A stretch of DNA of 64,000 bases from Gemmobacter aquaticus (lineage in GTDB: Bacteria; Pseudomonadota; Alphaproteobacteria; Rhodobacterales; Rhodobacteraceae), in contig NZ_VOAK01000021.1 of assembly GCF_007859075.1 (NCBI RefSeq), positions 1 through 64,000 on the forward strand, read 5' to 3'. Shown here one piece after another: positions 1 to 64,000 of this stretch. A model generated the notes under the pieces. That model was not told where the DNA came from. It saw only the letters and a program-made list of their open reading frames with translations, and searched no databases. How positions within the stretch are numbered: position 1 is the stretch's first letter; each line of letters opens with the position of its first letter. The position numbers and the translations under genes were made by a program.

Positions 1-2
1 GC

Positions 3-422
3 CGCGAGGCCAGCCCGAACCTCTATGAGGTTCCGGCCGAAGCCTTCATGGCCGACCACGCGCTGAGCGAAGAGGTCTTCGGGCCGCTTGGCCTCGTGGT
101 GCGGGTGGCCAGTGCCGAGGACATGCCCGCGCTGGCCGCGCAGTTCGAGGGCCAGCTGACCGCAACCCTGCACATGGACGCGGGCGACGCCCCCCTCGCC
201 CGTCGCCTGCTGCCGGTGCTGGAGCGCAAGGCCGGCCGTGTGCTCGCCAACGGCTTCCCCACCGGGGTGGAGGTCTGCGACGCCATGGTCCACGGCGGAC
301 CCTACCCCGCATCCACCAACTTCGGCGCAACCTCCGTCGGAACCATGTCCATCCGACGCTTCCTGCGACCCGTCAGCTATCAGAATATCCCGGAAAACAT
401 CCTGCCGGCGGACATCGCATGA
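3..422 (+). CDS. Aldehyde dehydrogenase, C-terminal part (alpha-ketoglutaric semialdehyde dehydrogenase type)
   Basis: Only the last 139 residues lie in the window; the reading frame is open to the left edge, so the start and the catalytic cysteine are missing. The visible part has the aldehyde dehydrogenase motif EEVFGP, then HGGPYPAS and the C-terminal IRRFLRPVSYQNIP, which match the NADP-dependent 2,5-dioxovalerate (alpha-ketoglutaric semialdehyde) branch of the family. Those enzymes oxidise the semialdehyde made during sugar-acid or hydroxyproline breakdown to 2-oxoglutarate. A FadR-type regulator follows 63 bp downstream on the same strand, as is common for sugar-acid catabolic loci. The family is secure; the substrate is inferred from C-terminal motifs only. 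Confidence 0.8.
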   Translation, partial: REASPNLYEVPAEAFMADHALSEEVFGPLGLVVRVASAEDMPALAAQFEGQLTATLHMDAGDAPLARRLLPVLERKAGRVLANGFPTGVEVCDAMVHGGPYPASTNFGATSVGTMSIRRFLRPVSYQNIPENILPADIA

Positions 423-438
423 TGACAGACAATTGCCG

Positions 439-456
439 CGCTGACCCGTGTCAGCG
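439..456. promoter_or_regulatory. Perfect 7-bp inverted repeat upstream of the GntR regulator
   Basis: CGCTGAC (439-445) and GTCAGCG (450-456) form a perfect inverted repeat with a 4-nt centre. It lies in the 63-bp gap between the aldehyde dehydrogenase stop and the regulator start. FadR-family dimers bind short palindromes of this size, so it may be the autoregulatory operator. It could also fold as an RNA hairpin, but no T-run follows. Confidence 0.4.
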
Positions 457-485
457 TATCTAGGATAGCAAGCAAAGAGGGGCGC

Positions 486-1223
486 ATGGCAATCACATCC
501 AGCACCGAGGCAGCCGCGCCGCAGGGCCAGACACTTGTGGTTCAGGTGCGCGACGCAATCCGCGCCCAGATCGTCGCCGGGCAATTCAAGCCCGGCGATC
601 GCTTGCCGTCAGAGGCGCGGCTGACCCAGGACTTCGGCGTCAGCCGGACGGTGGTGCGCGAGGCCATAGCCGCCCTACGATCGGATGGGCTGGTCGAGCC
701 GCGTCAGGGGGCCGGGGTCTTCGTGCTGACCCCGCCGAGTGAGGAGGCATTGCCGTTCCGCAACCTCGATCTTGCGCGCGTCTCGTCGCTGATCGAAATG
801 CTGGAGCTGCGCACGGCGGTCGAAGGCGATGCGGCGGGACTTGCTGCGCTGCGCCGCTCACCCGCGCAAGAAGAAAAGATCATCGAGGCTTTTGAGCGGT
901 TCTGTGATCTGGCGCGTCGCGGCGAGCCGACCTCAGAGGCCGATTTCGCCTTTCACACGGTGATTGCCGAGGCAACCAACAACCCTCGATTCAGCGAGTT
1001 TCTGCGGATGATCGGCCAGTCGCTGATCCCGCGCCGCGCCGTCAGCGACGAAGGCGATCCACGGATCACCCCTGAATACTCCGCGCGTCTGATCGCCGAA
1101 CATGAGGCCGTGGTGATTGCAATCCAGAACGGCGACGAGGCTGGCGCGCGCGAGGCAATGCGCGCGCATCTGAAAAACAGCCAGGCCCGTTACCGCCAGT
1201 TCCTGCGCGAACAGCGGCGCTGA
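486..1223 (+). CDS. FadR/GntR-family transcriptional regulator (FCD domain)
   Basis: A 245-residue ligand-responsive DNA-binding protein. Residues about 17-80 form the GntR winged helix, with the typical PGDRLPSEARL and VSRTVVREAIAAL segments and the wing GLVEPRQGAGVFV. Residues about 100-235 are the all-alpha FCD effector domain, with FHTVIAEA and a later HEAVV that probably supply metal-binding histidines. The start is preceded by an AGAGGGG element. It probably controls the catabolic genes upstream, ending with the aldehyde dehydrogenase; FCD regulators usually respond to small carboxylates or sugar acids. The effector cannot be read from the sequence. Confidence 0.9.
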   Translation: MAITSSTEAAAPQGQTLVVQVRDAIRAQIVAGQFKPGDRLPSEARLTQDFGVSRTVVREAIAALRSDGLVEPRQGAGVFVLTPPSEEALPFRNLDLARVSSLIEMLELRTAVEGDAAGLAALRRSPAQEEKIIEAFERFCDLARRGEPTSEADFAFHTVIAEATNNPRFSEFLRMIGQSLIPRRAVSDEGDPRITPEYSARLIAEHEAVVIAIQNGDEAGAREAMRAHLKNSQARYRQFLREQRR

Positions 1224-1227
1224 GCGT

Positions 1228-2931
1228 TCAGAGACCGCGCGCCGTCATCGCGGCACGCAGACGGTCGAGCGCAGCCGGGTCCCATCCTTCGGGCGAGAGC
1301 AGGGCGAGCCAGCCCTCAAGATAGTCCTCGCCTGCATAGACATGGCCATGGCCCATCGGCGCGGTCGTTGCAGTCATTAGATCGAACCCGACCTGCAGGA
1401 AGCTGACGACAGGTATCCATCGAAGTTCCTTGATCACATCGGGGCCGCGCGGCGCCTTCATCCAGTCGGGCTCTCGCCACAGGATCGAGGGGGAAAAGAA
1501 GGTGATCGCGTCCGAGGCATATTGCAGGTAGACAATCCGCATCGGCCCCCAGGGCTTTCCGGCATCAGGCATGTCTGTCTGATTGAGAAAGCGCACCACA
1601 GAACCGTCACGGAACCGCGGCAGCCATTCCGGCGTGCCATCCACACGGCCCGCAGTGATCTGGCGCCAACTGCGGCTTCCAAAGGGCGGGCCGACCCAAT
1701 AGGCCCCGTGGTAAGGCGCCGAGATCAGGTCATAGAAATCTGCCGAGAGATCGGAGTTGAGCGACCCGAGGCTGAGCCCGAACAGATAGAGCCGCGGCCG
1801 GGTTTCGGCAGGCAGGTCGCGCCAGTAGCCATGAATCGCCGCGAATGTTGCCCGTGCAGTTTCCGCGCCATATTCCGGCACTGCGATCAGCGACAGCCAG
1901 CTTGGAAGATACGAGTATTGCACCGAGATCGTCGCAACATCGCCACGCGTCAGCACCTCAAGCGGCATCATCGATGACGGATCGATCCATCCCGTGCCTG
2001 TGGGCGTTGCTATGACCAGGGTCGAACGATCAAACGCGCCGACACGAATCGCCTCCTGCAGGGCCAGCTGGGCGCGGTCTTCCGCCTCCTCGGCCGATCC
2101 AAGGCCGACGTAGACGCGCAGCGGCTCCATCGCCTGTACTCCGGCAATCTCGGCGATACCGGCGGCGTTCAGTGGATCTGCAACACGCGACCGCCCCTGA
2201 GCACCAATTCCTTCCCAGGCAACCATCGAACCGGGTCCGCCGGTCTTCATCGGATCGGTCGGGGCTGCATCCTGAACCGGCATCGCCTGATCAAGCCGCA
2301 GATAGCTGGCATCAAAGGCCACGAAAGCGCGTTTGATGATCACGTCGTTGCCGATGAAGTTAAAAAGCAGAACCGCCAGAAGGATGCCCAGCACAAGGGC
2401 CAGCCGTTCCGGCATGATTGGCGACAGGCGTCGCGCGATCACCAGCGCAGCCTTGCGGAAGGCCCGGCCAATGGCAATCAAGAGGCTCGCCACCACGATC
2501 GAGACCGAAGCGATGGTGAACGGGCGCACGGATTCCACAGGGGGCAACCCCATCGCCGTGTGCAGCGCGTTCTGCCAGTCGGTCGCCTTGCCGAGTGTCA
2601 GGACAATCGCGATCACAGCAGCCAGAAACACGCCCCGGAACAGCCAGCGCCGCGCGTCCTCGGACGCCACGGGAAGATGCAGGATCTGCCAGATCATCGA
2701 CAGCAGCACACCAACCCCATAGCCGATGGCGAAGCTGAACCCCGCAAGCGCCCCCTGAACCAGGCCGGCCCTTGGCACAAGGCTTGGTGTCAGCGCCCCG
2801 ATGAAGCAGAGCGCGCCCAGCAAAAGCCCCGTCGTCGAGACGAGCGTAAAGGGCGAAATGGCAAATCGGGTCAGATTGAAGACTTTGTTCATCATGTCGC
2901 GACCCTGCCAAAGCGCCGGGGCGCTGTCCAT
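1228..2931 (-). CDS. Membrane-anchored alpha/beta-hydrolase family protein
   Basis: A 567-residue protein. The N-terminal third holds four to five hydrophobic segments (about residues 25-200) and the C-terminal part is a serine-hydrolase domain with nucleophile elbow GLSLGS (Ser about 387). Near the C terminus GHGHVYAGED probably supplies the histidine. This architecture matches the two-domain alpha/beta-hydrolase family with an N-terminal membrane domain (PF15420/PF10081), whose substrates are largely unknown. I chose the ATG at 2931 because a strong purine-rich element directly follows the stop of the upstream RpiR gene, with about 10 nt to this ATG; a farther start at 2997 would overlap that gene. 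It is probably co-transcribed with the regulator. Confidence 0.82.
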   Translation of the reverse strand: MDSAPALWQGRDMMNKVFNLTRFAISPFTLVSTTGLLLGALCFIGALTPSLVPRAGLVQGALAGFSFAIGYGVGVLLSMIWQILHLPVASEDARRWLFRGVFLAAVIAIVLTLGKATDWQNALHTAMGLPPVESVRPFTIASVSIVVASLLIAIGRAFRKAALVIARRLSPIMPERLALVLGILLAVLLFNFIGNDVIIKRAFVAFDASYLRLDQAMPVQDAAPTDPMKTGGPGSMVAWEGIGAQGRSRVADPLNAAGIAEIAGVQAMEPLRVYVGLGSAEEAEDRAQLALQEAIRVGAFDRSTLVIATPTGTGWIDPSSMMPLEVLTRGDVATISVQYSYLPSWLSLIAVPEYGAETARATFAAIHGYWRDLPAETRPRLYLFGLSLGSLNSDLSADFYDLISAPYHGAYWVGPPFGSRSWRQITAGRVDGTPEWLPRFRDGSVVRFLNQTDMPDAGKPWGPMRIVYLQYASDAITFFSPSILWREPDWMKAPRGPDVIKELRWIPVVSFLQVGFDLMTATTAPMGHGHVYAGEDYLEGWLALLSPEGWDPAALDRLRAAMTARGL

Positions 2932-2947
2932 ATCGGAATAGCCCCCC

Positions 2948-3844
2948 TTAGCGCTGCACCCGTCGCAAAGCGCGCGTATGCCCCACAAAGCGGTCATGCA
3001 GGTCAGAGACCTGTGTCATGCGCGCCTCGACCCCCGCGCCCAGCTCGTGGAACACTGCGTTCACCAGAAGGCAGGACAGGCTGGCAAAGGCAGAGGTCGC
3101 ATCCCAGAACTGGCCGAGGTCCACCTGAACGGCAAAGGCCTCGGTCGCCACCCCCGGCGCCCAATCGCACCAAGGATCTGTGATCATCGTCACGGGAACC
3201 GCTGCTGCCTGCGCAGCCTCGGCCAGGTGCCGAGTGATGCGGGAATAGCGCCGCGAGTCATAGAGAACGAGGCAGGCCTGATCGGGTCCGGCCAGCAAGG
3301 GATCGGCAAAGGCACCATCTGCCAGATCGACCAGTTGCACGCCGGGGCGCAGATACTGCAGCATGTCGGCCAGATACCGGGCATGGCCGCGTTCCGTCTG
3401 GAAACCAGCGACAAAAACCCGTGGGCAATGTGCGATCCGATGGGCGGCGCGGGCAAATTCGGGCGTCGCGGCAAGCTGGTGGTTGGCCGCGATGGCCGCA
3501 AGCTCATTCTGCAGGGCGTCCGAAGGCGGTCCGTTCGGCGTGACATCTCGATCCGCAAAATCGCGCAACTGCTGGCCGATCCGCCATGCGCGGTCCCCCA
3601 TTTCGCCCCGAAGGGCTGCCTTCAGCCCCTTGAAGTGGGGGTATCCAATCGCGCGGCAATATCGACCGACCGTGGCCTCGGACACGCCGATGCGGCGGGC
3701 GACCGACGCTGCAGTCTCAAACGGAAGGGCCTCAAGATGATTCAGGAAATGCGCGGCGACAGCCGCCTCGGCGGGGGTCGCGCCGACAAGGCTGTCGTTC
3801 AGGCGTTGCCGCAGGTCGCCTGGGTGCTGCCTCTGGCTGGGCAT
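2948..3844 (-). CDS. MurR/RpiR-family transcriptional regulator
   Basis: A 298-residue regulator with an N-terminal RpiR helix-turn-helix (about residues 1-80; VARRIGVSEATVGRYCRAIGY) and a SIS phosphosugar-type domain (about 110-245; VFVAGFQTERGHARY and CLVLYDSRRYSR). The start at 3844 is preceded by CGGAGCAGG at good distance; an upstream ATG at 3883 lacks this. The gene is divergent from the racemase/acyltransferase pair, and a 7-bp palindrome in the shared intergenic region is a likely operator. RpiR proteins usually sense phosphosugars or cell-wall sugars, but the neighbours here suggest an amino-acid-related ligand. That ligand is inference. Confidence 0.9.
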   Translation of the reverse strand: MPSQRQHPGDLRQRLNDSLVGATPAEAAVAAHFLNHLEALPFETAASVARRIGVSEATVGRYCRAIGYPHFKGLKAALRGEMGDRAWRIGQQLRDFADRDVTPNGPPSDALQNELAAIAANHQLAATPEFARAAHRIAHCPRVFVAGFQTERGHARYLADMLQYLRPGVQLVDLADGAFADPLLAGPDQACLVLYDSRRYSRITRHLAEAAQAAAVPVTMITDPWCDWAPGVATEAFAVQVDLGQFWDATSAFASLSCLLVNAVFHELGAGVEARMTQVSDLHDRFVGHTRALRRVQR

Positions 3845-3876
3845 ATGCCTGCTCCGTGTCAGTTTATGATAGTTTT

Positions 3877-3913
3877 CTGTCAAAATTGACAGGCCTGCAA
3901 GTTTTATTGTAGC
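3877..3913 (+). promoter_or_regulatory. Palindromic operator overlapping a putative promoter of the racemase operon
   Basis: CTGTCAA (3877-3883) and TTGACAG (3886-3892) form a 7-bp palindrome with an AA centre. Its right arm contains a consensus -35 hexamer TTGACA (3886-3891). A weak -10, TGTAGC (3908-3913), follows after 16 nt. A further TGTCAA lies at 3918. A protein bound here would block the racemase promoter and lie close to the divergent RpiR gene, so repression by that regulator is plausible. Confidence 0.5.
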
Positions 3914-3935
3914 GCTATGTCAAACGGAGCACCCC

Positions 3936-5057
3936 ATGACACGAAGCCCCCTGCGCATCGACAGTGCCGAGCTGCGGCTGGTCCGCCTGCCGCTTGTCAC
4001 GCCCTTCACGATCTCGACGGGCACCATGTACGACAAGGTCTTTCCCCTTCTGACGCTGCGCAGCGATGGGATCGAGGGCTATGCCGAAGGCGTCATGGAC
4101 CCGCTGCCCGACTATCTGGGCGAGACCACCGCCGCCGCCATGACGCTTTTGACCGAGACGCTGCTTCCGGGCGTCGTCGGGCGCAGCTTTGCCAATCCGC
4201 AGGCGCTGCAAGCCGAGCTGTCGCGCTGGCGTGGGCATCGCATGACACTGGCCACGCTGGAGATGGCTTTCTGGGATCTCTGGTCCAAGTCGCTGGACCT
4301 GCCGCTGATGAGCGTTCTGGGCGGCGATGCAGCAGCGGTAGAGGTTGGCGTCTCGCTTGGCATCGCCCCGGTCGAAGAAACACTGAAACGGGTTGATGCG
4401 CATCTGGCGCTTGGCTATCGGCGCATCAAGCTGAAGGTGAAGCCGGGCCATGACATTGGGCTGCTGCGCGAGGTCCGCGCGGCGTTCCCCGAGGCCCATC
4501 TGACGGTCGATGCCAACTGCTGCTACACCCTTGCCGATACTGATCTGTTGCGGCGGATGGACGATTTCGCGCTCGACTACATCGAGCAGCCGCTGGCCTG
4601 GGATGATATTCACGACCACGCGACGCTACAGGGGCGCATCCGCACGCCGCTTTGCCTCGATGAAAGCATCCAGACCCCGGCCGATGCCCGCAAGGCCCTG
4701 CAAAGCGACGCCTGCCGGGTCATGAACATCAAGGTTGGCCGATCGGGCGGATTTGCGGAATCGCTGCGCATCCACGATCTCTGCGCGGCGTTCGACGTGC
4801 CGGTCTGGTGCGGCGGCATGCTGGAATCAGGCATCGGGCGGGCGCACAACATCCATCTTTCCACCCTGCCAAATTTTCGCAAGCCGGGGGATGTGTCCTC
4901 GGCCAGCCGCTATTTCCACCGCGACATCATCGAACAGAAACTGGAAACCGACGGCGGCATGATGCCGGTGCCGCAGCATGGCGCAGGCATCGGCGTGACG
5001 CTGGACCGCGGCTTCCTCGATAGTGTCACTATCGACCGGCGCGAGGTGCGGGCATGA
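3936..5057 (+). CDS. Enolase-superfamily N-acylamino-acid racemase (OSBS/NSAR type)
   Basis: A 373-residue enzyme of the muconate-lactonizing subgroup. The catalytic set is visible: KLK at 165-167, metal ligands Asp192 (VDAN), Glu217 (YIEQPL) and Asp242 (LDES), and the second base Lys266 (NIKVGR). The segment PVWCGGMLESGIGRAHN is the signature of the o-succinylbenzoate synthase / N-succinylamino-acid racemase branch. No other menaquinone gene is seen here, and a GNAT acyltransferase overlaps the 3' end by 4 nt. Racemization of N-succinyl-amino acids is therefore the better call than MenC. The start has GGAG 6 nt upstream. Confidence 0.82.
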   Translation: MTRSPLRIDSAELRLVRLPLVTPFTISTGTMYDKVFPLLTLRSDGIEGYAEGVMDPLPDYLGETTAAAMTLLTETLLPGVVGRSFANPQALQAELSRWRGHRMTLATLEMAFWDLWSKSLDLPLMSVLGGDAAAVEVGVSLGIAPVEETLKRVDAHLALGYRRIKLKVKPGHDIGLLREVRAAFPEAHLTVDANCCYTLADTDLLRRMDDFALDYIEQPLAWDDIHDHATLQGRIRTPLCLDESIQTPADARKALQSDACRVMNIKVGRSGGFAESLRIHDLCAAFDVPVWCGGMLESGIGRAHNIHLSTLPNFRKPGDVSSASRYFHRDIIEQKLETDGGMMPVPQHGAGIGVTLDRGFLDSVTIDRREVRA

Positions 5058-5770
5058 CCATTGCGATCCGCGATCTGCAAGGAATGGACGAGTTTCGCGC
5101 GGCGGAGCAATTGCAGATCGATGTCTGGGGCGCCGATGAAATGCCCGATCCGGCCGATCTGATGATGGTGATCCAGCATGAGGGCGGGCTGATCGCCGGA
5201 GCGTTCGAGGGTGACCGACTGCTGGGCTATGTCTTCGCCTTTCCAACGCGTGACAACGGCGTGCAGCATTCGCACCGTCTGGCCGTCCGGACCGAGGCGC
5301 GAGGCATGCAACTTGGCACAAAGTTGAAGTGGTATCAGCACGATTGGTGCGCCGCGCGCGGCATCCGCCATGTGCGCTGGACCTACGACCCTGCGCGGCG
5401 GGCCAACGCAACGCTGAATATCGCAAAGCTGGGTGCCGAGGCTTCGACCTACCTGACCGACTATTACGGCGCACTTCCCGGTATCAATGCCGGCACGGCA
5501 ACCGACCGGGTGATGGCTGATTGGTGGATCGGGTCGGATCGGGTTCGGGCCGCGCGCGAAGGGCGCACCAGCCTGACGCAGGATCAACTCGCCTCGGCCC
5601 ACCGCGTGGCGATCCCAGAGGATTTCGAGCGTCTTTTGCAGATCGACCCGCCTGCGGCACAATCGGCCCGCATGGCGATGCGCACGGCCCTGACATCCGC
5701 CTTTGACCAAGGGCTGTTCATCGCGGGAATGGATCGGGCGACAGGCGACTATCTGCTTCTGCCGCGCTGA
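5054..5770 (+). CDS. GNAT-family acyltransferase, probable partner of the racemase
   Basis: A 238-residue GNAT protein that overlaps the racemase stop (ATGA). The acyl-CoA-binding region is visible as LAVRTEARGMQLGTKLK (about residues 75-95), followed by a WTYDPARRANATLNIAKLG segment found in this longer GNAT subgroup. In Geobacillus and related bacteria, racemases of this type are encoded beside a GNAT succinyltransferase that acylates D-amino acids, allowing conversion to L-amino acids. I infer the same role here. The third partner, an N-succinyl-amino-acid hydrolase, is not in the window. The stop abuts the convergent moaE stop. Confidence 0.75.
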   Translation: MTIAIRDLQGMDEFRAAEQLQIDVWGADEMPDPADLMMVIQHEGGLIAGAFEGDRLLGYVFAFPTRDNGVQHSHRLAVRTEARGMQLGTKLKWYQHDWCAARGIRHVRWTYDPARRANATLNIAKLGAEASTYLTDYYGALPGINAGTATDRVMADWWIGSDRVRAAREGRTSLTQDQLASAHRVAIPEDFERLLQIDPPAAQSARMAMRTALTSAFDQGLFIAGMDRATGDYLLLPR

Positions 5771-6211
5771 TCACCACCGCTTCAGCGCGGCCTCGTCCTC
5801 ATCCTTGGCGGCAACCCATGCGCTGCCGTCGGCGGCGAGCTCCTTCTTCCAGAACGGCGCGCGGGATTTCAGATAGTCCATCAGGAATTCGGCCGCCGCG
5901 AAGGCATCACCCCTGTGCGGCGCGGCGGTCGCCACCATCATGATCTGGTCCTGCGGACCCAGCCGTCCGTAGCGATGGATGACCAGCGCATCCTCGAGTG
6001 ACCAGCGCGTCACCGCCTCATCGACCATGGCGGCAATCGCGCGCTCGGTCATGCCGGGGTAGTGCTCGATCTCCATCGCCTGCAAGGCACCGCCATTGTC
6101 GCGCACAAGCCCCGTGAAGGTGACCATGGCGCCCGCGCGGCGCAACCCGGCGGCAAAGGCTGTGGATTCGGCGCCCAGATCAAACGGCTCTGCCTGAACC
6201 CGCACGGCCAT
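5771..6211 (-). CDS. moaE: Molybdopterin synthase catalytic (large) subunit MoaE
   Basis: A 146-residue subunit that joins with MoaD to insert two sulfurs into cyclic pyranopterin monophosphate, giving molybdopterin. Visible family motifs are FTGLVRD, IEHYPGM, HRYGRLG, APHRGDAF and KSRAPFWKKE. Lys115 and Lys122 in the last motif correspond to the active-site lysines of E. coli MoaE. The start codon follows the moaD stop by one base, so the two are translationally linked. The cofactor is needed by the formate dehydrogenase encoded just upstream. Confidence 0.97.
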   Translation of the reverse strand: MAVRVQAEPFDLGAESTAFAAGLRRAGAMVTFTGLVRDNGGALQAMEIEHYPGMTERAIAAMVDEAVTRWSLEDALVIHRYGRLGPQDQIMMVATAAPHRGDAFAAAEFLMDYLKSRAPFWKKELAADGSAWVAAKDEDEAALKRW

Positions 6212-6212
6212 G

Positions 6213-6464
6213 TCAGCCTCCGGTCATCGGCGGAAAGAAGGCAACCTCGCGCACCCCGGCCAAGGGCGCCGAGAATTCGGCAAGGTCCTGATCCAGGGCT
6301 ACGCGCAGGCTTTTCAGATCGGCAAATGCCAGGGCATACCGCTCTTCCCGTGCGGAAAGCTCGGCCACCAGATCGGCGACGGTTACTGCAGTCGTCTCTA
6401 CCCGCTCACGGCCAAGGCCAATGCGCTCACGCACCCAGGCAAAATAGAGGACATCCAGCACCAT
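6213..6464 (-). CDS. moaD: Molybdopterin synthase sulfur-carrier subunit MoaD
   Basis: An 83-residue ubiquitin-like protein ending in the double glycine (PPMTGG) that is converted to a thiocarboxylate and donates sulfur to MoaE. The N-terminal strand VLDVLYFAWVRERIG is typical of MoaD. The ATG at 6464 overlaps the pgsA stop by one base, fixing the start; a longer frame would run into pgsA. The order pgsA-moaD-moaE forms one transcription unit. Confidence 0.95.
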   Translation of the reverse strand: MVLDVLYFAWVRERIGLGRERVETTAVTVADLVAELSAREERYALAFADLKSLRVALDQDLAEFSAPLAGVREVAFFPPMTGG

Positions 6465-7126
6465 CAGCGATCTTTCAGATAGGGCAACGATTTGCGGAAG
6501 TATTCCCAGCCGGTGATCAACGTCAGGATCGCGGCGAACCAGATCATCACCAGCCCGATATTGGTGGCAAAGGTTGCACAATCGCGCTTGCCACAGGTGC
6601 GGATCGGATCGGCGATCCCTGCGGCAACGGCATCGGCATATTGCTCGGGCGTCATGCCGCGCATGTAGATGCCTTCGACGTACTCAAGGCCGGTGCCAAG
6701 GAACAGAACTGCGATTGCCACCATCTGCGCAGTGGTTTTCCATTTTGCCAGACGCGTCACCTTCAACTCCCCGGCAGAGGCACCAAGGAACTCGCGCAGG
6801 CCCGAGACAAAGACCTCGCGGAAGAAGATGGCGGTCGCGGGCAGGATCAGCCAAGGGTTCATCCCGGAATACCCGGTGATCACCATAATGGCGATCAGCA
6901 CCATGGCCTTGTCGGCAATGGGATCGAGCATGGCGCCGAACTTTGACTCCTGCTTCCACAACCGCGCGAGGTAGCCGTCGAACCAGTCGGTGATCGCGGC
7001 ACCGACAAACAGCGACAGCGCGAACCAGTCAGCCCAGGGGCGCGAAAAGTAGAGAAACATCACCGCGACACCGGGGGCGGCAAGCAGGCGGATGACGGTC
7101 AGGATGTTCGGGATGTTCCAAGTCAT
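6464..7126 (-). CDS. pgsA: CDP-diacylglycerol--glycerol-3-phosphate 3-phosphatidyltransferase
   Basis: A 220-residue inner-membrane enzyme that makes phosphatidylglycerophosphate, the committed step to phosphatidylglycerol. The complete CDP-alcohol phosphotransferase signature is present: Asp50-Gly51, Ala54-Arg55, Gly64, Asp68 and Asp72. Several hydrophobic segments surround it. A polar insert around residues 145-180 holds two cysteines (CGKRDC). The Shine-Dalgarno is weak. In many Rhodobacteraceae that I recall, pgsA-moaDE lies directly behind uvrC; here uvrC is 9 kb away on the other strand. Confidence 0.95.
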   Translation of the reverse strand: MTWNIPNILTVIRLLAAPGVAVMFLYFSRPWADWFALSLFVGAAITDWFDGYLARLWKQESKFGAMLDPIADKAMVLIAIMVITGYSGMNPWLILPATAIFFREVFVSGLREFLGASAGELKVTRLAKWKTTAQMVAIAVLFLGTGLEYVEGIYMRGMTPEQYADAVAAGIADPIRTCGKRDCATFATNIGLVMIWFAAILTLITGWEYFRKSLPYLKDR

Positions 7127-7216
7127 TGCGAAGTCGTAGCGGATGCATCGCCCGGTGGGAAGGGGTCAGCGGGGAATGCGCGCAATCCAACGCTTCCCTA
7201 CCCAGGCGACGGGAAT

Positions 7217-7238
7217 GCCGCCCTCAAATCCGGGCGGC
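7217..7238 (-). terminator. GC-rich hairpin after the formate dehydrogenase operon
   Basis: GCCGCCC (7217-7223) and GGGCGGC (7232-7238) form a 7-bp stem with an 8-nt loop in the gap between fdsD and pgsA. No clear T-run follows on the minus strand, so it is at best a weak or factor-assisted terminator. Confidence 0.35.
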
Positions 7239-7285
7239 GGTGGATGCGCAAGACCCTGTGGCGCAGACGCGGTGCAGCGTCGCGG

Positions 7286-7507
7286 TCAAGCCGCCGCCGG
7301 GCGGCGGATCTGTGGCGCGGCGTCAAGAACCAACTGCCGCAATCCCGCACCGCCGGCATCGATCATTTCGAACAACTGGCGGCGCATGCGCGGTTCCCAG
7401 AAGTCGTTGATATGGCCTGCAAGCCCGGCAACACCTTCATCATGCGGCTTCGATTCCATGAAGCGGGCAATCTGGTTGGCCATGGTGATCAGCTTGTCAT
7501 GCGACAT
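7286..7507 (-). CDS. fdsD: Formate dehydrogenase delta subunit
   Basis: A 73-residue protein matching the small FdsD subunit of NAD-dependent molybdenum formate dehydrogenases (conserved KLITMANQIARFM and HINDFWEPRMRRQL). In R. capsulatus FdsD is needed for assembly and stability of the complex. The gene is last in the operon, and its start overlaps the fdhD 3' end by 11 nt. A longer upstream frame is rejected because its first 25 codons lie wholly within fdhD. Confidence 0.93.
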   Translation of the reverse strand: MSHDKLITMANQIARFMESKPHDEGVAGLAGHINDFWEPRMRRQLFEMIDAGGAGLRQLVLDAAPQIRRPAAA

Positions 7508-8297
7508 GGGCGGCGTCCTCAGGCGTGATACGGTGGGGGTGGCTGAAGATCTCGAACCCGTCGGGGCGGGCAAGGGCAACAAGTGTCAGGCCTGCGGCCT
7601 GGGCCAGATCGACCGCAGCAGTCGTCGGCGCAGACACAGCAATCAGGATCGGGAAGCCTGCGGCGCAGGCCTTCTGAACCATATCGATGGAGGTGCGGCA
7701 GGTCAGGATCACCGCGCCATCGCGCTCAGGCGCCACGGCGCCGATCAGCTTGTCGAGCGCATTGTGCCGCCCCACATCCTCCCGCGCGAGGCGGATGCCT
7801 TCGGGCGTCCAGAAGGCGGCGCAGTGCGCGGCGCGGGTTTCGTCATGCAGCGGCTGGTGCCGTTCCAGCTCGGCCATTGCCGCCATGATCTGCGCGGCGG
7901 TCATCGAGAGGTTTGATGGCGGCACAGGGTGGGGGTGGCGCATCGCTTCTTCAAGACTTTCCAGCCCGCACAGCCCGCAGCCGACCGGACCCGCCATGCT
8001 GCGCCGACGCCGGCTCTGTCGTTCTGCGGCGGCGGGCGTCAGCCAGATCTGCAGATCGATCCCCTGCGGCGTCTCGACCGGCTCGATCCGCTCGATCTCG
8101 TCAAGGGATGCAATGCCCTCGGTCAAGGTGAAACCGCGCGCGAAATCGATCAGATCGGCAGGTGTCGCCATCATCACAGCATGGGTCGATCCGTTGTAGG
8201 ACAGCGCAACCGCAACCTCCGAGGGCAGCACCCGGCTGCCCTCGCGCAGTGCGCCAGCCTTGAAGGCAAGGCGCGAGGTGGCGCGCGCGGCCTGCAT
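7497..8297 (-). CDS. fdhD: Formate dehydrogenase accessory sulfurtransferase FdhD (FdsC)
   Basis: A 266-residue chaperone that binds bis-MGD and moves sulfur onto the molybdenum of formate dehydrogenase. The functional CxxC loop is present (Cys107 and Cys110, GCGLCG), with the family motifs GFTLTEG, REDVGRHNALDKLIG and LTCRTS. Either the ATG at 8297 or the GTG directly before it (8300) can be the start; both overlap the fdsA stop. The fdsC position between fdsA and fdsD matches the fdsGBACD order. Confidence 0.95.
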   Translation of the reverse strand: MQAARATSRLAFKAGALREGSRVLPSEVAVALSYNGSTHAVMMATPADLIDFARGFTLTEGIASLDEIERIEPVETPQGIDLQIWLTPAAAERQSRRRRSMAGPVGCGLCGLESLEEAMRHPHPVPPSNLSMTAAQIMAAMAELERHQPLHDETRAAHCAAFWTPEGIRLAREDVGRHNALDKLIGAVAPERDGAVILTCRTSIDMVQKACAAGFPILIAVSAPTTAAVDLAQAAGLTLVALARPDGFEIFSHPHRITPEDAAHVA

Positions 8298-11188
8298 CAC
8301 TCGGCCGCCGCAATCCGGCGTGACTGTGCAGCCTGTGCCTCGTAGGCCTCTTGCCAGTCGGACGGACCGTTCGAAGGGCTGATCTGCACCGCCGTAACCT
8401 TGTACTCCGGGCAGTTGGTCGCCCAGTCCGAGAAATCGGTCGTCACCACATTGGCCTGCGTCGATGGGTGGTGGAAGGTCGTATAGACCACACCGGGCGA
8501 GACGCGGTCGGTGATCGTCACGCGCAGCGTCGTCTCACCGGCACGAGACGCCAGCCGCACCCAGTCACCGTCCCGAATGCCGCGCGTCTCGGCATCATGT
8601 GGATGAACTTCGAGGATGTCCTCGGGGTGCCAGACGACGTTCTGGGTGCGCCGTGTCTGCGCGCCCACGTTGTACTGGCTGAGGATGCGGCCCGTCGTCA
8701 GCAACAAGGGGAAGCGCGGGCCGGTCTTTTCGTCGGTCGCCACATATTCGGTGCGGATGAACTTGCCGCGCCCGCGGACGAAGCCGTCAATGTGCATCAT
8801 GGGCGTGCCCTCGGGCGCTTTTTCGTTGCAGGGCCACTGGATCGAGCCCAATTCCTCCAGCCGATCATAGCTGACCCCGGCAAAGCTGGGGGTCGTCAGG
8901 GCGATCTCGTCCATGATCTGGCTGGGGTGGGTGTAGGTCCAGCCCGCACCTCCCATTTCCTTCAGCATGGCATTGGCGAACATCTGGGTCACTTCCCAGT
9001 CCTCGAACCCCTGCTTCGGCGCCATGACCTTCCGCACCATGTTGATGCGGCGCTCGGCATTGGTGAAGGTGCCGTTCTTTTCCAGGAAGGAGGAGCCGGG
9101 GAAGAAGACATGGGCATAGTTCGCGGTTTCGTTCAGGAAGAGGTCGTGAACGATCACGCACTCCATCGCCGCAAGTCCGGCGGCCACGTGTTTGGTGTCG
9201 GGGTCGGATTGCAGAATGTCTTCGCCCTGACAGTAGAGGCCCTTGAAGCTGCCTTCGACCGCCGCGTCCAGCATGTTGGGAATGCGCAGACCCGGCTCGG
9301 GGTCAATCTTCACACCCCATGCCTGTTCATAGATGGCCCGCACGCCCGCGTCCTTCACATGCCGATAGCCGGGCAGCTCATGCGGGAACGAGCCCATGTC
9401 GCACGACCCCTGCACATTGTTCTGACCGCGCAGCGGGTTCACGCCCACGCCGGGCCGGCCGATGTTGCCGGTCAGCATGGCAAGGTTGGCGATTCCGATC
9501 ACGGTGGTTGAGCCTTGGGAATGTTCGGTTACGCCGAGACCATAGTAGATCGCGGCATTGCCGCCGGTGGCATAGAGCCGGGCGGCGCCACGGACTTCGG
9601 CGGCAGGAACGCCGGTCAGAAGCTCGATCGCCTCGGGGCTGTGGCGCGGGTCTGCAACGAATTCCATGTAGTCCTGAAACTCGTCCCAGTCGCAGCGGCT
9701 GCGGATGAACTCTTCGTTGTAGAGCTTCTCGGTGACGATCACATGGGCCAGTGCCGTGACAATCGCCACGTTTGTGCCGGGCTTCAGCGCAAGGTGATGC
9801 GCCGCCTTGTAATGCGCGCCTTCGACCATCTCGGTCCGGCGCGGGTCAACCACGATCAGCTTGGCACCTTGGCGCAGGCGCTTTTTCAGCCGGCTTGCAA
9901 AGACCGGATGGCCAGAGACCGGGTTCGCCCCGATCACCAGTGCCACGTCGCAATCCTCAACCGAGTCGAAGTCTTGCGTGCCCGCGCTGGTACCGAAGGT
10001 CTGGCCCAGTCCGTAGCCGGTGGGCGAATGGCAGACACGCGCGCAGGTGTCGGTGTTGTTGTTCATGAACACCGCCCGCGTCAGCTTTTGCACGAGGTAG
10101 GTTTCCTCGTTCGTGCAACGGCTGGAGGTGATGACACCAATCGACTGCCGCCCGTATTTGTCTTGCACCGCCTTCATGCGGCGGGCCGCAAATTCCATCG
10201 CCTCGGCCCAGCTGACCTCTTGCCACGGATCGTTGATGGACTCGCGGATCATCGGCTTCAGGATCCGGTCGCGGTGGCTGGCATATCCATAGGCGAAACG
10301 GCCTTTGACACAGCTGTGCCCGCGATTGGCCTTGCCGTGCTTGTAGGGGGTCATCCGCACCAGCTCGTCCCCGCGCATCTCGGCCTTGAACTGGCACCCC
10401 ACGCCGCAATAGGCACAGGTCGTGACGATCGACTTGTCGGGGGTGCCGATATCGATCACGGACTTCTCGATCAGCGTGGCGGTCGGGCAGGCCTGCACGC
10501 AGGCCCCGCAGGACACGCAATCCGAGGTAAGGAAGGTGTCATTGGCGCCACCGGCCTTGACCCTGCTGTCCCAGCCCCTGCCCTCGATCGTCAGTGCGAA
10601 GGTGCCCTGCACTTCCTCGCAGGCCCGGACGCAGCGGTTGCAGACAATGCACTTTGACGGATCGTAGCTGAAATAGGGGTTGGAATCGTCCTTGGGCAGC
10701 CATTGCGGATTGGCCTCTCCGCTGGTGTTCTTGGCTTGGAAATGCGTCTCCACCGCCTCATAGCGCACATCGCGCAGACCGACGGCGCCCGCCATGTCCT
10801 GCAACTCGCAATCGCCGTTGGCCGCGCAGGTCAGGCAATCCAGCGGGTGGTCGCTGATGTAGAGCTCCATCACGCCGCGACGCAGCTGCTTCAGCCTGCC
10901 GGTCTGGGTATGCACCTTGATCCCGGCCGCAACCGGCGTCGTGCAGGATGCGGGCGTGCCATTGCGGCCCTCGATCTCCACCAGACACAGGCGGCATGAC
11001 CCGAACGCATCCAGGCTGTCGGTCGCGCAGAGCTTTGGCACATTGATGCCGATCTGGGCGGCGGCGCGCATGATGCTGGTGCCTTCGGGCACTGTGACAT
11101 CAAACCCGTCGATGTTCAAAGTGACCATCTGTTTCGATTTGGATGCAGGCGTGCCGTAATCCGCGTCGGGAAGGATAAAGTCTTTCAT
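8297..11188 (-). CDS. fdsA: NAD-dependent formate dehydrogenase, catalytic alpha subunit
   Basis: A 963-residue molybdenum subunit that oxidises formate to CO2. Clusters can be read in order: [2Fe-2S] Cys54/65/68/82; His114-Cys118/121/127; two ferredoxin-type [4Fe-4S] sets at Cys180/183/186/190 and Cys224/227/230/234; and the proximal set Cys258/261/265/293. The molybdenum ligand is Cys386 in DTCARVCHSPT, so this is a cysteine and not a selenocysteine enzyme. Residues about 255-940 are the bis-MGD-binding body. The 5' end overlaps fdsB by 4 nt. Electrons pass through FdsB to NAD+. Confidence 0.97.
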   Translation of the reverse strand: MKDFILPDADYGTPASKSKQMVTLNIDGFDVTVPEGTSIMRAAAQIGINVPKLCATDSLDAFGSCRLCLVEIEGRNGTPASCTTPVAAGIKVHTQTGRLKQLRRGVMELYISDHPLDCLTCAANGDCELQDMAGAVGLRDVRYEAVETHFQAKNTSGEANPQWLPKDDSNPYFSYDPSKCIVCNRCVRACEEVQGTFALTIEGRGWDSRVKAGGANDTFLTSDCVSCGACVQACPTATLIEKSVIDIGTPDKSIVTTCAYCGVGCQFKAEMRGDELVRMTPYKHGKANRGHSCVKGRFAYGYASHRDRILKPMIRESINDPWQEVSWAEAMEFAARRMKAVQDKYGRQSIGVITSSRCTNEETYLVQKLTRAVFMNNNTDTCARVCHSPTGYGLGQTFGTSAGTQDFDSVEDCDVALVIGANPVSGHPVFASRLKKRLRQGAKLIVVDPRRTEMVEGAHYKAAHHLALKPGTNVAIVTALAHVIVTEKLYNEEFIRSRCDWDEFQDYMEFVADPRHSPEAIELLTGVPAAEVRGAARLYATGGNAAIYYGLGVTEHSQGSTTVIGIANLAMLTGNIGRPGVGVNPLRGQNNVQGSCDMGSFPHELPGYRHVKDAGVRAIYEQAWGVKIDPEPGLRIPNMLDAAVEGSFKGLYCQGEDILQSDPDTKHVAAGLAAMECVIVHDLFLNETANYAHVFFPGSSFLEKNGTFTNAERRINMVRKVMAPKQGFEDWEVTQMFANAMLKEMGGAGWTYTHPSQIMDEIALTTPSFAGVSYDRLEELGSIQWPCNEKAPEGTPMMHIDGFVRGRGKFIRTEYVATDEKTGPRFPLLLTTGRILSQYNVGAQTRRTQNVVWHPEDILEVHPHDAETRGIRDGDWVRLASRAGETTLRVTITDRVSPGVVYTTFHHPSTQANVVTTDFSDWATNCPEYKVTAVQISPSNGPSDWQEAYEAQAAQSRRIAAAE

Positions 11189-12705
11189 TCCGCTGCCTCC
11201 TTCTGGGTGGCGGTGAAATCATCAGGGAAATGGGTCAGCGCGGACATCACCGGATAGGGGGTGAACCCGCCTAACGCACAGAGCGATCCGGCCTTCATCG
11301 TCTCGCAGAGGTCCGTCAGCAGCGGAATGGCCGCTGCATCGCCCCGGGCGATCCGATCAATGGTTTCAACGCCCCGCACCGCCCCGATGCGGCAAGGCGT
11401 GCATTTGCCGCAGGATTCGATGGCGCAGAACTCCATCGCGAACCGCGCCAGACGCAGCATGTCGGCACTGTCGTCAAAGACCACGAGCCCGGCATGGCCG
11501 ATCAGGGCGTTCTGGCCCGCATATTCCTCGTATCCGAACGGTGTATCGAATTGATGCGGCGCAAGATAGGCGCCGAGTGGCCCGCCGACCTGCACCGCCT
11601 TGACCGGTCGGCCAGATGCCGTGCCGCCGCCGATCTCTTGCACGATCTCACGCAGCGTAAGGCCAAAGGCGATCTCGTAAAGCCCGCCGTGCTTCACGTT
11701 CCCCGCGATCTGCAGCGGGATCGTTCCGCGAGAACGACCTAGGCCAAAGCCCGCATAGAACTCGGGGCCTCGCTCAAGGATCACTGGCACGGTGGCCAGC
11801 GAGATCACGTTGTTGACCACCGTGGGGCAGCCCATGAAGCCTTCCAGCGCGGGCAGCGGCGGCTTGGCGCGCACCACGCCGCGTTTGCCCTCAAGGCTAT
11901 TGAGCAGCGCGGTCTCCTCGCCGCAGACATAGGCACCGGCGCCCACGCGCAACTCCAACTCGAACCTCCGGCCCGATCCGAGGACGGATGCGCCCAGCAC
12001 CCCTTCTGCCCGCGCAATGCGGATTGCCTCGGCAAGGACCACGTTGGCGTCGGGATATTCGGAGCGCGAATAGATGAAGCCCTGCGTTGCCCCAACCGCG
12101 AGGCCGGCAATCACCATTCCCTCGATGAGGGTGAAGGGGTCGCCCTCCATAAGCATCCGGTCGGCAAAGGTGCCACTGTCGCCCTCATCGGCGTTGGCCA
12201 CGATGTATTTCCGCGTACCCGGTGCCTGACGGACGGTGTCCCACTTGATGCCGGTCGGAAAGCCTGCCCCACCCCGCCCGCGCAGGCCTGACGTCTTCAC
12301 CATCTCGACGATGGCCTGCCCAGAGAGGCCCACCGCCCGCTCAAGCCCCTTGAGCCCGCCATGCGCGCGGTAGTCTGCAAGGCTCAGCGGATCGATCACA
12401 CCGACGCGGGCAAAGGTCAGCCGGGTCTGCGACTTGAGCCACGGCAGCTCTTCGGTCAGCCCAAGCGCCTTGGGACCACCGTCGAAAACCTGCGCCACGT
12501 CTGCGGGCGTCATCGGGCCAAAGGCCATGCGGCCCTCCGACCCCTCGACCTCAACCAGCGGCTCAAGCCAGACCATCCCGCGCGAGCCATTGCGGATCAC
12601 GGTCAGATCAATACCGCGACGTGTGGCTTCAGCCTCCAGGGCGACAACAACATCCTCGGCGCCAAGCGCCTTTGCCGCAGCATCACGGGGAACCCAGACC
12701 TTCAT
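11185..12705 (-). CDS. fdsB: NAD-dependent formate dehydrogenase beta subunit (NuoF-like)
   Basis: A 506-residue diaphorase subunit carrying FMN, the NAD site and one [4Fe-4S] cluster, related to NuoF. A thioredoxin-like N-terminal extension (about 1-110) precedes the NuoF core. FMN/NAD motifs GLRGRGGAGFPTG and NADEGDSGTFADRML, the CGEETALLNSLEG segment and the cluster motif ESCGKCTPCRIG are all present. The start overlaps the fdsG stop by one base. The subunit passes electrons from FdsA to NAD+. Confidence 0.96.
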   Translation of the reverse strand: MKVWVPRDAAAKALGAEDVVVALEAEATRRGIDLTVIRNGSRGMVWLEPLVEVEGSEGRMAFGPMTPADVAQVFDGGPKALGLTEELPWLKSQTRLTFARVGVIDPLSLADYRAHGGLKGLERAVGLSGQAIVEMVKTSGLRGRGGAGFPTGIKWDTVRQAPGTRKYIVANADEGDSGTFADRMLMEGDPFTLIEGMVIAGLAVGATQGFIYSRSEYPDANVVLAEAIRIARAEGVLGASVLGSGRRFELELRVGAGAYVCGEETALLNSLEGKRGVVRAKPPLPALEGFMGCPTVVNNVISLATVPVILERGPEFYAGFGLGRSRGTIPLQIAGNVKHGGLYEIAFGLTLREIVQEIGGGTASGRPVKAVQVGGPLGAYLAPHQFDTPFGYEEYAGQNALIGHAGLVVFDDSADMLRLARFAMEFCAIESCGKCTPCRIGAVRGVETIDRIARGDAAAIPLLTDLCETMKAGSLCALGGFTPYPVMSALTHFPDDFTATQKEAAE

Positions 12706-13172
12706 CAGCGTACCTCTGCGATCAGGGCATCAACCCGCGCCTCATCGACGCGTCCAACCACACGGCCGTCCACCATCGCGGCGGGCGCACAGGCGCAAAG
12801 ACCAAGGCAGAACACCGGCTCCAACGTGACGCGGCCATCGGGCGTGGTTTCGTGCCAGTCGACACCCAGACTTGCCTGCGCATGGGCGGCAACCCGGTCG
12901 GCGCCCATCGACTGGCAGGCCTCGGCGCGGCAGAGTTTGAGCACATGCTTGCCCGCCGGTGCAGCGCGAAAATCATGGTAGAAGGTCATCACCCCATGCA
13001 CCTCGGCCCGCGTCATGCAGAGCGCCTCGGCGATCTGGGGAAGTGCGGCCTGCGGCACATGGCCGAACGCGGCCTGCACCTCATGGAGGATCGGCAAAAG
13101 CGGCCCTTCCATCCCCTGATGCGCGGTGACGATCTCGGCGACCCGCGCCGAAATGGCGGCTTCATCCAGCAT
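12705..13172 (-). CDS. fdsG: NAD-dependent formate dehydrogenase gamma subunit (NuoE-like)
   Basis: A 155-residue thioredoxin-like [2Fe-2S] subunit related to NuoE. Cluster cysteines are visible as CRAEAC and CLGLC. The gene is first in the fdsGBACD operon and has the best Shine-Dalgarno of the set (GGAGG, 7 nt from ATG). The 101-bp gap upstream carries LysR-type palindromes. Confidence 0.95.
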   Translation of the reverse strand: MLDEAAISARVAEIVTAHQGMEGPLLPILHEVQAAFGHVPQAALPQIAEALCMTRAEVHGVMTFYHDFRAAPAGKHVLKLCRAEACQSMGADRVAAHAQASLGVDWHETTPDGRVTLEPVFCLGLCACAPAAMVDGRVVGRVDEARVDALIAEVR

Positions 13173-13220
13173 GGCTGACCCTCCAGTAAATCTGGCCGTT
13201 GGCTGCTGCCGGTTCTACGT

Positions 13221-13275
13221 GGTTTGATAGACGTATCAATGCCAATATACCGTCAAACGATAGAAAAATCCTATC
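13221..13275 (-). promoter_or_regulatory. LysR-type operator cluster upstream of the fds operon
   Basis: Two dyads lie between the LysR gene and fdsG. GATAG (13259-13263) and CTATC (13271-13275) are separated by 7 nt, the ATAG-N7-CTAT form seen for several LysR proteins. TTGATA (13224-13229) and TATCAA (13234-13239) are separated by 4 nt. The outer arms GGTTTGATAG (13221-13230) and CTATCAAACC (13271-13280) are also perfect complements. A recall site and an activation site for the adjacent regulator would be arranged this way. Confidence 0.55.
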
Positions 13276-14158
13276 AAACCTCTGCGACGCGACGGGCAGT
13301 ATCAAAGAGGGCAGCAATCAGCGGCGTTGGCGGCTCGCGCTGCGCGGCGATCAGACCCACCAGATGCTCGGCCTCGGGCTGGACGATGGGAATCGCGCAA
13401 AGCTGTCCCCCGCGGGCAAAAAGGTCAGCCAGCTTCTTGGGCAGGACAGAGGCCCATTCGCCCCCCATCACATGCGTCAGAAGCGCGATGGTGGAGTTAG
13501 ATTCGACCATCGGCATCGCAGCCACCCCCGCCTGCGCAAGGTGCTGGTTCACGATACGGCGGTTCTGCATATCGGCGGTCAGAAGGCACAGCCTGAGCCC
13601 GGCCAGATCGCCCCATGTGACCTGATCTCGCCCCGCAAGGGCCGAGCCGGTGGTGCAGAGCAGCCGGTAAAATTCGGAGTAAAGCGGCACCTTGGCCATG
13701 CGGCCCAGCGGTTCGTTGTCCAGATAGGTGATCCCCGCATCCAGATCGAGCCGCTCGATCCCCGTCAGGATCTCGGCCGAGGTGCGTGACAGGATGGTGA
13801 CGCGCACATTCGGGTGGCGCCGGGTGAAGGGTGTGGTCAGATCGGCCACCATCGGCAGCGCAGTAGGGATCACCCCGATGCGAAGATTGCCCGCCAGTCC
13901 CTTGTGGCTGGCGCGCATCTCATCGCGCAGGGCACGCGCATCACCGACGATCCGGCGCGCGCGGTCAAGCACGCGCTGACCTTCGGGCGTCAGTCCCTGA
14001 AAGCGCGATCCGCGCCAGACAAGCTGCACGCCCAACTCGCCCTCAAGCTGCTTGATGGCCGAGGAGAGTGTGGGCTGCGTCACGCCGCAGACCTCGGCCG
14101 CCCGGCCAAAGTGCCCCTCATTTGCAAGGGCGATGAACATTTCCAGCTTGTCGATCAT
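13274..14158 (-). CDS. LysR-family regulator of formate dehydrogenase
   Basis: A 294-residue regulator with an N-terminal winged helix (residues 1-60; FGRAAEVCGVTQPTLSSAIKQLE) and a periplasmic-binding-like effector domain (about 90-290). It lies directly upstream of fdsG on the same strand, unlike the divergent layout common for LysR pairs. The sequence resembles the FdsR regulators of formate dehydrogenase operons. The start at 14158 gives the family's usual N terminus, MIDKLEMFIALA; the frame stays open far upstream, but that part encodes nothing recognisable and covers the opposite-strand peptidase gene. Confidence 0.88.
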   Translation of the reverse strand: MIDKLEMFIALANEGHFGRAAEVCGVTQPTLSSAIKQLEGELGVQLVWRGSRFQGLTPEGQRVLDRARRIVGDARALRDEMRASHKGLAGNLRIGVIPTALPMVADLTTPFTRRHPNVRVTILSRTSAEILTGIERLDLDAGITYLDNEPLGRMAKVPLYSEFYRLLCTTGSALAGRDQVTWGDLAGLRLCLLTADMQNRRIVNQHLAQAGVAAMPMVESNSTIALLTHVMGGEWASVLPKKLADLFARGGQLCAIPIVQPEAEHLVGLIAAQREPPTPLIAALFDTARRVAEV

Positions 14159-14257
14159 GGGTCGATCCTTGCCCAAGCGCGCATCCCGCGCCAGAGCAAA
14201 GACGCGCGCAGAAAACAAACCTTGTCGGGTCGGGGCCGCGCCTCTACATCCTTTCGC

Positions 14258-15058
14258 ATGAACCTGCGCATCCCATTCCTGAACAAGCCACCCGTCGTGC
14301 CGGTCATCCGGCTGCAGGGGGCAATCACCACCGGCGGCCGACTTGGCAGCGGGTTGAACGACGCAACACTTGCCCCGATCATCGACAAGGCGTTCCGCAT
14401 GAAGCCGGCTGCGGTCGCTCTGGCGATCAACTCGCCCGGCGGATCGCCGGTGCAATCCAGCCTGATCGCTGCCCGCATCCGGCGGCTGGCTGCGGAAAAG
14501 GGTGTGCATGTCCATGCCTTTGTCGAGGATGTCGCGGCCTCGGGCGGCTACTGGCTGGCCTGCGCCGCCGATGACATCTGGGTGGATGACAGCTCCATCC
14601 TCGGGTCGATTGGCGTGATTTTCGCAAGCTTCGGCTTCCCCGAGTTCCTTGCCCGTCACGGGATCGAACGCCGGGTCATCACCGCAGGCAAGTCGAAATC
14701 GCTGGCCGATCCTTTCCAGCCCGCCAAGCCCGAAGACGAGGCCCGGCTGCGCGCCCTGCAAGAGCCGATCCATCAGGCCTTTATCGCGCATGTCAAAGCG
14801 CGGCGCGGCGCGCGGCTTGACCAGTCGGCCGATCTTTTCAATGCCGATGTCTGGGTCGGGCAGCAGGCCGTGGATCTGGGCCTTGCCGATGGCGTGGCGC
14901 ATATGGTGCCCAAGCTGAAATCGCTTTACGGCGACAAGACGCGCTTTGTGCCGATGGGCCAGAAGCGCGGACTGATCGCCCGTCTGACGGGCCGCGCGAT
15001 GGCTAGCGCTGTGGCCGAGGTCGAGGACCGCGCGGCATTTGCGCGCTTCGGGCTCTAG
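14258..15058 (+). CDS. sppA: S49-family signal-peptide peptidase-like serine protease
   Basis: A 266-residue half-size SppA/SohB homologue. The catalytic dyad of the family is visible: Ser95 in AASGGYW and Lys147 in AGKSKS, 52 residues apart as in B. subtilis SppA. The substrate-groove motif AINSPGGSP and the oxyanion region SILGSIGVI are present. There is no obvious N-terminal transmembrane segment, which is unusual for a peptidase that degrades signal peptides in the membrane. A 56-aa membrane zinc-ribbon protein follows after 3 bp. Confidence 0.88.
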   Translation: MNLRIPFLNKPPVVPVIRLQGAITTGGRLGSGLNDATLAPIIDKAFRMKPAAVALAINSPGGSPVQSSLIAARIRRLAAEKGVHVHAFVEDVAASGGYWLACAADDIWVDDSSILGSIGVIFASFGFPEFLARHGIERRVITAGKSKSLADPFQPAKPEDEARLRALQEPIHQAFIAHVKARRGARLDQSADLFNADVWVGQQAVDLGLADGVAHMVPKLKSLYGDKTRFVPMGQKRGLIARLTGRAMASAVAEVEDRAAFARFGL

Positions 15059-15061
15059 CCC

Positions 15062-15232
15062 ATGGTCAAGATCATCACGCTCTTCCTGCTCGTCATGGCG
15101 GTCATGGCAATCTTCTTCCGCAATCGCATCCCCCACAACCTGTCGCGGAATCAGAAATGCAGGTCGTGCGGACGGCCCAGGATTGGCAAAGGTCCCTGCC
15201 CTTGCGGTGCTGACGGAAAGGGCAAAGCATGA
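15062..15232 (+). CDS. Small membrane protein with C-terminal zinc ribbon (56 aa)
   Basis: A short gene between sppA and the SDR gene. Its start is 3 bp after the sppA stop and its stop overlaps the SDR start (ATGA). Residues about 3-19 are one hydrophobic helix; the tail has CRSCG and CPCG, a C-x2-C...C-x-C set that could bind zinc. High third-position GC and the 4-nt overlap support translation. I recall similar small proteins beside SDR-uvrC in Rhodobacteraceae, but its function is unknown. It could tether or regulate the S49 peptidase, which lacks its own membrane anchor. Confidence 0.7.
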   Translation: MVKIITLFLLVMAVMAIFFRNRIPHNLSRNQKCRSCGRPRIGKGPCPCGADGKGKA

Positions 15233-16014
15233 ACGGCAATCGCGCCCTTGTGACCGGCGCCGGCGCGCGCCTTGGGCAGGCCATGGCGGTCTATCTGGCC
15301 GAGCGGGGGTATGATGTTGCGGTGCATTACGCAACCTCGGCCGAAGGTGCTGCAGACACCGTCGCACAGATCGCAGCAAAGGGCCGCCGGGGCGTGGCCC
15401 TGCAGGCCGATCTGCTGGTCGAGGCCGAGACGCAGACCCTTGTCGATCGCGCGGCTAAGGCGCTTGGCGGGCCGCTGTCGGTGCTGGTGAACAGCGCCTC
15501 GATCTTTGAATATGACACGATCCAGTCGGCGACGCGCGAGAGCTGGGACCGGCATATGGAAAGCAACCTGCGTGCACCATTCGTGCTGACCCAAGCCTTC
15601 GCCCGACAGGCTCCACCCCTTGATCATGATACGGCAGGCGAGCCCATCGCGACCGGGCTTGTCGTCAACCTGATCGACCAGCGCGTCCACAAGCTTACGC
15701 CCGAGTTCATGACCTATACGCTGGCCAAGATGGGGTTGTGGGCGCTTACGCGCACGTCGGCACAGGCGCTGGCGCCGCGCATCCGGGTGAACGCCATCGG
15801 CCCGGGCCCCACGCTGCAGGGTGCAAGACAAACCGTCGATCACTTCGCCCGACAGCGCGCAGCAACGATACTGGAGCGCGGAGCCAATCCGCAGGATATT
15901 ACCGCCGCCCTTGGGTATTTCCTGGGTGCGCCGGCTGTGACAGGGCAAATCCTGTGCATCGACGGCGGCCAGCATCTGGGCTGGAAAACCCCCGATGTGC
16001 TGGGCGTTGAGTGA
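15229..16014 (+). CDS. Short-chain dehydrogenase, pteridine-reductase (PTR1/FolM)-like
   Basis: A 261-residue SDR with Rossmann motif TGAGARLG at residues 9-16 and NSAS at 88-91. Catalytic Tyr163 and Lys167 lie in MTYTLAKMGL. At the usual serine position there is Asp150 (NLIDQR), 13 residues before Tyr163, as in Leishmania pteridine reductase PTR1 (Asp181/Tyr194). That triad and the TGAxxRLG motif suggest a dihydropteridine or dihydromonapterin reductase rather than a fatty-acid or sugar SDR. It ends about 310 bp before uvrC on the same strand. Confidence 0.8.
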   Translation: MNGNRALVTGAGARLGQAMAVYLAERGYDVAVHYATSAEGAADTVAQIAAKGRRGVALQADLLVEAETQTLVDRAAKALGGPLSVLVNSASIFEYDTIQSATRESWDRHMESNLRAPFVLTQAFARQAPPLDHDTAGEPIATGLVVNLIDQRVHKLTPEFMTYTLAKMGLWALTRTSAQALAPRIRVNAIGPGPTLQGARQTVDHFARQRAATILERGANPQDITAALGYFLGAPAVTGQILCIDGGQHLGWKTPDVLGVE

Positions 16015-16323
16015 CCCCGCGGAAGCCGCCCGCGGCGAGTTGTCCACTTGCCACGGAAACGTTACGAAACCGTTGGAAAAAGTGATACATATCAAGGATT
16101 TGCTGAAAGATATAAATTTATCCCTTCATTTTCAGCACCTTATCAATCAGCACAAAAATTAGGCAATCCTTGGAAATGGCCCGAAAACAAGGGAATTTCA
16201 GTGATGCCGGGATTCTGTCCGCAAGGTTATCCACAGAAACTGGGGACAGCTTGGCCCTTGCCCTCGGCCCCGGTTCATTGCAGCCAGTAAGGGGGAATCG
16301 CTGCATCCCCAAGGGAGACTGAC
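16015..16323. other. 309-bp AT-rich intergenic region with a perfect DnaA box
   Basis: No convincing gene lies here. A CCGCGG hairpin (16017-16022 with 16030-16035) follows the SDR stop. An AT-rich stretch runs from about 16070 to 16200, unusual for this GC-rich window, and contains short dyads GATA/TATC near 16084 and around 16110. A perfect DnaA box TTATCCACA is at 16227-16235, and a two-mismatch copy TTGTCCACT at 16040-16048. The end holds the uvrC ribosome-binding site. It may be a DnaA-controlled uvrC promoter region or, less likely, an origin. Confidence 0.5.
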
Positions 16324-18195
16324 GTGCAGGACGAAACGCACCCCGCCCCGTCGAAATTCGGGCATGAGGTCATTCAGGACTACCTGAAAACGCTGGACGG
16401 CTCGCCCGGCGTCTATCGCATGCTGAATGCCGCGAACGAGGTGCTTTACGTCGGCAAGGCGCGCAACTTGCGCGCGCGGGTGTCGAACTACGCCCGACCC
16501 TCGGGGCATTCGGGGCGCATCGCGCGGATGATCGGGGAAACGGCCTCGATGATGTTCCTGACCACGCGGACCGAGACCGAGGCGCTGCTTCTTGAGCAGA
16601 ACCTGATCAAGCAGTTGAAGCCGCGCTACAACGTGCTCTTGCGCGACGACAAGAGCTTTCCCAATATCCTGATCCCTACCGATCACCCCTTTCCGATGAT
16701 CCGCAAGCATCGCGGCAAACGCTCGGACAACGGGCGCTACTTCGGCCCGTTTGCCAGTGCGGGCGCAGTCAACCGCACGCTGAACCAGTTGCAGCGGGTC
16801 TTTCTGCTGCGCACCTGTTCGGACAGCATGTTCTCGGCCCGCAGTCGCCCTTGCCTGCTCTATCAGATCAAGCGCTGCTCGGCTCCCTGCGTGGGCCGCA
16901 TCTCGGAAGACGACTATGCTTCACTTGTCGATGATGCCAGCAGGTTTCTCGAGGGCAAGTCGACCAGCGTGCAGGCGGATCTGGCCCGCGCCATGGCGCA
17001 GGCCGCAGAAGCGATGGAATACGAGCGCGCCGCGGCCTTGCGCGACCGGATCAAGGCGCTGACGGCCGTGCAGTCGACCCAAGGCATCAATCCGCGCGGC
17101 GTGGCCGAGGCCGATATCGTGGCCCTGCATCTCGAAGGCGGGCAAGCCTGCGTGCAGGTGTTCTTCATCCGCGCCAACCAAAGCTGGGGCAACCGCGACT
17201 TCTACCCGAAAACGGGTGCGGGCGCGGATGAGGCCGAGATCCTTGAGGCCTTCCTGAGCCAGTTCTACGATGACAAGGAACCTCCGCGCCTGATCCTGCT
17301 GAGCCACCCGGTTGAAAACGAGGATCTGGTGACCCAGCTTCTGTCCGACCGTGCGGGCCGCAAGGTCGAGCTTGCCGTGCCGCAGCGGGGCGAAAAGGCA
17401 GAGCTGGTCGAGAACGCTGCCCGCAATGCCCGCGAAAGCCTTGCGCGGCGGATGGCGGAAAGCACAACGCAGAACCGGCTGCTGCAGGGTCTGGCCGATG
17501 CCTTTGATCTGGAGGCGCCGCCACGGCGGATCGAGGTTTACGACAACAGCCACATTCAGGGTGCCCATGCCGTCGGCGGTATGATCGTCGCGGGGGCAGA
17601 GGGGTTCCTCAAGTCGCAGTACCGCAAGTTCAATATCAAGGGCGAAGCTGGAAGCCAGGGCGACGACTTCGGCATGATGAAAGAGGTGCTGACCCGCCGT
17701 TTTGAACGCCTGCTGAAGGAAGATCCCGAACGCAAGTCAGAGGCCTGGCCCGACCTTCTGCTGATCGACGGTGGCGCGGGGCAGGTCTCGGCTGTCGCCG
17801 AGATCATGGCAGAGCTTGGCGTGGACGACATTCCCTTTATCGGCGTTGCCAAGGGTATCGACCGCGATCATGGCAAGGAAGAGTTCCACCGCCCCGGCGA
17901 GATGCCCTTCGCCCTGCGGATGAATGACCCTGTGCTCTACTTCGTGCAGCGCCTGCGCGACGAGGCGCACCGCTGGGCCATCGGCGCGCACCGCGCGAAG
18001 CGTGCCAAGACCACCACCGCCACGCCACTGGACGAGGTGCCGGGGGTGGGTGCGGCACGCAAACGCGCGCTGCTGGCCCATTTCGGCAGCGCAAAAGCCG
18101 TGGCCCGCGCGGGCGTCGAAGATCTGATGGCGGTCAGCGGTATATCCGAGGCGCTGGCCCAGCAGATCCATGACTTCTTTCACGAAAAAGGCTAG
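16324..18195 (+). CDS. uvrC: Excinuclease ABC subunit C
   Basis: A 623-residue nuclease that cuts both sides of a DNA lesion in nucleotide excision repair with UvrA and UvrB. Domains in order: GIY-YIG nuclease (about 25-105; SPGVYRML and [10 protein letters not shown]), a cysteine cluster around 170-190, the UVR domain binding UvrB (about 205-240), an RNase H-like nuclease (about 390-530; [12 protein letters not shown] and LLLIDGG), and tandem helix-hairpin-helix ([15 protein letters not shown] to the C terminus). GTG start, preceded by AAGGGAGA. Convergent with the EamA gene, 5 bp apart. Confidence 0.98.
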
Positions 18196-18200
18196 GCACG

Positions 18201-19091
18201 TCAGCCCTGTGTGGTCTGGCGTTCCAGCGTGCGCGTCCGAAGCAGGGTAAAGAGCGCGGCCCCCACCACCAGCGCCGCGCCGATCACCACATTCGCCGCG
18301 ATCGTCTCGCCAAAGAGCGTCACGCCAAGGATCGCAATGAATACCAGTTGCAGAAGCGCAAAGGGTTGCACGTCGCTCGCCTCGGCGATCTCATAGGCCT
18401 TGATCATCATGAAATGTGCAATCGCAGCCGAGAAGCACAGCGTCAGCATCCAGCCCCAGTCGACGGCACTCATCGGCTCCCAGAACCACAGGCCGACAGG
18501 AGTGATCGCGATGGCCGAGACGACGCCGGTCCAGAGGAAACTGGTCATCGCCGCATCGCCCTGTGCAACATAGCGCGTCAGCAACCCGTAAAGCGCGAAC
18601 ATGAACGCAGACAGAAGCGGGACAAGCGCCCAGGGGCTGAAGACCGCGACGCCCGGCTGAAGGATGATCAGCACACCAAGAAAGCCCACACCGATCGCGG
18701 TCCACCGCCGCCAGCCGACGTGCTCGCCCAGAACAGGGCCGGACAGGGCCGCGACAATCAGCGGATAGCTGACAAAGATCGCATGCGTGGCAATCAGGCC
18801 CAGCTTGATGAATGCCAGCACCATGATGCAGATCTCCACCACCAGCAAAAGCCCGCGCGCGGTCTGGACCCAGGGCATGCGTGACCGCATGACGGCACCG
18901 ACACCCCCACGGCGCGATGCCAGCGCTACGGCGAAGATGGCAAAGAACCAGAACCGGATCATCACCACCATCCAGACATTGTAATTCGCCGCCAGATGGC
19001 GCGACATGCCGTCCTGCAAGGCAAAAACCAGTGCCGTCGCCGACATCAGCAGGATGCCTCGCGAGGTGTTCTGTTGGACGCGCGGCACCAT
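18201..19091 (-). CDS. EamA-family (DMT superfamily) transporter
   Basis: A 296-residue inner-membrane protein with about ten hydrophobic helices in two EamA repeats (about 10-140 and 150-280). The first repeat begins with SATALVFALQDGMSRHLA, typical of the RhaT/EamA group. Substrates in this superfamily are usually metabolites such as amino acids or nucleosides; none can be assigned here. The gene lies 19 bp downstream of mnmD on the same strand and may be co-transcribed with it. Confidence 0.85.
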   Translation of the reverse strand: MVPRVQQNTSRGILLMSATALVFALQDGMSRHLAANYNVWMVVMIRFWFFAIFAVALASRRGGVGAVMRSRMPWVQTARGLLLVVEICIMVLAFIKLGLIATHAIFVSYPLIVAALSGPVLGEHVGWRRWTAIGVGFLGVLIILQPGVAVFSPWALVPLLSAFMFALYGLLTRYVAQGDAAMTSFLWTGVVSAIAITPVGLWFWEPMSAVDWGWMLTLCFSAAIAHFMMIKAYEIAEASDVQPFALLQLVFIAILGVTLFGETIAANVVIGAALVVGAALFTLLRTRTLERQTTQG

Positions 19092-19110
19092 CAGGGCCCC
19101 CTTGGCTGGA

Positions 19111-19782
19111 TCAGGGCATCCAGCCTGCGCTCATGTGTCGCTTGCGGCCGTGTCCCCGCAGCCGCTCTACCGCAAAGCCTGCAGCACTTAAAGCCCGCCG
19201 CACCCCACCAGCGGCACTATATGTCGCAAAGCTGCCATGCGCTGCGGTATGGGCTCCCACCTCGGCCATCAGGTCATCTGACCAAAGTTCGGGATTGCGT
19301 GCCGGTGAAAACCCGTCGAGAAACCAGGCATCTGCGCGCCCAGTCCATCCGGGCAAGGTCTCGCGCGCATCGCCCAGGATAATCTCGGCCTCGATCCCCG
19401 GCAGGGTCAGGACGGTCTGTCCTGCGGCCCACTGATCAAGGAACGGTCCCGCCACGTCACGCGCCTCGGGGAAATGGTCCAGCGCATGGGCAATATCCTC
19501 GGCCCGCATCGGAAAGGCCTCGAAACTGGTGAACCGGATCACACCGGAGGCGCCCATCTGGCCCCACAGAATCTGCAATGCGAGCAGGTTCAGGCCGGTG
19601 CCAAAACCCAGCTCTGCCACATGAAACCCGTCGCGCAAGCGCTCAGTCAGCCGGTTTCCTGCGAGGAAAACATGTCGCGTTTCGCTCAACCCGTCATTCA
19701 GCGAGAAATAGGGATCGTCGAAACGGGTCGAGACGGGTATCACCCCGTCACGCCACTCAAGTTGGGCAGGATCATGCGGCAT
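19111..19782 (-). CDS. mnmD: tRNA (mnm5s2U34)-methyltransferase MnmD, stand-alone
   Basis: A 223-residue SAM-dependent methylase equal to the N-terminal half of MnmC, catalysing the last step of 5-methylaminomethyl-2-thiouridine formation at the tRNA wobble base. SAM motif ELGFGTGLNLLAL and catalytic-site motif FLDGFSPARNPELWS are clear. There is no fused oxidoreductase half; instead an FAD oxidoreductase gene is divergently encoded 59 bp away. The start at 19782 is the first ATG of the domain. Confidence 0.92.
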   Translation of the reverse strand: MPHDPAQLEWRDGVIPVSTRFDDPYFSLNDGLSETRHVFLAGNRLTERLRDGFHVAELGFGTGLNLLALQILWGQMGASGVIRFTSFEAFPMRAEDIAHALDHFPEARDVAGPFLDQWAAGQTVLTLPGIEAEIILGDARETLPGWTGRADAWFLDGFSPARNPELWSDDLMAEVGAHTAAHGSFATYSAAGGVRRALSAAGFAVERLRGHGRKRHMSAGWMP

Positions 19783-19841
19783 GGGTCGTCCTCTGGCCTC
19801 GGCCCGAGCTGTCGGCCCCAGCTATCGGAAGGAACACAGGG

Positions 19842-20885
19842 ATGGCAAGCGTCGATGTTACGGTGCGCGGCGGCGGCATCTTCGGGCTGAGCTGCGCATG
19901 GGAACTGGCACGGCGCGGCGCGCGGGTCCGCCTGATCGAGCGGGAACGTATCGGCGCAGGCTCCTCGGGCGGGCTGGTCGGCGCGCTCAGCCCCCATATC
20001 CCCGAGCAATGGAACCCCAAGAAGCAGTTCCAGCTTGAAAGCCTGTTGATGGCCGGGCAGTTCTGGGCCGGAATTGCCGAGGCCTCGGGCCAGAACCCCG
20101 GCTATGCGCGGGTCGGTCGCCTGCAGACGCTGGCCGATGACACGGCCGTCGCACGCGCACGGGCGCGCGCTCAGGGGGCGGCGGCGTTATGGAAAGGTCA
20201 GGCACTCTGGCAGGTCGTTCCCGCAACGGGGGCCACATGGGAACCTCTCAGCCTCACCGGGCTTTTGCTGCACGATACACTTTCAGCCCGCCTGCATCCA
20301 CGCATGGCTGCCCAAGCGCTCGTCGCCGCACTGCAATCGATAGGGGCGGAGGTCGTGATCGGCGATGCCGAAGATCGGGGTATGGTGCTGCACGCAACCG
20401 GCGTTCAGGGTCTGGCCGAGCTCTCTGCCGCGCTTGGCACCCATGTCGGCGGCGGGATCAAGGGGCAGGCCCTGGCGCTGCGCTATGCCGCGCCCCTTGG
20501 CGCCCCGCAGATCTATGCGGAAGGGCTGCATATCGTGCCGCATGAGGATGGCACTGTTGCTATCGGCTCGACTTCTGAACGCGAGGCCCTTCATCCGACA
20601 GGCACGGATCATCAGCTTGATGCGCTGCATGCCAGGGCGGTGGCGGCGCTTCCCTGCCTGACTGGCGCCCCGGTTGCGGAACGCTGGGCCGGGCTCAGGC
20701 CGCGCGCGAAGTCATTGGCGCCGATGCTGGGCGCCTGGCCCGGACGCCCCGGCCATTTTGTGGCGAACGGGGGCTTCAAGATCGGTTTCGGCATGGCACC
20801 CAAAGTGGCCGAGACCATGGCCCGGCTGCTACTGGACAACGTGGATGAGATCCCGCCGGGCTTCAGGGTCGAAGACAGCCTCTGA
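19842..20885 (+). CDS. FAD-dependent oxidoreductase, probable separate MnmC oxidoreductase half
   Basis: A 347-residue DAO-family flavoprotein. The dinucleotide-binding motif GGGIFGLSCAWELARRG is at residues 9-25, followed by IERERIGAGSSGG; the C-terminal FAD motif PGHFVANGGFKIGFGMAP is present. The gene is divergent from mnmD and matches in size and type the C-terminal half of MnmC, which removes carboxymethyl from cmnm5U34. Acting with MnmD on tRNA is thus a reasonable inference from context. A glycine- or sarcosine-oxidase-like enzyme remains possible. Confidence 0.72.
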   Translation: MASVDVTVRGGGIFGLSCAWELARRGARVRLIERERIGAGSSGGLVGALSPHIPEQWNPKKQFQLESLLMAGQFWAGIAEASGQNPGYARVGRLQTLADDTAVARARARAQGAAALWKGQALWQVVPATGATWEPLSLTGLLLHDTLSARLHPRMAAQALVAALQSIGAEVVIGDAEDRGMVLHATGVQGLAELSAALGTHVGGGIKGQALALRYAAPLGAPQIYAEGLHIVPHEDGTVAIGSTSEREALHPTGTDHQLDALHARAVAALPCLTGAPVAERWAGLRPRAKSLAPMLGAWPGRPGHFVANGGFKIGFGMAPKVAETMARLLLDNVDEIPPGFRVEDSL

Positions 20886-20891
20886 CACAAA

Positions 20892-20914
20892 CGGCGGGCC
20901 GATCTGACCCGCCG
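20892..20914 (-). terminator. GC-rich hairpin between convergent genes
   Basis: CGGCGGG (20892-20898) and CCCGCCG (20908-20914) form a 7-bp stem with a 9-nt loop between the convergent FAD oxidoreductase and M32 peptidase genes. On the minus strand it is followed by TTTGT, on the plus strand by no T-run. A weak bidirectional terminator is likely. Confidence 0.45.
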
Positions 20915-20956
20915 CGCTTCCCGCTTCCTCTTGGCCCAAATACCCAATTCCGACGC

Positions 20957-22426
20957 TTACAACCCGTAAAGCGCTGCGAACTTCTCGTCGAGGTAATCCA
21001 GAAGCGGCGCCTCGGTCGGTTCAAAGCCGCAGGCCTGTGCAATCACGGCACGCGGCTCATAAAGCCCGCCGTGTCGCTGCACCTTCTCGCGCAACCAGCC
21101 GGTCGCGGCCGAGGTGTCGCCGCGCGCCAGTTGCGCATCCAGCTCCGGCACCTGCGCGCGCAGGGCCTGATGCAAGCACCCCGCATAGACATTGCCCAGC
21201 GTGTAGGTCGGGAAATAGCCAAACAGCCCGCAAGACCAATGCACATCCTGCAAAAGCCCGTTGGCGGGGCTGTCCACGGCCACGCCGAAATCGGCGTGGA
21301 ACCGATCGTTCCACGCGGCCTCCAGATCGGCGACCGCCAGATCGCCCCGGATCAACGCCCGCTCCAGATCGAAGCGCATCATGATGTGCAGGTTATAATG
21401 CACCTCATCCGCCTCGGTCCGGATGAAGCCGGGCTGCACCCGGTTCACGATACGCGCAAACTCGTCCGGCCCGGTCACGCCGAAATCGCCGAACCGGTCA
21501 AGCATCTGGCGATACATCCAGCCGGTAAAGGCCGGGCTGCGACCAAGCTGGTTCTCGTAGATCCTGCTCTGGCTCTCGTGAACGCCCATGGACACGCCCT
21601 GCCCCACGGGCGTTAGCAGATAGTCCTGATCGATGCCCAGCTCATAGCAGGCATGCCCCACCTCATGGATGGTGGAATAGAAGCAGTTGAAGGGATCGGT
21701 TTCGACCACCCGCGTGGTGATCCGCACATCATTGCCCGATCCCGAACTGAACGGATGCACGGCCAGATCCAGTCGTCCGCGCGTGAAGTCATAGCCAAAG
21801 GCTGTCGCCAGATCGCGGGCAAAGCGCAACTGCGCCGGTTCGCCGAAGTGATGCGCCAATCGCGACGGGGCCGCCGCCGCCAGCACCGCCTCGCGCAGGC
21901 GTACCAGTCGTGGGCGCATCCGGTCGAACATGGCGCCGATGGTTTCCGCTGTGGCGCCGGGTTCGTAATCGTCCATCAGCGAATCGTAAAGGTCACCGCC
22001 CTGCGCCAGCGCTGCGGCCTCCTCCCGCTTCAGGGCGATCACCTCGGCCAGTGTGGGCAGGAAATCGGCAACCTTTTCAGCCGCCCGCGCCTCGGCCCAG
22101 ACGCCCTGGGCGGTCGAGGTCAGCCGCGCCAGCGCCTGTGCCAGCGAGGCCGGAACCTTGGTCGCACGCGCATGCGCCCGACGGATCAGCCGAAGCTGTG
22201 CCGCCGCAGCCTCATCGGCAGGTTCTGCCGCCGCAAGCCAGTCGGCGATTCGCGGATCGGTGCGGCGGGCATGCAGCACGCCTTCGATCGCGGCCATTTC
22301 CTCGCCACGCTGCTCGGCCGCGCCGCGGGGCATCACGGTCTCCTGATCCCAGCCCAGCCGGCCCGAGATCTGTGCCAGCGCCTCGGTCTCGCGCTGGAAG
22401 GCCATCAACTCATCATAGGCACTCAT
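20957..22426 (-). CDS. Thermostable carboxypeptidase 1-type metallopeptidase (M32)
   Basis: A 489-residue cytoplasmic metallocarboxypeptidase, the normal size for family M32. The zinc motif HEVGH is followed by the downstream glutamate region (GVHESQSRIYENQLGR), both family signatures; GNVYAGCLHQAL lies near the C terminus. The ATG at 22426 overlaps the ctaA stop by one base, fixing the start and indicating co-transcription with ctaA. The enzyme removes most C-terminal residues from peptides. Confidence 0.93.
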   Translation of the reverse strand: MSAYDELMAFQRETEALAQISGRLGWDQETVMPRGAAEQRGEEMAAIEGVLHARRTDPRIADWLAAAEPADEAAAAQLRLIRRAHARATKVPASLAQALARLTSTAQGVWAEARAAEKVADFLPTLAEVIALKREEAAALAQGGDLYDSLMDDYEPGATAETIGAMFDRMRPRLVRLREAVLAAAAPSRLAHHFGEPAQLRFARDLATAFGYDFTRGRLDLAVHPFSSGSGNDVRITTRVVETDPFNCFYSTIHEVGHACYELGIDQDYLLTPVGQGVSMGVHESQSRIYENQLGRSPAFTGWMYRQMLDRFGDFGVTGPDEFARIVNRVQPGFIRTEADEVHYNLHIMMRFDLERALIRGDLAVADLEAAWNDRFHADFGVAVDSPANGLLQDVHWSCGLFGYFPTYTLGNVYAGCLHQALRAQVPELDAQLARGDTSAATGWLREKVQRHGGLYEPRAVIAQACGFEPTEAPLLDYLDEKFAALYGL

Positions 22427-23592
22427 CAGAGGGTTCCTTCGCGAATGGAGCCTGCAACCGGATACTGGCTCAGATACCGGGCGCGCAGGATCAGCACCCA
22501 CAAGAGAATCGCGCCGATCTGATGGGTGATCGCCACATGCAGATGTGCCGCCGTCAGCGCCGTGGCGATGCCCAGCACCACCTGTGCCAGCAGCATGATC
22601 ATCACGGCGTGAAAGGCCATCCGGGTTGACCCATGCACCGATTTGCGCCCGCGATTCCAGACCACGACGCCAAAGATCAAAAGCAGATAGCCCACCATCC
22701 GGTGCATGAACTGCACAAGGCCGGGGTTCTCAAAGAAGGCATGCCACAGGGGCAGGCTACCGCCCTGCCCGTCCGGTACATAGAAGGCATCCGCCGGGAA
22801 GAACTGCCCGTTCATGTCGGGCCATGTCGGAAAGCCGCGCCCGGCATCGATCCCTGCGACCAGCGCCCCCAAAAGGATCTGCAGGAAGGCAAGGTGCAAA
22901 AGGCCCGTCGAAAGACCGAAAAGCCGCCCTTCGCGCGACCTGCGCGCCTGCAGCAACTCTCCCTCACTGCGGCCCAGCAGCAGCACATACCAGCCCGTTA
23001 GCCCAAGGATCACGAAGGCAAGCCCAAGGTGCAGCGCCAGCCGGTAAGAGGCCACGTCGACCATCGTCCCTTTCAGTCCTGATGACACCATCCACCAGCC
23101 GATTGCGCCCTGAACCCCGCCCAGCGCGCCCAGTCCCAGCAATCGTCCGGTCCAGCCGGTCGGTATCTTTCGGGCAGCCAGAAAGCCCAGGAAGCCCGCG
23201 GCCCAGACCAGCCCGATCACGCGGCCAAGTTGCCGGTGCCCCCATTCCCACCAGAAGATCGACTTGAAGGCCTCAAGCGTCATGCCGGCGTTCTGGATCT
23301 GGTATTCCGGGCTCGCCTGATACTTCGCGAACTCCTCAGCCCAGTCGGCATCGTTCATCGGGGGCAGCGCGCCGTGAATGGGCTTCCATTCGGTGATTGA
23401 AAGGCCACTATCGGTCAGTCGCGTCAGGCCACCGACAACGATCATCGCCGACACCAGAAGGAAGATCAGCATCAACCACAGCCGTATCCCCTGCCGCGCG
23501 CCGCCATGGCCACGATCGACCAACCCCGGCTGCGGGGCGGGCGTCCGCGCCTGATCGCCGACGTCCTCAAAGATGCTGCGTTTTTGCGCCAT
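22426..23592 (-). CDS. ctaA: Haem A synthase (COX15/CtaA)
   Basis: A 388-residue inner-membrane enzyme that oxidises the C8 methyl of haem O to the formyl of haem A for aa3-type cytochrome oxidase. Eight transmembrane helices are visible. Conserved haem histidines lie in WEWGHRQLGRVIG, LHLGLAF, FMHRMVGYLLL and THQIGA. The longer loop after the first helix is typical of the alphaproteobacterial and mitochondrial type. The presence of ctaA implies an aa3 oxidase encoded elsewhere. Confidence 0.95.
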   Translation of the reverse strand: MAQKRSIFEDVGDQARTPAPQPGLVDRGHGGARQGIRLWLMLIFLLVSAMIVVGGLTRLTDSGLSITEWKPIHGALPPMNDADWAEEFAKYQASPEYQIQNAGMTLEAFKSIFWWEWGHRQLGRVIGLVWAAGFLGFLAARKIPTGWTGRLLGLGALGGVQGAIGWWMVSSGLKGTMVDVASYRLALHLGLAFVILGLTGWYVLLLGRSEGELLQARRSREGRLFGLSTGLLHLAFLQILLGALVAGIDAGRGFPTWPDMNGQFFPADAFYVPDGQGGSLPLWHAFFENPGLVQFMHRMVGYLLLIFGVVVWNRGRKSVHGSTRMAFHAVMIMLLAQVVLGIATALTAAHLHVAITHQIGAILLWVLILRARYLSQYPVAGSIREGTL

Positions 23593-23680
23593 GTCGGGCC
23601 CTCCGTTGCCGGGCGGAGACTAGGCCCTGGGCACGGCAGGTTCAAGCGGGCCCGCCACCGGATCGATGGCGCGAAAAGGG

Positions 23681-24421
23681 TCAGTCCGGGTCCTGCGTCC
23701 TGAGCTTGTAGGCGATCTGACGCAGCATGCCGTGAAAGGTGCGCACCTCTGCCGTGGTCAGAGGCAGGCGCGACCACATGTTGCGCAACGAGACCTTCAT
23801 CCCCGGCGCCTTTGCGGGCGGGAAGAAGAAGCCCGCAGCCTCCAGCCGTTCCTCAAAATGCTTGGCCAGCGCCTCGATCTCATGGGCTTGGGCAAATTCG
23901 GTGCGGGCAAAGTTCATGACCTCGGGCGCAACCTCGGCCTTCTGGCGCGCCCATTCATATCCCATCAGCAGCACGCATTGGCCAAGGTTCAGCGAGGGAA
24001 ACTCGGGGTTCACCGGCACGGTAACGATGGCATTGGCCAGCACCACATCCTCGTTCTCAAGCCCGGCGCGTTCCGGGCCAAAGAGGATGCCGACGCGCTT
24101 TCCTTCGGCGCTCAATGCGCGGGCGTGGTCCATCGCGCGCTCGGGCGTCATCACCGGCTTTGTCAGCTCGCGCCCCCGCGCGGTGGTGGCAAAGACATAG
24201 TCGCAATCGGCAATGGCAGAGGGCACGTCGGCAAAGAGTCCTGCCCCATCGAGCACACGCCCCGCACCGCTGGCCATGGCAACTGCCTTGGGGTTGGGCC
24301 AGCCGTCCCGCGGCCCCACCACGCGCATCCGCGTCAGGCCGAAATTCAGCATCGCCCGCGCCGCTGCGCCGATGTTCTCACCCATCTGGGGTCGCACAAG
24401 GATGATGGCTGGTTCGATCAT
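23681..24421 (-). CDS. trmJ: TrmJ-like tRNA 2'-O-methyltransferase (SPOUT family)
   Basis: A 246-residue SPOUT methylase. The trefoil-knot motifs are visible: PQMGENIGAAARAM near the N terminus, LFGPERAGLENEDV (about 115-130), and NPEFPSLNLGQCVLLM (about 140-155). The C-terminal extension (about 165-246) is typical of TrmJ, which methylates the 2'-OH of residue 32 in tRNA. The start at 24421 matches the family N terminus MIEPAIILVRPQ; the open frame upstream covers the divergent ThiE-like gene and is discarded. Confidence 0.85.
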   Translation of the reverse strand: MIEPAIILVRPQMGENIGAAARAMLNFGLTRMRVVGPRDGWPNPKAVAMASGAGRVLDGAGLFADVPSAIADCDYVFATTARGRELTKPVMTPERAMDHARALSAEGKRVGILFGPERAGLENEDVVLANAIVTVPVNPEFPSLNLGQCVLLMGYEWARQKAEVAPEVMNFARTEFAQAHEIEALAKHFEERLEAAGFFFPPAKAPGMKVSLRNMWSRLPLTTAEVRTFHGMLRQIAYKLRTQDPD

Positions 24422-24598
24422 GGCGCCTCTCGATGCTCTGCGGCGGCCTGTTACGCGCATGGGCCCGGCAAAACAAGCGCCACAGACGCATGGCCGCCAA
24501 GAAGTACCGTCAGCGGCCACGCAGCATCGATGCCGCGCGCGGCATTCCCAAACGAGGAAAAACCCGCTAAACGGCGCGAAACCGTTCAGGGAAGTTCC

Positions 24599-25219
24599 AT
24601 GTCCGACGCCGACCGCCCGCAGATCTACCTTGTCACGCCGCCCGAGTTCGATCTCGACGTGTTTCCCGGCCAACTGGCAGCTGTCCTCGACCAGACCGAG
24701 GTGGCCTGCGTGCGCCTTGCGCTTGCGGCGCGCGATGAGGATCGGGTCGCGCGGGCAGCGGACGCGCTGCGCGAGGTCGCGCATGCACGCGACGTGGCCC
24801 TTGTGATCGAGCGGCATGTGCTGCTGGTTGAACGCCTTGGCCTTGATGGCGTGCATCTGACGGACGGGGCGCGCAACGTGCGCAAACTGCGCAAGGATCT
24901 GGGTGACGATGCGATCATCGGCGCCTTCTGCGGCACGACCCGGCATGAAGGGATGGCCGCCGCCGAGGCGGGCGCCGATTACGTGGCCTTCGGGCCTGTG
25001 GGTGAAACCCCCTTGGGCGATGGCTCTCGCGCCGAGCTGGAACTGTTTCAGTGGTGGTCCGAGATGATCGAGGTCCCGGTGGTTGCCGAAGGCGCCCTGA
25101 CGCCTGACCTGATCGCGCAGCTTGGCCCGGTGACCGACTTCTTCGGCATCGGCGAAGAGATCTGGCGCGACGCCAACCCGGCGGCGGCACTTCGGTCGCT
25201 CCTGGCACCGCTGGGCTGA
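24599..25219 (+). CDS. Thiamine-phosphate-synthase-like (ThiE/TenI) protein
   Basis: A 206-residue TIM-barrel protein. The fold and motifs GVHLTDG, IIGAFCGTTRHEG, GADYVAFGPVGET and VPVVAEG match ThiE/TenI. ThiE joins HMP-PP and thiazole phosphate to thiamine phosphate. Here the usual GxHLGQxD magnesium motif is changed to GVHLTDGARN and the usual serine of the IGxSxH segment is missing, so catalysis by the classical mechanism is uncertain. Start has AGGGAA upstream. A strong terminator follows. Confidence 0.7.
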   Translation: MSDADRPQIYLVTPPEFDLDVFPGQLAAVLDQTEVACVRLALAARDEDRVARAADALREVAHARDVALVIERHVLLVERLGLDGVHLTDGARNVRKLRKDLGDDAIIGAFCGTTRHEGMAAAEAGADYVAFGPVGETPLGDGSRAELELFQWWSEMIEVPVVAEGALTPDLIAQLGPVTDFFGIGEEIWRDANPAAALRSLLAPLG

Positions 25220-25247
25220 TCTGCACAAATTTCACGCAAGTGACGTA

Positions 25248-25275
25248 GCGCCGCCCAATCGGGTGGCGCTTTTTC
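25248..25275 (+). terminator. Rho-independent terminator after the ThiE-like gene
   Basis: AGCGCCGCCC (25248-25257) pairs with GGGTGGCGCT (25262-25271), with one G-U pair and an AATC loop, followed by four further T. It ends the ThiE-like transcript and separates it from the ATP-grasp cluster. Confidence 0.9.
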
Positions 25276-25373
25276 GTGACTTGGCCGCCAAAGGCAGCAG
25301 GATGGCCAGACAGTCTCGTGCCTGCCGGTCAGCGCGCTAGGCTGGGGAAGATCAACGTCGAACGGGGGCACGA

Positions 25374-28300
25374 ATGGCGATCCTGGCCAGCATTCATCAC
25401 CTGACACATTACCGCTATGATCGCCCGGTGACGCTTGGCCCGCAGATCATCCGCCTGCGCCCCGCGCCGCAGTCACGCACCAAGGTGATCTCGCACAGCC
25501 TCAAGGTCTCGCCCGGCGGCCATTTCGTGAACCACCAGCAGGACCCATATGGCAACTGGCTGGCGCGCTTTGTCTTCCCCGAACCGGTGACCGAATTCCG
25601 GATCGAGGTCGATCTGGTCGCCGACATGACGGTGTACAACCCGTTCGACTTTTTCGTCGAGGACAGCGCGGAATACTGGCCCTTTGAATATCCAAGAGAT
25701 CTGGCTGACGATCTGGTGATCTACCGAACGCCAGAGGAAACCGGGCCGTTTCTGGCCCAGTTCCTGTCCACCTTGCCGCGCGACAAGACACGCACCATCG
25801 ACTTCCTTGTGGCGCTGAATGCCCGCGTCAACGGCATGGTCAATTACACGATCCGGATGGAGCCGGGCGTGCAGACACCCGAGCAGACGCTGGACATAAA
25901 GTCAGGATCGTGCCGCGATTCCAGCTGGCTTCTGGTGCAGGTCCTGCGGCATCTGGGCTTCGCGGCACGTTTCGTCTCGGGCTACCTGATCCAGCTGACG
26001 CCCGATGTGAAATCGCTCGATGGTCCCTCCGGGACCGATCGCGACTTTACTGACCTGCATGCATGGGTCGAGGTCTATCTTCCCGGTGCGGGATGGATCG
26101 GGCTTGATCCGACGAGCGGCCTTTTGACGGGTGAAAGTCATATCCCGCTGGCCGCAACCCCGCACTACCGCAATGCGGCACCGATCTCGGGCGGGTTCGC
26201 GGCGGCGGGCACGCCGAAGGTCGATTTCGAGTTCGACATGCAGGTGCGCCGCGTGGCTGAACATCCGCGCATCACCAAGCCGTTCAGCGATGCCGCATGG
26301 GAGAATCTGAATGCCCTTGGCCGAAAGGTCGATGAGGTTCTGGCCGAGGGCGATATCCGGCTGACGATGGGGGGCGAGCCCACCTTCGTCTCGATCGACG
26401 ATTTCGAATCCGCCGAATGGAATACCGCCGCCGTCGGCCCCATGAAGCGCGACCGGGCCGACGAGCTGATCCGCCGCCTGCGGAACCGTTTCGCCCCCGG
26501 TGGGTTCCTGCACTATGGGCAGGGCAAATGGTATCCGGGCGAGACACTGCCGCGCTGGACCTTCTCGCTCTACTGGCGGCGCGATGGTCTGCCGGTCTGG
26601 CAGAACGCTGACCTCGTCGCACGCGAGGCGCAGGATTACAGCGTGGGCGCGGCCGAGGCCGGACGGTTCATGGAAAGCTTTGCCGAAAAGCTGGGAATCG
26701 CCCCCGAACATGCGCAGCCAGCATTTGAAGATCCCGCCGAGTGGATCCTGAAAGAGGCCAACCTGCCGCCGAATGTCTCGCCCGAGAACTCGCGCCTGAA
26801 AGATGCTGAAGAACGCTCCCGGTTTGCCCGTGTCTTCTCGCGCGGGCTGACAGAACCCTCTGGCTTCGTCCTGCCGATCCAGCGCTGGCAATCGAAGGCG
26901 AGCGGGCCGCGCTGGCGGTCCGAGATATGGAAGCCGCGCCGCGGGCATCTCTTCCTTGTGCCGGGCGACAGCCCGGTGGGCTTCCGCCTGCCCTTGGCGG
27001 CGCTGCCGTGGATACCGCCGGCCCAGTACCCCTATACCTATCCGGCCGACACCTCGATCCCGCTGGCCCCGCTGCCAAACTTCCACTCTCGCGTCGCCCC
27101 GCACCGTCTGGCCGAGGTGCAGGCAGAGTTCGACCGGCTGGCGCAGGAAGCCGCCGAAATCGCCGAGATGACCCCCAAGACCTCGGGCGATCACGTGCAG
27201 TCTGGCAAGACCCGCGCCGATGTGCCGGGACGCCAGAGGCAGGTCGCACAAGGCGGCGTGGACCCCGCGAATGGCACCGTGCGCACCGCCATCGCGATGG
27301 AGCCCCGCGACGGGCGGCTTTGCCTGTTCATGCCGCCCTGCGAGACGCTGGAGGATTACCTTGAACTGTTGGCCACGGCCGAGGCGACAGCCGCAGACCT
27401 TGGCCTGCCCATCCATATCGAGGGCTATGCCCCGCCGCATGATCCCCGCCTGAACGTGATCCGTGTCGCCCCGGACCCCGGCGTGATCGAGGTGAACATT
27501 CATCCGGCCCATAGCTGGGAAGATTGCGTCGCAACCACCGAGGCAATCTACGAGGAAGCGCGGCTCTGCCGTCTGGGTGCCGACAAGTTCATGATTGACG
27601 GGCGCCACACCGGCACCGGCGGCGGCAACCACGTTGTGGTGGGTGGCGCCACAATGGACGACAGCCCTTTCTTGCGCCGGCCGGACCTGCTGAAATCGCT
27701 GATCCTGATCTGGCAGCGCCATCCCTCGCTTTCCTATCTGTTCTCGGGCCTGTTCATCGGGCCGACCTCTCAGGCGCCGCGGATCGACGAGGCGCGCCAC
27801 GACAGCCTTTACGAGTTGGAGATTGCGCTGAGCCAGATCGGAGACCCTGTCTCGGGCGGGCCTCTGCCGCCGCCGTGGCTGGTGGACAGGCTGCTCAGGA
27901 ACATCCTGATCGATGTGACGGGCAACACCCACCGTGCCGAAATCTGCATCGACAAGCTCTATTCCCCCGACGGGCCGACGGGCCGGTTGGGGCTGGTCGA
28001 GTTCCGCGGCTTCGAGATGCCGCCGCACCCGCGCATGAACCTTGCCCAGCAATTGCTGATCCGGGCCATCATCGCGCGGTGCTGGAAGTCACCCGTCAAG
28101 GGCAAGCCCGTAAGGTGGGGCACCGTGCTGCATGACCGTTTCATGCTGCCCCATTTCATCTGGTCCGACTTCCTGTCGCTGCTCGATGACCTTGCCCTGC
28201 ACGGCTTCAAGCTCGATCCCGTCTGGTACGAGGCGCAGGCCGAGTTCCGCTTTCCGTTCTGCGGGCAGGTTACGGTCGAGGGTGTCCATCTGGAACTGCG

Positions 28301-28799
28301 GCAGGCGCTGGAGCCCTGGCACGTTCTGGGCGAGACCGGCGCCATTGGCGGCACGGTGCGCTATACCGACAGCTCGGTCGAGCGCCTTCAGGTCAGGATG
28401 ACGTCGCTTTCGCAGGATCGCTACCGCATCATGTGCAATCGTCGACCGGTGCCGATGGCGCGCACCGAAACCAGCGGTGAAAGCGTGGGCGGCGTGCGTT
28501 TCAAGGCCTGGCAACCTGCGGCCGCGCTGCATCCGGTCTTGCCGGTCAATGCGCCACTGACCTTCGACATCTATGACGACTGGACCGGTCGCGCCATTGG
28601 CGGATGCGTCTATCACGTCGCCCATCCGGGCGGGCGGAACTATGATACCTTCCCCATCAACGGCAACGAGGCCGAGGCGCGGCGTCTTGCCCGGTTTGAA
28701 GCGCATGGCCATGCCCCCGGTGCCTATGTACCGGCGACCGAAGTTCCGAACGCGGAATTTCCGCTGACACTCGACCTGAGGCGCGGGGCATGGATATAA
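25374..28799 (+). CDS. Transglutaminase-like protein fused to DUF2126
   Basis: A 1141-residue two-part protein. Residues 1-290 are a transglutaminase-like (papain-fold) domain with Cys180 (SGSCRDSSW), His229 (DLHAWVEV) and Asp245 (IGLDPTSG), so the catalytic triad looks intact. Residues about 300-1140 are DUF2126, with [31 protein letters not shown] and [20 protein letters not shown]2126 has been related to circularly permuted amidoligase-type enzymes in comparative genomics. It is first of three genes that together resemble a peptide-ligation/cleavage system of unknown substrate. Cytoplasmic; no signal peptide. Confidence 0.88.
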
Positions 28800-28806
28800 C
28801 GGTGCG

Positions 28807-31167
28807 ATGAACCGCACCGTAGCCAGCCCCGTCCCGCCTGCGATCCTCGCCGGTTACGCCCCCCAACCCGGCGTGGCGGATGAGCTTTTTGACGCGAACG
28901 GCGCCATGCGCCCGGTCTGGGCACCATTCATCGCGCAGTTGGCGGGGCTTTCGCCAGAAGACATCGCCGCCCGCTTTGCGCGAGGCGAGCAATACCTGCG
29001 GGACGCGGGCGTCTATTTCCGGCTCTACTCCGGGGGGCCAGCGCAGGAGCGCGAATGGCCGCTCAGCCATGTGCCGGTCCTGATCGCGGATGCGGAATGG
29101 GACGCGATCTGCGCGGGCCTGACGCAGCGGGCCGAGCTTCTGGAGCGGGTCATGGCCGACCTCTACGGCCCCGGCCATCTGGTGCGCGACGGGCACCTGC
29201 CAGCCGAACTTGTGGCGCAAAACCCGCAATGGCTTCGCCCTCTGGTGGGGGTCGTGCCGCGATCGGGCCACTGGCTGCACCATCTGGCCTTCGAGATCGG
29301 GCGATCACCGGACGGGTCATTCTTCGTTCTGGGTGACCGGGCGCAGGCCCCGTCGGGGTCGGGCTTCGCGCTGGAAAACCGCATGGCCACGACGCGCATC
29401 TTCTCGGACCCGTTTCCCCGCGCCAATGTCCGGCGGCTGGCAGGCTTCTTCCGCGCCTTCCGCGAGGCGATGGAGGATCAGGCCGGGCCGGGGCGGCGCA
29501 TGGCGATCCTGACGCCGGGGCCGAACAACGACACCTACTATGAGCACACCTACATTGCCCGCTACCTCGGCTTGACGCTGCTGGAAGGTGAGGACCTGAT
29601 CCTGCGCGACGGGCAGGCCATGGTGCGCACCGTTCGCGGCCTTGAACCGCTCGGCCTGTTGTGGCGGCGCATCGACAGCGACTTTGCCGACCCGCTGGAG
29701 CTGAACGAGAATTCACATATCGGCACCCCCGGTCTTCTGGAGGCCCTGCGGCAAGGCACGTTGGGCCTTGTGAACGCGCTTGGTTCGGGTGTGGTCGAGA
29801 CACGGGCCATGCTGGCCTTCCTGCCGCGCATCTGTGAATCCCTTCTGGGCGAAACCTTGCAACTGCCTAATATTGCCACCTGGTGGTGCGGCCAGCCGAC
29901 CGAGCGTGCTTTTGTTCAGGCCAATGCCGAACGGATGCTGATCAGCCCGGCGATGGACCACGCCCTGCCCTTCTCGGTCGGTGCCGGCACCGCGCTTGGG
30001 ACACTGCCCGACCGGCTGGCCCGCGATGGCGCCCGGCTGGTGGGGCAAGAGGCCGTGACTCTCTCGACCACACCGGCATGGAGCGAAGGGCGACTGGTGC
30101 CGCGCCCGATGACGATCCGGGTCTTCGCCGCCCGCACGCGCGATGGCTGGACTTTCATGCCCGGCGGCTATGCCCGTATCGGCAAATCCGACGATGCCAT
30201 GGCGCTTGCGATGCAGGCCGGTGGTTCGGTTGCCGATGTCTGGGTCGTGGCGCCGCGTCCGGTCGCACCCGACAGTCTGGTAACACCCGGCACGTTTGAA
30301 CGCAGCCCTCCGGGCATCCTGCCCTCGCGCGCTGCCGACAACCTCTACTGGCTTGGCCGCTATGTCGAACGCACAGAGGGCGCGATCCGCATGTTGCGCG
30401 CATGGCACCTGCGCCTGGCCGAGACCGGAGACGCCGACGAGCCGCACATGGCCCATCTGGCAACGCACCTTGCCAGCCTCGATCTGACCCCGGACCTGCC
30501 GATCCCGCCAGCGCTCGCCGGCATGATCGGCGCGGCGAGGTTTGCAGCCTCCAAGGTCCGCGACCGCTTTTCACCGGATGGCTGGGGCGCGCTGAACGAT
30601 CTGGCGCGCACCGCCGAGAAACTGGCGGCCAAGGTGACGCATGGTGACGACGCGGCGCAGGCGCTGTCGATCCTGTTGCGCAAGATCTCGGGCTTTTCGG
30701 GGCTGGTACATGAAAACATGTATCACTTCGCCGGTTGGCGGTTTCTGTCTCTTGGCCGGGCACAGGAACGCGCCGACAACATGCTGATGCTGCTTGAGAC
30801 CTTTGCCGATCCCGAAGCGGCAGCCGGGGCGCTGCAGATCGCGATCGAGGTCGGCGACAGCGTGATGACGCACCAGCGCCGCTACCGTTTCGGCCCCTCG
30901 CGCGATACGACGATGGACCTGCTGCTGCTCGATGCGCACAATCCGCGCGCGGTGCTTTATCAGATCGACCAGATGCGCCACCACGTCTCGCGCCTGCCGC
31001 CGACTGAGCCGGGCGGGCGGATGTCGGCGCTGGAGCGCGCCCTTCTGACGCTCGACACCGACCTGCGGGTCGCGGCACCGGCCGATATGGACAGCGTGGC
31101 GCTTGCCGGGCTGCGCAACCGTCTGGCAGGGGTGTCTGACCTCTTGTCCGCAAGCTATCTGAGGTGA
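28807..31167 (+). CDS. Circularly permuted type-2 ATP-grasp domain fused to alpha-E domain
   Basis: A 786-residue fusion of two proteins (COG2308 and COG2307) that are usually separate genes. Residues about 60-480 are the circularly permuted ATP-grasp, with YGPGHLVRDGHLPAEL, RMAILTPGPNNDTYYEH and WWCGQPTERAFV. Residues about 490-786 are the helical alpha-E domain, starting PSRAADNLYWLGRYVERTEG. ATP-grasp enzymes of this class are predicted to form amide bonds. The gene starts 7 nt after the DUF2126 gene and is followed after 4 nt by a second transglutaminase. Substrate unknown. Confidence 0.9.
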   Translation: MNRTVASPVPPAILAGYAPQPGVADELFDANGAMRPVWAPFIAQLAGLSPEDIAARFARGEQYLRDAGVYFRLYSGGPAQEREWPLSHVPVLIADAEWDAICAGLTQRAELLERVMADLYGPGHLVRDGHLPAELVAQNPQWLRPLVGVVPRSGHWLHHLAFEIGRSPDGSFFVLGDRAQAPSGSGFALENRMATTRIFSDPFPRANVRRLAGFFRAFREAMEDQAGPGRRMAILTPGPNNDTYYEHTYIARYLGLTLLEGEDLILRDGQAMVRTVRGLEPLGLLWRRIDSDFADPLELNENSHIGTPGLLEALRQGTLGLVNALGSGVVETRAMLAFLPRICESLLGETLQLPNIATWWCGQPTERAFVQANAERMLISPAMDHALPFSVGAGTALGTLPDRLARDGARLVGQEAVTLSTTPAWSEGRLVPRPMTIRVFAARTRDGWTFMPGGYARIGKSDDAMALAMQAGGSVADVWVVAPRPVAPDSLVTPGTFERSPPGILPSRAADNLYWLGRYVERTEGAIRMLRAWHLRLAETGDADEPHMAHLATHLASLDLTPDLPIPPALAGMIGAARFAASKVRDRFSPDGWGALNDLARTAEKLAAKVTHGDDAAQALSILLRKISGFSGLVHENMYHFAGWRFLSLGRAQERADNMLMLLETFADPEAAAGALQIAIEVGDSVMTHQRRYRFGPSRDTTMDLLLLDAHNPRAVLYQIDQMRHHVSRLPPTEPGGRMSALERALLTLDTDLRVAAPADMDSVALAGLRNRLAGVSDLLSASYLR

Positions 31168-31171
31168 CCCG

Positions 31172-32047
31172 ATGCGCTACGACATCCGCCTCAGCATTGA
31201 ATACACCTATCAGGCCGCCTCGGACCATGTGCGCAACATCCTGCGCCTGCAGCCGGTCTCAGGGCCGCGCCAGCGCGTGACAGCCAGCCTTCTGACGATC
31301 GAACCGCTTCCGGATGAACGACGTGACGGGGTCGATTTCTTTGGAAATCCAACGACGTCTGTCGCCTGGCATCGCCCGATTGACCAGATCACCTTTCAGC
31401 TGCGCGCCTCGGCCGAGCGTCTGGCGCAGGGCGAAGAGGTGGACCTTTCACCTGCCCTGTCGGATCTTGTTGACGATCTGGCATTGCAGACCGACCTGTG
31501 GCCTGGCTCGCCGCAGCATTTTCTGGGCGCCTCGCCCCGCATCGGCCATGACGCGGCCATCACCGCATTCACGCAAGCCGCCATCGCCGGTGCCGCAACC
31601 ACACGCGGCGCGGTCGAGGCGCTTGGCCGGGCGATCCACGCGGAGATGACCTATGACGCCGATGCCACGGATGTGATGACCCCGCCCGAGGTCGCCTTTG
31701 CTGAACGTCACGGCGTGTGTCAGGACTTCGCGCAGATCATGATCGGCGGCCTGCGCGCGCTTGGTATTCCGGCAAGTTACGTCTCGGGATTCCTGCGGAC
31801 ACTTCCGCCGCCCGGCCAGCCCCGGCTTGAAGGTGTGGACGCGATGCATGCCTGGGTGGGCGCCTGGTGCGGCGCGGCACATGGCTGGGTTGAATACGAC
31901 CCGACCAACGCCCAATGGGCGGGCGAGGATTACATCACGGTTGCCGTGGGGCGCGACTATTCCGATGCGGCGCCGGTGCGTGGTGCCATCCGCACCGCCG
32001 GCGGTCAGGACAGCAGCCAGGCGGTGGACGTGATCCCGCTGGATTGA
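31172..32047 (+). CDS. Transglutaminase-like (papain-fold) protein
   Basis: A 291-residue protein with an N-terminal beta-sandwich domain common to bacterial transglutaminase-like proteins (about 1-80) and a C-terminal catalytic domain. Cys183 (ERHGVCQDFAQ), His226 (DAMHAWVG) and Asp243 (WVEYDPTNA) form the triad. It starts 4 nt after the ATP-grasp/alpha-E gene and ends the operon at a strong hairpin. Together with the first gene, this locus has two papain-fold peptidases flanking a ligase, suggesting cleavage or transfer of the peptide the ligase makes. Confidence 0.9.
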   Translation: MRYDIRLSIEYTYQAASDHVRNILRLQPVSGPRQRVTASLLTIEPLPDERRDGVDFFGNPTTSVAWHRPIDQITFQLRASAERLAQGEEVDLSPALSDLVDDLALQTDLWPGSPQHFLGASPRIGHDAAITAFTQAAIAGAATTRGAVEALGRAIHAEMTYDADATDVMTPPEVAFAERHGVCQDFAQIMIGGLRALGIPASYVSGFLRTLPPPGQPRLEGVDAMHAWVGAWCGAAHGWVEYDPTNAQWAGEDYITVAVGRDYSDAAPVRGAIRTAGGQDSSQAVDVIPLD

Positions 32048-32073
32048 GAAAGGGGGCCCGAAGGCCCCCTTTC
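32048..32073. terminator. Bidirectional terminator between the transglutaminase and clpB genes
   Basis: A perfect 11-bp stem: GAAAGGGGGCC (32048-32058) with GGCCCCCTTTC (32063-32073) and a CGAA tetraloop. It begins right after the transglutaminase stop, and clpB ends 7 nt beyond, so it serves both convergent operons. Confidence 0.85.
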
Positions 32074-32079
32074 ACGACG

Positions 32080-34695
<2,616 letters not shown>

Positions 34696-34767
34696 CGGCG
34701 AGTTCTCCTTTTCTCAGCACCGCCTGCGACTGCCCTGAAAGGCACAGCCGCTTCGGCCTTGCGTTTC

Positions 34768-34796
34768 ACATGGGATTATCCTGACAGACCCGCAAG
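34768..34796 (-). promoter_or_regulatory. Heat-shock (RpoH/sigma32-type) promoter of clpB
   Basis: Read on the minus strand, CTTGCGG (34796-34790) and CCCATGT (34774-34768) are separated by 15 nt. This fits the sigma32 pattern CTTGAAA, 11-16 nt, CCCATnT. It sits upstream of the clpB start in the right orientation. Confidence 0.75.
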
Positions 34797-35030
34797 CCCC
34801 GCGCTTTGATCCGGCGCAGGTTTTTTGTCGCAGCCCACCGGCGACAAAACGCCGAGCAAGCTCGCGCTACGGTTTAGCGGCCAGAACTCGCCCATTCTCA
34901 TGCGTGCGCTGCGCGGGTTCCGGCCTGCCCGATACGATGTCGGCCACCAGCGCTTGCCCCCGACGCCAAGGCAGCGAATGCTGGCGCGACAGAAACCCCG
35001 ACGGGCATCCCTGCCCGGACAAGAGGCCCG
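34797..35030. other. Non-coding stretch upstream of the clpB promoter
   Basis: With the clpB leader and promoter, positions 34696-35030 hold no convincing gene. The frame of the next gene is open back to a TAG at 34875 but has no ATG, GTG or TTG start before 35031. A short direct/inverted GTCGC...GCGAC element occurs near 34828-34856. I see no strong promoter for the downstream gene. Confidence 0.5.
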
Positions 35031-35420
35031 ATGCAGCACCTGTTCCAGCCCATCATCCACAAGGCACGTCTACAGGCATTGGCAGTCAACGTGGGCCGCG
35101 CAGGGCTGACCCTGAACGATGCTGCCGAGTTACAGCAGAACGATCGCGGCGTTGGTGTACATGTCCTGCTGCAGCGACCGTTCCTTGGTGTGATCCCGCG
35201 CCGCAAACGGGTCTATCTGGGCCAGCTTGGCCCTGCGGCCTGCGCGCTGGTGCAGCCCCATCTTGACCGGGGCGGACCGCTGCGCGTGCGTATTGTCGGG
35301 CTGACACCAGAGCATCTGGCCGGCCCCGACGGACCCGAGGTTCATGTCTCGGTCTGGGGGGTGCTTGATAACGTGATCCCCGCCGCCCCGCCGCTTACAC
35401 AGCCGGGGCATAACGCGTGA
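35031..35420 (+). CDS. Small protein, possible HIRAN-like domain
   Basis: A 129-residue protein. High third-position GC and an AAGAGG element 4 nt from the ATG support coding. The segment from about residue 38 to 92 (NDRGVGVHV, FLGVIPRRKRVYLGQL, LDRGGPLRVRIVGL) resembles HIRAN domains, which bind DNA ends or stalled forks, but the match is judged by eye and weak. The last 26 nt overlap the 3' end of the convergent TolB-like gene. No operon partner. Hypothetical otherwise. Confidence 0.5.
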   Translation: MQHLFQPIIHKARLQALAVNVGRAGLTLNDAAELQQNDRGVGVHVLLQRPFLGVIPRRKRVYLGQLGPAACALVQPHLDRGGPLRVRIVGLTPEHLAGPDGPEVHVSVWGVLDNVIPAAPPLTQPGHNA

Positions 35421-36204
35421 AGGCAAAGGCGTGTCCATCCGGCGCCCAGCAGGGCACGTTGATGCTGCCCTGACCGCCGAAGATCCGGGCCGCCACGCGT
35501 CGGTCTGCACCGGTCGGCGACATCAGGCAAAGTTGCACCTCCAGATCGCGCGGATGCTCCAATGTGTCTGGCGGGTAAGAGAGGTAAAGCACATGGCCGC
35601 CGCAGGGCGAGGGGTGAGGGAACCAGTTCACCCGGTCGTCGCGGAACACGGGCGCCGCATCGCTGCCATCGGTCCGCATCCGCCAGATCTGTGCATGGCC
35701 CGTGGCGTCCGAGTTGAACCAGATGAAGCTCCCGCAGGCCGAATAGTCAGGCCCATCGTGATGTGCCGCGCCGGGAGTCAGGATACGTTCTTCTCCGGTT
35801 TCCGTATCCATCTCGGCGATCCGCACGACACGGTCACCGCGGGCGGCAGCATAGGCGATGCGGCTTCCATGGGCTGCATGCCACCAGCTTGGCCGCAAGG
35901 GCACGATCTGCTGCGCCCCTGCGGGCTCAAGTACATAGATCCCCGCACCCTGCCCGTTATGGGCCGAAAACACGATCCGGCCGTCCGGCAGAAAGCCGTG
36001 GTCGTTGTTGCACCGCAAACCCTCGGGCGTGGGGATCGGGGTCAGTCCGTCCGCATCCGCCCGCCAGAGCCGCCCCTCGCCATTCACCAGAAACCAGCCC
36101 TCGGGATGCCAGTTCGGCGCCTCAATCAGCATGGGCGTGCGCAGGATCACCTGACAGGCGCCGGTCGCGAGGTCATGGACCTCTAGCGAAGAGCGCCAGG
36201 TCAT
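35395..36204 (-). CDS. TolB-like beta-propeller protein
   Basis: A 269-residue protein built of about six repeats of the PD40/TolB propeller type; examples are APNWHPEGWFLVNGEG, DHGFLPDGRIVFSA, GPDYSACGSFIWFNS and NWFPHPSPCGGHVLYLS. There is no signal peptide, unlike true TolB, so it is cytoplasmic. Proteins of this size in proteobacteria are annotated TolB-like or oligogalacturonate-lyase-like without known substrate. The start overlaps the upstream unknown gene by 4 nt, so the two are made together. Confidence 0.75.
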   Translation of the reverse strand: MTWRSSLEVHDLATGACQVILRTPMLIEAPNWHPEGWFLVNGEGRLWRADADGLTPIPTPEGLRCNNDHGFLPDGRIVFSAHNGQGAGIYVLEPAGAQQIVPLRPSWWHAAHGSRIAYAAARGDRVVRIAEMDTETGEERILTPGAAHHDGPDYSACGSFIWFNSDATGHAQIWRMRTDGSDAAPVFRDDRVNWFPHPSPCGGHVLYLSYPPDTLEHPRDLEVQLCLMSPTGADRRVAARIFGGQGSINVPCWAPDGHAFAFTRYAPAV

Positions 36205-36974
36205 CCCTTGTCCTTGGGGGTCAGCAATCGGGCAGGGCGCAAGGCTTCGGCTGCCTTGAACAGGCTGAAGGTCTGGTTGACGTAGTTCACCACACCGCCG
36301 ATCTGATCAAGATACTTCTGCAGTTCGGGGCTGCGCTCGGCCTCAACCAGTTGTACCGGGCGGTCGGGGCCCTCGCCCTCAAACTGCACATAGAAGAGCG
36401 GCTCGCCGCGTTTCAGGATGATGTCGCGCTCAGGCTCGTGCCACTCAAACGCCCACATCATCGGACGGGGCCAGACATTGATCGGGAAGCGCCCGCCGAA
36501 GATCGTTCCCGGCAGCGGGTCGCGACGGTAATGCATGAAGGCTGAAAGCTGCGTCGCATAGACCATCTCGTCGGCGATGAAACAGTAGGGCAGCGAAAGC
36601 TGCAGCGTCGGGCGATCGGGGAAGCGCCATTCCGCCTCGTTCACCAGCGACAGCACCTCGTTCATCTTGCCCGGCCGTATGGTCGCACCGGCGCCCGCGC
36701 GGTTCAAGAGAACCGGCTTGCCCTTGTCATCGCGGCCAAAGCCGAGGTGCAGGTCGAACGGACATTTCACTGCGAAGTAGCGGCTTTCCAGCTGAATCAC
36801 TGCCGGGCATCGGCTGGCCGATTTGGCGTGCGTGCGGTTGGTCTGACGGACACTGACCCGTTCGGGCGGGTCATAGAGGACAGCGCCCTTGTCGGTTGTC
36901 AGGAACCAACCCACCATGACCGGACCGGACCTTGGCCCTTCGTCCGGACGGTCGAAGCTGATGTTGACCTGCAT
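36201..36974 (-). CDS. Conserved-looking hypothetical protein, operon partner of the TolB-like protein
   Basis: A 257-residue protein that I do not recognise with confidence. It has no signal peptide or membrane segment and is rich in aromatic residues (PMMWAFEWHEPE, EPLFYVQFEG, YCFIADEMVYATQLS). Its C-terminal third (about 205-257) is predicted helical. Codon use matches the neighbours. It is translationally coupled to the TolB-like propeller (4-nt overlap), so a joint function is likely. It might belong to one of the DUF families common in Rhodobacterales; no activity can be assigned. Confidence 0.65.
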   Translation of the reverse strand: MQVNISFDRPDEGPRSGPVMVGWFLTTDKGAVLYDPPERVSVRQTNRTHAKSASRCPAVIQLESRYFAVKCPFDLHLGFGRDDKGKPVLLNRAGAGATIRPGKMNEVLSLVNEAEWRFPDRPTLQLSLPYCFIADEMVYATQLSAFMHYRRDPLPGTIFGGRFPINVWPRPMMWAFEWHEPERDIILKRGEPLFYVQFEGEGPDRPVQLVEAERSPELQKYLDQIGGVVNYVNQTFSLFKAAEALRPARLLTPKDKG

Positions 36975-37112
36975 ATTCCACCCCGTTTCAACGCGCTTGC
37001 CGGATCGTCTTGCGCGCGTCCGGCAAAGTCAATGTCACTGGGCGGCTCAGCCGCGCTTGACAGCGCCTCGGTGTTTTGCGCAAACCGCGCCGAAGCAGCG
37101 CGGAGCCAGACC

Positions 37113-37811
37113 ATGACCGACGACCGACTGATCGTAGCCCTCGACGTACCCAATGTGGTGCAGGGGCTGGCCCTTGCCGACCGGATCGGCGAGGCGGCAG
37201 AGTTCTACAAGATCGGCCTCGGGATGCTGACGGGTGGCGGCTTTGCCCTGGCGAACGAACTGAAACACGAACGTGGAAAGCGCGTGTTTCTGGACATGAA
37301 GCTCTTTGACATCGGAGCCACGATTGAGGCTGCAGTGCGCGGCATCGCGCAGCACGACCTCGACTTTCTGACGGTTCATGGTGATCCGCAGGTGGTCAGG
37401 GCCGCCGCCGAGGGCAAGGGCGGGACCGGGCTCAGGATCCTTGCCGTGACGGTGCTGACCTCGCTCGACCGGGCGGATCTCGATGCGAACCTGATCGTGC
37501 CGGGCGATATTCACGACATCACGCTGGAGCGCGCCGCCCGTGCGCTGGAGGCTGGCGCCGATGGCGTGATCGCAAGCCCGCAAGAGGCCGCGATGATCCG
37601 CGCCCTGCCGCAGGCCGCGGGCAAGCTGATCGTGACGCCCGGGGTGCGCCCTGCAGGGGCGACGCTGGGCGATCAGAAGCGCGTGGCGACGCCGGCGCGT
37701 GCCATTGCCGACGGGGCCGATCACATCGTCGTCGGCCGCCCGGTCTGGACAGCCGCAGATCCGGCAGCCGCGGCCCGCGCAATTATCGCAGAGCTTCCCG
37801 CACGCGGCTGA
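37113..37811 (+). CDS. pyrF: Orotidine 5'-phosphate decarboxylase
   Basis: A 232-residue TIM-barrel enzyme making UMP from OMP, the last step of pyrimidine synthesis. The catalytic motif FLDMKLFDI provides Asp61, Lys63 and Asp66; DVP at the N terminus and VTPGVRP near residue 175 bind substrate phosphate. The start at 37113 gives the usual N terminus (LIVALDVP). Normal bacterial length. Confidence 0.97.
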   Translation: MTDDRLIVALDVPNVVQGLALADRIGEAAEFYKIGLGMLTGGGFALANELKHERGKRVFLDMKLFDIGATIEAAVRGIAQHDLDFLTVHGDPQVVRAAAEGKGGTGLRILAVTVLTSLDRADLDANLIVPGDIHDITLERAARALEAGADGVIASPQEAAMIRALPQAAGKLIVTPGVRPAGATLGDQKRVATPARAIADGADHIVVGRPVWTAADPAAAARAIIAELPARG

Positions 37812-37853
37812 TTTGCGGCTGCGTCGTTCGGGGCGGGAATGAACAAGGCGCGG

Positions 37854-38111
37854 TCAGTCGTTGATGTCGCGTTTCCAGCGCTTCACCTCGCCCCGTTGAT
37901 AGGGCAGCAGTGCGCGCAGACCCAGCCATGCCGCGAGCGAGATCACTGCCCAGATGGCAAGCTGCGCCGCAAGTGCTGGCGCAAAGCCCAGCCAAAGCGC
38001 ACCGCCCACCAGAACGGCGCCGATCGCAAAGCCGAGAAAGATATAGCCCGGCAACATCAGCTCGAGCATGCCGATCACCAGGCCGCCGACGATCCAGAGC
38101 CACCAGGGCAT
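37854..38111 (-). CDS. NfeD-like small membrane protein
   Basis: An 85-residue protein with two or three transmembrane helices (WIVGGLVIGMLELML; FLGFAIGAVLVGGALW; an AIWAVISLAAWLGL helix). This matches the short NfeD class without the C-terminal OB domain or with it truncated. Its ATG overlaps the SPFH gene stop by one base, and SPFH/NfeD pairs are widespread, acting at membrane microdomains. The cytoplasmic tail is short (about 20 residues). Confidence 0.8.
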   Translation of the reverse strand: MPWWLWIVGGLVIGMLELMLPGYIFLGFAIGAVLVGGALWLGFAPALAAQLAIWAVISLAAWLGLRALLPYQRGEVKRWKRDIND

Positions 38112-38992
38112 CAGAGTTTCCCTCGCAGCATGGCAAAGGCATTGGCAAAGGCGTCGGCGGCCTGCGCGGGCAGGATGATGGTCTGCGAGCCCCCGCCCTT
38201 GGCAACCTCGGAAATCGCTTCAACCTGCTTCAGCGCCACCTGATACTGGGCGGCCTCAAGCCCGTTCTGCTTGATTGCCTCGGCGATGACACCGGTTGCA
38301 AAGGCTTCGGCCTCGGCAAGGATGCGACGCGCCTTGGCCTCTTGCTCGGCGGCATAAAGCTCGGCATCGGCGTTCAGCTCGACCGCGCGCTTGCGCCCTT
38401 CGGCCTCGGTCACCTGGGCGCGGCGGGCGCGTTCGGCATTCAACTGCTGCAGCATGGCCGCGCGGGTGGCATCGTCGAGATTCACATCGAGAACCTCGGC
38501 CCGCGTCACCTCGATGCCCCAGTCGTCAACCATGGCCGCCACCTGTTCGCGGACCTTGGCGATCAGGTCGGCGCGGTTCGACTGCACGCTGTCGAGCTCC
38601 ATCTTGCCGATTTCGCTGCGCACGATGCCGGCGACGGTGGTCGCGATGGCGCCGTCCACATCCCGGATGCGGTAGACGGTCTTTTCCGGCTCGATCACCC
38701 TATAGAAGACCGAGGTCTCGACCTTGACCAGCACGTTGTCGGCGGTGATCGCATCCTGCGTGGCATTGGGCAACTGGCGTTCCAGCACCGAGACCTTGTG
38801 CGCGACACTGTCAAAGAATGGCACGATCAGGTTGATGCCCGGACCCAGCACCTTTTCCAGCTTTCCGAAGCGTTCGATCACATACTTCTGGCTTTGCGGC
38901 ACGATCTTGACCGCCTTCATCACCACCAGCAGCACAAGCGCCGCCAGAACCAGCAACACCGCATTGCCGCCAAGCAAGGCTTCGGGTTCCAT
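38111..38992 (-). CDS. SPFH/stomatin-family membrane protein (QmcA-like)
   Basis: A 293-residue protein with one N-terminal transmembrane helix (about 8-27) followed by an SPFH/band 7 domain (about 30-190; VPQSQKYVIERFGK, INLIVPFFD, MELDSVQ) and a long charged coiled coil (about 190-260). Such proteins form large oligomers and often scaffold membrane proteases such as FtsH. The start at 38992 has AGGAG 9 nt upstream; a farther ATG at 39052 lacks a good site. Operon with the NfeD-like gene. Confidence 0.9.
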   Translation of the reverse strand: MEPEALLGGNAVLLVLAALVLLVVMKAVKIVPQSQKYVIERFGKLEKVLGPGINLIVPFFDSVAHKVSVLERQLPNATQDAITADNVLVKVETSVFYRVIEPEKTVYRIRDVDGAIATTVAGIVRSEIGKMELDSVQSNRADLIAKVREQVAAMVDDWGIEVTRAEVLDVNLDDATRAAMLQQLNAERARRAQVTEAEGRKRAVELNADAELYAAEQEAKARRILAEAEAFATGVIAEAIKQNGLEAAQYQVALKQVEAISEVAKGGGSQTIILPAQAADAFANAFAMLRGKL

Positions 38993-39124
38993 GATGCAAA
39001 TCTCCTGTCTGCAATTCCGCCCCACAATGGCGTTCTCAATCCGCCCATACAATAGGCAGGTGATTCCCGCCGAAATTGGCGCCCCGCCGACGATTACTTG
39101 CGCGTTATCCGATCAGTCCGGATG

Positions 39125-39158
39125 AATCTTCGTACATATCATGATTTCATCGAAGATT
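39125..39158. promoter_or_regulatory. Inverted repeat in the dadA upstream region
   Basis: AATCTTCG (39125-39132) and CGAAGATT (39151-39158) are perfect complements 18 nt apart, and CGAAGAT recurs at 39184-39190. The spacing of about two helical turns and repeated half-site are compatible with an Lrp/AsnC-type regulator of dadA, but no such gene is in the window. Confidence 0.4.
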
Positions 39159-39254
39159 ATTCACTTCGAGCGCAGTCGTAGGCCGAAGATCGCCAAGAAA
39201 TCCCGCATCGAAAAGGTATCATTATCTTAATCCCTACAGACAGCGGAGCGGCAC

Positions 39255-40553
39255 ATGAAAATCGTCATCCTTGGCGCAGGCGTGATCGGCGTGACCTCGG
39301 CCTGGTATCTCAGCCGTCAAGGCCATGAGGTGACGGTGATCGACCGCCAGGCGGCGCCCGCGCTGGAAACCTCGTTCGCCAATGCCGGTGAGGTGAGCCC
39401 GGGCTACTCTGCCCCCTGGGCTGCCCCGGGCATCCCGCTCAAGGCGATGAAATGGATGTTCCAGAAGCATGCCCCGCTGATCATCCAGCCGCGGCCCGAC
39501 GTTGCGAAACTGTCGTGGATGGCGAAGATGCTGATGAACTGCACCGCCGAGGCCTATCACGTGAACAAGTCGCGCATGGTGCGGCTGGCCGAATACTCGC
39601 GGGACTGTCTGGGTGAGTTGCGCGCCGAGACGGGCATCACCTACGACGAACGCACGCAGGGCACGCTGCAACTGTTCCGCACGCAAAAGCAGGTTGATGG
39701 CGCGGCGAAGGACATCGAAGTTCTTCGCCAGGACGGCGTGCCGTTCGAGGTGCTGGACCGCGCAGGCTGCATTGCCGCCGAGCCGGGCCTTGCGGCTTCG
39801 GCCGACAAGATCATGGGCGGTCTGCGCCTGCCGGGCGACGAGACCGGCGACTGCTTCAAGTTCACCAACCGCCTGGCAGACATGGCCGTAGCGGCGGGCG
39901 TGACGTTCCGTTGGGGCGTGTCGATCAACCGCATCCATACCGAGGCCGGCCGCGTGGCCTTTGTCGAAACCTCGGAAGGCCCGGTCCATGCCGACGCCTT
40001 CGTGCTCGCGATGGGATCCTATTCGCCGATGCTGGCAGGCCCCCTGGGCATCAAGCTGCCGGTCTATCCGCTCAAGGGTTATTCGATCACCGTGCCGATC
40101 GTCGATGAGACGCGCGCACCGGTTTCGACCGTGATGGACGAGACCTACAAGATCGCGATCACCCGACTGGGAGACCGTATCCGCGTTGGCGGCCTGGCCG
40201 AAATCGCGGGCTTCGACCTCTCGCTCAACCCGAAGCGGCAGGCGACGCTGACCCATTCGGTCGAGGATCTGTTCGGCGGGGCCGGGGATCAGTCGAAAGC
40301 CGCCTTCTGGACTGGACTGCGTCCGATGACGCCGGACGGAACGCCGATCGTGGGCCGCTCGCCGATCTCGAATCTGTTCCTCAACACCGGGCACGGCACG
40401 CTGGGCTGGACCATGAGCTGCGGCTCGGGCCGGATGCTGGCTGACCTGATCTCGGGCCGGGTGCCAGAGATCGAGCACGCCGATCTGGGCTATGCACGCT
40501 ACGAGCCCAAGCGCGGCGCAACGCCGGTGCTGCGTCCGATCCCGGCCGAGTAA
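39255..40553 (+). CDS. dadA: D-amino acid dehydrogenase, small subunit type
   Basis: A 432-residue FAD enzyme that oxidises D-amino acids such as D-alanine to the keto acid, passing electrons to the respiratory chain. The FAD motif [21 protein letters not shown] is at the N terminus (residues 5-24) and a second FAD-binding segment, [16 protein letters not shown], near residue 380. [17 protein letters not shown] is the DadA signature. GGAG lies 6 nt before the ATG. It is not paired with an alanine racemase (dadX) here. Confidence 0.94.
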
Positions 40554-40605
40554 GGCCGCGCATTTTGCCCCTGAACACGGCATTGGCGCGTGGTATGGTC
40601 AAGCC

Positions 40606-41859
40606 ATGCCCGCGCTTTGCCGTTCCTGCCTGACACTTTACGACGGTGGCCCCCGCTGCCCGGCTTGCCGCAGCCCACGGGTTGTGGCGCATGACGAACT
40701 GGCGGATCTGTCGATCGCGCATATGGATTGCGACGCCTTCTACGCCTCGGTCGAAAAGCGCGACAACCCTGATCTGCGCGACAAGCCTGTCATCGTGGGC
40801 GGCGGCACTCGGGGCGTGGTTTCAACCTGCTGCTACATCGCTCGCATTTCGGGTGTGCGCTCGGCCATGCCGATGTTTCAGGCGCTGAAGCTTTGTCCGG
40901 ATGCGGTGGTGGTGAAGCCCCGGATGCAGGTCTATGCCGAGGTCTCGCGCCAGATCCGCGCCCTGATGGAAGAGCTGACCCCCGCGATTGAACCGCTGTC
41001 GCTGGATGAGGCGTTTCTCGACCTGACCGGCACGGCGCGCCTGCATGGGGCGCCGCCTGCGGTGATGCTGGCGCGGCTGGTCCGGCGGATGGAGGAGGAG
41101 CTGGGCATCTCGGGCTCCATCGGGCTCTCACACAACAAGTTCCTTGCAAAGATCGCCTCTGATCTCGACAAGCCGCGCGGCTTTTCGGTGATCGGGCGCG
41201 CCGAGACCGAGGCCTTTCTGGCCCCGAAGCCCGTTCGCATCATCTGGGGCGTCGGCCTTGCGACGCAGACCGCGCTGGAAAAGGCGGGCATCCGCACGAT
41301 ATCCGACCTGCTCCGCTGGGATCAGGCGGATCTGGTCGCGCGCTTCGGGCAGATGGGCGGGCGGCTCTGGCATCTGGCGCGTGGGCAGGATCGGCGCCGC
41401 GTCACGCGGGACGAAAAGCTGAAGTCGATCTCGAAAGAGACCACGTTCTTTGAGGATACCGCAGACCCAGACCTTCTGGATGGCCATCTCTGGCGGCTGG
41501 CCGTGCAAGTGGCCGATCGCGCCAAGGCCAAGGGGCTGGCGGGCCGCGGCATCACGCTCAAGCTCAAGCGCGCGGATTTTACGCTGATATCGCGGCGCCA
41601 TGCGCTGACAGACCCGACGCAGATTGCCGACCGGATTTACCGCGAGGCGCGTGCCATGCTCGATCTGGTCCCGACGGGGGCCGCCTATCGGCTGATCGGT
41701 GTGGGAATCACCGATCTCTGCCCGGCGACCGAAGCCGACGGTCCGGCCGACCTCTTTGACCCTACCGCCGCGAACCGCGCCCGCGCCGAACGCGCGACAG
41801 ACGCGATTCGCGCGCGATTCGGACGCGACGCGATCATCAAGGGCCGGGCGCTGCGCTGA
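40606..41859 (+). CDS. dinB: DNA polymerase IV with N-terminal zinc ribbon
   Basis: A 417-residue Y-family lesion-bypass polymerase. Catalytic acids are Asp41 and Asp43 (HMDCDAFYASVE) and Asp134-Glu135 (SLDEAFLDL). A helix-hairpin-helix thumb follows (IIWGVGLATQTALEKAGI) and the little-finger domain begins near residue 275. Before the polymerase fold are about 35 extra residues with CRSC (5, 8) and CPAC (18, 21), a likely zinc ribbon absent from E. coli Pol IV. No clear C-terminal clamp-binding motif is seen. Ends directly against the convergent amidohydrolase. Confidence 0.93.
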   Translation: MPALCRSCLTLYDGGPRCPACRSPRVVAHDELADLSIAHMDCDAFYASVEKRDNPDLRDKPVIVGGGTRGVVSTCCYIARISGVRSAMPMFQALKLCPDAVVVKPRMQVYAEVSRQIRALMEELTPAIEPLSLDEAFLDLTGTARLHGAPPAVMLARLVRRMEEELGISGSIGLSHNKFLAKIASDLDKPRGFSVIGRAETEAFLAPKPVRIIWGVGLATQTALEKAGIRTISDLLRWDQADLVARFGQMGGRLWHLARGQDRRRVTRDEKLKSISKETTFFEDTADPDLLDGHLWRLAVQVADRAKAKGLAGRGITLKLKRADFTLISRRHALTDPTQIADRIYREARAMLDLVPTGAAYRLIGVGITDLCPATEADGPADLFDPTAANRARAERATDAIRARFGRDAIIKGRALR

Positions 41860-42732
41860 TCACTCGGCCGCAAGCGCGGTGTTGGGGCGAAAGCCTGCGA
41901 CCACCGTGGCGACAACCCCATCCACCAGCTTGCGGAAAGCGTCGAAATCCGCGCTGCGCAGAACCTGCGCCTCATCAAGATAGAGCGAGCGGTCAATCTC
42001 GACCTGCACGACATGCTGTCGGCGTGATGGGCGTCCATAGGCCTGCGCGATATAGGCCCCGGCAAAGGGCGAGTTGCGCGCGACCCTTAGACCGGCGGAT
42101 CGGAACGCCTGTTCCAGCCTGTCTACAACCTCGCGTCCGGCCGCAGCGCCGTAGCGATCGCCCAGCACCACCTCGGGGCGGGCAAAGCCGGGGCGAACCT
42201 GCCCTTCCAGCGCCTCGCGCGGCATGGAATGACAGTCGATCAGCACCGACTGGCCAAAGCGGCGCGTTGCCTCGTCTGTCAACGCATGAAGAGCGGCGTG
42301 ATAGGGGTGCCAGTACCGCGCGATGCGCAGGTCCGCCTCAGACCGCGGGATCTTGCCGTGATAGATCGGTCGCCCCTGCGCAACGACGCGGGGAATCACC
42401 CCAAGGCCTGACGAGATGCGCGGATTGTGCGGCGCGCGCTGTACACCCTCGATCAGCGCGGGGTCGAACTCGTCAGCGGCACGGTTCAGATCGACATAGG
42501 CCCGCGGCACCCGCGCCAGCAAGAGCGGCGCCCCATGGGCAGGTGCGGCCGCAAACAACTCGTCCACATAGGCATCTTCCGATGACCGGATCACCCGCGC
42601 ATCAAGGACCGAACGCGCCAGGAAGTGCTCTGGATAGTCCCGCCCGCTGTGGGGCGAGGAAAACACCAAAGGCACCGCAAGCCGTTGCGGACGGATCAAC
42701 TCATAGGCTTCGGTCACGGTGCGAAGGGTCAT
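41860..42732 (-). CDS. N-formylglutamate amidohydrolase-family protein
   Basis: A 290-residue zinc hydrolase of the FGase/HutG family. Visible motifs are VFSSPHSGRDYP, SEDAYVDELF, RAYVDLNRAADE and IDCHSMP, which carry the metal and substrate residues. Family members cleave N-formyl-L-glutamate in histidine breakdown. No hut genes are nearby, so the substrate is open. The promoter region is shared with the divergent tRNA-Val. Confidence 0.85.
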   Translation of the reverse strand: MTLRTVTEAYELIRPQRLAVPLVFSSPHSGRDYPEHFLARSVLDARVIRSSEDAYVDELFAAAPAHGAPLLLARVPRAYVDLNRAADEFDPALIEGVQRAPHNPRISSGLGVIPRVVAQGRPIYHGKIPRSEADLRIARYWHPYHAALHALTDEATRRFGQSVLIDCHSMPREALEGQVRPGFARPEVVLGDRYGAAAGREVVDRLEQAFRSAGLRVARNSPFAGAYIAQAYGRPSRRQHVVQVEIDRSLYLDEAQVLRSADFDAFRKLVDGVVATVVAGFRPNTALAAE

Positions 42733-42774
42733 GACAAAAGGTATAGCGCGGATTTTTTCCGTGCCAAAACCCTC

Positions 42775-42803
42775 TTGAACACCCTGACGACTCTCTTTAT
42801 AGA
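42775..42803 (+). promoter_or_regulatory. Sigma70-type promoter of tRNA-Val and rpmJ
   Basis: TTGAAC (42775-42780) and TATAGA (42798-42803) are separated by exactly 17 nt. Transcription would start near 42810, about 66 nt before the mature tRNA. It is among the best promoter matches in the window. Confidence 0.75.
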
Positions 42804-42875
42804 CCCCTCCACCGACGCGGGCAGCCGCGCCCGTTCTTGTTGAACAAGGGCTTGCAGCTGACCAGATTGGGGTGT

Positions 42876-42950
42876 GGGCGGTTAGCTCAGCGGTAGAGCA
42901 CTACGTTGACATCGTAGTGGCCACTGGTTCGATCCCAGTACCGCCCACCA
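42876..42950 (+). tRNA. tRNA-Val (GAC anticodon)
   Basis: The 75-nt cloverleaf folds cleanly: acceptor GGGCGGT with ACCGCCC, D-arm GCTC/GAGC, anticodon stem CTACG/CGTAG with loop TTGACAT (anticodon GAC, 42908-42910), and T-arm ACTGG/CCAGT with TTCGATC. CCA is encoded at the 3' end (42948-42950). No integrase or repeated 3' end is seen, so it is not serving as an integration site here. It leads into rpmJ. Confidence 0.97.
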
Positions 42951-43018
42951 TTTTCACCGCTTTCGCAAGAAGGCACGAGTTTCAAGGCGCACGCGCGCCG
43001 CGATAAGGAGAGATGGCC

Positions 43019-43144
43019 ATGAAGGTCAAGAACTCGCTGCGCTCGCTGAAGACGCGTCACCGCGACTGTCAGGTTGTGCGCCGTAAAGGCCGGGTCTATG
43101 TGATCAACAAGACCCAGAAGCGCTACAAGGCCCGTCAGGGCTGA
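43019..43144 (+). CDS. rpmJ: 50S ribosomal protein L36, type B
   Basis: A 41-residue ribosomal protein beginning [11 protein letters not shown], with the [20 protein letters not shown] body of the zinc-independent L36 type (only one cysteine, no CCHC set). AAGGAG lies 8 nt before this ATG; an ATG two codons earlier (43013) is only 2 nt from it and is unlikely. It follows tRNA-Val by 68 nt, with a strong terminator 22 nt after the stop, so tRNA-Val and rpmJ probably share a transcript. Confidence 0.96.
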
Positions 43145-43165
43145 TTGGCGCCACGCCAGTTATTC

Positions 43166-43198
43166 AAAAGGCCGCCGCGGGAAACCCGGCGGCCTTTT
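43166..43198 (+). terminator. Rho-independent terminator of rpmJ
   Basis: AAAAGGCCGCC (43166-43176) pairs with GGCGGCCTTTT (43188-43198), with an inner GGG-AAA-CCC hairpin and a short bulge. Confidence 0.9.
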
Positions 43199-43286
43199 GC
43201 TTTGGCACCCAATGCAAGCGCCGTTCCAACCGAGCCGGGCACCGCCTATCCTGCGTGAAAGCCACGCGAATCGCCTTGGGGGAACT

Positions 43287-43898
43287 ATGCGCCTGTACCA
43301 CTCGCCAACCTCACCCTATGTCCGCAAGGTGATGGTCACCCTGCACGAAACCGGGCTTTTGCCGCAGGTCGAGCTGATTCCGGTGCAGGGCACGCCCGTC
43401 GATCCCGGCACCATGCCGGTCGATCACAACCCGCTGGGCAAGATCCCCGCTCTGGAAATCGACGAAGGCACAGCGATCTACGACAGCAGGGTAATCTGCC
43501 GCTGGCTGGATGATCGCTCTGACGCCGGGCTCTACCCGGCAGGACCCGCGCTCTGGCAGACCCTGACGCTTGAGGCGACCGCCGACGGCATCCTCGATGC
43601 GGCGCTGCTGATGGTCTACGAATGGCGCGTCCGCCCCGAGGACCGTCGCCATTCACCGTGGGTCGAGGGCCAATGGGGCAAGATCGCGCGGGCGCTTGAT
43701 GCGCTGGAAAGCCGCTGGATGGCGCATCTGACCGGTCCGCTCAACATCGGGCAGATCGCCGTGGGCTGCGCCCTGGGCTATCTCGACTTCCGCCATTCCG
43801 ACCGCCAATGGCGGGCCGACCGTCCGCATCTGGCCGCCTGGGAAGCCGACTTCTCGGACCGCCCGGCGATGCAGGCCACGCGCCCGCCGCAGGCCTGA
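43287..43898 (+). CDS. Glutathione S-transferase family protein
   Basis: A 203-residue GST. The thioredoxin-like N-terminal domain (1-80) starts LYHSPTSPYVRKVMVTLHE and has NPLGKIPALEID and the glutathione-binding IYDSRVICRWLDD. A helical C-terminal domain follows. The SPYVRK motif, with Ser near residue 9, is typical of the beta/zeta-like bacterial GSTs annotated YibF or similar. The ATG at 43287 has a GGGGGA element; upstream codons encode no GST sequence. Confidence 0.9.
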   Translation: MRLYHSPTSPYVRKVMVTLHETGLLPQVELIPVQGTPVDPGTMPVDHNPLGKIPALEIDEGTAIYDSRVICRWLDDRSDAGLYPAGPALWQTLTLEATADGILDAALLMVYEWRVRPEDRRHSPWVEGQWGKIARALDALESRWMAHLTGPLNIGQIAVGCALGYLDFRHSDRQWRADRPHLAAWEADFSDRPAMQATRPPQA

Positions 43899-43992
43899 CC
43901 CTTGGGCATGCAGGCGGATCACCGCACGACTGCGCGCGACGACAGCCGTCCCGGTCGAATGTAACGGGCCTGTGATGTGACGTATCGATCCC

Positions 43993-44019
43993 GAATGATG
44001 CGAAAATGCCGCATCATTC
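43993..44019. promoter_or_regulatory. Perfect 10-bp palindrome upstream of petABC
   Basis: GAATGATGCG (43993-44002) and CGCATCATTC (44010-44019) are exact complements around a 7-nt centre, 135 bp before the petA start. No T-run follows, so it is a poor terminator for the upstream gene and more likely an operator. It does not match FnrL (TTGAT-N4-ATCAA) or the RegA site pattern. Confidence 0.55.
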
Positions 44020-44153
44020 ACCCCCCTGCGCGCCTTTGACCGCTGGACGTAAGGGGGTTGCTTGGCTAAAACCCGCCCATCAAGGCTGCGGGTGACCGCC
44101 GCCCGGATTTTGCATGGGTCGCATGAGGCGGCCCTTGAGAGGGAGAAGATCTC

Positions 44154-44714
44154 GTGTCCCACGCAGAAGATCACGCAGGCACCCGCAGGGATTTCCTGTA
44201 TTACGCCACGGCAGGCGCCGGGGCTGTGGCCACCGGCGCCGCCGTCTGGCCGTTGGTCAACCAGATGAATGCCTCCGCCGACGTGCGCGCCCTTGCCTCG
44301 ATCTATGTCGATGTCTCGGCCGTGGAAGTGGGCACGCAGCTGACGGTCAAATGGCGCGGCAAGCCGGTGTTCATCCGCCGTCGCACCGCCGAAGAGATCG
44401 AGGCCGCCCGCGCGGTCGCGCTGACCGACCTGATTGACCAGAACAGCGAAAACGCCAACCGTCCCGGCACGGATGCCTCGGACACCAACCGCACGCTGGA
44501 CGAAGCGGGCGAGTGGCTGGTGATGCTGGGCGTTTGCACCCACCTCGGCTGCGTGCCCCTAGGCAACGGCTCGGGCGAGTTCGGCGGCTGGTTCTGCCCC
44601 TGCCACGGCTCGCACTACGACACGTCGGGGCGCATCCGCAAAGGGCCCGCGCCGCGTAACCTCGATGTGCCGCTTGCACAATTCACCGACGAAACCACCA
44701 TCCTTCTGGGCTGA
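44154..44714 (+). CDS. petA: Rieske iron-sulfur protein of cytochrome bc1
   Basis: A 186-residue subunit that takes electrons from quinol at the Qo site. Twin-arginine Arg11-Arg12 (TRRDFLYYA) precedes a single hydrophobic helix (about 14-34), for Tat export with the helix kept as anchor. The [2Fe-2S] ligands lie in CTHLGC (Cys128, His130, Cys133) and CPCHGS (Cys148, Cys150, His151). GTG start with GGGAG upstream. First gene of petABC; about 255 bp of leader upstream carries a 10-bp palindrome. Confidence 0.98.
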
Positions 44715-44725
44715 GGAGAGACCAC

Positions 44726-46039
44726 ATGGCCGGTATTCCGCACGACCATTACGAGCCCAAGTCCGGGTTTGAGCAGTGGCTGCACAAGCGTCTTCCCATC
44801 GTTGGGCTTGTCTATGACACCCTGATGATCCCGACGCCCAAGAACCTCAACTGGATGTGGATCTGGGGCATCGTCCTGGTGTTCTGCCTTGCGCTGCAGA
44901 TCGTCACCGGGATCGTGCTCGTGATGCACTACACCCCGCATGTCGACATGGCCTTCGCCAGCGTCGAGCATATCATGCGTGACGTGAACGGGGGCTGGGC
45001 GCTGCGCTACCTGCACGCCAACGGCGCCTCGCTCTTCTTCGTTGCCGTCTATCTGCACATCTTCCGTGGTCTCTACTACGGATCGTACAAAGCACCGCGC
45101 GAAGTGACCTGGATCATCGGCATGCTGATCTACCTGGCGATGATGGGCACCGCCTTCATGGGCTACGTGCTTCCTTGGGGTCAGATGTCGTTCTGGGGCG
45201 CAACCGTGATCACCGGCCTCTTCGGCGCGATCCCGGGTGTCGGACCCGACATTCAGGCCTGGCTTCTGGGCGGACCGGCGGTCGATAACGCCACGCTGAA
45301 CCGCTTCTTCTCGCTGCACTACCTGCTGCCCTTCGTGATCGCGGCGCTGGTTGCGGTGCACATCTGGGCCTTCCACTCGACCGGCAACAACAACCCGACC
45401 GGGGTTGAAGTGCGTCGCACCTCGAAGGCTGAAGCCGAGAAAGACACCCTGCCCTTCTGGCCCTACTTCGTGATCAAGGACCTGTTCGCGTTGGTCGTGG
45501 TGCTGGTGGTGTTCTTCGCCATCGTGGGCTTCATGCCGAACTACCTCGGCCACCCCGACAACTATATCGAGGCGAACCCGCTGGCGACGCCTGCGCATAT
45601 CGTGCCGGAATGGTACTTCCTGCCGTTCTACGCCATTCTGCGGGCTTTCACCGCCGATGTCTGGGCCGTGCAGTTCGTGCAGTTCATCACCTTCGGCATC
45701 GTTGACGCCAAGTTCTTTGGCGTGCTGGCGATGTTCGGCGCGATCGCGGTCATGGCGCTGGCGCCCTGGCTCGACACCTCGTCGGTGCGTTCGGGCAAAT
45801 ACCGCCCGATGTTCAAGTGGTGGTTCTGGCTGCTCTGCGTGGACTTCATTGTGCTGATGTGGGTCGGCGCGCAATCAACCGATTTCCCGTTCGACTGGAT
45901 CTCGCTGATCGCTGCAACCTACTGGTTCGCGTACTTCCTCGTCATCCTGCCTTTGCTGGGTGTGATCGAAAAGCCGCTGCCGCAGCCTTCGACCATCGAG
46001 GAAGACTTCAAGGCCCATTACCCCCATGCGGCCGAGTGA
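44726..46039 (+). CDS. petB: Cytochrome b of the bc1 complex
   Basis: A 437-residue membrane subunit with eight helices. The haem histidines fall at 97, 111, 198 and 212, exactly as in R. capsulatus. The Qo-site motif PEWY is in [11 protein letters not shown] (about 295). The single long b protein is not split as in chloroplasts. Starts 11 nt after petA. It transfers protons across the membrane in the Q cycle. Confidence 0.99.
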
Positions 46040-46058
46040 GCGAAAGGAAACGAACGAG

Positions 46059-46850
46059 ATGCTTCGCAAAATCGCAATCAGCGCCATCTCTGCCCTGACC
46101 CTCACCACGGGGGCGGCGTTTGCCGCGGGCGGAGAGAGCCATGTCCACGACACCGCGTTTTCGTTCGAAGGGCCCTTCGGCACCTTTGACCGGAACCAGC
46201 TGCAGCGCGGCCTGCAGGTGTTCACCGAGGTCTGCTCGGCCTGCCACGGCATGAAATTCGTGCCGATCCGCACCCTGGCCGACGAAGGTGGGCCGATGCT
46301 GCCTGCCGATCAGGTGCGCGCCTATGCCGCGAGCCTTGACGAGGTGGAACTGCCCGGCGGCACGACCCGTCCGCGCGAATGGACCGACAAGTTCCCCACC
46401 CGCGCGGGTGAGGGCATGGGGCCGGACCTCAGCCTGATGGCCAAGGCCCGTGCAGGCTTCCATGGCCCCTACGGCACCGGCATCAGCCAGCTGATCAATG
46501 GCATCGGCGGGCCGGAATACATCGTCTCGATCCTGACCGGCTATACCGGCGAGACCAAGGAAGAGGCGGGCACCACCTTCTACGCGAACACCGCCTTCCC
46601 GGGCGGCTGGATCGCCATGCCCCCTCCGCTGTCGGACGATCAGGTGACCTATGCTGACGGCCACCCCGCATCGCTGCACCACATGGCTGAAGATGTCTCG
46701 GCCTTCCTGATGTGGACCGCTGAGCCGAAGATGATGGCGCGCAAGCAGATGGGCTTTGTCGCCGTGCTGTTCCTGATCGGTCTGGCAACGCTGCTCTACC
46801 TGACGAACAAGCGCCTGTGGGCCGGCGTCAAAGGCAAGAAAATGGCCTGA
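46059..46850 (+). CDS. petC: Cytochrome c1
   Basis: A 263-residue haem c protein anchored by a C-terminal helix (about 232-250). A cleavable signal peptide is visible (residues 1-22, ending GAAFA). Haem is bound by CSACH (Cys59, Cys62, His63); the sixth ligand methionine is likely in AMPPPL (about residue 187). The start at 46059, after an AAGGAAA element, gives the signal peptide its normal N terminus; an in-frame ATG at 46026 overlaps petB. A perfect terminator follows. Confidence 0.97.
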
Positions 46851-46871
46851 TCCGAAAGGTCCGGCAAGAAC

Positions 46872-46903
46872 AAAAAACCCCGCAGGCACCTGCGGGGTTT
46901 TTT
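46872..46903. terminator. Bidirectional terminator between petC and thiQ
   Basis: AAAAAACCCCGCAGG (46872-46886) and CCTGCGGGGTTTTTT (46889-46903) are perfect complements. Both strands end in a T-run, and the thiQ stop codon overlaps the right edge, so it terminates both convergent operons. Confidence 0.95.
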
Positions 46904-47592
46904 CATTGGCCCAGATAAGCCGCCAGCGCGGGTGGCGGGTTGGCAAATATCTCGGCAGTCGGTTGCGGGGCGGCAGCGACGCCATCAGCCACCAGCACGG
47001 TCTGTTTGGCAAACTGACGGGCATCGGCCGGGTCATGTGTGACCAGAACGACAAGCGCCTCACCCGCCGTTTCCTCGACCAGCGCAAGCATCTCGGCCTT
47101 CAATGCGGGTCCGAGGGCGGCAAAGGGTTCGTCCAGCAGCAAAATGGGCCGCGCCCGAAGAAGCGCGCGCGCCAGGGCTGCCCGGCTTTGCTGACCACCC
47201 GACAGTTGCGCGGGGCGCCGACCGCCAAGGCCCGCAAGCCCGACTCGATCCAGCACACCGTTCACGCCCCCCCAATCAACGTGGCGCAAGCCGGGATCAA
47301 GACCAAGGCCAAGGTTCTGCGCCACAGTCAGATGGGGGAACAGATTCTGATCCTGAAACAGGATCGAGAGCGGACGCTCCCCCGGCGGCAGAGCGTCGAT
47401 TCTCTGCCCTGCCCATGTCATCGCTCCGGCATTCAACGGCACAAAGCCGGCGATGGCATTCAGAAGTGTCGACTTTCCCGCGCCCGAAGGCCCGATTACC
47501 GCAACACGCCCGCCGGCAGGCAGGGCAAGGTCGGCACGCAGGGTGAAATCATCCTGCGTAATGCGAAAGCCCTCAAGCCTCAGTTCCGCCAC
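46903..47592 (-). CDS. thiQ: Thiamine ABC transporter ATP-binding protein
   Basis: A 229-residue ABC ATPase. Walker A GPSGAGKST, Q-loop LFQDQNLFPHLTV, signature QLSGGQQSRAALARALL, Walker B ILLLDEPFAALGP and switch histidine VTHD are all present. The GTG at 47592 has AGGTGG just upstream and overlaps the thiP end by 20 nt; an ATG at 47625 would add a cysteine-rich tail not seen in ThiQ. Last gene of thiBPQ. It powers thiamine/TPP uptake. Confidence 0.92.
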   Translation of the reverse strand: MAELRLEGFRITQDDFTLRADLALPAGGRVAVIGPSGAGKSTLLNAIAGFVPLNAGAMTWAGQRIDALPPGERPLSILFQDQNLFPHLTVAQNLGLGLDPGLRHVDWGGVNGVLDRVGLAGLGGRRPAQLSGGQQSRAALARALLRARPILLLDEPFAALGPALKAEMLALVEETAGEALVVLVTHDPADARQFAKQTVLVADGVAAAPQPTAEIFANPPPALAAYLGQ

Positions 47593-49099
47593 GTCCCCAC
47601 CTGTCACACATCCAGAACAGCCCAAAGGCCGCGATGACCAGCAGAAGGGCTGCCCCCGCGGCCTGCGTCATCCGATAGGCCCCCATCAGGCGCGAGATGA
47701 CAAGGGGCAGCGTTGCCCCCTGCTCGGCCGCGAAAAGCGCGATCACGCCCAGATCCCCGACCGCCAGCGCGCCTGTCAGCCCAAGGGCAAAGCCCAGCGG
47801 ACGGCGCAGGCGCGGCAGTACCAAGAGCCGCAGCGCCGGCCAACCGGAAAGGCCAAGTGAGGCCGCGAGGCGCCCGTAATCGGTCACCAGCACCTGCGCC
47901 TGCGGGGCAAGGATGCGATAGGCAAAGGGTAGCGCCATGATCGCCGTCACCAGCACCGTGACCGGCAGGGCGACGGTGGCGGGCGAGACGAATGGAAAGA
48001 CCAGAAGGAAAAGCCCCGTGCCCAGCACCAGTTGCGACCCCGCCATGGGCAGCATCGCGATGGGCCCCACCCAGCCCAGCCCCTGTGCACGGGCAAGTGC
48101 CAGCGCCAGCGCAGCGCCCACGGCCAGCGGCGCAGCCAGCACCGCAACCAGAAGCGAAGCGGCCAGCGCGGGCCAGACCGAGACGGGAAGCGCCAGCAGC
48201 CCCGGAGCGCCCCTCAGGGCAACCGCCAGCAGCGGCCCGGCCAGAAAGAGCGTCGCGAGTGCGATCACGCCTGCATCACTTATCCGCCGCCAGCCATCTG
48301 GCGCTGGCAGGTCCGCCGACCTGTCCAGACCCGCGCCGAACCCGGCTGGCAGTGCAAAGAAGCTCGCCACCGCAACGGCCAGCCCACAGGTGCCCACCTG
48401 CATCAGGGCCAGCAGCGCCGCGCGGGTCAGGTCAAATTCAAAGCGTACCGCCTGATAGATCGCAAGCTCTACCGTCGTTGCCGCAGGCCCGCCGCCAAGA
48501 ATAAGCACCACGGCGAAGCTGGTCAGACATATCGCAAAGACCGCCAGCGCCGTACCCGGCAAAACATCGCGCAGCATGGGAACCTCGATGTGTTGCCAGA
48601 CGTGGCGCGGACCAAACCCAAGGCTTTGCGCCAGCCGCAGCCGCTCGGCCGGGACGGCTTGCCAGCCCTGCAGGATCATGCGGGTTGCCAGCGGCATGTT
48701 CAGAAACACATGCGCCAGCACCACGCCGCCCAGACCAAAAATCGAGACTTCGGGCAGGCCCAGCCCCCGCAAGGCCGTGTTCACAACGCCCGCACGACCG
48801 AAAACCGCAAGCAGTCCAAGAACGGCCACGATGACCGGCAGAAGAAACGGCGCACCAAGCGCCGTGACCAGAAGCCCGCGACCGGGAAACCGCCGCCGGG
48901 CCAGCGCGCGCGCAAGTGGCACCGCACATGCCACCGATGCCAATGACGACAGCGCCGCCTGAACAACGGTAAAGCGCAGCGCTGCCAGATCGGCAGAAGA
49001 GAGCATCCCCTCTCCCGCCTGCATCATCACCACCGCCACGGGGCCCAGCGTCAGCGCCGCCAGCCCCGCCGCGATCAGCGCGCCAGCGCGGCGCGCCAC
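47573..49099 (-). CDS. thiP: Thiamine ABC transporter permease
   Basis: A 508-residue permease with about twelve helices in two ABC-transporter halves, each with an EAA-like loop (AERLRLAQSLGFGPRHVWQ in the first, DYGRLAASLGLSGWPALR in the second). The fused two-half form is usual for ThiP. GTG start; the first 25 nt overlap thiB, so translation is coupled. Confidence 0.92.
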   Translation of the reverse strand: MARRAGALIAAGLAALTLGPVAVVMMQAGEGMLSSADLAALRFTVVQAALSSLASVACAVPLARALARRRFPGRGLLVTALGAPFLLPVIVAVLGLLAVFGRAGVVNTALRGLGLPEVSIFGLGGVVLAHVFLNMPLATRMILQGWQAVPAERLRLAQSLGFGPRHVWQHIEVPMLRDVLPGTALAVFAICLTSFAVVLILGGGPAATTVELAIYQAVRFEFDLTRAALLALMQVGTCGLAVAVASFFALPAGFGAGLDRSADLPAPDGWRRISDAGVIALATLFLAGPLLAVALRGAPGLLALPVSVWPALAASLLVAVLAAPLAVGAALALALARAQGLGWVGPIAMLPMAGSQLVLGTGLFLLVFPFVSPATVALPVTVLVTAIMALPFAYRILAPQAQVLVTDYGRLAASLGLSGWPALRLLVLPRLRRPLGFALGLTGALAVGDLGVIALFAAEQGATLPLVISRLMGAYRMTQAAGAALLLVIAAFGLFWMCDRWGRGGTEA

Positions 49100-50055
49100 T
49101 CGTCCAGCGCCGTGGCGCGCACCGCCTCGGCCTCATCGGCGGTCATCAACAGCGACTTTTCGGGTTTGGCCAGTGTCTCGAACCCCTTGGGCAGGCCGGA
49201 TGCAGGCACCTTGGCCGGATACATCCAGTTCGTTGTGGGCAGCACCTCTTGCGCCGCATCCGACAACATGAAGGCAAGGAACCTGTCCGCAAGATCGGGC
49301 TGATCTGAGGACGCAAGCTTACCCATTACCTCAACCTGCAGATAGTTGCCTTCGGTGAAAACTGCGGCGGCCTTGCTGTCATCCTCTTCGGCGATCAGGT
49401 GATAGGCGGGCGAGGTCGTATAGCTCAGCACCAAATCGGCCTCGCCTTCGAGGAACATGCCATAGGCCTCGGACCAGCCGGGGGTCACGGTCACGATATT
49501 GTCGGCAAGGCCTTCCCAGATCGCTGGCGCATCGGCCCCATAGGCGGCCTTGATCCACATCAGAAGGCCCAGTCCGGGCGTGGAGGAGCGCGGGTCCTGA
49601 ATGACGATCTTCAGATCCGATGCCGCCAGCGCCTTGAAATCCCCAGGTGCGGTCAGGTCCTTGTTGTGGACAAAGGCGAACCAGCCCCAGTCATAGGGCA
49701 GGAACTCGGCATCCTCGAACGTGACGGGCAGGTCGACCGCGGGGGTCTGGCCATGGGCCGCGAACAGCCCAGTCTTGCGGGCGGCGGCCGTCAGGTTGGT
49801 GTCGAGGCCAAGGACCACGTCCGCCGCGGTCTTCGCGCCTTCCAACTGCAGACGCGCCAGCAGGGCCGCGCCATCGCCAGCGGCCGTGAAGCGCAGATCG
49901 CAGCCACATTCGGCCTCGAACGCTTTCTCGATCGCGGGGCCGGGGCCCCATTCGGCGATAAAACTGTCGTAGGTCAGCACATCAAGCACCGGGGTTTCCG
50001 CCTGCGCAGCCTGCGCAAAGGCCAGAAATCCCGCTGCAAAACAAAGCACCTTCAT
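49075..50055 (-). CDS. thiB: Thiamine ABC transporter substrate-binding protein
   Basis: A 326-residue periplasmic protein with a signal peptide (1-19, MKVLCFAAGFLAFAQAAQA). The mature N terminus VLDVLTYDSFIAEWGPG is the ThiB signature; WGWFAFVHNKD, PRSSTPGLGLLMW and NWMYPAKVPASGLPKGF are further family segments. It binds thiamine and its phosphates. First gene of the operon, under a TPP riboswitch whose leader can pair with the start codon. Confidence 0.95.
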   Translation of the reverse strand: MKVLCFAAGFLAFAQAAQAETPVLDVLTYDSFIAEWGPGPAIEKAFEAECGCDLRFTAAGDGAALLARLQLEGAKTAADVVLGLDTNLTAAARKTGLFAAHGQTPAVDLPVTFEDAEFLPYDWGWFAFVHNKDLTAPGDFKALAASDLKIVIQDPRSSTPGLGLLMWIKAAYGADAPAIWEGLADNIVTVTPGWSEAYGMFLEGEADLVLSYTTSPAYHLIAEEDDSKAAAVFTEGNYLQVEVMGKLASSDQPDLADRFLAFMLSDAAQEVLPTTNWMYPAKVPASGLPKGFETLAKPEKSLLMTADEAEAVRATALDEWRAALAR

Positions 50056-50087
50056 CTCTCGCTTCCTTTCACAAACGGGCGGAGATG
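50053..50087 (-). promoter_or_regulatory. Possible expression platform: hairpin covering the thiB start codon
   Basis: In the mRNA, CAUCUC (50087-50082) is complementary to GAGAUG (50058-50053), whose last three bases are the thiB AUG. The loop contains the AAAGGAAG ribosome-binding site. Formation of this hairpin would block translation start, as expected for a riboswitch acting on translation. Only six base pairs, so it is a suggestion. Confidence 0.5.
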
Positions 50088-50107
50088 GAGCGGCGCGTTT
50101 TGCCGGA

Positions 50108-50186
50108 ACCTTCCCTCCGCCGGTCCTAACCGGTTCAGGTTCAACGGGTCCGCATCACGCGTCTCAGCCCTTAGGCACCCCGAGGT
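50108..50186 (-). promoter_or_regulatory. TPP riboswitch (thi box)
   Basis: Read on the minus strand, the aptamer has the conserved elements in order: CUCGGGGUGCC, GGCUGAGA, ACCCGUUGAACCUGA and CGGCGGAGGGAA. The closing stem P1 is made by ACCU (50186-50183) with AGGU (50111-50108). It lies in the thiB leader. Binding of thiamine pyrophosphate would turn off thiBPQ. Confidence 0.96.
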
Positions 50187-50193
50187 GGCAGCG

Positions 50194-50221
50194 AACATAG
50201 ACCATGTACCAGCCTGCGCAA
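50194..50221 (-). promoter_or_regulatory. Putative promoter of the thiBPQ operon
   Basis: TTGCGC (50221-50216) and TATGTT (50199-50194) are 16 nt apart on the minus strand. Initiation about 7 nt on, near 50187, would begin the transcript right at the first base of the riboswitch, which agrees with the aptamer limits. Confidence 0.6.
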
Positions 50222-50286
50222 TCCCCTTTGCGGCCTTTTCCCGCTGACGCTTTTCCCGTAAACGGGCGGAACAAAGGAGGCGTTCC

Positions 50287-51387
50287 ATGAGCTTCAATAC
50301 CTTCGGACACCTGTTTCGCGTCACCACCTGGGGTGAAAGCCACGGGCCAGCACTCGGCGCGACCGTGGACGGCTGCCCGCCCGGCGTGCAGATCGAGGCC
50401 GAAGCGCTGCAACATTGGCTGGACCGCCGCAAGCCGGGGCAGAACAAGTTTACCACGCAGCGGCAGGAACCCGATCAGGTCAAGATCCTCTCCGGCGTGT
50501 TCGAGGGGCGCGCAACCGGCACCCCGATTCAGCTGATGATCGAGAACACCGACCAGCGGTCCAAGGACTATGGCGATATCGCCAAATCCTTCCGCCCCGG
50601 CCATGCCGATATCACCTACCATCAGAAATACGGGCTGCGCGACTATCGCGGCGGCGGCCGCTCTTCGGCACGCGAAACGGCGGCGCGGGTTGCGGCTGGT
50701 GGTGTTGCGCGGGCGGCCCTCACCGATCTTGCGCCGGGGCTCAGGATCACCGGCTACATGGTGCAGATCGGGCCGCACAGGATCGACCGCAGCCGCTTTG
50801 ATGCAGAACAGATCGAACAGAACCCCTTCTGGTGCCCCGACCCCGTGGCCGCGACCCAATGGGCGGCCTATCTGGATGACCTGCGGCTAAACCACAATTC
50901 GGTGGGCGCGGTGATCGAGGTAACGGCCTCGGGCGTGCCTGCAGGTCTTGGCGCACCGATCTATGGCAAACTCGACAGCGATCTCGCCTCGGCCATGATG
51001 TCGATCAACGCGGTGAAGGCCGTCGAGATCGGCGAGGGCATGGCTGCCGCCGAGCTGACCGGGGTCGAAAATGCCGACGAGATCCGCATGGGTGCGAACG
51101 GACCCGAGTATCTGTCGAACCACGCAGGCGGCATTCTGGGCGGAATTTCCACGGGTCAGGATGTGGTCGTGCGCTTTGCGGTGAAGCCCACCTCATCGAT
51201 CCTGACACCCCGCCGCACCGTCAATCAGGACGGGGCCGAGATCGAGCTGATCACCAAGGGCCGCCATGATCCCTGTGTGGGCATCCGCGCGGTCCCCGTT
51301 GCCGAGGCGATGATGGCCTGCGTGCTGCTGGACCACCTGCTGCTCGATCGCGGTCAGACCGGCGGCATCCGCGGCAAGATCGGCTGA
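50287..51387 (+). CDS. aroC: Chorismate synthase
   Basis: A 366-residue FMN-dependent enzyme converting EPSP to chorismate for aromatic amino acids. The three family signatures are seen: [18 protein letters not shown] near the start, [19 protein letters not shown] (about residues 120-138), and [10 protein letters not shown] near 300. AAAGGAGG lies 6 nt before the ATG. Monofunctional length. Divergent from the thiamine operon. Confidence 0.98.
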
Positions 51388-51396
51388 CCCGGCAAG

Positions 51397-51422
51397 AAAA
51401 AGGCCGCCCTTTCGGGGCGGCC
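51397..51422 (-). terminator. Rho-independent terminator of the HU gene
   Basis: GGCCGCCC (51402-51409) pairs with GGGCGGCC (51415-51422), loop TTTCG. On the minus strand the stem is followed by five T (51401-51397), so it mainly ends the HU transcript; the convergent aroC transcript may use the same hairpin. Confidence 0.85.
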
Positions 51423-51451
51423 ACATCCGCATCCGGATCTGCGTCCACGCC

Positions 51452-51739
51452 TCAGGCGTTGACGGTGTCTTTCAGCGCCTTGGCGATGGTGAACTTCACC
51501 TGCTTGTCAGCCGGCTTGGTCACGGTTTCGCCAGTGGCCGGGTTGCGGACCTGACGCTCGGGACGGGCGCGGCAGACGACCTTGCCGAGGCCCGGCAGGG
51601 TCACGGCGCCACCGGCGGCGACTTCGCGCGCAACAACAGCGGCGATGGCGTCAAGGGCAGCATTGGCAACCTTCTTGTCGGCTCCCATGGAATCGGCCAG
51701 AGCGGCAACGAGCTGCGTCTTGGTCATCGGTTTGGACAT
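51452..51739 (-). CDS. hup: HU-family DNA-binding protein
   Basis: A 95-residue histone-like protein that bends and compacts DNA as a dimer. The N-terminal TKTQLVAALADSM helix, LPGLGKV turn and the DNA-binding arm with RNPATGE are all typical. A single hup-like gene with its own promoter (51814-51842) and terminator. Confidence 0.96.
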   Translation of the reverse strand: MSKPMTKTQLVAALADSMGADKKVANAALDAIAAVVAREVAAGGAVTLPGLGKVVCRARPERQVRNPATGETVTKPADKQVKFTIAKALKDTVNA

Positions 51740-51813
51740 TGTTCCATCCTTGTCTTTTGGCCCCGCGCAGGGGGTCTAGAGCTTGGCCCGCCTCTGGCGG
51801 ACCGGTGCCCATC

Positions 51814-51842
51814 GCTACACAGGTTTTCGCGGCAAAGTGCAA
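51814..51842 (-). promoter_or_regulatory. Putative sigma70 promoter of the HU gene
   Basis: On the minus strand, TTGCAC (51842-51837) and TGTAGC (51819-51814) lie 17 nt apart, about 75 nt before the HU start codon. Confidence 0.55.
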
Positions 51843-51889
51843 GCCCGTATTGCCCTGCGCACCCTTGCGACGCAGGGTTTTCGGCGGAT

Positions 51890-53368
51890 TTACAGGAATG
51901 CCGTCTCCTCAAAGCTACGCAACTTGCGGCTGTGAATACGCTCGATCGGCATTTCGCGGATCAACTCCATCGCGTGGATTCCGATCTGCAGATGCCGGGC
52001 GACCTGCGTGCGGTAAAAGTCGCTGGCCATGCCGGGCAGCTTCAATTCGCCATGGAGCGGCTTGTCCGAGACGCAGAGAAGCGTGCCGTATGGCACCCGG
52101 AAGCGGAACCCGTTCGCGGCAATGGTCGCGCTTTCCATATCCAGCGCAATGGCGCGCGACTGCGACAGGCGCTGCACCGGGCCGGATTGGTCGCGCAACT
52201 CCCAGTTGCGGTTGTCGATGGTGGCCACCGTGCCGGTGCGCATCACGCGCTTCAACTCATAACCCTGCAACTGGGTGACCCGTTCCACCGCGCGTTCCAG
52301 CGCGATCTGGATCTCGGCCAGCGCCGGTATCGGCACCCAGACCGGCAGATCATCGTCCAGCACATGGTCCTCACGCAGATAGGCATGGGCCAGACAGAAA
52401 TCGCCCAGCGACTGCGAGGCGCGAAGGCCAGCACAATGCCCGACCATCAGCCAGGCGTGCGGGCGCAACACGGCGATATGGTCGGTCGCGGTCTTGGCGT
52501 TCGACGGGCCTACCCCGATATTGACCAGCGTGATTCCCTGCCCGTCGGGGCGTTTGAGGTGATAGGTCGGCATTTGCGGCATCTTGGTCAGATGCGGCAA
52601 ATCCCCATCCAGTGTGGTGATTTCGTAGTTCCCCGGTGCCACGAACGAGGTGTAGCCCGAAGACGGGTCGGCCAGGGCCTGCCGCCCGTAGGCCTCGAAC
52701 TCATCGACGTAGAACTGATAGTTGGTGAAGAGGACATGGTTCTGGAAATGCCCGGGCTCGGTCGCGGTGTAGTGGGACAGGCGCGCCAGCGAATAGTCCA
52801 CCCGCTGCGCGGTGAATGGTGCCAGCGGGCGCGAGCCATCGGGATACTCCACCAGCGTACCATTGACGATGTCGTCATTCGTCGTTGAAAGATCCGGCAC
52901 GTCGAACACGTCGCGCAGCGGAAAGTCCAGCACGCCCTCTTGCGGGATGACGACGCCAGACCGTCCCGCGACGGCAAAGTGGATCGGGATCGGGGTTTCT
53001 GACAGGCCGATCTCGACCGGGACACCGTGATTCTGGATCAGAAGCCCGATCTGTTGGGTTAGATAGTTCCGGAACAGCGCCGGACGGGTGATCGTGGTGC
53101 TGTAGGTGCCCGGTTGGGCCACATGCCCGAACGACAGGCGAGAGTCGGTCTTGGCAAAGCTTGTCGTCGTCAGCCGGATCGCCGGATACCATGCCCGCAC
53201 CCGAGAGGTCGGGCGCTCGCCCGCCATGACCGCATTGAACTGCGCAGTCAGGAATGAGACCGCCTCTTCATAGAGCGCCTCAAGCTGGGCAACGGCGGCA
53301 GCGGGGTTGGTGAACTCTTGCCAGCCGGCGTCCGGCGGGGCGATGTAGGTCTGGGAAATCTGTATCAC
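51890..53368 (-). CDS. amn: AMP nucleosidase
   Basis: A 492-residue enzyme that splits AMP into adenine and ribose 5-phosphate, controlling the adenylate pool. Residues 1-170 are the family-specific N-terminal domain (SRVRAWYPAIRLTTTSFAKTDSR). The C-terminal part has the purine-phosphorylase fold with VNIGVGPSNAKTATDHIAVL, GHCAGLR and ALDMESATIAANG. GTG start. Length equals the E. coli enzyme. Convergent with nothing; its promoter region faces the YeeZ-like gene. Confidence 0.95.
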   Translation of the reverse strand: MIQISQTYIAPPDAGWQEFTNPAAAVAQLEALYEEAVSFLTAQFNAVMAGERPTSRVRAWYPAIRLTTTSFAKTDSRLSFGHVAQPGTYSTTITRPALFRNYLTQQIGLLIQNHGVPVEIGLSETPIPIHFAVAGRSGVVIPQEGVLDFPLRDVFDVPDLSTTNDDIVNGTLVEYPDGSRPLAPFTAQRVDYSLARLSHYTATEPGHFQNHVLFTNYQFYVDEFEAYGRQALADPSSGYTSFVAPGNYEITTLDGDLPHLTKMPQMPTYHLKRPDGQGITLVNIGVGPSNAKTATDHIAVLRPHAWLMVGHCAGLRASQSLGDFCLAHAYLREDHVLDDDLPVWVPIPALAEIQIALERAVERVTQLQGYELKRVMRTGTVATIDNRNWELRDQSGPVQRLSQSRAIALDMESATIAANGFRFRVPYGTLLCVSDKPLHGELKLPGMASDFYRTQVARHLQIGIHAMELIREMPIERIHSRKLRSFEETAFL

Positions 53369-53521
53369 GTCTCTTGTTCCATCCTGTTCAATTCTTGTGC
53401 ACCCGGCCGGGCGCGGAAATCAAGCGTGGCTTTCCCGGCCCTACCCCCTCGCGATGAAAGATGGGTGACGTGACGACCGCAGGGTCTTGCGCGCAAGGGG
53501 CCAAAGTCACAGAGTGCCGGC

Positions 53522-54376
53522 ATGACCAAGGTTCTTCTCGCAATGGGGCTGGGCTATTCGGCCGCCGCCCTTTCCCGCAGGTTGCTGGCGCAGGGCTGGC
53601 GTGTCGTCGGCACTACGCGTTCCCCGGAAAAGGCGGCGCGCCTTCAGGCGCAGGGGATCGAGCCGCTGATGTGGCCCGGCACACCACTGGACGGTGCATT
53701 GGCCGAGGCGACGCATATCCTGCTGTCGATTGCGCCGGATGCGGCGGGCGATCCGGTGATCGCGGCCGAGGCGGATGCCCTGCGCGCGGCAAGGCCCGAA
53801 TGGGTGGGCTATCTCTCCACCACCGGGGTCTATGGTGACCATGACGGTGGCTGGGTGGACGAGACGACGCCGCTGACACCCGGCACCGCGCGCGGACGCC
53901 AGCGCGTTCTGGCCGAGGCTCAATGGCAGGCCCTGGCCGCTGAGCGGGGCTGGCCGCTGCATATCTTCCGGCTGGCCGGCATCTATGGACCCGGTCGCGG
54001 GCCGTTCCGCAAGGTCAAGGACGGCACTGCGCAACGCATCGTGAAACCCGGACAGTTCTTCTCGCGCATTCATGTCGAGGATATCGGTCAGGTGCTCGAC
54101 GCCTCTATCCGTCGCCCCGATCCAGGCGCGATTTACAATATCTGCGACGATGACCCATCACCGCCGCAGGATGTGCTGGCCCATGCCGCAGAGTTGCTTG
54201 GCCTGCCCATCCCGCCCGAGGTGGATATCGACAAGGCCGACATGACGCCCATGGCGCGCAGTTTCTATGCGGAAAGCAAGCGCGTGCGGAACGATCGCAT
54301 GAAACGCGACCTTGGGATCGAGCTTCTCTATCCCACCTATCGCGACGGGCTGGCCGCCCTGCTGGCCGAAGGCTAG
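53522..54376 (+). CDS. NAD(P)-dependent epimerase/dehydratase-like reductase (YeeZ type)
   Basis: A 284-residue Rossmann-fold protein of the extended SDR/YeeZ group. The dinucleotide motif is MGLGYSAAALSRRLLAQGW (residues 8-26). STTGVYGDHDGGWVDETTPL holds the catalytic tyrosine region and LAGIYGPGRGPFRKV the substrate side; ICDDDPSPPQDV is typical of the family. Its physiological substrate is unknown. The ATG follows a weak ribosome-binding site. Confidence 0.85.
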   Translation: MTKVLLAMGLGYSAAALSRRLLAQGWRVVGTTRSPEKAARLQAQGIEPLMWPGTPLDGALAEATHILLSIAPDAAGDPVIAAEADALRAARPEWVGYLSTTGVYGDHDGGWVDETTPLTPGTARGRQRVLAEAQWQALAAERGWPLHIFRLAGIYGPGRGPFRKVKDGTAQRIVKPGQFFSRIHVEDIGQVLDASIRRPDPGAIYNICDDDPSPPQDVLAHAAELLGLPIPPEVDIDKADMTPMARSFYAESKRVRNDRMKRDLGIELLYPTYRDGLAALLAEG

Positions 54377-54449
54377 CAACGCGCGCGGCACTTGCGGCAA
54401 GGGACGTTGCACCTTACCTGTGTCGGCAGACGTCGCCACAGGAGCACGC

Positions 54450-55088
54450 ATGACCGCCGAAGCTGCGCTTCCCGTTCCGCCCTCCCGGCGTCAGCAGAGC
54501 TTTTCCGAACTGCTCCAACAGATCGCTGACGAGCATCAGGGCGACCGCGTCGGGATTGGCGATCTTCTACACGCCATGCAGGGGCGGGCCATCGCGGCGC
54601 TTCTGTTCATATTCGCCTTCCCGAACATCCTGCCGACCCCACCCGGACTGGCCGCCATTCTTGGCCTGCCGTCGATATATCTTTCGTTCCAGTTGATGCT
54701 GGGCACGAAGCCCTGGCTTCCGCGCTTCATCGCCGACCGGTCGATGACCATCGAGGCCTTCCGCAACATCGTGCGCCGTGCGACCCCTGTGCTGAGCCGG
54801 GCCGAGGGCCTGCTGCGCGAGCGTTGGGCGCCGCTGACCTCACCCCTGGCGCAGCGTCTGTTGGGGCTTTTGTGCCTGACCCTGTCCATCGCGCTGTCAC
54901 TGCCCATTCCGCTTGGCAACCTGATGCCGTCGGCGGCGATTTGCGTGATCGCGCTGGCGCTTCTTGAGCGTGACGGGCTGTGGGTCCTGCTGGGGCTGGC
55001 GACCAGCGTTGCGGCCTTTGCCTGGGTAGGCGGCATGGCCTATGCCTTGCTCAAATCAGCAATCTTCGTGGTGATGAACGCCTTCTGA
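54450..55088 (+). CDS. exoD: Exopolysaccharide synthesis protein ExoD
   Basis: A 212-residue protein with a cytoplasmic N-terminal part and four or five hydrophobic helices (about 50-75, 135-165, 170-210). The segments DRVGIGDLLHAMQGRAIAAL and FAFPNILPTPPGLAAILG are ExoD signatures. In Rhizobium ExoD affects exopolysaccharide synthesis and alkali tolerance, by an unknown mechanism. GGAG lies 6 nt upstream of the ATG. Convergent with dxs. Confidence 0.9.
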   Translation: MTAEAALPVPPSRRQQSFSELLQQIADEHQGDRVGIGDLLHAMQGRAIAALLFIFAFPNILPTPPGLAAILGLPSIYLSFQLMLGTKPWLPRFIADRSMTIEAFRNIVRRATPVLSRAEGLLRERWAPLTSPLAQRLLGLLCLTLSIALSLPIPLGNLMPSAAICVIALALLERDGLWVLLGLATSVAAFAWVGGMAYALLKSAIFVVMNAF

Positions 55089-55118
55089 CGCCTTGACCCT
55101 TGGGTCAGGCCCCAGGGA

Positions 55119-57047
55119 TCACGCCCTGAGGCCGACCACGGCGATGCCGAGCGTCTCAAGCACCTTTGCCTCGATCTGCGGCGCGTTCATTCCGGCCACG
55201 GCATACATCGCCTCTGGGCTGGCCTGATCGATGAACGTATCGGGCAGCACCATCGAGCGGAACTTGAGCCCACGGTCAAACACGCCCGCATCGGCCAGAA
55301 GCTGCGCGACATGGCTGCCAAAGCCGCCGACCGCGCCCTCCTCGATACAGATCAGCGCCTCGTGATGGCGGGCAAGCTGCAGGATCAGATCCTGATCGAG
55401 CGGCTTGGCAAAGCGGGCATCCGCAACCGTGCAGGCAACGCCGCGCGCCGACAGCCCTTCGGCGGCGCGCATGACTTCGGCCAGACGCGTGCCAAAGGAC
55501 AAAAGCGCGACGCGCCCACCCTCGCGCATCACCCGGCCCCGACCGATCTCAAGCGGCTCGCCCCGCTCTGGCATGTCAACGCCGACACCATCGCCGCGCG
55601 GATAGCGGAAGGCAGATGGGCCTTCGTCATAGGCGGCGGCAGTGGCCACCATATGCACAAGCTCCGCCTCATCGGCGGCGGCCATCACCACCATGCCGGG
55701 CAGGTTCGCCATGAACGCCACGTCAAAGCTGCCTGCATGGGTCGCGCCATCCGCGCCGACCAGCCCCGCCCGGTCGATGGCAAAGCGCACAGGCAGACGC
55801 TGGATCGCAACATCATGGACGACCTGATCATAGCCCCGCTGCAGGAAGGTCGAATAGATCGCGCAGAAGGGTTTCAGCCCGCCCGCGGCAAGCCCCGCCG
55901 AAAAGGTAACGGCATGCTGCTCGGCAATGCCTACATCAAAACAACGACGCGGAAAGCGTTCGGCAAAGAGGTTAAGCCCCGTGCCGTCGGGCATCGCGGC
56001 GGTCACGGCCACGATCTTGTCATCCCGCGCGGCCTCGGCAATCAGGCTTTGCGCGAAAACCTTGGTGTAGCTTGGCGCGTTCGACTTGGCCTTCTGCTGC
56101 ACACCGGTCAGGACGTCGAATTTTGCCGTCGCATGGCCCTTGTCCAGCGCGGCCTCGGCCGGGGCATAGCCCTTGCCCTTTTTCGTCATCACATGGATCA
56201 GCATCGGCCCCTGCGCGCGCGCCTTGACCGTGCGCAAGAGCGGCAGAAGCTGGTCCAGATCGTGCCCGTCCACCGGACCCACATAGGAAAAGCCCAGCTC
56301 CTCGAACAGGGTGCCGCCGACGGTCATGCCCTTGAGCATTTCCTTCGCGCGCCGCGCGCCCTCCTGAAAGGGGTGGGGCAGCAGGCTGACCGCGCCCTTG
56401 GCCGCAGCCTTCAGTTCCTGAAACGGTGCCCCCGCATAGAGGCGCGACAGATAGGACGACAGCGCCCCGACCGGCGGCGCGATCGACATCTCGTTGTCAT
56501 TCAGGATGACGAAAAGCCGCTTGCCCAGATGGCCTGCGTTGTTCATCGCCTCGAAGGCCATGCCGGCGCTCATCGAGCCATCGCCGATCACGGCAATCGC
56601 ATCGCCCGGATCGCCGCCCAGATCCGCCGCCACCTTGAAGCCCAAGGCCGCGCTGATAGAGGTCGAGGAATGCGCCGCACCGAAGGGGTCATAGGGGCTT
56701 TCGCTGCGTTTGGTGAAGCCCGAAAGCCCGCCCTCGGTCCGCAGGGTGCGGATGCGGTCACGCCGCCCGGTCAAAATCTTGTGGGGATAGCACTGGTGGC
56801 CCACGTCCCAGATCAGCTTGTCACGCGGGGTATCGAACACCGCATGAATCGCCACGGTCAGTTCAACCACGCCAAGACCCGCGCCCAGATGCCCCCCGGT
56901 TTCCGACACCGCGCTGATCGTCTCGGACCGCAGCTCGTCAGCCAGCTGCCGCAGTTCGCGGTCAGACATGCCTTTCATATCGGCGGGAATGCGCACGCGG
57001 TCCAGCACCGGGGTCTTGGGCTTGTGGGTCTGGGGAAGATCGGTCAT
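55119..57047 (-). CDS. dxs: 1-deoxy-D-xylulose-5-phosphate synthase
   Basis: A 642-residue thiamine-diphosphate enzyme that joins pyruvate and glyceraldehyde 3-phosphate, the first step of the MEP isoprenoid pathway. [15 protein letters not shown] and the TPP motif [16 protein letters not shown] are in the N-terminal domain; [15 protein letters not shown] and the C-terminal transketolase domain follow. GAGGAGGGG lies upstream of the ATG. It ends the operon HDAC-like, xseB, ispA, dxs, pairing two isoprenoid enzymes. Confidence 0.98.
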
Positions 57048-57067
57048 GGCGCCCCTCCTCGGGGGAT

Positions 57068-57937
57068 TCAGCTTTGCCGCGAGATAACGAAGCGCGCCGC
57101 CTCGATCAAGGCGGAAGCCCGGTCTCCATAGGGCAATAGTGCCGCGGCCGCCTCATCAATCAAGGCCTGTGCGCGGGATTTCGCGCCCTCAAGGCCCAGA
57201 AGCGAGACAAAGGTGGCCTTTCCGGCCTCGGCATCCTTGCCAACCCGCTTGCCGGTCGTGGCCTCGGACCCTTCGACATCAAGGATATCGTCGGCAATCT
57301 GGAAGGCCAGACCAAGCGCTGTGGCATAGGCGCGCAAGGGCGCGGGATCGGCGCCTGCAAGGATTGCCCCCGCCTCGGCCGAAAAGCAGATGAGCGCGCC
57401 GGTCTTGCCCGCCTGCAGGCGGGTAATCTCGGGCAGGGTCAAGGGCGCGGGCGCGGTTTCGGCGGCGATGTCCAGCGCCTGGCCCAGCACCATGCCCTCG
57501 GCGCCGCTCGCCTTGGCAAGACCCGCAACCAGCGCAAGCCGACGGTCCGCAGGCCCAAGCGCCGGATCGCAGAGCAGTTCGAACGCCAGCGTCTGCAGCG
57601 CATCGCCCGTCAGAACGGCCGTGGCTTCGTCCCATTTCACATGCACCGTGGGCAGACCGCGACGCAGATCGTCGTCGTCCATGCAGGGCAGATCGTCATG
57701 AACAAGGCTATAGGCATGAAGCGCCTCGACGGCTGCCGCAGCCGCGACGGCCTGCTCGGGGGCGAGACCATGCAGACGCGCAGATTCCAGCACCAGAAAT
57801 GCCCGCAACCGCTTGCCGCCCTGCAGGGCATAGCGCATGGCCTGCACCACCGGCACATCATCGTGGTTCGCCAGCGCAACGTTCAGGCGCGCCTGCACAA
57901 GTGCCGCGTCCTGCTTCAGAACGTCAGGAAAGCTCAC
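57068..57937 (-). CDS. ispA: Farnesyl diphosphate synthase (polyprenyl synthetase)
   Basis: A 289-residue trans-prenyltransferase that makes geranyl and farnesyl diphosphate. The first aspartate-rich motif is DDLPCMDDD (about residue 85) and the second is DDILDVEG (about 225); [10 protein letters not shown] binds the diphosphate. The GTG at 57937 overlaps the xseB stop by 4 nt (GTGA), fixing the start. It is followed by dxs after 20 bp. Confidence 0.95.
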
Positions 57938-58173
57938 AGCCCCTCCACCGGCGTCGTTCCAAGGGCGCGGCCCTCTTGCGCGCGGATCAGCTCGACCTTC
58001 TCTTCGGCATCTTTCAGCTTGGCTGCGCAATGCGCTTTCAGCTTGGCACCCTGTTCATAAAGCGCGATCGACTGCTCCAGCGCGACATCGCCACGCTCCA
58101 GCTGCGTCACCACCGCCTCCAGCGCCTGCATCGCCTCTTCAAAGCTTAGTTCGGCAATCGGCTTGTCGGTCAT
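57934..58173 (-). CDS. xseB: Exodeoxyribonuclease VII small subunit
   Basis: A 79-residue helical-hairpin subunit that binds XseA. The family motif LSFEEAMQALEAVVTQLERG is at residues 9-28 and LEQSIALYEQGAKLKAHC follows. xseA is not in the window. Very often, as here, it is coupled to ispA. Confidence 0.95.
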   Translation of the reverse strand: MTDKPIAELSFEEAMQALEAVVTQLERGDVALEQSIALYEQGAKLKAHCAAKLKDAEEKVELIRAQEGRALGTTPVEGL

Positions 58174-58176
58174 GGG

Positions 58177-59088
58177 TCACTCCTCGCGCAGCTTGTCGAC
58201 ATGGGCAGCCACCGAGGCTGCCAGTGCCGGCAGATCATAACCGCCCTCAAGGACGGATACCACCCGCCCGCCGCAACAGGTGTCGGCGAGTTTGCAGATC
58301 GCCCCGGTGAGCCAGGCAAAATCCTGCGTTTCCCACTCCAGCCCCGCGAGAGGGTCATCGGCATGGGCGTCAAACCCGGCAGAGATCAGGATCAGGTCGG
58401 GTCTGAAGGCCGCAACACGATCAAGTGCCGGCTGCCATGCCGCCCGCATCGCGCCACCGCCCGAGCCGGATCGCAAGGGCAGGTTCAGGATCTGGCCATG
58501 CGCCCCGACCTCGGACGCCAGGCCCGAGCCGGGGTAAAGCGGCATCTGGTGGCTTGAGACGAACATGGCGCGCGGCTCGTCCCACAGCAGGTCTTGTGTT
58601 CCATTGCCATGATGCACGTCGAAATCGAGCACCGCGACGCGCGACAGCCCATGATGATCCAGCGCCCGCTTTGCCCCGATAGCGACGGATCCGAAGAGGC
58701 AAAAGCCCATGGCGCGGGCAGTTTCCGCGTGATGCCCCGGCGGGCGGCAAGCCACAAAGGCGCGCCGCGCCTCATCCGCAAGCACTGCATCCACCGCGGC
58801 ACAGACCCCGCCCACCGCCCTGAGCGCGGCACGCAACGAGCCGGGTGCCAGATAGGTGTCACCATCGAGCATGGCCCAACCTGCGGCGGGCATCGCGCGC
58901 TCAACGCGGGCGATGTAGCCTTCGGGGTGGCAGCGCAGCACGTCGTCGCGCGCCGCAAGCGGGGCCTCGCGCCGGTCCAGCGCCATCCCGGCCAGAGCAC
59001 GCTCTACGGCCAGCAGTCGGGCGGCCTGTTCGGGGTGGCCGTCCGGTTCGCGATGCTCCAGACATTCCGCATGGGTCAGATACAGCAT
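58177..59088 (-). CDS. Histone-deacetylase-family hydrolase
   Basis: A 303-residue zinc hydrolase of the arginase/deacetylase fold (class II HDAC-like, acetylpolyamine amidohydrolase/AcuC group). RPPGHHAE carries the active-site histidines, VLDFDVHHGNGTQ the zinc ligands Asp and His, and ISAGFDAHADDPL the last zinc aspartate. Start at 59088 is chosen because MLYLTHAECLEHREPDGHPE is the usual N terminus. Substrate unknown; could act on acetylated polyamines or proteins. It opens the xseB-ispA-dxs operon (3-bp gap). Confidence 0.9.
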   Translation of the reverse strand: MLYLTHAECLEHREPDGHPEQAARLLAVERALAGMALDRREAPLAARDDVLRCHPEGYIARVERAMPAAGWAMLDGDTYLAPGSLRAALRAVGGVCAAVDAVLADEARRAFVACRPPGHHAETARAMGFCLFGSVAIGAKRALDHHGLSRVAVLDFDVHHGNGTQDLLWDEPRAMFVSSHQMPLYPGSGLASEVGAHGQILNLPLRSGSGGGAMRAAWQPALDRVAAFRPDLILISAGFDAHADDPLAGLEWETQDFAWLTGAICKLADTCCGGRVVSVLEGGYDLPALAASVAAHVDKLREE

Positions 59089-59180
59089 CGCCACCCCTTC
59101 CTTCCGGCGCCGTTCATTTACGGCCACAGGTTGCGATGAACGCAGCCTCGGGCGCAATCGCCCGATTGGCACGCAGCCAA

Positions 59181-59936
59181 TCAGCCCTTCAGCCGTTGCG
59201 CCACGGCATCCAGCCCCCGATCCCAGGCTTGCAGACCCTCTGTTTCGGCCAGTTTGGCGACCAGCAGTTCGGTGATGCCTCCCGGTGTTGCGACGCTTTG
59301 CAGGATCTCTGCGGTCGTGCGCCCCTCACACAGCAAGACCTCGGCATTGCCGCGCAGCGTGGCGGCGACAAGGCTGCGCGCCTGATCATGCGGCAGCCCC
59401 TGCGCGGCAAACCAGTCGATGATCTGCGCCATCCACGCAAAGGATGCGCCCGAAAGCGCACCAAATGCCGCCGCCGCGACAAAGCGCTCTTCGGTTTCAA
59501 GGACCAGAACAGGGCCAACGCAGTCAAGAAACGCCTGCCAGAAAGGCGTACCGGGGAACAGGATCGAAGGTCCAATGCGCAGCGCGTTCGCATAGCCCGG
59601 CATCATCGCCATATCGCCGCAGGCCGGACCGATGGCCGCAGCGAGTGCGTCGGCGCGCGTTCCCGCCATGGCCGAGAGCACAGGCTGCCCTGCGCGGAAG
59701 CGAAGACGTGACAACTCGGCAATGCCGCGTGCCGCAGGAAGGGCGACGAACACCCCCGCGCTGCGGTCGACGACCTCCTGATTGCTTGTGGCAATCGCGC
59801 AACCGTAGGTATCCGCGAGGCGCTTGGCCATATCCGCGCCACGCGGCGAGAGGATAAATCGATAGTCCGTCCCCTGCAGCCCGCGCACCATCATCTCGGC
59901 AAGCTGGCCTGCGCCGAGGATGCCGATCGTGGTCAC
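59181..59936 (-). CDS. Divergent pyrroline-5-carboxylate reductase-like protein
   Basis: A 251-residue Rossmann-fold protein related to ProC. IGILGAGQLAEMMVRGL (residues 4-20) binds NAD(P)H. The ProC motif RxMPNTP is replaced by MMPGYANAL, and the SGSGPAY motif by LSGASFAWM, both at substrate-binding positions; TPGGITELL retains the C-terminal motif. It is therefore unlikely to be the housekeeping ProC and may reduce another cyclic imine. GTG start overlapping the aminotransferase stop (GTGA), so the two act together. Confidence 0.75.
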   Translation of the reverse strand: MTTIGILGAGQLAEMMVRGLQGTDYRFILSPRGADMAKRLADTYGCAIATSNQEVVDRSAGVFVALPAARGIAELSRLRFRAGQPVLSAMAGTRADALAAAIGPACGDMAMMPGYANALRIGPSILFPGTPFWQAFLDCVGPVLVLETEERFVAAAAFGALSGASFAWMAQIIDWFAAQGLPHDQARSLVAATLRGNAEVLLCEGRTTAEILQSVATPGGITELLVAKLAETEGLQAWDRGLDAVAQRLKG

Positions 59937-61255
59937 GGCATCTCCTCCAGAACCTCGGCCATGGCTCGCGCAGTCATCGCGATATCGGCCTCGGTATGCG
60001 CAATCGAGGACAGCGAATGAAGCGTGGCCGAGGGGTTCATGTAGATCCCCTTGTCCATCAGCCGCAACGCAAAGTCGCGGAACTTCACGCGGTCGACATG
60101 GGTGCAGAAGTCGCGATAGTCCGAGATCTCGGGGTGATCGGTGAAGAAGATCTGGAACATCGAGCTGACACCCTGCACGACAATCCCGTGCCGGTTCGAG
60201 GTTCCGGCAACCTTGCGGATCTCGGCCGTCATCTGCTCACCCAGATCACGGAGCCGACGGAAGCCGGCCTTCTCATCGGCGAGCAGTGTCTCGAGCATCA
60301 CCTTGGTCACATGCAGGGCAAGGCGGCCGGCGTTATGAGTGCCAAAGTGCAGCACCTTGCCCCATTCGAGGCCCGACATGATCTCGTCCCGACCGCCGAT
60401 CATGGCCATGGGCAGGCCGCCGCCGAGGGCCTTGCCATAGGTCACGATATCGGGCTCCAGCCCGTAAAGCTCGGCGCAGCCCCCGGCGGCAAGGCGGAAA
60501 CCGGTCACAGTTTCGTCCAGATAGAACAGCGCCCCGTACTGGCGGCAAAGCTCTTGCATGCGGTTCAGATAGCCGGGCTTGGGCGGGATCACCCCCATGT
60601 TCGACATGACGCCTTCGGTCACCACGCAGGCGGCATCGCGCCCATGCAGGGCCATCGCTCGTTCCAGCGCGTCAAAGTCGTTCCAGCGCACGACAATGGT
60701 GTCCTTCCACGCCTCCTCAGGAATCCCCGAACTGTCGGGGATGCGGATCGGATCGTTGGGGTGGCCCAGAAGGGTTGGCGGATAGGGGTTGGTGTTGACC
60801 AGAACCGCGTCCCACCATCCGTGATAGTGCCCCTCGAACTTGATGATCTTGCGCCGCCCCGTATGTCCGCGCGCCAACCGGAAGGCCGCCATCGCGGCCT
60901 CGGTCCCGGTGTTGGCAAATCGCACCTTCTCGACATGCGGCAGAAGCGCCACCAACATTTCGGCGACTTCGACCTCGACTTCCAGCGCGGTTGCGAAATG
61001 CGTTCCGCGCGCGGCTTCACGTGCTATGGTCTCGGCCACTTTCGGATGCGCGTGGCCAAGGGGAAGCGCACCAAAGGCCATCATCCAGTCAAGGTACTCA
61101 CGCCCGTCGACATCATAGAGGCGCGCACCCTGACCATGGCTCATGTAGCGCGGGGCCCCGCCAAAAGTCGCAGGCCCGCGCGACGCGGATGAGACCCCTT
61201 CGATCAGCACCTTGCGTCCACGCGCGAAAAGGGCTTCCGATTTCGGTCCGGCCAT
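59933..61255 (-). CDS. Class III PLP aminotransferase, glutamate-1-semialdehyde aminomutase-like
   Basis: A 440-residue fold-type I enzyme. FANTGTEAAMAAFRLARGHTG and KFEGHYHGWWDAVLV bind PLP phosphate and substrate; YLDETVTGFRL holds the PLP aspartate, and TYGKALGGG the Schiff-base lysine. HemL is usually isolated and essential for haem; this copy is co-encoded with a ProC-like reductase and faces an XRE-cupin regulator. It may transaminate a diamino acid or beta-amino acid rather than serve haem synthesis. HemL itself cannot be fully excluded. Confidence 0.8.
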   Translation of the reverse strand: MAGPKSEALFARGRKVLIEGVSSASRGPATFGGAPRYMSHGQGARLYDVDGREYLDWMMAFGALPLGHAHPKVAETIAREAARGTHFATALEVEVEVAEMLVALLPHVEKVRFANTGTEAAMAAFRLARGHTGRRKIIKFEGHYHGWWDAVLVNTNPYPPTLLGHPNDPIRIPDSSGIPEEAWKDTIVVRWNDFDALERAMALHGRDAACVVTEGVMSNMGVIPPKPGYLNRMQELCRQYGALFYLDETVTGFRLAAGGCAELYGLEPDIVTYGKALGGGLPMAMIGGRDEIMSGLEWGKVLHFGTHNAGRLALHVTKVMLETLLADEKAGFRRLRDLGEQMTAEIRKVAGTSNRHGIVVQGVSSMFQIFFTDHPEISDYRDFCTHVDRVKFRDFALRLMDKGIYMNPSATLHSLSSIAHTEADIAMTARAMAEVLEEMP

Positions 61256-61289
61256 GATGCATCCTTTCTTGTGTTGCTCACCAATTGTT

Positions 61290-61295
61290 ATTATA
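61290..61295 (-). promoter_or_regulatory. Consensus -10 (TATAAT) for the aminotransferase operon
   Basis: TATAAT occurs on the minus strand, 35 nt before the aminotransferase ATG. A TTGACG lies only 12 nt upstream, too close to act as a normal -35, so this promoter may depend on an activator. The region is shared with the divergent XRE-cupin gene. Confidence 0.5.
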
Positions 61296-61323
61296 CGAAC
61301 ATCACGTCGTCAACTGGAACACC

Positions 61324-61920
61324 ATGCCCCCAACCACAGATCGCCCCAGAACTGCCGAACCCCACCGTGAACTGGCCGAGCGTATCCGCCGCTGGCGGGA
61401 AGAGAGGGGCTGGAACCAGCAGGCCCTTGCCGACCGCGCAGGCTTTGCCCGCTCGACGCTGTCAAAGATCGAGAATGGCCAGCTATCGCCCACATTCGAA
61501 ATCCTTCTGAAGGTCGCACAGGGCTTTGACTGCGCACTCTCTGATCTTGTGCGCAACGAGAGCGGGCGCCTTTCGGGGCGGATGGTGGTCGAACGCGGCG
61601 CGCCGGGCACCCCCATCGAAAGCACTGGCGCCCGTCTTTGGTCGCTGGGGTCTGAACTGCGGGGGCGCCCGTTCCAGACCATGCTGGTCGAATTCACCTT
61701 GACCGAGGTGCCGCCCGTCAGTGCCTGGAACCGCCATGAGACAGACGACATGCTACATGTCCTGTCCGGCCAGTTGCTGCTGCACACCGAGGGCTATGCG
61801 CCTGTGACGCTCGGCCCCGGCGACACCGTCCATTTCGATGGCACCATGCCCCATGCCTGCCTGAACGGCCTCGCCGACGAGGTGTGCCGCTGCCTCTACG
61901 TCTACGCCCCCCGCGTCTGA
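61324..61920 (+). CDS. XRE-family regulator with C-terminal cupin domain
   Basis: A 198-residue regulator. Residues about 15-70 form the XRE helix-turn-helix (QQALADRAGFARSTLSKIENGQLSPT), and residues about 120-195 the cupin ligand domain (LHVLSGQLLLHTEG and GDTVHFDGTMPHAC). XRE-cupin proteins often regulate adjacent amino-acid or polyamine catabolism, fitting the divergent aminotransferase/reductase pair. The ATG at 61324 is preferred over 61285, which would place the start inside the promoter. Confidence 0.9.
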   Translation: MPPTTDRPRTAEPHRELAERIRRWREERGWNQQALADRAGFARSTLSKIENGQLSPTFEILLKVAQGFDCALSDLVRNESGRLSGRMVVERGAPGTPIESTGARLWSLGSELRGRPFQTMLVEFTLTEVPPVSAWNRHETDDMLHVLSGQLLLHTEGYAPVTLGPGDTVHFDGTMPHACLNGLADEVCRCLYVYAPRV

Positions 61921-62110
61921 GGGGCAGCGAGGCCAAAACCGGTTGTGACCCGGACCGCTTGTCGTGCAAGATCGGTGCAGGATCGCCAGCGGCCCCGCAA
62001 CAGCACCGTACGGACAGACAGACCAATTGCGCACTTGCTACTCGTGACACTCGGGCACGCCCCATGTGTCGCGGCGCTGGCGGAATTTCAGCCTGACGGG
62101 AGGATTCCGA

Positions 62111-62593
62111 ATGACCGACCTCGTGCATTGCCTTTGGTTTGATCATGGCGAGGCCAGCAAGGCCGCCGCATTTTATGCCAAGACCTTTCCGGACAGCCAT
62201 GTTGATCGGGTAAACACCGCACCTTCGGATTTTCCGGGTGGGACGGAAGGCGCCGAGTTGACCGTTGAATTTACACTTCTCGGCCGCAAATGCATTGGCC
62301 TGAATGGTGGCCCCATCTTCCGCCCCAACGAGGCGGTAAGCTTCATGGTCGTCACGGATGATCAAGAGGAAACCGACCGCTACTGCGACGCGATCATCGC
62401 AAACGGCGGGGCCGAAAGCGCCTGCGGCTGGTGCAAGGACCGTTGGGGCTATTCCTGGCAGATCACCCCGCGCCGGCTGCTTGAACTGACAACCAGCACG
62501 GATCGGGACACCGCGAAACGCGCCTTCGCTGCGATGATGACGATGACCCGGATCAACATTGCGCAGCTTGAAGCCGCGATCGCAGACCGCTGA
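62111..62593 (+). CDS. VOC-family (PhnB-like) protein
   Basis: A 160-residue protein of the glyoxalase/VOC fold, PhnB subgroup often labelled 3-demethylubiquinone-9 3-methyltransferase. The motifs [28 protein letters not shown] and [16 protein letters not shown] match that group. It is unlikely to be a methyltransferase; function is unknown. A strong GGGAGGA site precedes the ATG, and the DUF1428 gene follows after 12 bp. Confidence 0.88.
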
Positions 62594-62605
62594 GGAGGAC
62601 ATGTC

Positions 62606-63001
62606 ATGAGCTATATCGATGGTTTTGTCATCGCCGTGCCGACCGCGAACAAAGAGAAGTTCATCGCACATGCCCGGCTGGGCGATGGAGTGTTCCTCGA
62701 TCTTGGCGCGATCCGCGTGGTCGAATGCTGGGGCGATGATGTGCCGGACGGCAAGGTCACCGACTTTCGCAAGGCCGTGCAGGCGAAAGATGACGAGACG
62801 GTTGTCTTTTCCTGGATCGAATGGCCCGACAAGGCCACGCGTGACGCAGGAATGGCCACGATGATGGGGTGGATGGCCCATCCCGAGAAGGCCGATCCGC
62901 GGATGGACCCCGCCAAGAACCCGATGCCCTTTGACGGGATGCGGCTGATCTTTGGTGGGTTCGAGCCGATTGTCATCGTTGGGCCGGGTATCGGGCAATA
63001 G
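62606..63001 (+). CDS. DUF1428-family protein
   Basis: A 131-residue small alpha/beta protein. MSYIDGFVIAVP at the start, VECWGDDVPDGKVTDF and the C-terminal DGMRLIFGGFEPIV are the DUF1428 signature (YbaA-like dimeric ferredoxin fold). Function unknown. Operon with the PhnB-like VOC protein, a common pairing in proteobacteria. Confidence 0.92.
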   Translation: MSYIDGFVIAVPTANKEKFIAHARLGDGVFLDLGAIRVVECWGDDVPDGKVTDFRKAVQAKDDETVVFSWIEWPDKATRDAGMATMMGWMAHPEKADPRMDPAKNPMPFDGMRLIFGGFEPIVIVGPGIGQ

Positions 63002-63045
63002 CCACGCGAGGGCGCCCTGCCATCGGCACCGCGCGCGCCTGGCCC

Positions 63046-63762
63046 TTAGTCGGGCTGCAGCATATAGCCCGCACCGCGCACGGTCTGCAGATAGCGGGGT
63101 TGCTTGGGGTCTGACTCGATCTTGCGGCGCAGGCGCGTGATCTGAACGTCGACAGCACGCTCCTGCGCTTTGTCCGACGCCTCGCCCTCTGCCGGGCCCA
63201 TGTCACCGACCAGCATCTCGCGGCTGACGGCTTCGCCCGGCTGGGCTGCGAAAATGCGCATGAGCTGCGCCTCGGTCGCGGTCAGGCGAACCGGCTCGTT
63301 GCCGCGCCACAGCTCGCCCCGCTCCATATCATAGCGCACGTCGCCCAGATGCAGCACCTTGGGACCCGCGGCCTGCGCCTTGACCGTCGGCACCCGCCGC
63401 AGGATGGCATTGATACGCAAGAGCAGTTCCTTCGGCTCGAACGGCTTGACCAGATAGTCGTCGGCCCCGGCCTCCAGACCCTCGATCCGGTTCACGGCCT
63501 CGCCCCGCGCGGTCAAAAGCAGGATCGGCACGGCAAGCCGCGCGCGCAGATCGCGGGTCAGCGCCACACCATCCTCGCCCGGCATCATCACATCAAGTAC
63601 GATCATGTCGAATTCGAGCCCGGACAGAAGGCGCCGCGCCTGTGCGGCATCGCGCGCCACTGTTACCAGAAACCCGTTCCGGATCAGGAATTTTTGCAAC
63701 AGGCCCCTGATGCGTTCGTCATCATCGACGACAAGAAGATGCGCCTGCGGATCCTGCGTCAT
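63046..63762 (-). CDS. petR: OmpR-family response regulator, PetR-like
   Basis: A 238-residue response regulator. The receiver domain has Asp13-Asp14, phospho-acceptor Asp57 (IVLDVMMPGEDG), Thr in LLLTARGE and Lys in YLVKPFEP. The C-terminal winged helix (about 140-238) ends with DVQITRLRRKIESDP and YLQTVRGAGYML. The start overlaps the MarR-type gene by 4 nt, the same arrangement as petP-petR of R. capsulatus, which is needed for growth there. No sensor kinase is adjacent. The petR name rests on this context and is tentative. Confidence 0.8.
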   Translation of the reverse strand: MTQDPQAHLLVVDDDERIRGLLQKFLIRNGFLVTVARDAAQARRLLSGLEFDMIVLDVMMPGEDGVALTRDLRARLAVPILLLTARGEAVNRIEGLEAGADDYLVKPFEPKELLLRINAILRRVPTVKAQAAGPKVLHLGDVRYDMERGELWRGNEPVRLTATEAQLMRIFAAQPGEAVSREMLVGDMGPAEGEASDKAQERAVDVQITRLRRKIESDPKQPRYLQTVRGAGYMLQPD

Positions 63763-64000
63763 ACCCCGCCCTCCTTCAGCGCAAGATACTGGCGCTTCAT
63801 CTCGGGGTCCATCATCGCCTCGAGTACCTGGCGGAAGCCCTGCACCGCCGCCGGCCCCGCCGCGCGATAGGCCGCCCGCATGCGCGCCCGCTGGGCGTCT
63901 GACAAGGCGCGCTCCAGTTCGGCCCCACGCTCGGTCAGGAACAGGTGGCGCTCGCGCTTGTCTTCCTTGCCCACGCGACTGTCCACAAGCCCGTCCTCGA
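63759..64000 (-). CDS. petP: MarR-family regulator, PetP-like (5' part outside window)
   Basis: The last 80 residues are visible; the frame is open to the right edge, so the start lies outside. The MarR wing is seen as GLVDSRVGKEDKRERHLFLTERG, followed by the C-terminal dimer helices (AMMDPEMKRQYLALKEG). Stop overlaps the petR start (ATGA). In R. capsulatus petP-petR lie next to petABC; here petABC is about 17 kb away. Naming is by context. Confidence 0.7.
   Translation of the reverse strand, partial: EDGLVDSRVGKEDKRERHLFLTERGAELERALSDAQRARMRAAYRAAGPAAVQGFRQVLEAMMDPEMKRQYLALKEGGV

What the first reader, a model, noticed from the sequence alone, without database searches (positions are those of the whole stretch)
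25374..32047. Compact ATP-grasp / alpha-E / double transglutaminase locus with ligase and alpha-E fused and no Anbu gene
Three adjacent genes (gaps of 7 and 4 nt) encode a transglutaminase-DUF2126 fusion, a circularly permuted ATP-grasp fused to an alpha-E domain, and a second transglutaminase with intact triad (Cys183, His226, Asp243). The first triad (Cys180, His229, Asp245) also looks intact. Seen directly: domain order, triads, operon and terminator. Known: these families co-occur in bacteria and are predicted to synthesise and process an unknown peptide tag, often with the proteasome-like Anbu protease. Here Anbu is absent from the 3' side, where clpB lies instead, and two normally separate proteins are fused. 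Inference: a self-contained peptide ligation and cleavage system whose substrate is unknown. This is my best candidate for an undescribed system in the window.
Basis: partly seen in the sequence, partly recalled or inferred. Interest (0 to 1): 0.75.

Follow-up and report, generated by a model that had tools for sequence, protein, structure and literature searches.

The report
Peptide-ligase operon with degenerate ATP-grasp
This three-gene bacterial operon is one copy of a widespread peptide- or amide-joining system of unknown substrate whose protease partner sits elsewhere in the same genome, and its ATP-grasp protein belongs to a conserved family that has lost the residues thought necessary to use ATP.

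Summary
The three genes, domains, tight spacing and both Cys-His-Asp triads are confirmed. The headline reading is not. The genome has a canonical Anbu operon on another contig (stand-alone ATP-grasp, alpha-E, transglutaminase, Anbu). The fusion is the usual form of this paralogue: 42 of 53 titled loci, in Alphaproteobacteria, Bacteroidota, Nitrospirota and Verrucomicrobiota, carry all three genes in the same order. The system was already predicted in print (Iyer 2009, as cited in papers seen here). What I did not find in print is that the fused ATP-grasp lost its catalytic set. All 44 stand-alone relatives aligned keep the ExN motif, the lysine and the glycine loop; of 73 fused ones 0 keep the Asn, 1 the Glu, 5 the Lys and none the loop. 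The fused clade is distinct (100/100). All 24 class genomes at least 90% complete that carry the fusion also carry a stand-alone ATP-grasp and alpha-E. DUF2126 models as a glutamine-synthetase fold and is the likely ligase here. Best reading: a pseudo-ligase scaffold operon working with the canonical operon, probably in nitrogen stress.

The parts
25374..28799 (+). gene 1: transglutaminase-DUF2126 protein (P0001, 1141 aa)
25785..26111 (+). Transglut_core domain of gene 1; C180, H229, D245 in 40 of 40 aligned sequences (window included)
26217..28781 (+). DUF2126 domain, glutamine-synthetase-like fold (model mean pLDDT 69.3; best VIA Z 12.8)
28807..31167 (+). gene 2: CP-ATP-grasp fused to alpha-E (P0002, 786 aa)
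29074..30180 (+). CP_ATPgrasp_2 domain, predicted to be catalytically dead
29332..29340 (+). degenerate metal site: G176-D177-R178 in place of the canonical E-D-N
29944..29988 (+). degenerate nucleotide-loop region (canonical K....SGGYG lost; alignment loose here)
30208..30234 (+). degenerate C-terminal motif (canonical NSSQGGG.K reads AMQAGGSVA)
30319..31161 (+). alpha-E domain, both ER motifs present (E521-R522, E654-R655)
31172..32047 (+). gene 3: transglutaminase-like protein (P0003); C183, H226, D243 in 51 of 51 aligned sequences (window included)
25247..25270 (+). terminator-like stem upstream of the operon, after the thiE-like gene
32048..32073 (.). 11-bp perfect hairpin between convergent gene 3 and clpB, read by eye

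Best explanation
The operon is the second, Anbu-less locus of a two-locus peptide/amide ligation system. Shown here: a transglutaminase joined to a DUF2126 domain modelled as a glutamine-synthetase fold, a fused ATP-grasp/alpha-E protein and a second transglutaminase form a conserved unit. The fused ATP-grasp lacks the residues that are invariant in its stand-alone relatives at the metal and nucleotide site. An intact ATP-grasp/alpha-E/transglutaminase/Anbu operon is present elsewhere in the genome. Inferred: DUF2126 is the ATP-using amidoligase of this locus. The fused protein is a pseudo-ligase that keeps a substrate-side pocket and the alpha-E surface and acts as a scaffold or allosteric partner for DUF2126 and/or the active paralogue. 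The Cys-His-Asp transglutaminase domains transfer or cleave the resulting amide bond. Inferred from expression data of relatives: the system serves nitrogen limitation, for example by handling amine- or peptide-bound nitrogen. The substrate is unknown.
For: Domains and triads. Unit: all three genes in one order and strand in 42 of 53 loci. Pseudo-ligase: 44 canonical against 73 fused sequences; eight hand-picked catalytic positions are kept in 7% of fused cells on average, 101 other canonical-invariant positions in 59%. R177 and E234 are kept in 73 of 73, R430 in 72 of 73. Ala substitutions of E163/N165 (and R139/D141) in the ATP-grasp ligase Cp1B abolished or significantly attenuated activity (PMC12568646 section 8). 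A canonical relative, the ATP-grasp of the Yersinia Anbu operon, released phosphate from ATP (PMC6376114 section 8). Fold: VIA Z 43 to 3n6x, about 20-24 to glutathione and glutathionylspermidine synthetases, 21.2 to Cp1B. Separate clade: 39 fused against 44 canonical, 100/100. Dependence: 24 of 24 genomes at least 90% complete with the fusion have a stand-alone ATP-grasp and alpha-E (by hand); 84 of 84 DUF2126 genomes in a 299-genome phylum sample have alpha-E, against 72 of 215 others. Linkage: a divergent Anbu operon beside the unit in L056; ATP-grasp/alpha-E genes beside it in L078, L079, L086 and in G035, G042, G169, G124. Anbu lies within 4 kb of DUF2126 in G025, G091 and G160, three genomes without the fusion. 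Nitrogen: a Burkholderia cluster of ATP-grasp, alpha-E, transglutaminase and a 'large' transglutaminase protein falls by log2 6.0-9.4 in an ntrC mutant; P. putida Anbu-operon genes rise on nitrate or nutrient limitation.
Against: No activity, substrate or interaction of the window's proteins is known. Published co-expression and pull-down found no specific complexes among Yersinia Anbu-operon proteins, and the Anbu proteins tested there showed no peptidase activity. The ExN equivalence rests on motif, fold and a non-significant profile match (hhalign E 0.088, probability 0.65%). 31 of 109 canonical-invariant positions are kept in under 15% of fused sequences, many with no known catalytic role, so divergence is not confined to the active site. 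K467 is kept in 26 and G375 in 24 of 73; L086 keeps Glu and Lys. No sigma-54 motif, and NtrC-like motifs in only 2 of 39 relatives (about the chance rate), none at the window operon or the own Anbu operon. The Burkholderia 'large' protein is only probably a DUF2126 protein. Co-occurrence counts are not corrected for phylogeny. DUF2126 has no Foldseek match at E 0.001 or better (best 0.022), and its active site was not mapped. 5 of the 27 genomes with the fusion (8 of 31 by the looser count) have no DUF2126, so the fused protein does not strictly need it.
Confidence: 0.6

Rival explanations
1. The fused ATP-grasp is still an enzyme that uses a remodelled site (the Asn is replaced by a conserved Arg) for a different chemistry, such as a nucleotide-independent acyl transfer or another nucleotidyl reaction.
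For: The replacement is specific: Arg in 67 of 73; R177, E234, R275, R276, D283, R430 and R448 are kept in at least 71 of 73. The fold is kept (VIA Z 43 to 3n6x) and the clade is distinct.
Against: Lysine, glycine loop, Glu, Asn and most of the NSSQGGG.K motif go together, as expected for loss of nucleotide binding. The residue at the Glu position varies (G, A, S, H), and the fused-only conserved positions found do not look like a new catalytic set.
Confidence: 0.2
2. A self-contained ligation and cleavage system that works without the canonical operon.
For: Intact triads; DUF2126 models as a ligase-type fold; 9 of 27 class genomes with the fusion, six of them at least 90% complete, show no Anbu match.
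Against: The ATP-grasp site is lost. A stand-alone ATP-grasp/alpha-E pair is present in 24 of 24 genomes at least 90% complete, and this genome has a full Anbu operon.
Confidence: 0.12
3. The two operons serve separate pathways and co-occur only through shared ancestry or lifestyle; the fused protein is a structural relic under weak selection.
For: The loci are mostly unlinked (no fused gene within 8 kb of an Anbu match in the class sample), and counts are not phylogenetically corrected.
Against: 46 of 109 canonical-invariant positions are kept in over 85% of the fused sequences. Gene order is kept across four phyla by record title. The two sets of genes are adjacent in L056, L078, L079 and L086.
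Confidence: 0.1

Closest known systems
Predicted Anbu / ATP-grasp / alpha-E / transglutaminase peptide-tagging system (Iyer et al. 2009, cited in PMC5666114 and PMC6376114)
   Same: Same domain families; the genome's other locus has the canonical four-gene order. From memory, the 2009 paper also names a glutamine-synthetase-like ligase that would be DUF2126; the paper is not held.
   Different: The window locus lacks Anbu, carries DUF2126 joined to a transglutaminase, and its ATP-grasp is fused to alpha-E and lacks the catalytic residues.
3n6x, Methylobacillus flagellatus CP_ATPgrasp_2 protein (solved structure)
   Same: Only solved sequence relative of gene 2 found: E 1.1e-63; VIA Z 43, 432 residues aligned.
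   Different: 3n6x groups with the canonical clade, has the catalytic residues, and the chain has no alpha-E domain.
Glutathione synthetase, glutathionylspermidine synthetase (YgiC, YjfC, GspS) and Cp1B ATP-grasp ligases
   Same: Same fold as the ATP-grasp domain (VIA Z about 20-24); canonical family members share an ExN motif with them.
   Different: No significant sequence match; the fused clade lacks ExN, the lysine and the glycine loop.
Glutamine synthetase superfamily
   Same: Fold of the DUF2126 model: VIA Z up to 12.8 over 264 residues, rmsd 4.0, GmaS among the rows; YbdK and Dop appear only in the weak Foldseek list.
   Different: No sequence match to solved structures; DUF2126 is about 850 aa and joined to a transglutaminase.

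Membership tests
Anbu-associated predicted peptide-ligation system | circularly permuted ATP-grasp domain | tested here: met
   CP_ATPgrasp_2 417.6 bits
Anbu-associated predicted peptide-ligation system | alpha-E domain with ER motifs | tested here: met
   194.2 bits; both ER motifs present in the window protein
Anbu-associated predicted peptide-ligation system | transglutaminase-like protein with intact triad | tested here: met
Anbu-associated predicted peptide-ligation system | Anbu gene in the same operon | tested here: not met
   absent beside the window operon; present in a separate operon on contig C12
Catalytic ATP-grasp ligase | ExN metal-binding motif | tested here: not met
   window G176-D-R178; 1 of 73 fused keep the Glu, 0 of 73 the Asn, against 44 of 44 canonical
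Catalytic ATP-grasp ligase | nucleotide lysine and glycine-rich loop | tested here: not met
   window lacks both; Lys in 5 of 73, intact GGYG at the site in 0 of 73 fused, against 44 of 44 canonical
Catalytic ATP-grasp ligase | ATP-dependent amide formation | not testable with these tools
   needs purified protein
Glutamine-synthetase-fold amidoligase (DUF2126) | glutamine synthetase fold | tested here: met
   VIA Z 12.8; the 50 entries shown are all glutamine synthetases or close homologues; Foldseek alone weak; model mean pLDDT 69.3
Glutamine-synthetase-fold amidoligase (DUF2126) | catalytic Glu/His/Arg set equivalent to glutamine synthetase | tested here: inconclusive
   many Glu/His/Arg invariant in 40 of 40; profile alignment to nine GlnA sequences not significant

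The most novel reading that the evidence does not exclude
A bacterial pseudo-ligase class: a paralogue of an active ATP-grasp peptide ligase that lost ATP chemistry once, was fused to alpha-E, and is now an obligate regulator or substrate-presenting subunit for a DUF2126/transglutaminase conjugation machine coupled to the canonical ATP-grasp/alpha-E (and often Anbu) operon, in at least four phyla.
Probability: 0.4. Interest if true: 0.7.

Novelty: new variant of a known kind. Interest (0 to 1): 0.5.

Why it matters
In the papers seen here the Anbu-linked ligation system still has no known substrate. If one of its two ATP-grasp paralogue classes is non-catalytic and comes as a second locus with a glutamine-synthetase-fold domain, that changes which protein should be assayed and suggests that, where both operons exist, they should be expressed and tested together (inference).

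Tried and rejected
Rejected: genome-wide absence of Anbu. Rejected: the fusion as a one-off. A further conserved neighbour was sought by clustering flanking ORFs: the widest cluster, an MnmA-like ORF (named by eye), occurs in 5 loci of two lineages (L081, L082 and three Algoriphagus) several kb away, and an aminotransferase-like ORF (by eye) in 3 loci of two lineages; the other clusters printed are mostly near relatives. I did not count these as partners. No sigma-54 motif and no NtrC-like motif upstream of the window operon by simple patterns. An invariant WWCG cysteine in the 26-sequence alignment A2 was considered as a new active site, but canonical relatives also carry a Cys there. The alpha-E domain gave only middling, helical fold matches (VIA Z up to 9.5); no relationship is claimed. 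DUF2126 by sequence gave no solved relative up to E 10. The P. aeruginosa rlo operon (ATP-grasp, inactive transglutaminase, aspartic protease; PMC12239564, passages) was considered as a parallel and set aside because its ATP-grasp is RimK-like and its other parts differ. Two motif hits in fused sequences were checked and are not at the site. The looser fused set of 31 genomes includes three stand-alone alpha-E genes (G065, G075, G185) and one cut by a contig end (G124), seen; the counts 27 and 24 leave these four out. They were made by hand from the tables, not by a script.

Sampling limits: the 53 loci come from a scan with six peptide patterns of the window protein, so they lean to near relatives; 26 of the 73 fused sequences come from unnamed class genomes instead. 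Fused ORFs under 700 aa and stand-alone ORFs under 400 aa were not aligned, and a duplicate of the window genome's own ATP-grasp was dropped. Anbu was sought with one Anbu protein, so divergent Anbu may be missed.

Literature: DUF2126 occurs in 0 papers of the library; six phrasings for an inactive ATP-grasp in 0; papers for alpha-E/DUF403/COG2307/COG2308 terms (listing seen; passages read in four of them); a pseudoenzyme/amidoligase search gave 63 papers, 12 listed, listing only. Iyer 2009 could not be read, so what it says of DUF2126 and of fusions is recalled. Papers outside the library were not searched.

Full report
What is there. Three genes on the + strand encode a transglutaminase-DUF2126 protein (25374-28799), an ATP-grasp/alpha-E fusion (28807-31167) and a transglutaminase (31172-32047), with gaps of 7 and 4 nt. 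A terminator-like stem precedes the operon and a perfect hairpin, read by eye, follows it before convergent clpB.

Anbu is present. The window's genome (G000, 3.99 Mb, 27 contigs) has two proteasome-family matches. The one on contig C12 is Anbu: it matches five distinct solved sequences, three of them named Anbu, best E 3.4e-78. I took the start that gives Met-Thr at its N-terminus, inside a longer open frame. It follows stand-alone ATP-grasp, alpha-E and transglutaminase genes. The window locus is therefore a second locus of the same domain families.

How common it is. A genome scan with the fused protein gave 53 loci with titles from Rhodobacteraceae, Rhizobiales, sphingomonads, Algoriphagus, Nitrospirae and Verrucomicrobia, many of them metagenome bins. 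In 42 of 53 all three genes stand in the same order and strand; in 46 of 53 the fused ORF is at least 700 aa. Of the other 11, seven are cut by contig ends; L077, L081, L082 and L086 lack an adjacent DUF2126 gene. In L056 (Oceanicola) a whole Anbu operon lies divergently beside the unit; in L078, L079 and L086 an ATP-grasp/alpha-E pair does. Among 190 genomes of the class, DUF2126 occurs in 29, alpha-E in 70, Anbu in 54. Genuine fusions (alpha-E under 240 bits in a frame of 750 aa or more, ATP-grasp in the same frame) occur in 27 genomes, counted by hand. In the phylum sample DUF2126 occurs in 84 of 299 genomes, all 84 with alpha-E, against 72 of 215 without DUF2126.

The ATP-grasp is degenerate. 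I aligned 44 stand-alone sequences (43 and PDB 3n6x) with 73 fused ones (window, 46, 26 from class genomes). At 3n6x positions E161, N163, K368 and G374-G375-Y376-G377, 44 of 44 canonical sequences are unchanged. In the fused set Glu is kept in 1 (L086), Asn in 0 (Arg in 67), Lys in 5 and the intact loop in none; N459 is kept in 0 against 43 of 44 canonical, one being a gap. Single loop or tail residues persist in some (G375 in 24, K467 in 26). The window protein reads LGDR where its own paralogue reads LEDN. By contrast R177 and E234 are kept in 73 of 73, R275, R430 and D283 in 72, R276 and R448 in 71. Of 109 positions invariant in at least 43 of 44 canonical sequences, 46 are kept in over 85% of the fused and 31 in under 15%; the lost ones include seven of the eight catalytic positions but also many without known role. 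In the 31 of 73 fused sequences whose alpha-E start could be cut by a pattern, the first ER motif is kept in 31 of 31; in the second the Glu is kept in 31 and the Arg in 30 of 31. The role of E and N is taken from Cp1B, where alanine substitution of R139, D141, E163 or N165 abolished or significantly attenuated activity (PMC12568646, section 8 read), from a non-significant profile alignment that puts the same motif opposite that of GSP_synth (E 0.088), and from fold matches to glutathione and glutathionylspermidine synthetases. That E and N are the metal ligands in those synthetases is recalled. A canonical relative, the ATP-grasp of the Yersinia Anbu operon, released phosphate from ATP (PMC6376114, section 8 read).

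A separate, dependent clade. In a tree of 39 fused and 44 canonical ATP-grasp domains each group is one side of a branch with 100/100 support. The fused rows were every second one plus a few chosen distant ones; L143 and L145 were left out; some fused rows have long branches, and the program warns of two that meet. Of the 27 class genomes with a genuine fusion, 24 are at least 90% complete and all 24 also have a stand-alone ATP-grasp and alpha-E; the other three are 74-84% complete. Anbu matches occur in 18 of the 27, and in 18 of the 24. Thus in this sample the fused protein goes with the stand-alone ATP-grasp pair more strictly than with Anbu. These counts are not corrected for relatedness.

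DUF2126. A model (mean pLDDT 69.3, 21 sequences) aligns with glutamine synthetases at Z 12.8 over 264 residues, with weak Foldseek scores (best E 0.022). It is the best candidate for the ATP-using ligase of this locus, but its active site was not mapped. Five of the 27 genomes with the fusion have no DUF2126 match.

Physiology. In Burkholderia cenocepacia a cluster of ATP-grasp (DUF404/407), DUF403, a transglutaminase protein and a large transglutaminase protein is among common sigma-54 and NtrC targets, log2 change -6.0 to -9.4 in an ntrC mutant (PMC5491218, passages). In Pseudomonas putida PP_2685 and PP_2688 rise by log2 4.44 and 3.99 on nitrate against ammonium (PMC8050072, passages), and PP2685-2687 show values of 11.1, 6.6 and 7.1 in the first of two nutrient-limitation columns whose heads I did not see (PMC3325844, passage). 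Marine metagenomes link these domains with urea metabolism (PMC3597751, passages). In the window's genome a cluster with two glutamine-synthetase genes, an oxidoreductase, an aminotransferase and ABC transporter parts lies about 9-12 kb from the Anbu operon. Simple patterns gave no NtrC or sigma-54 site upstream of the window operon. A nitrogen role is therefore an inference from relatives.

Verdict. The locus is a common member of a known predicted system. The conserved loss of the ATP site in the fused clade, and its company with the intact paralogue, are points I did not find in print within the library.

Noticed in passing
G000:C12:212700-221600 (L189): A cluster with two glutamine-synthetase-family genes, an FAD oxidoreductase (DAO), a DegT-type aminotransferase and ABC transporter parts lies about 9-12 kb from the canonical Anbu operon; it looks like gamma-glutamyl-amine catabolism (inference).
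   Followed up: partly
L003:3143-4969 (-): An M3-oligopeptidase-like ORF lies just upstream of, and divergent to, the Anbu operon (by eye, not tested by family search).
   Followed up: no
window 20957-22501 (-): Carboxypeptidase Taq (M32) gene near the operon.
   Followed up: no
L077, L081, L082: Sphingomonad/Phenylobacterium-type loci have the fused gene and transglutaminase but no adjacent DUF2126 gene.
   Followed up: partly
L081: A record titled Arthrobacter sp. TPD3018 gives almost the same match as Sphingomonas aquatilis (L082); the title may be wrong.
   Followed up: no
L145 (G069): A very divergent fused-type protein (18% identity) in a 78%-complete genome; may be a further subtype.
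   Followed up: no
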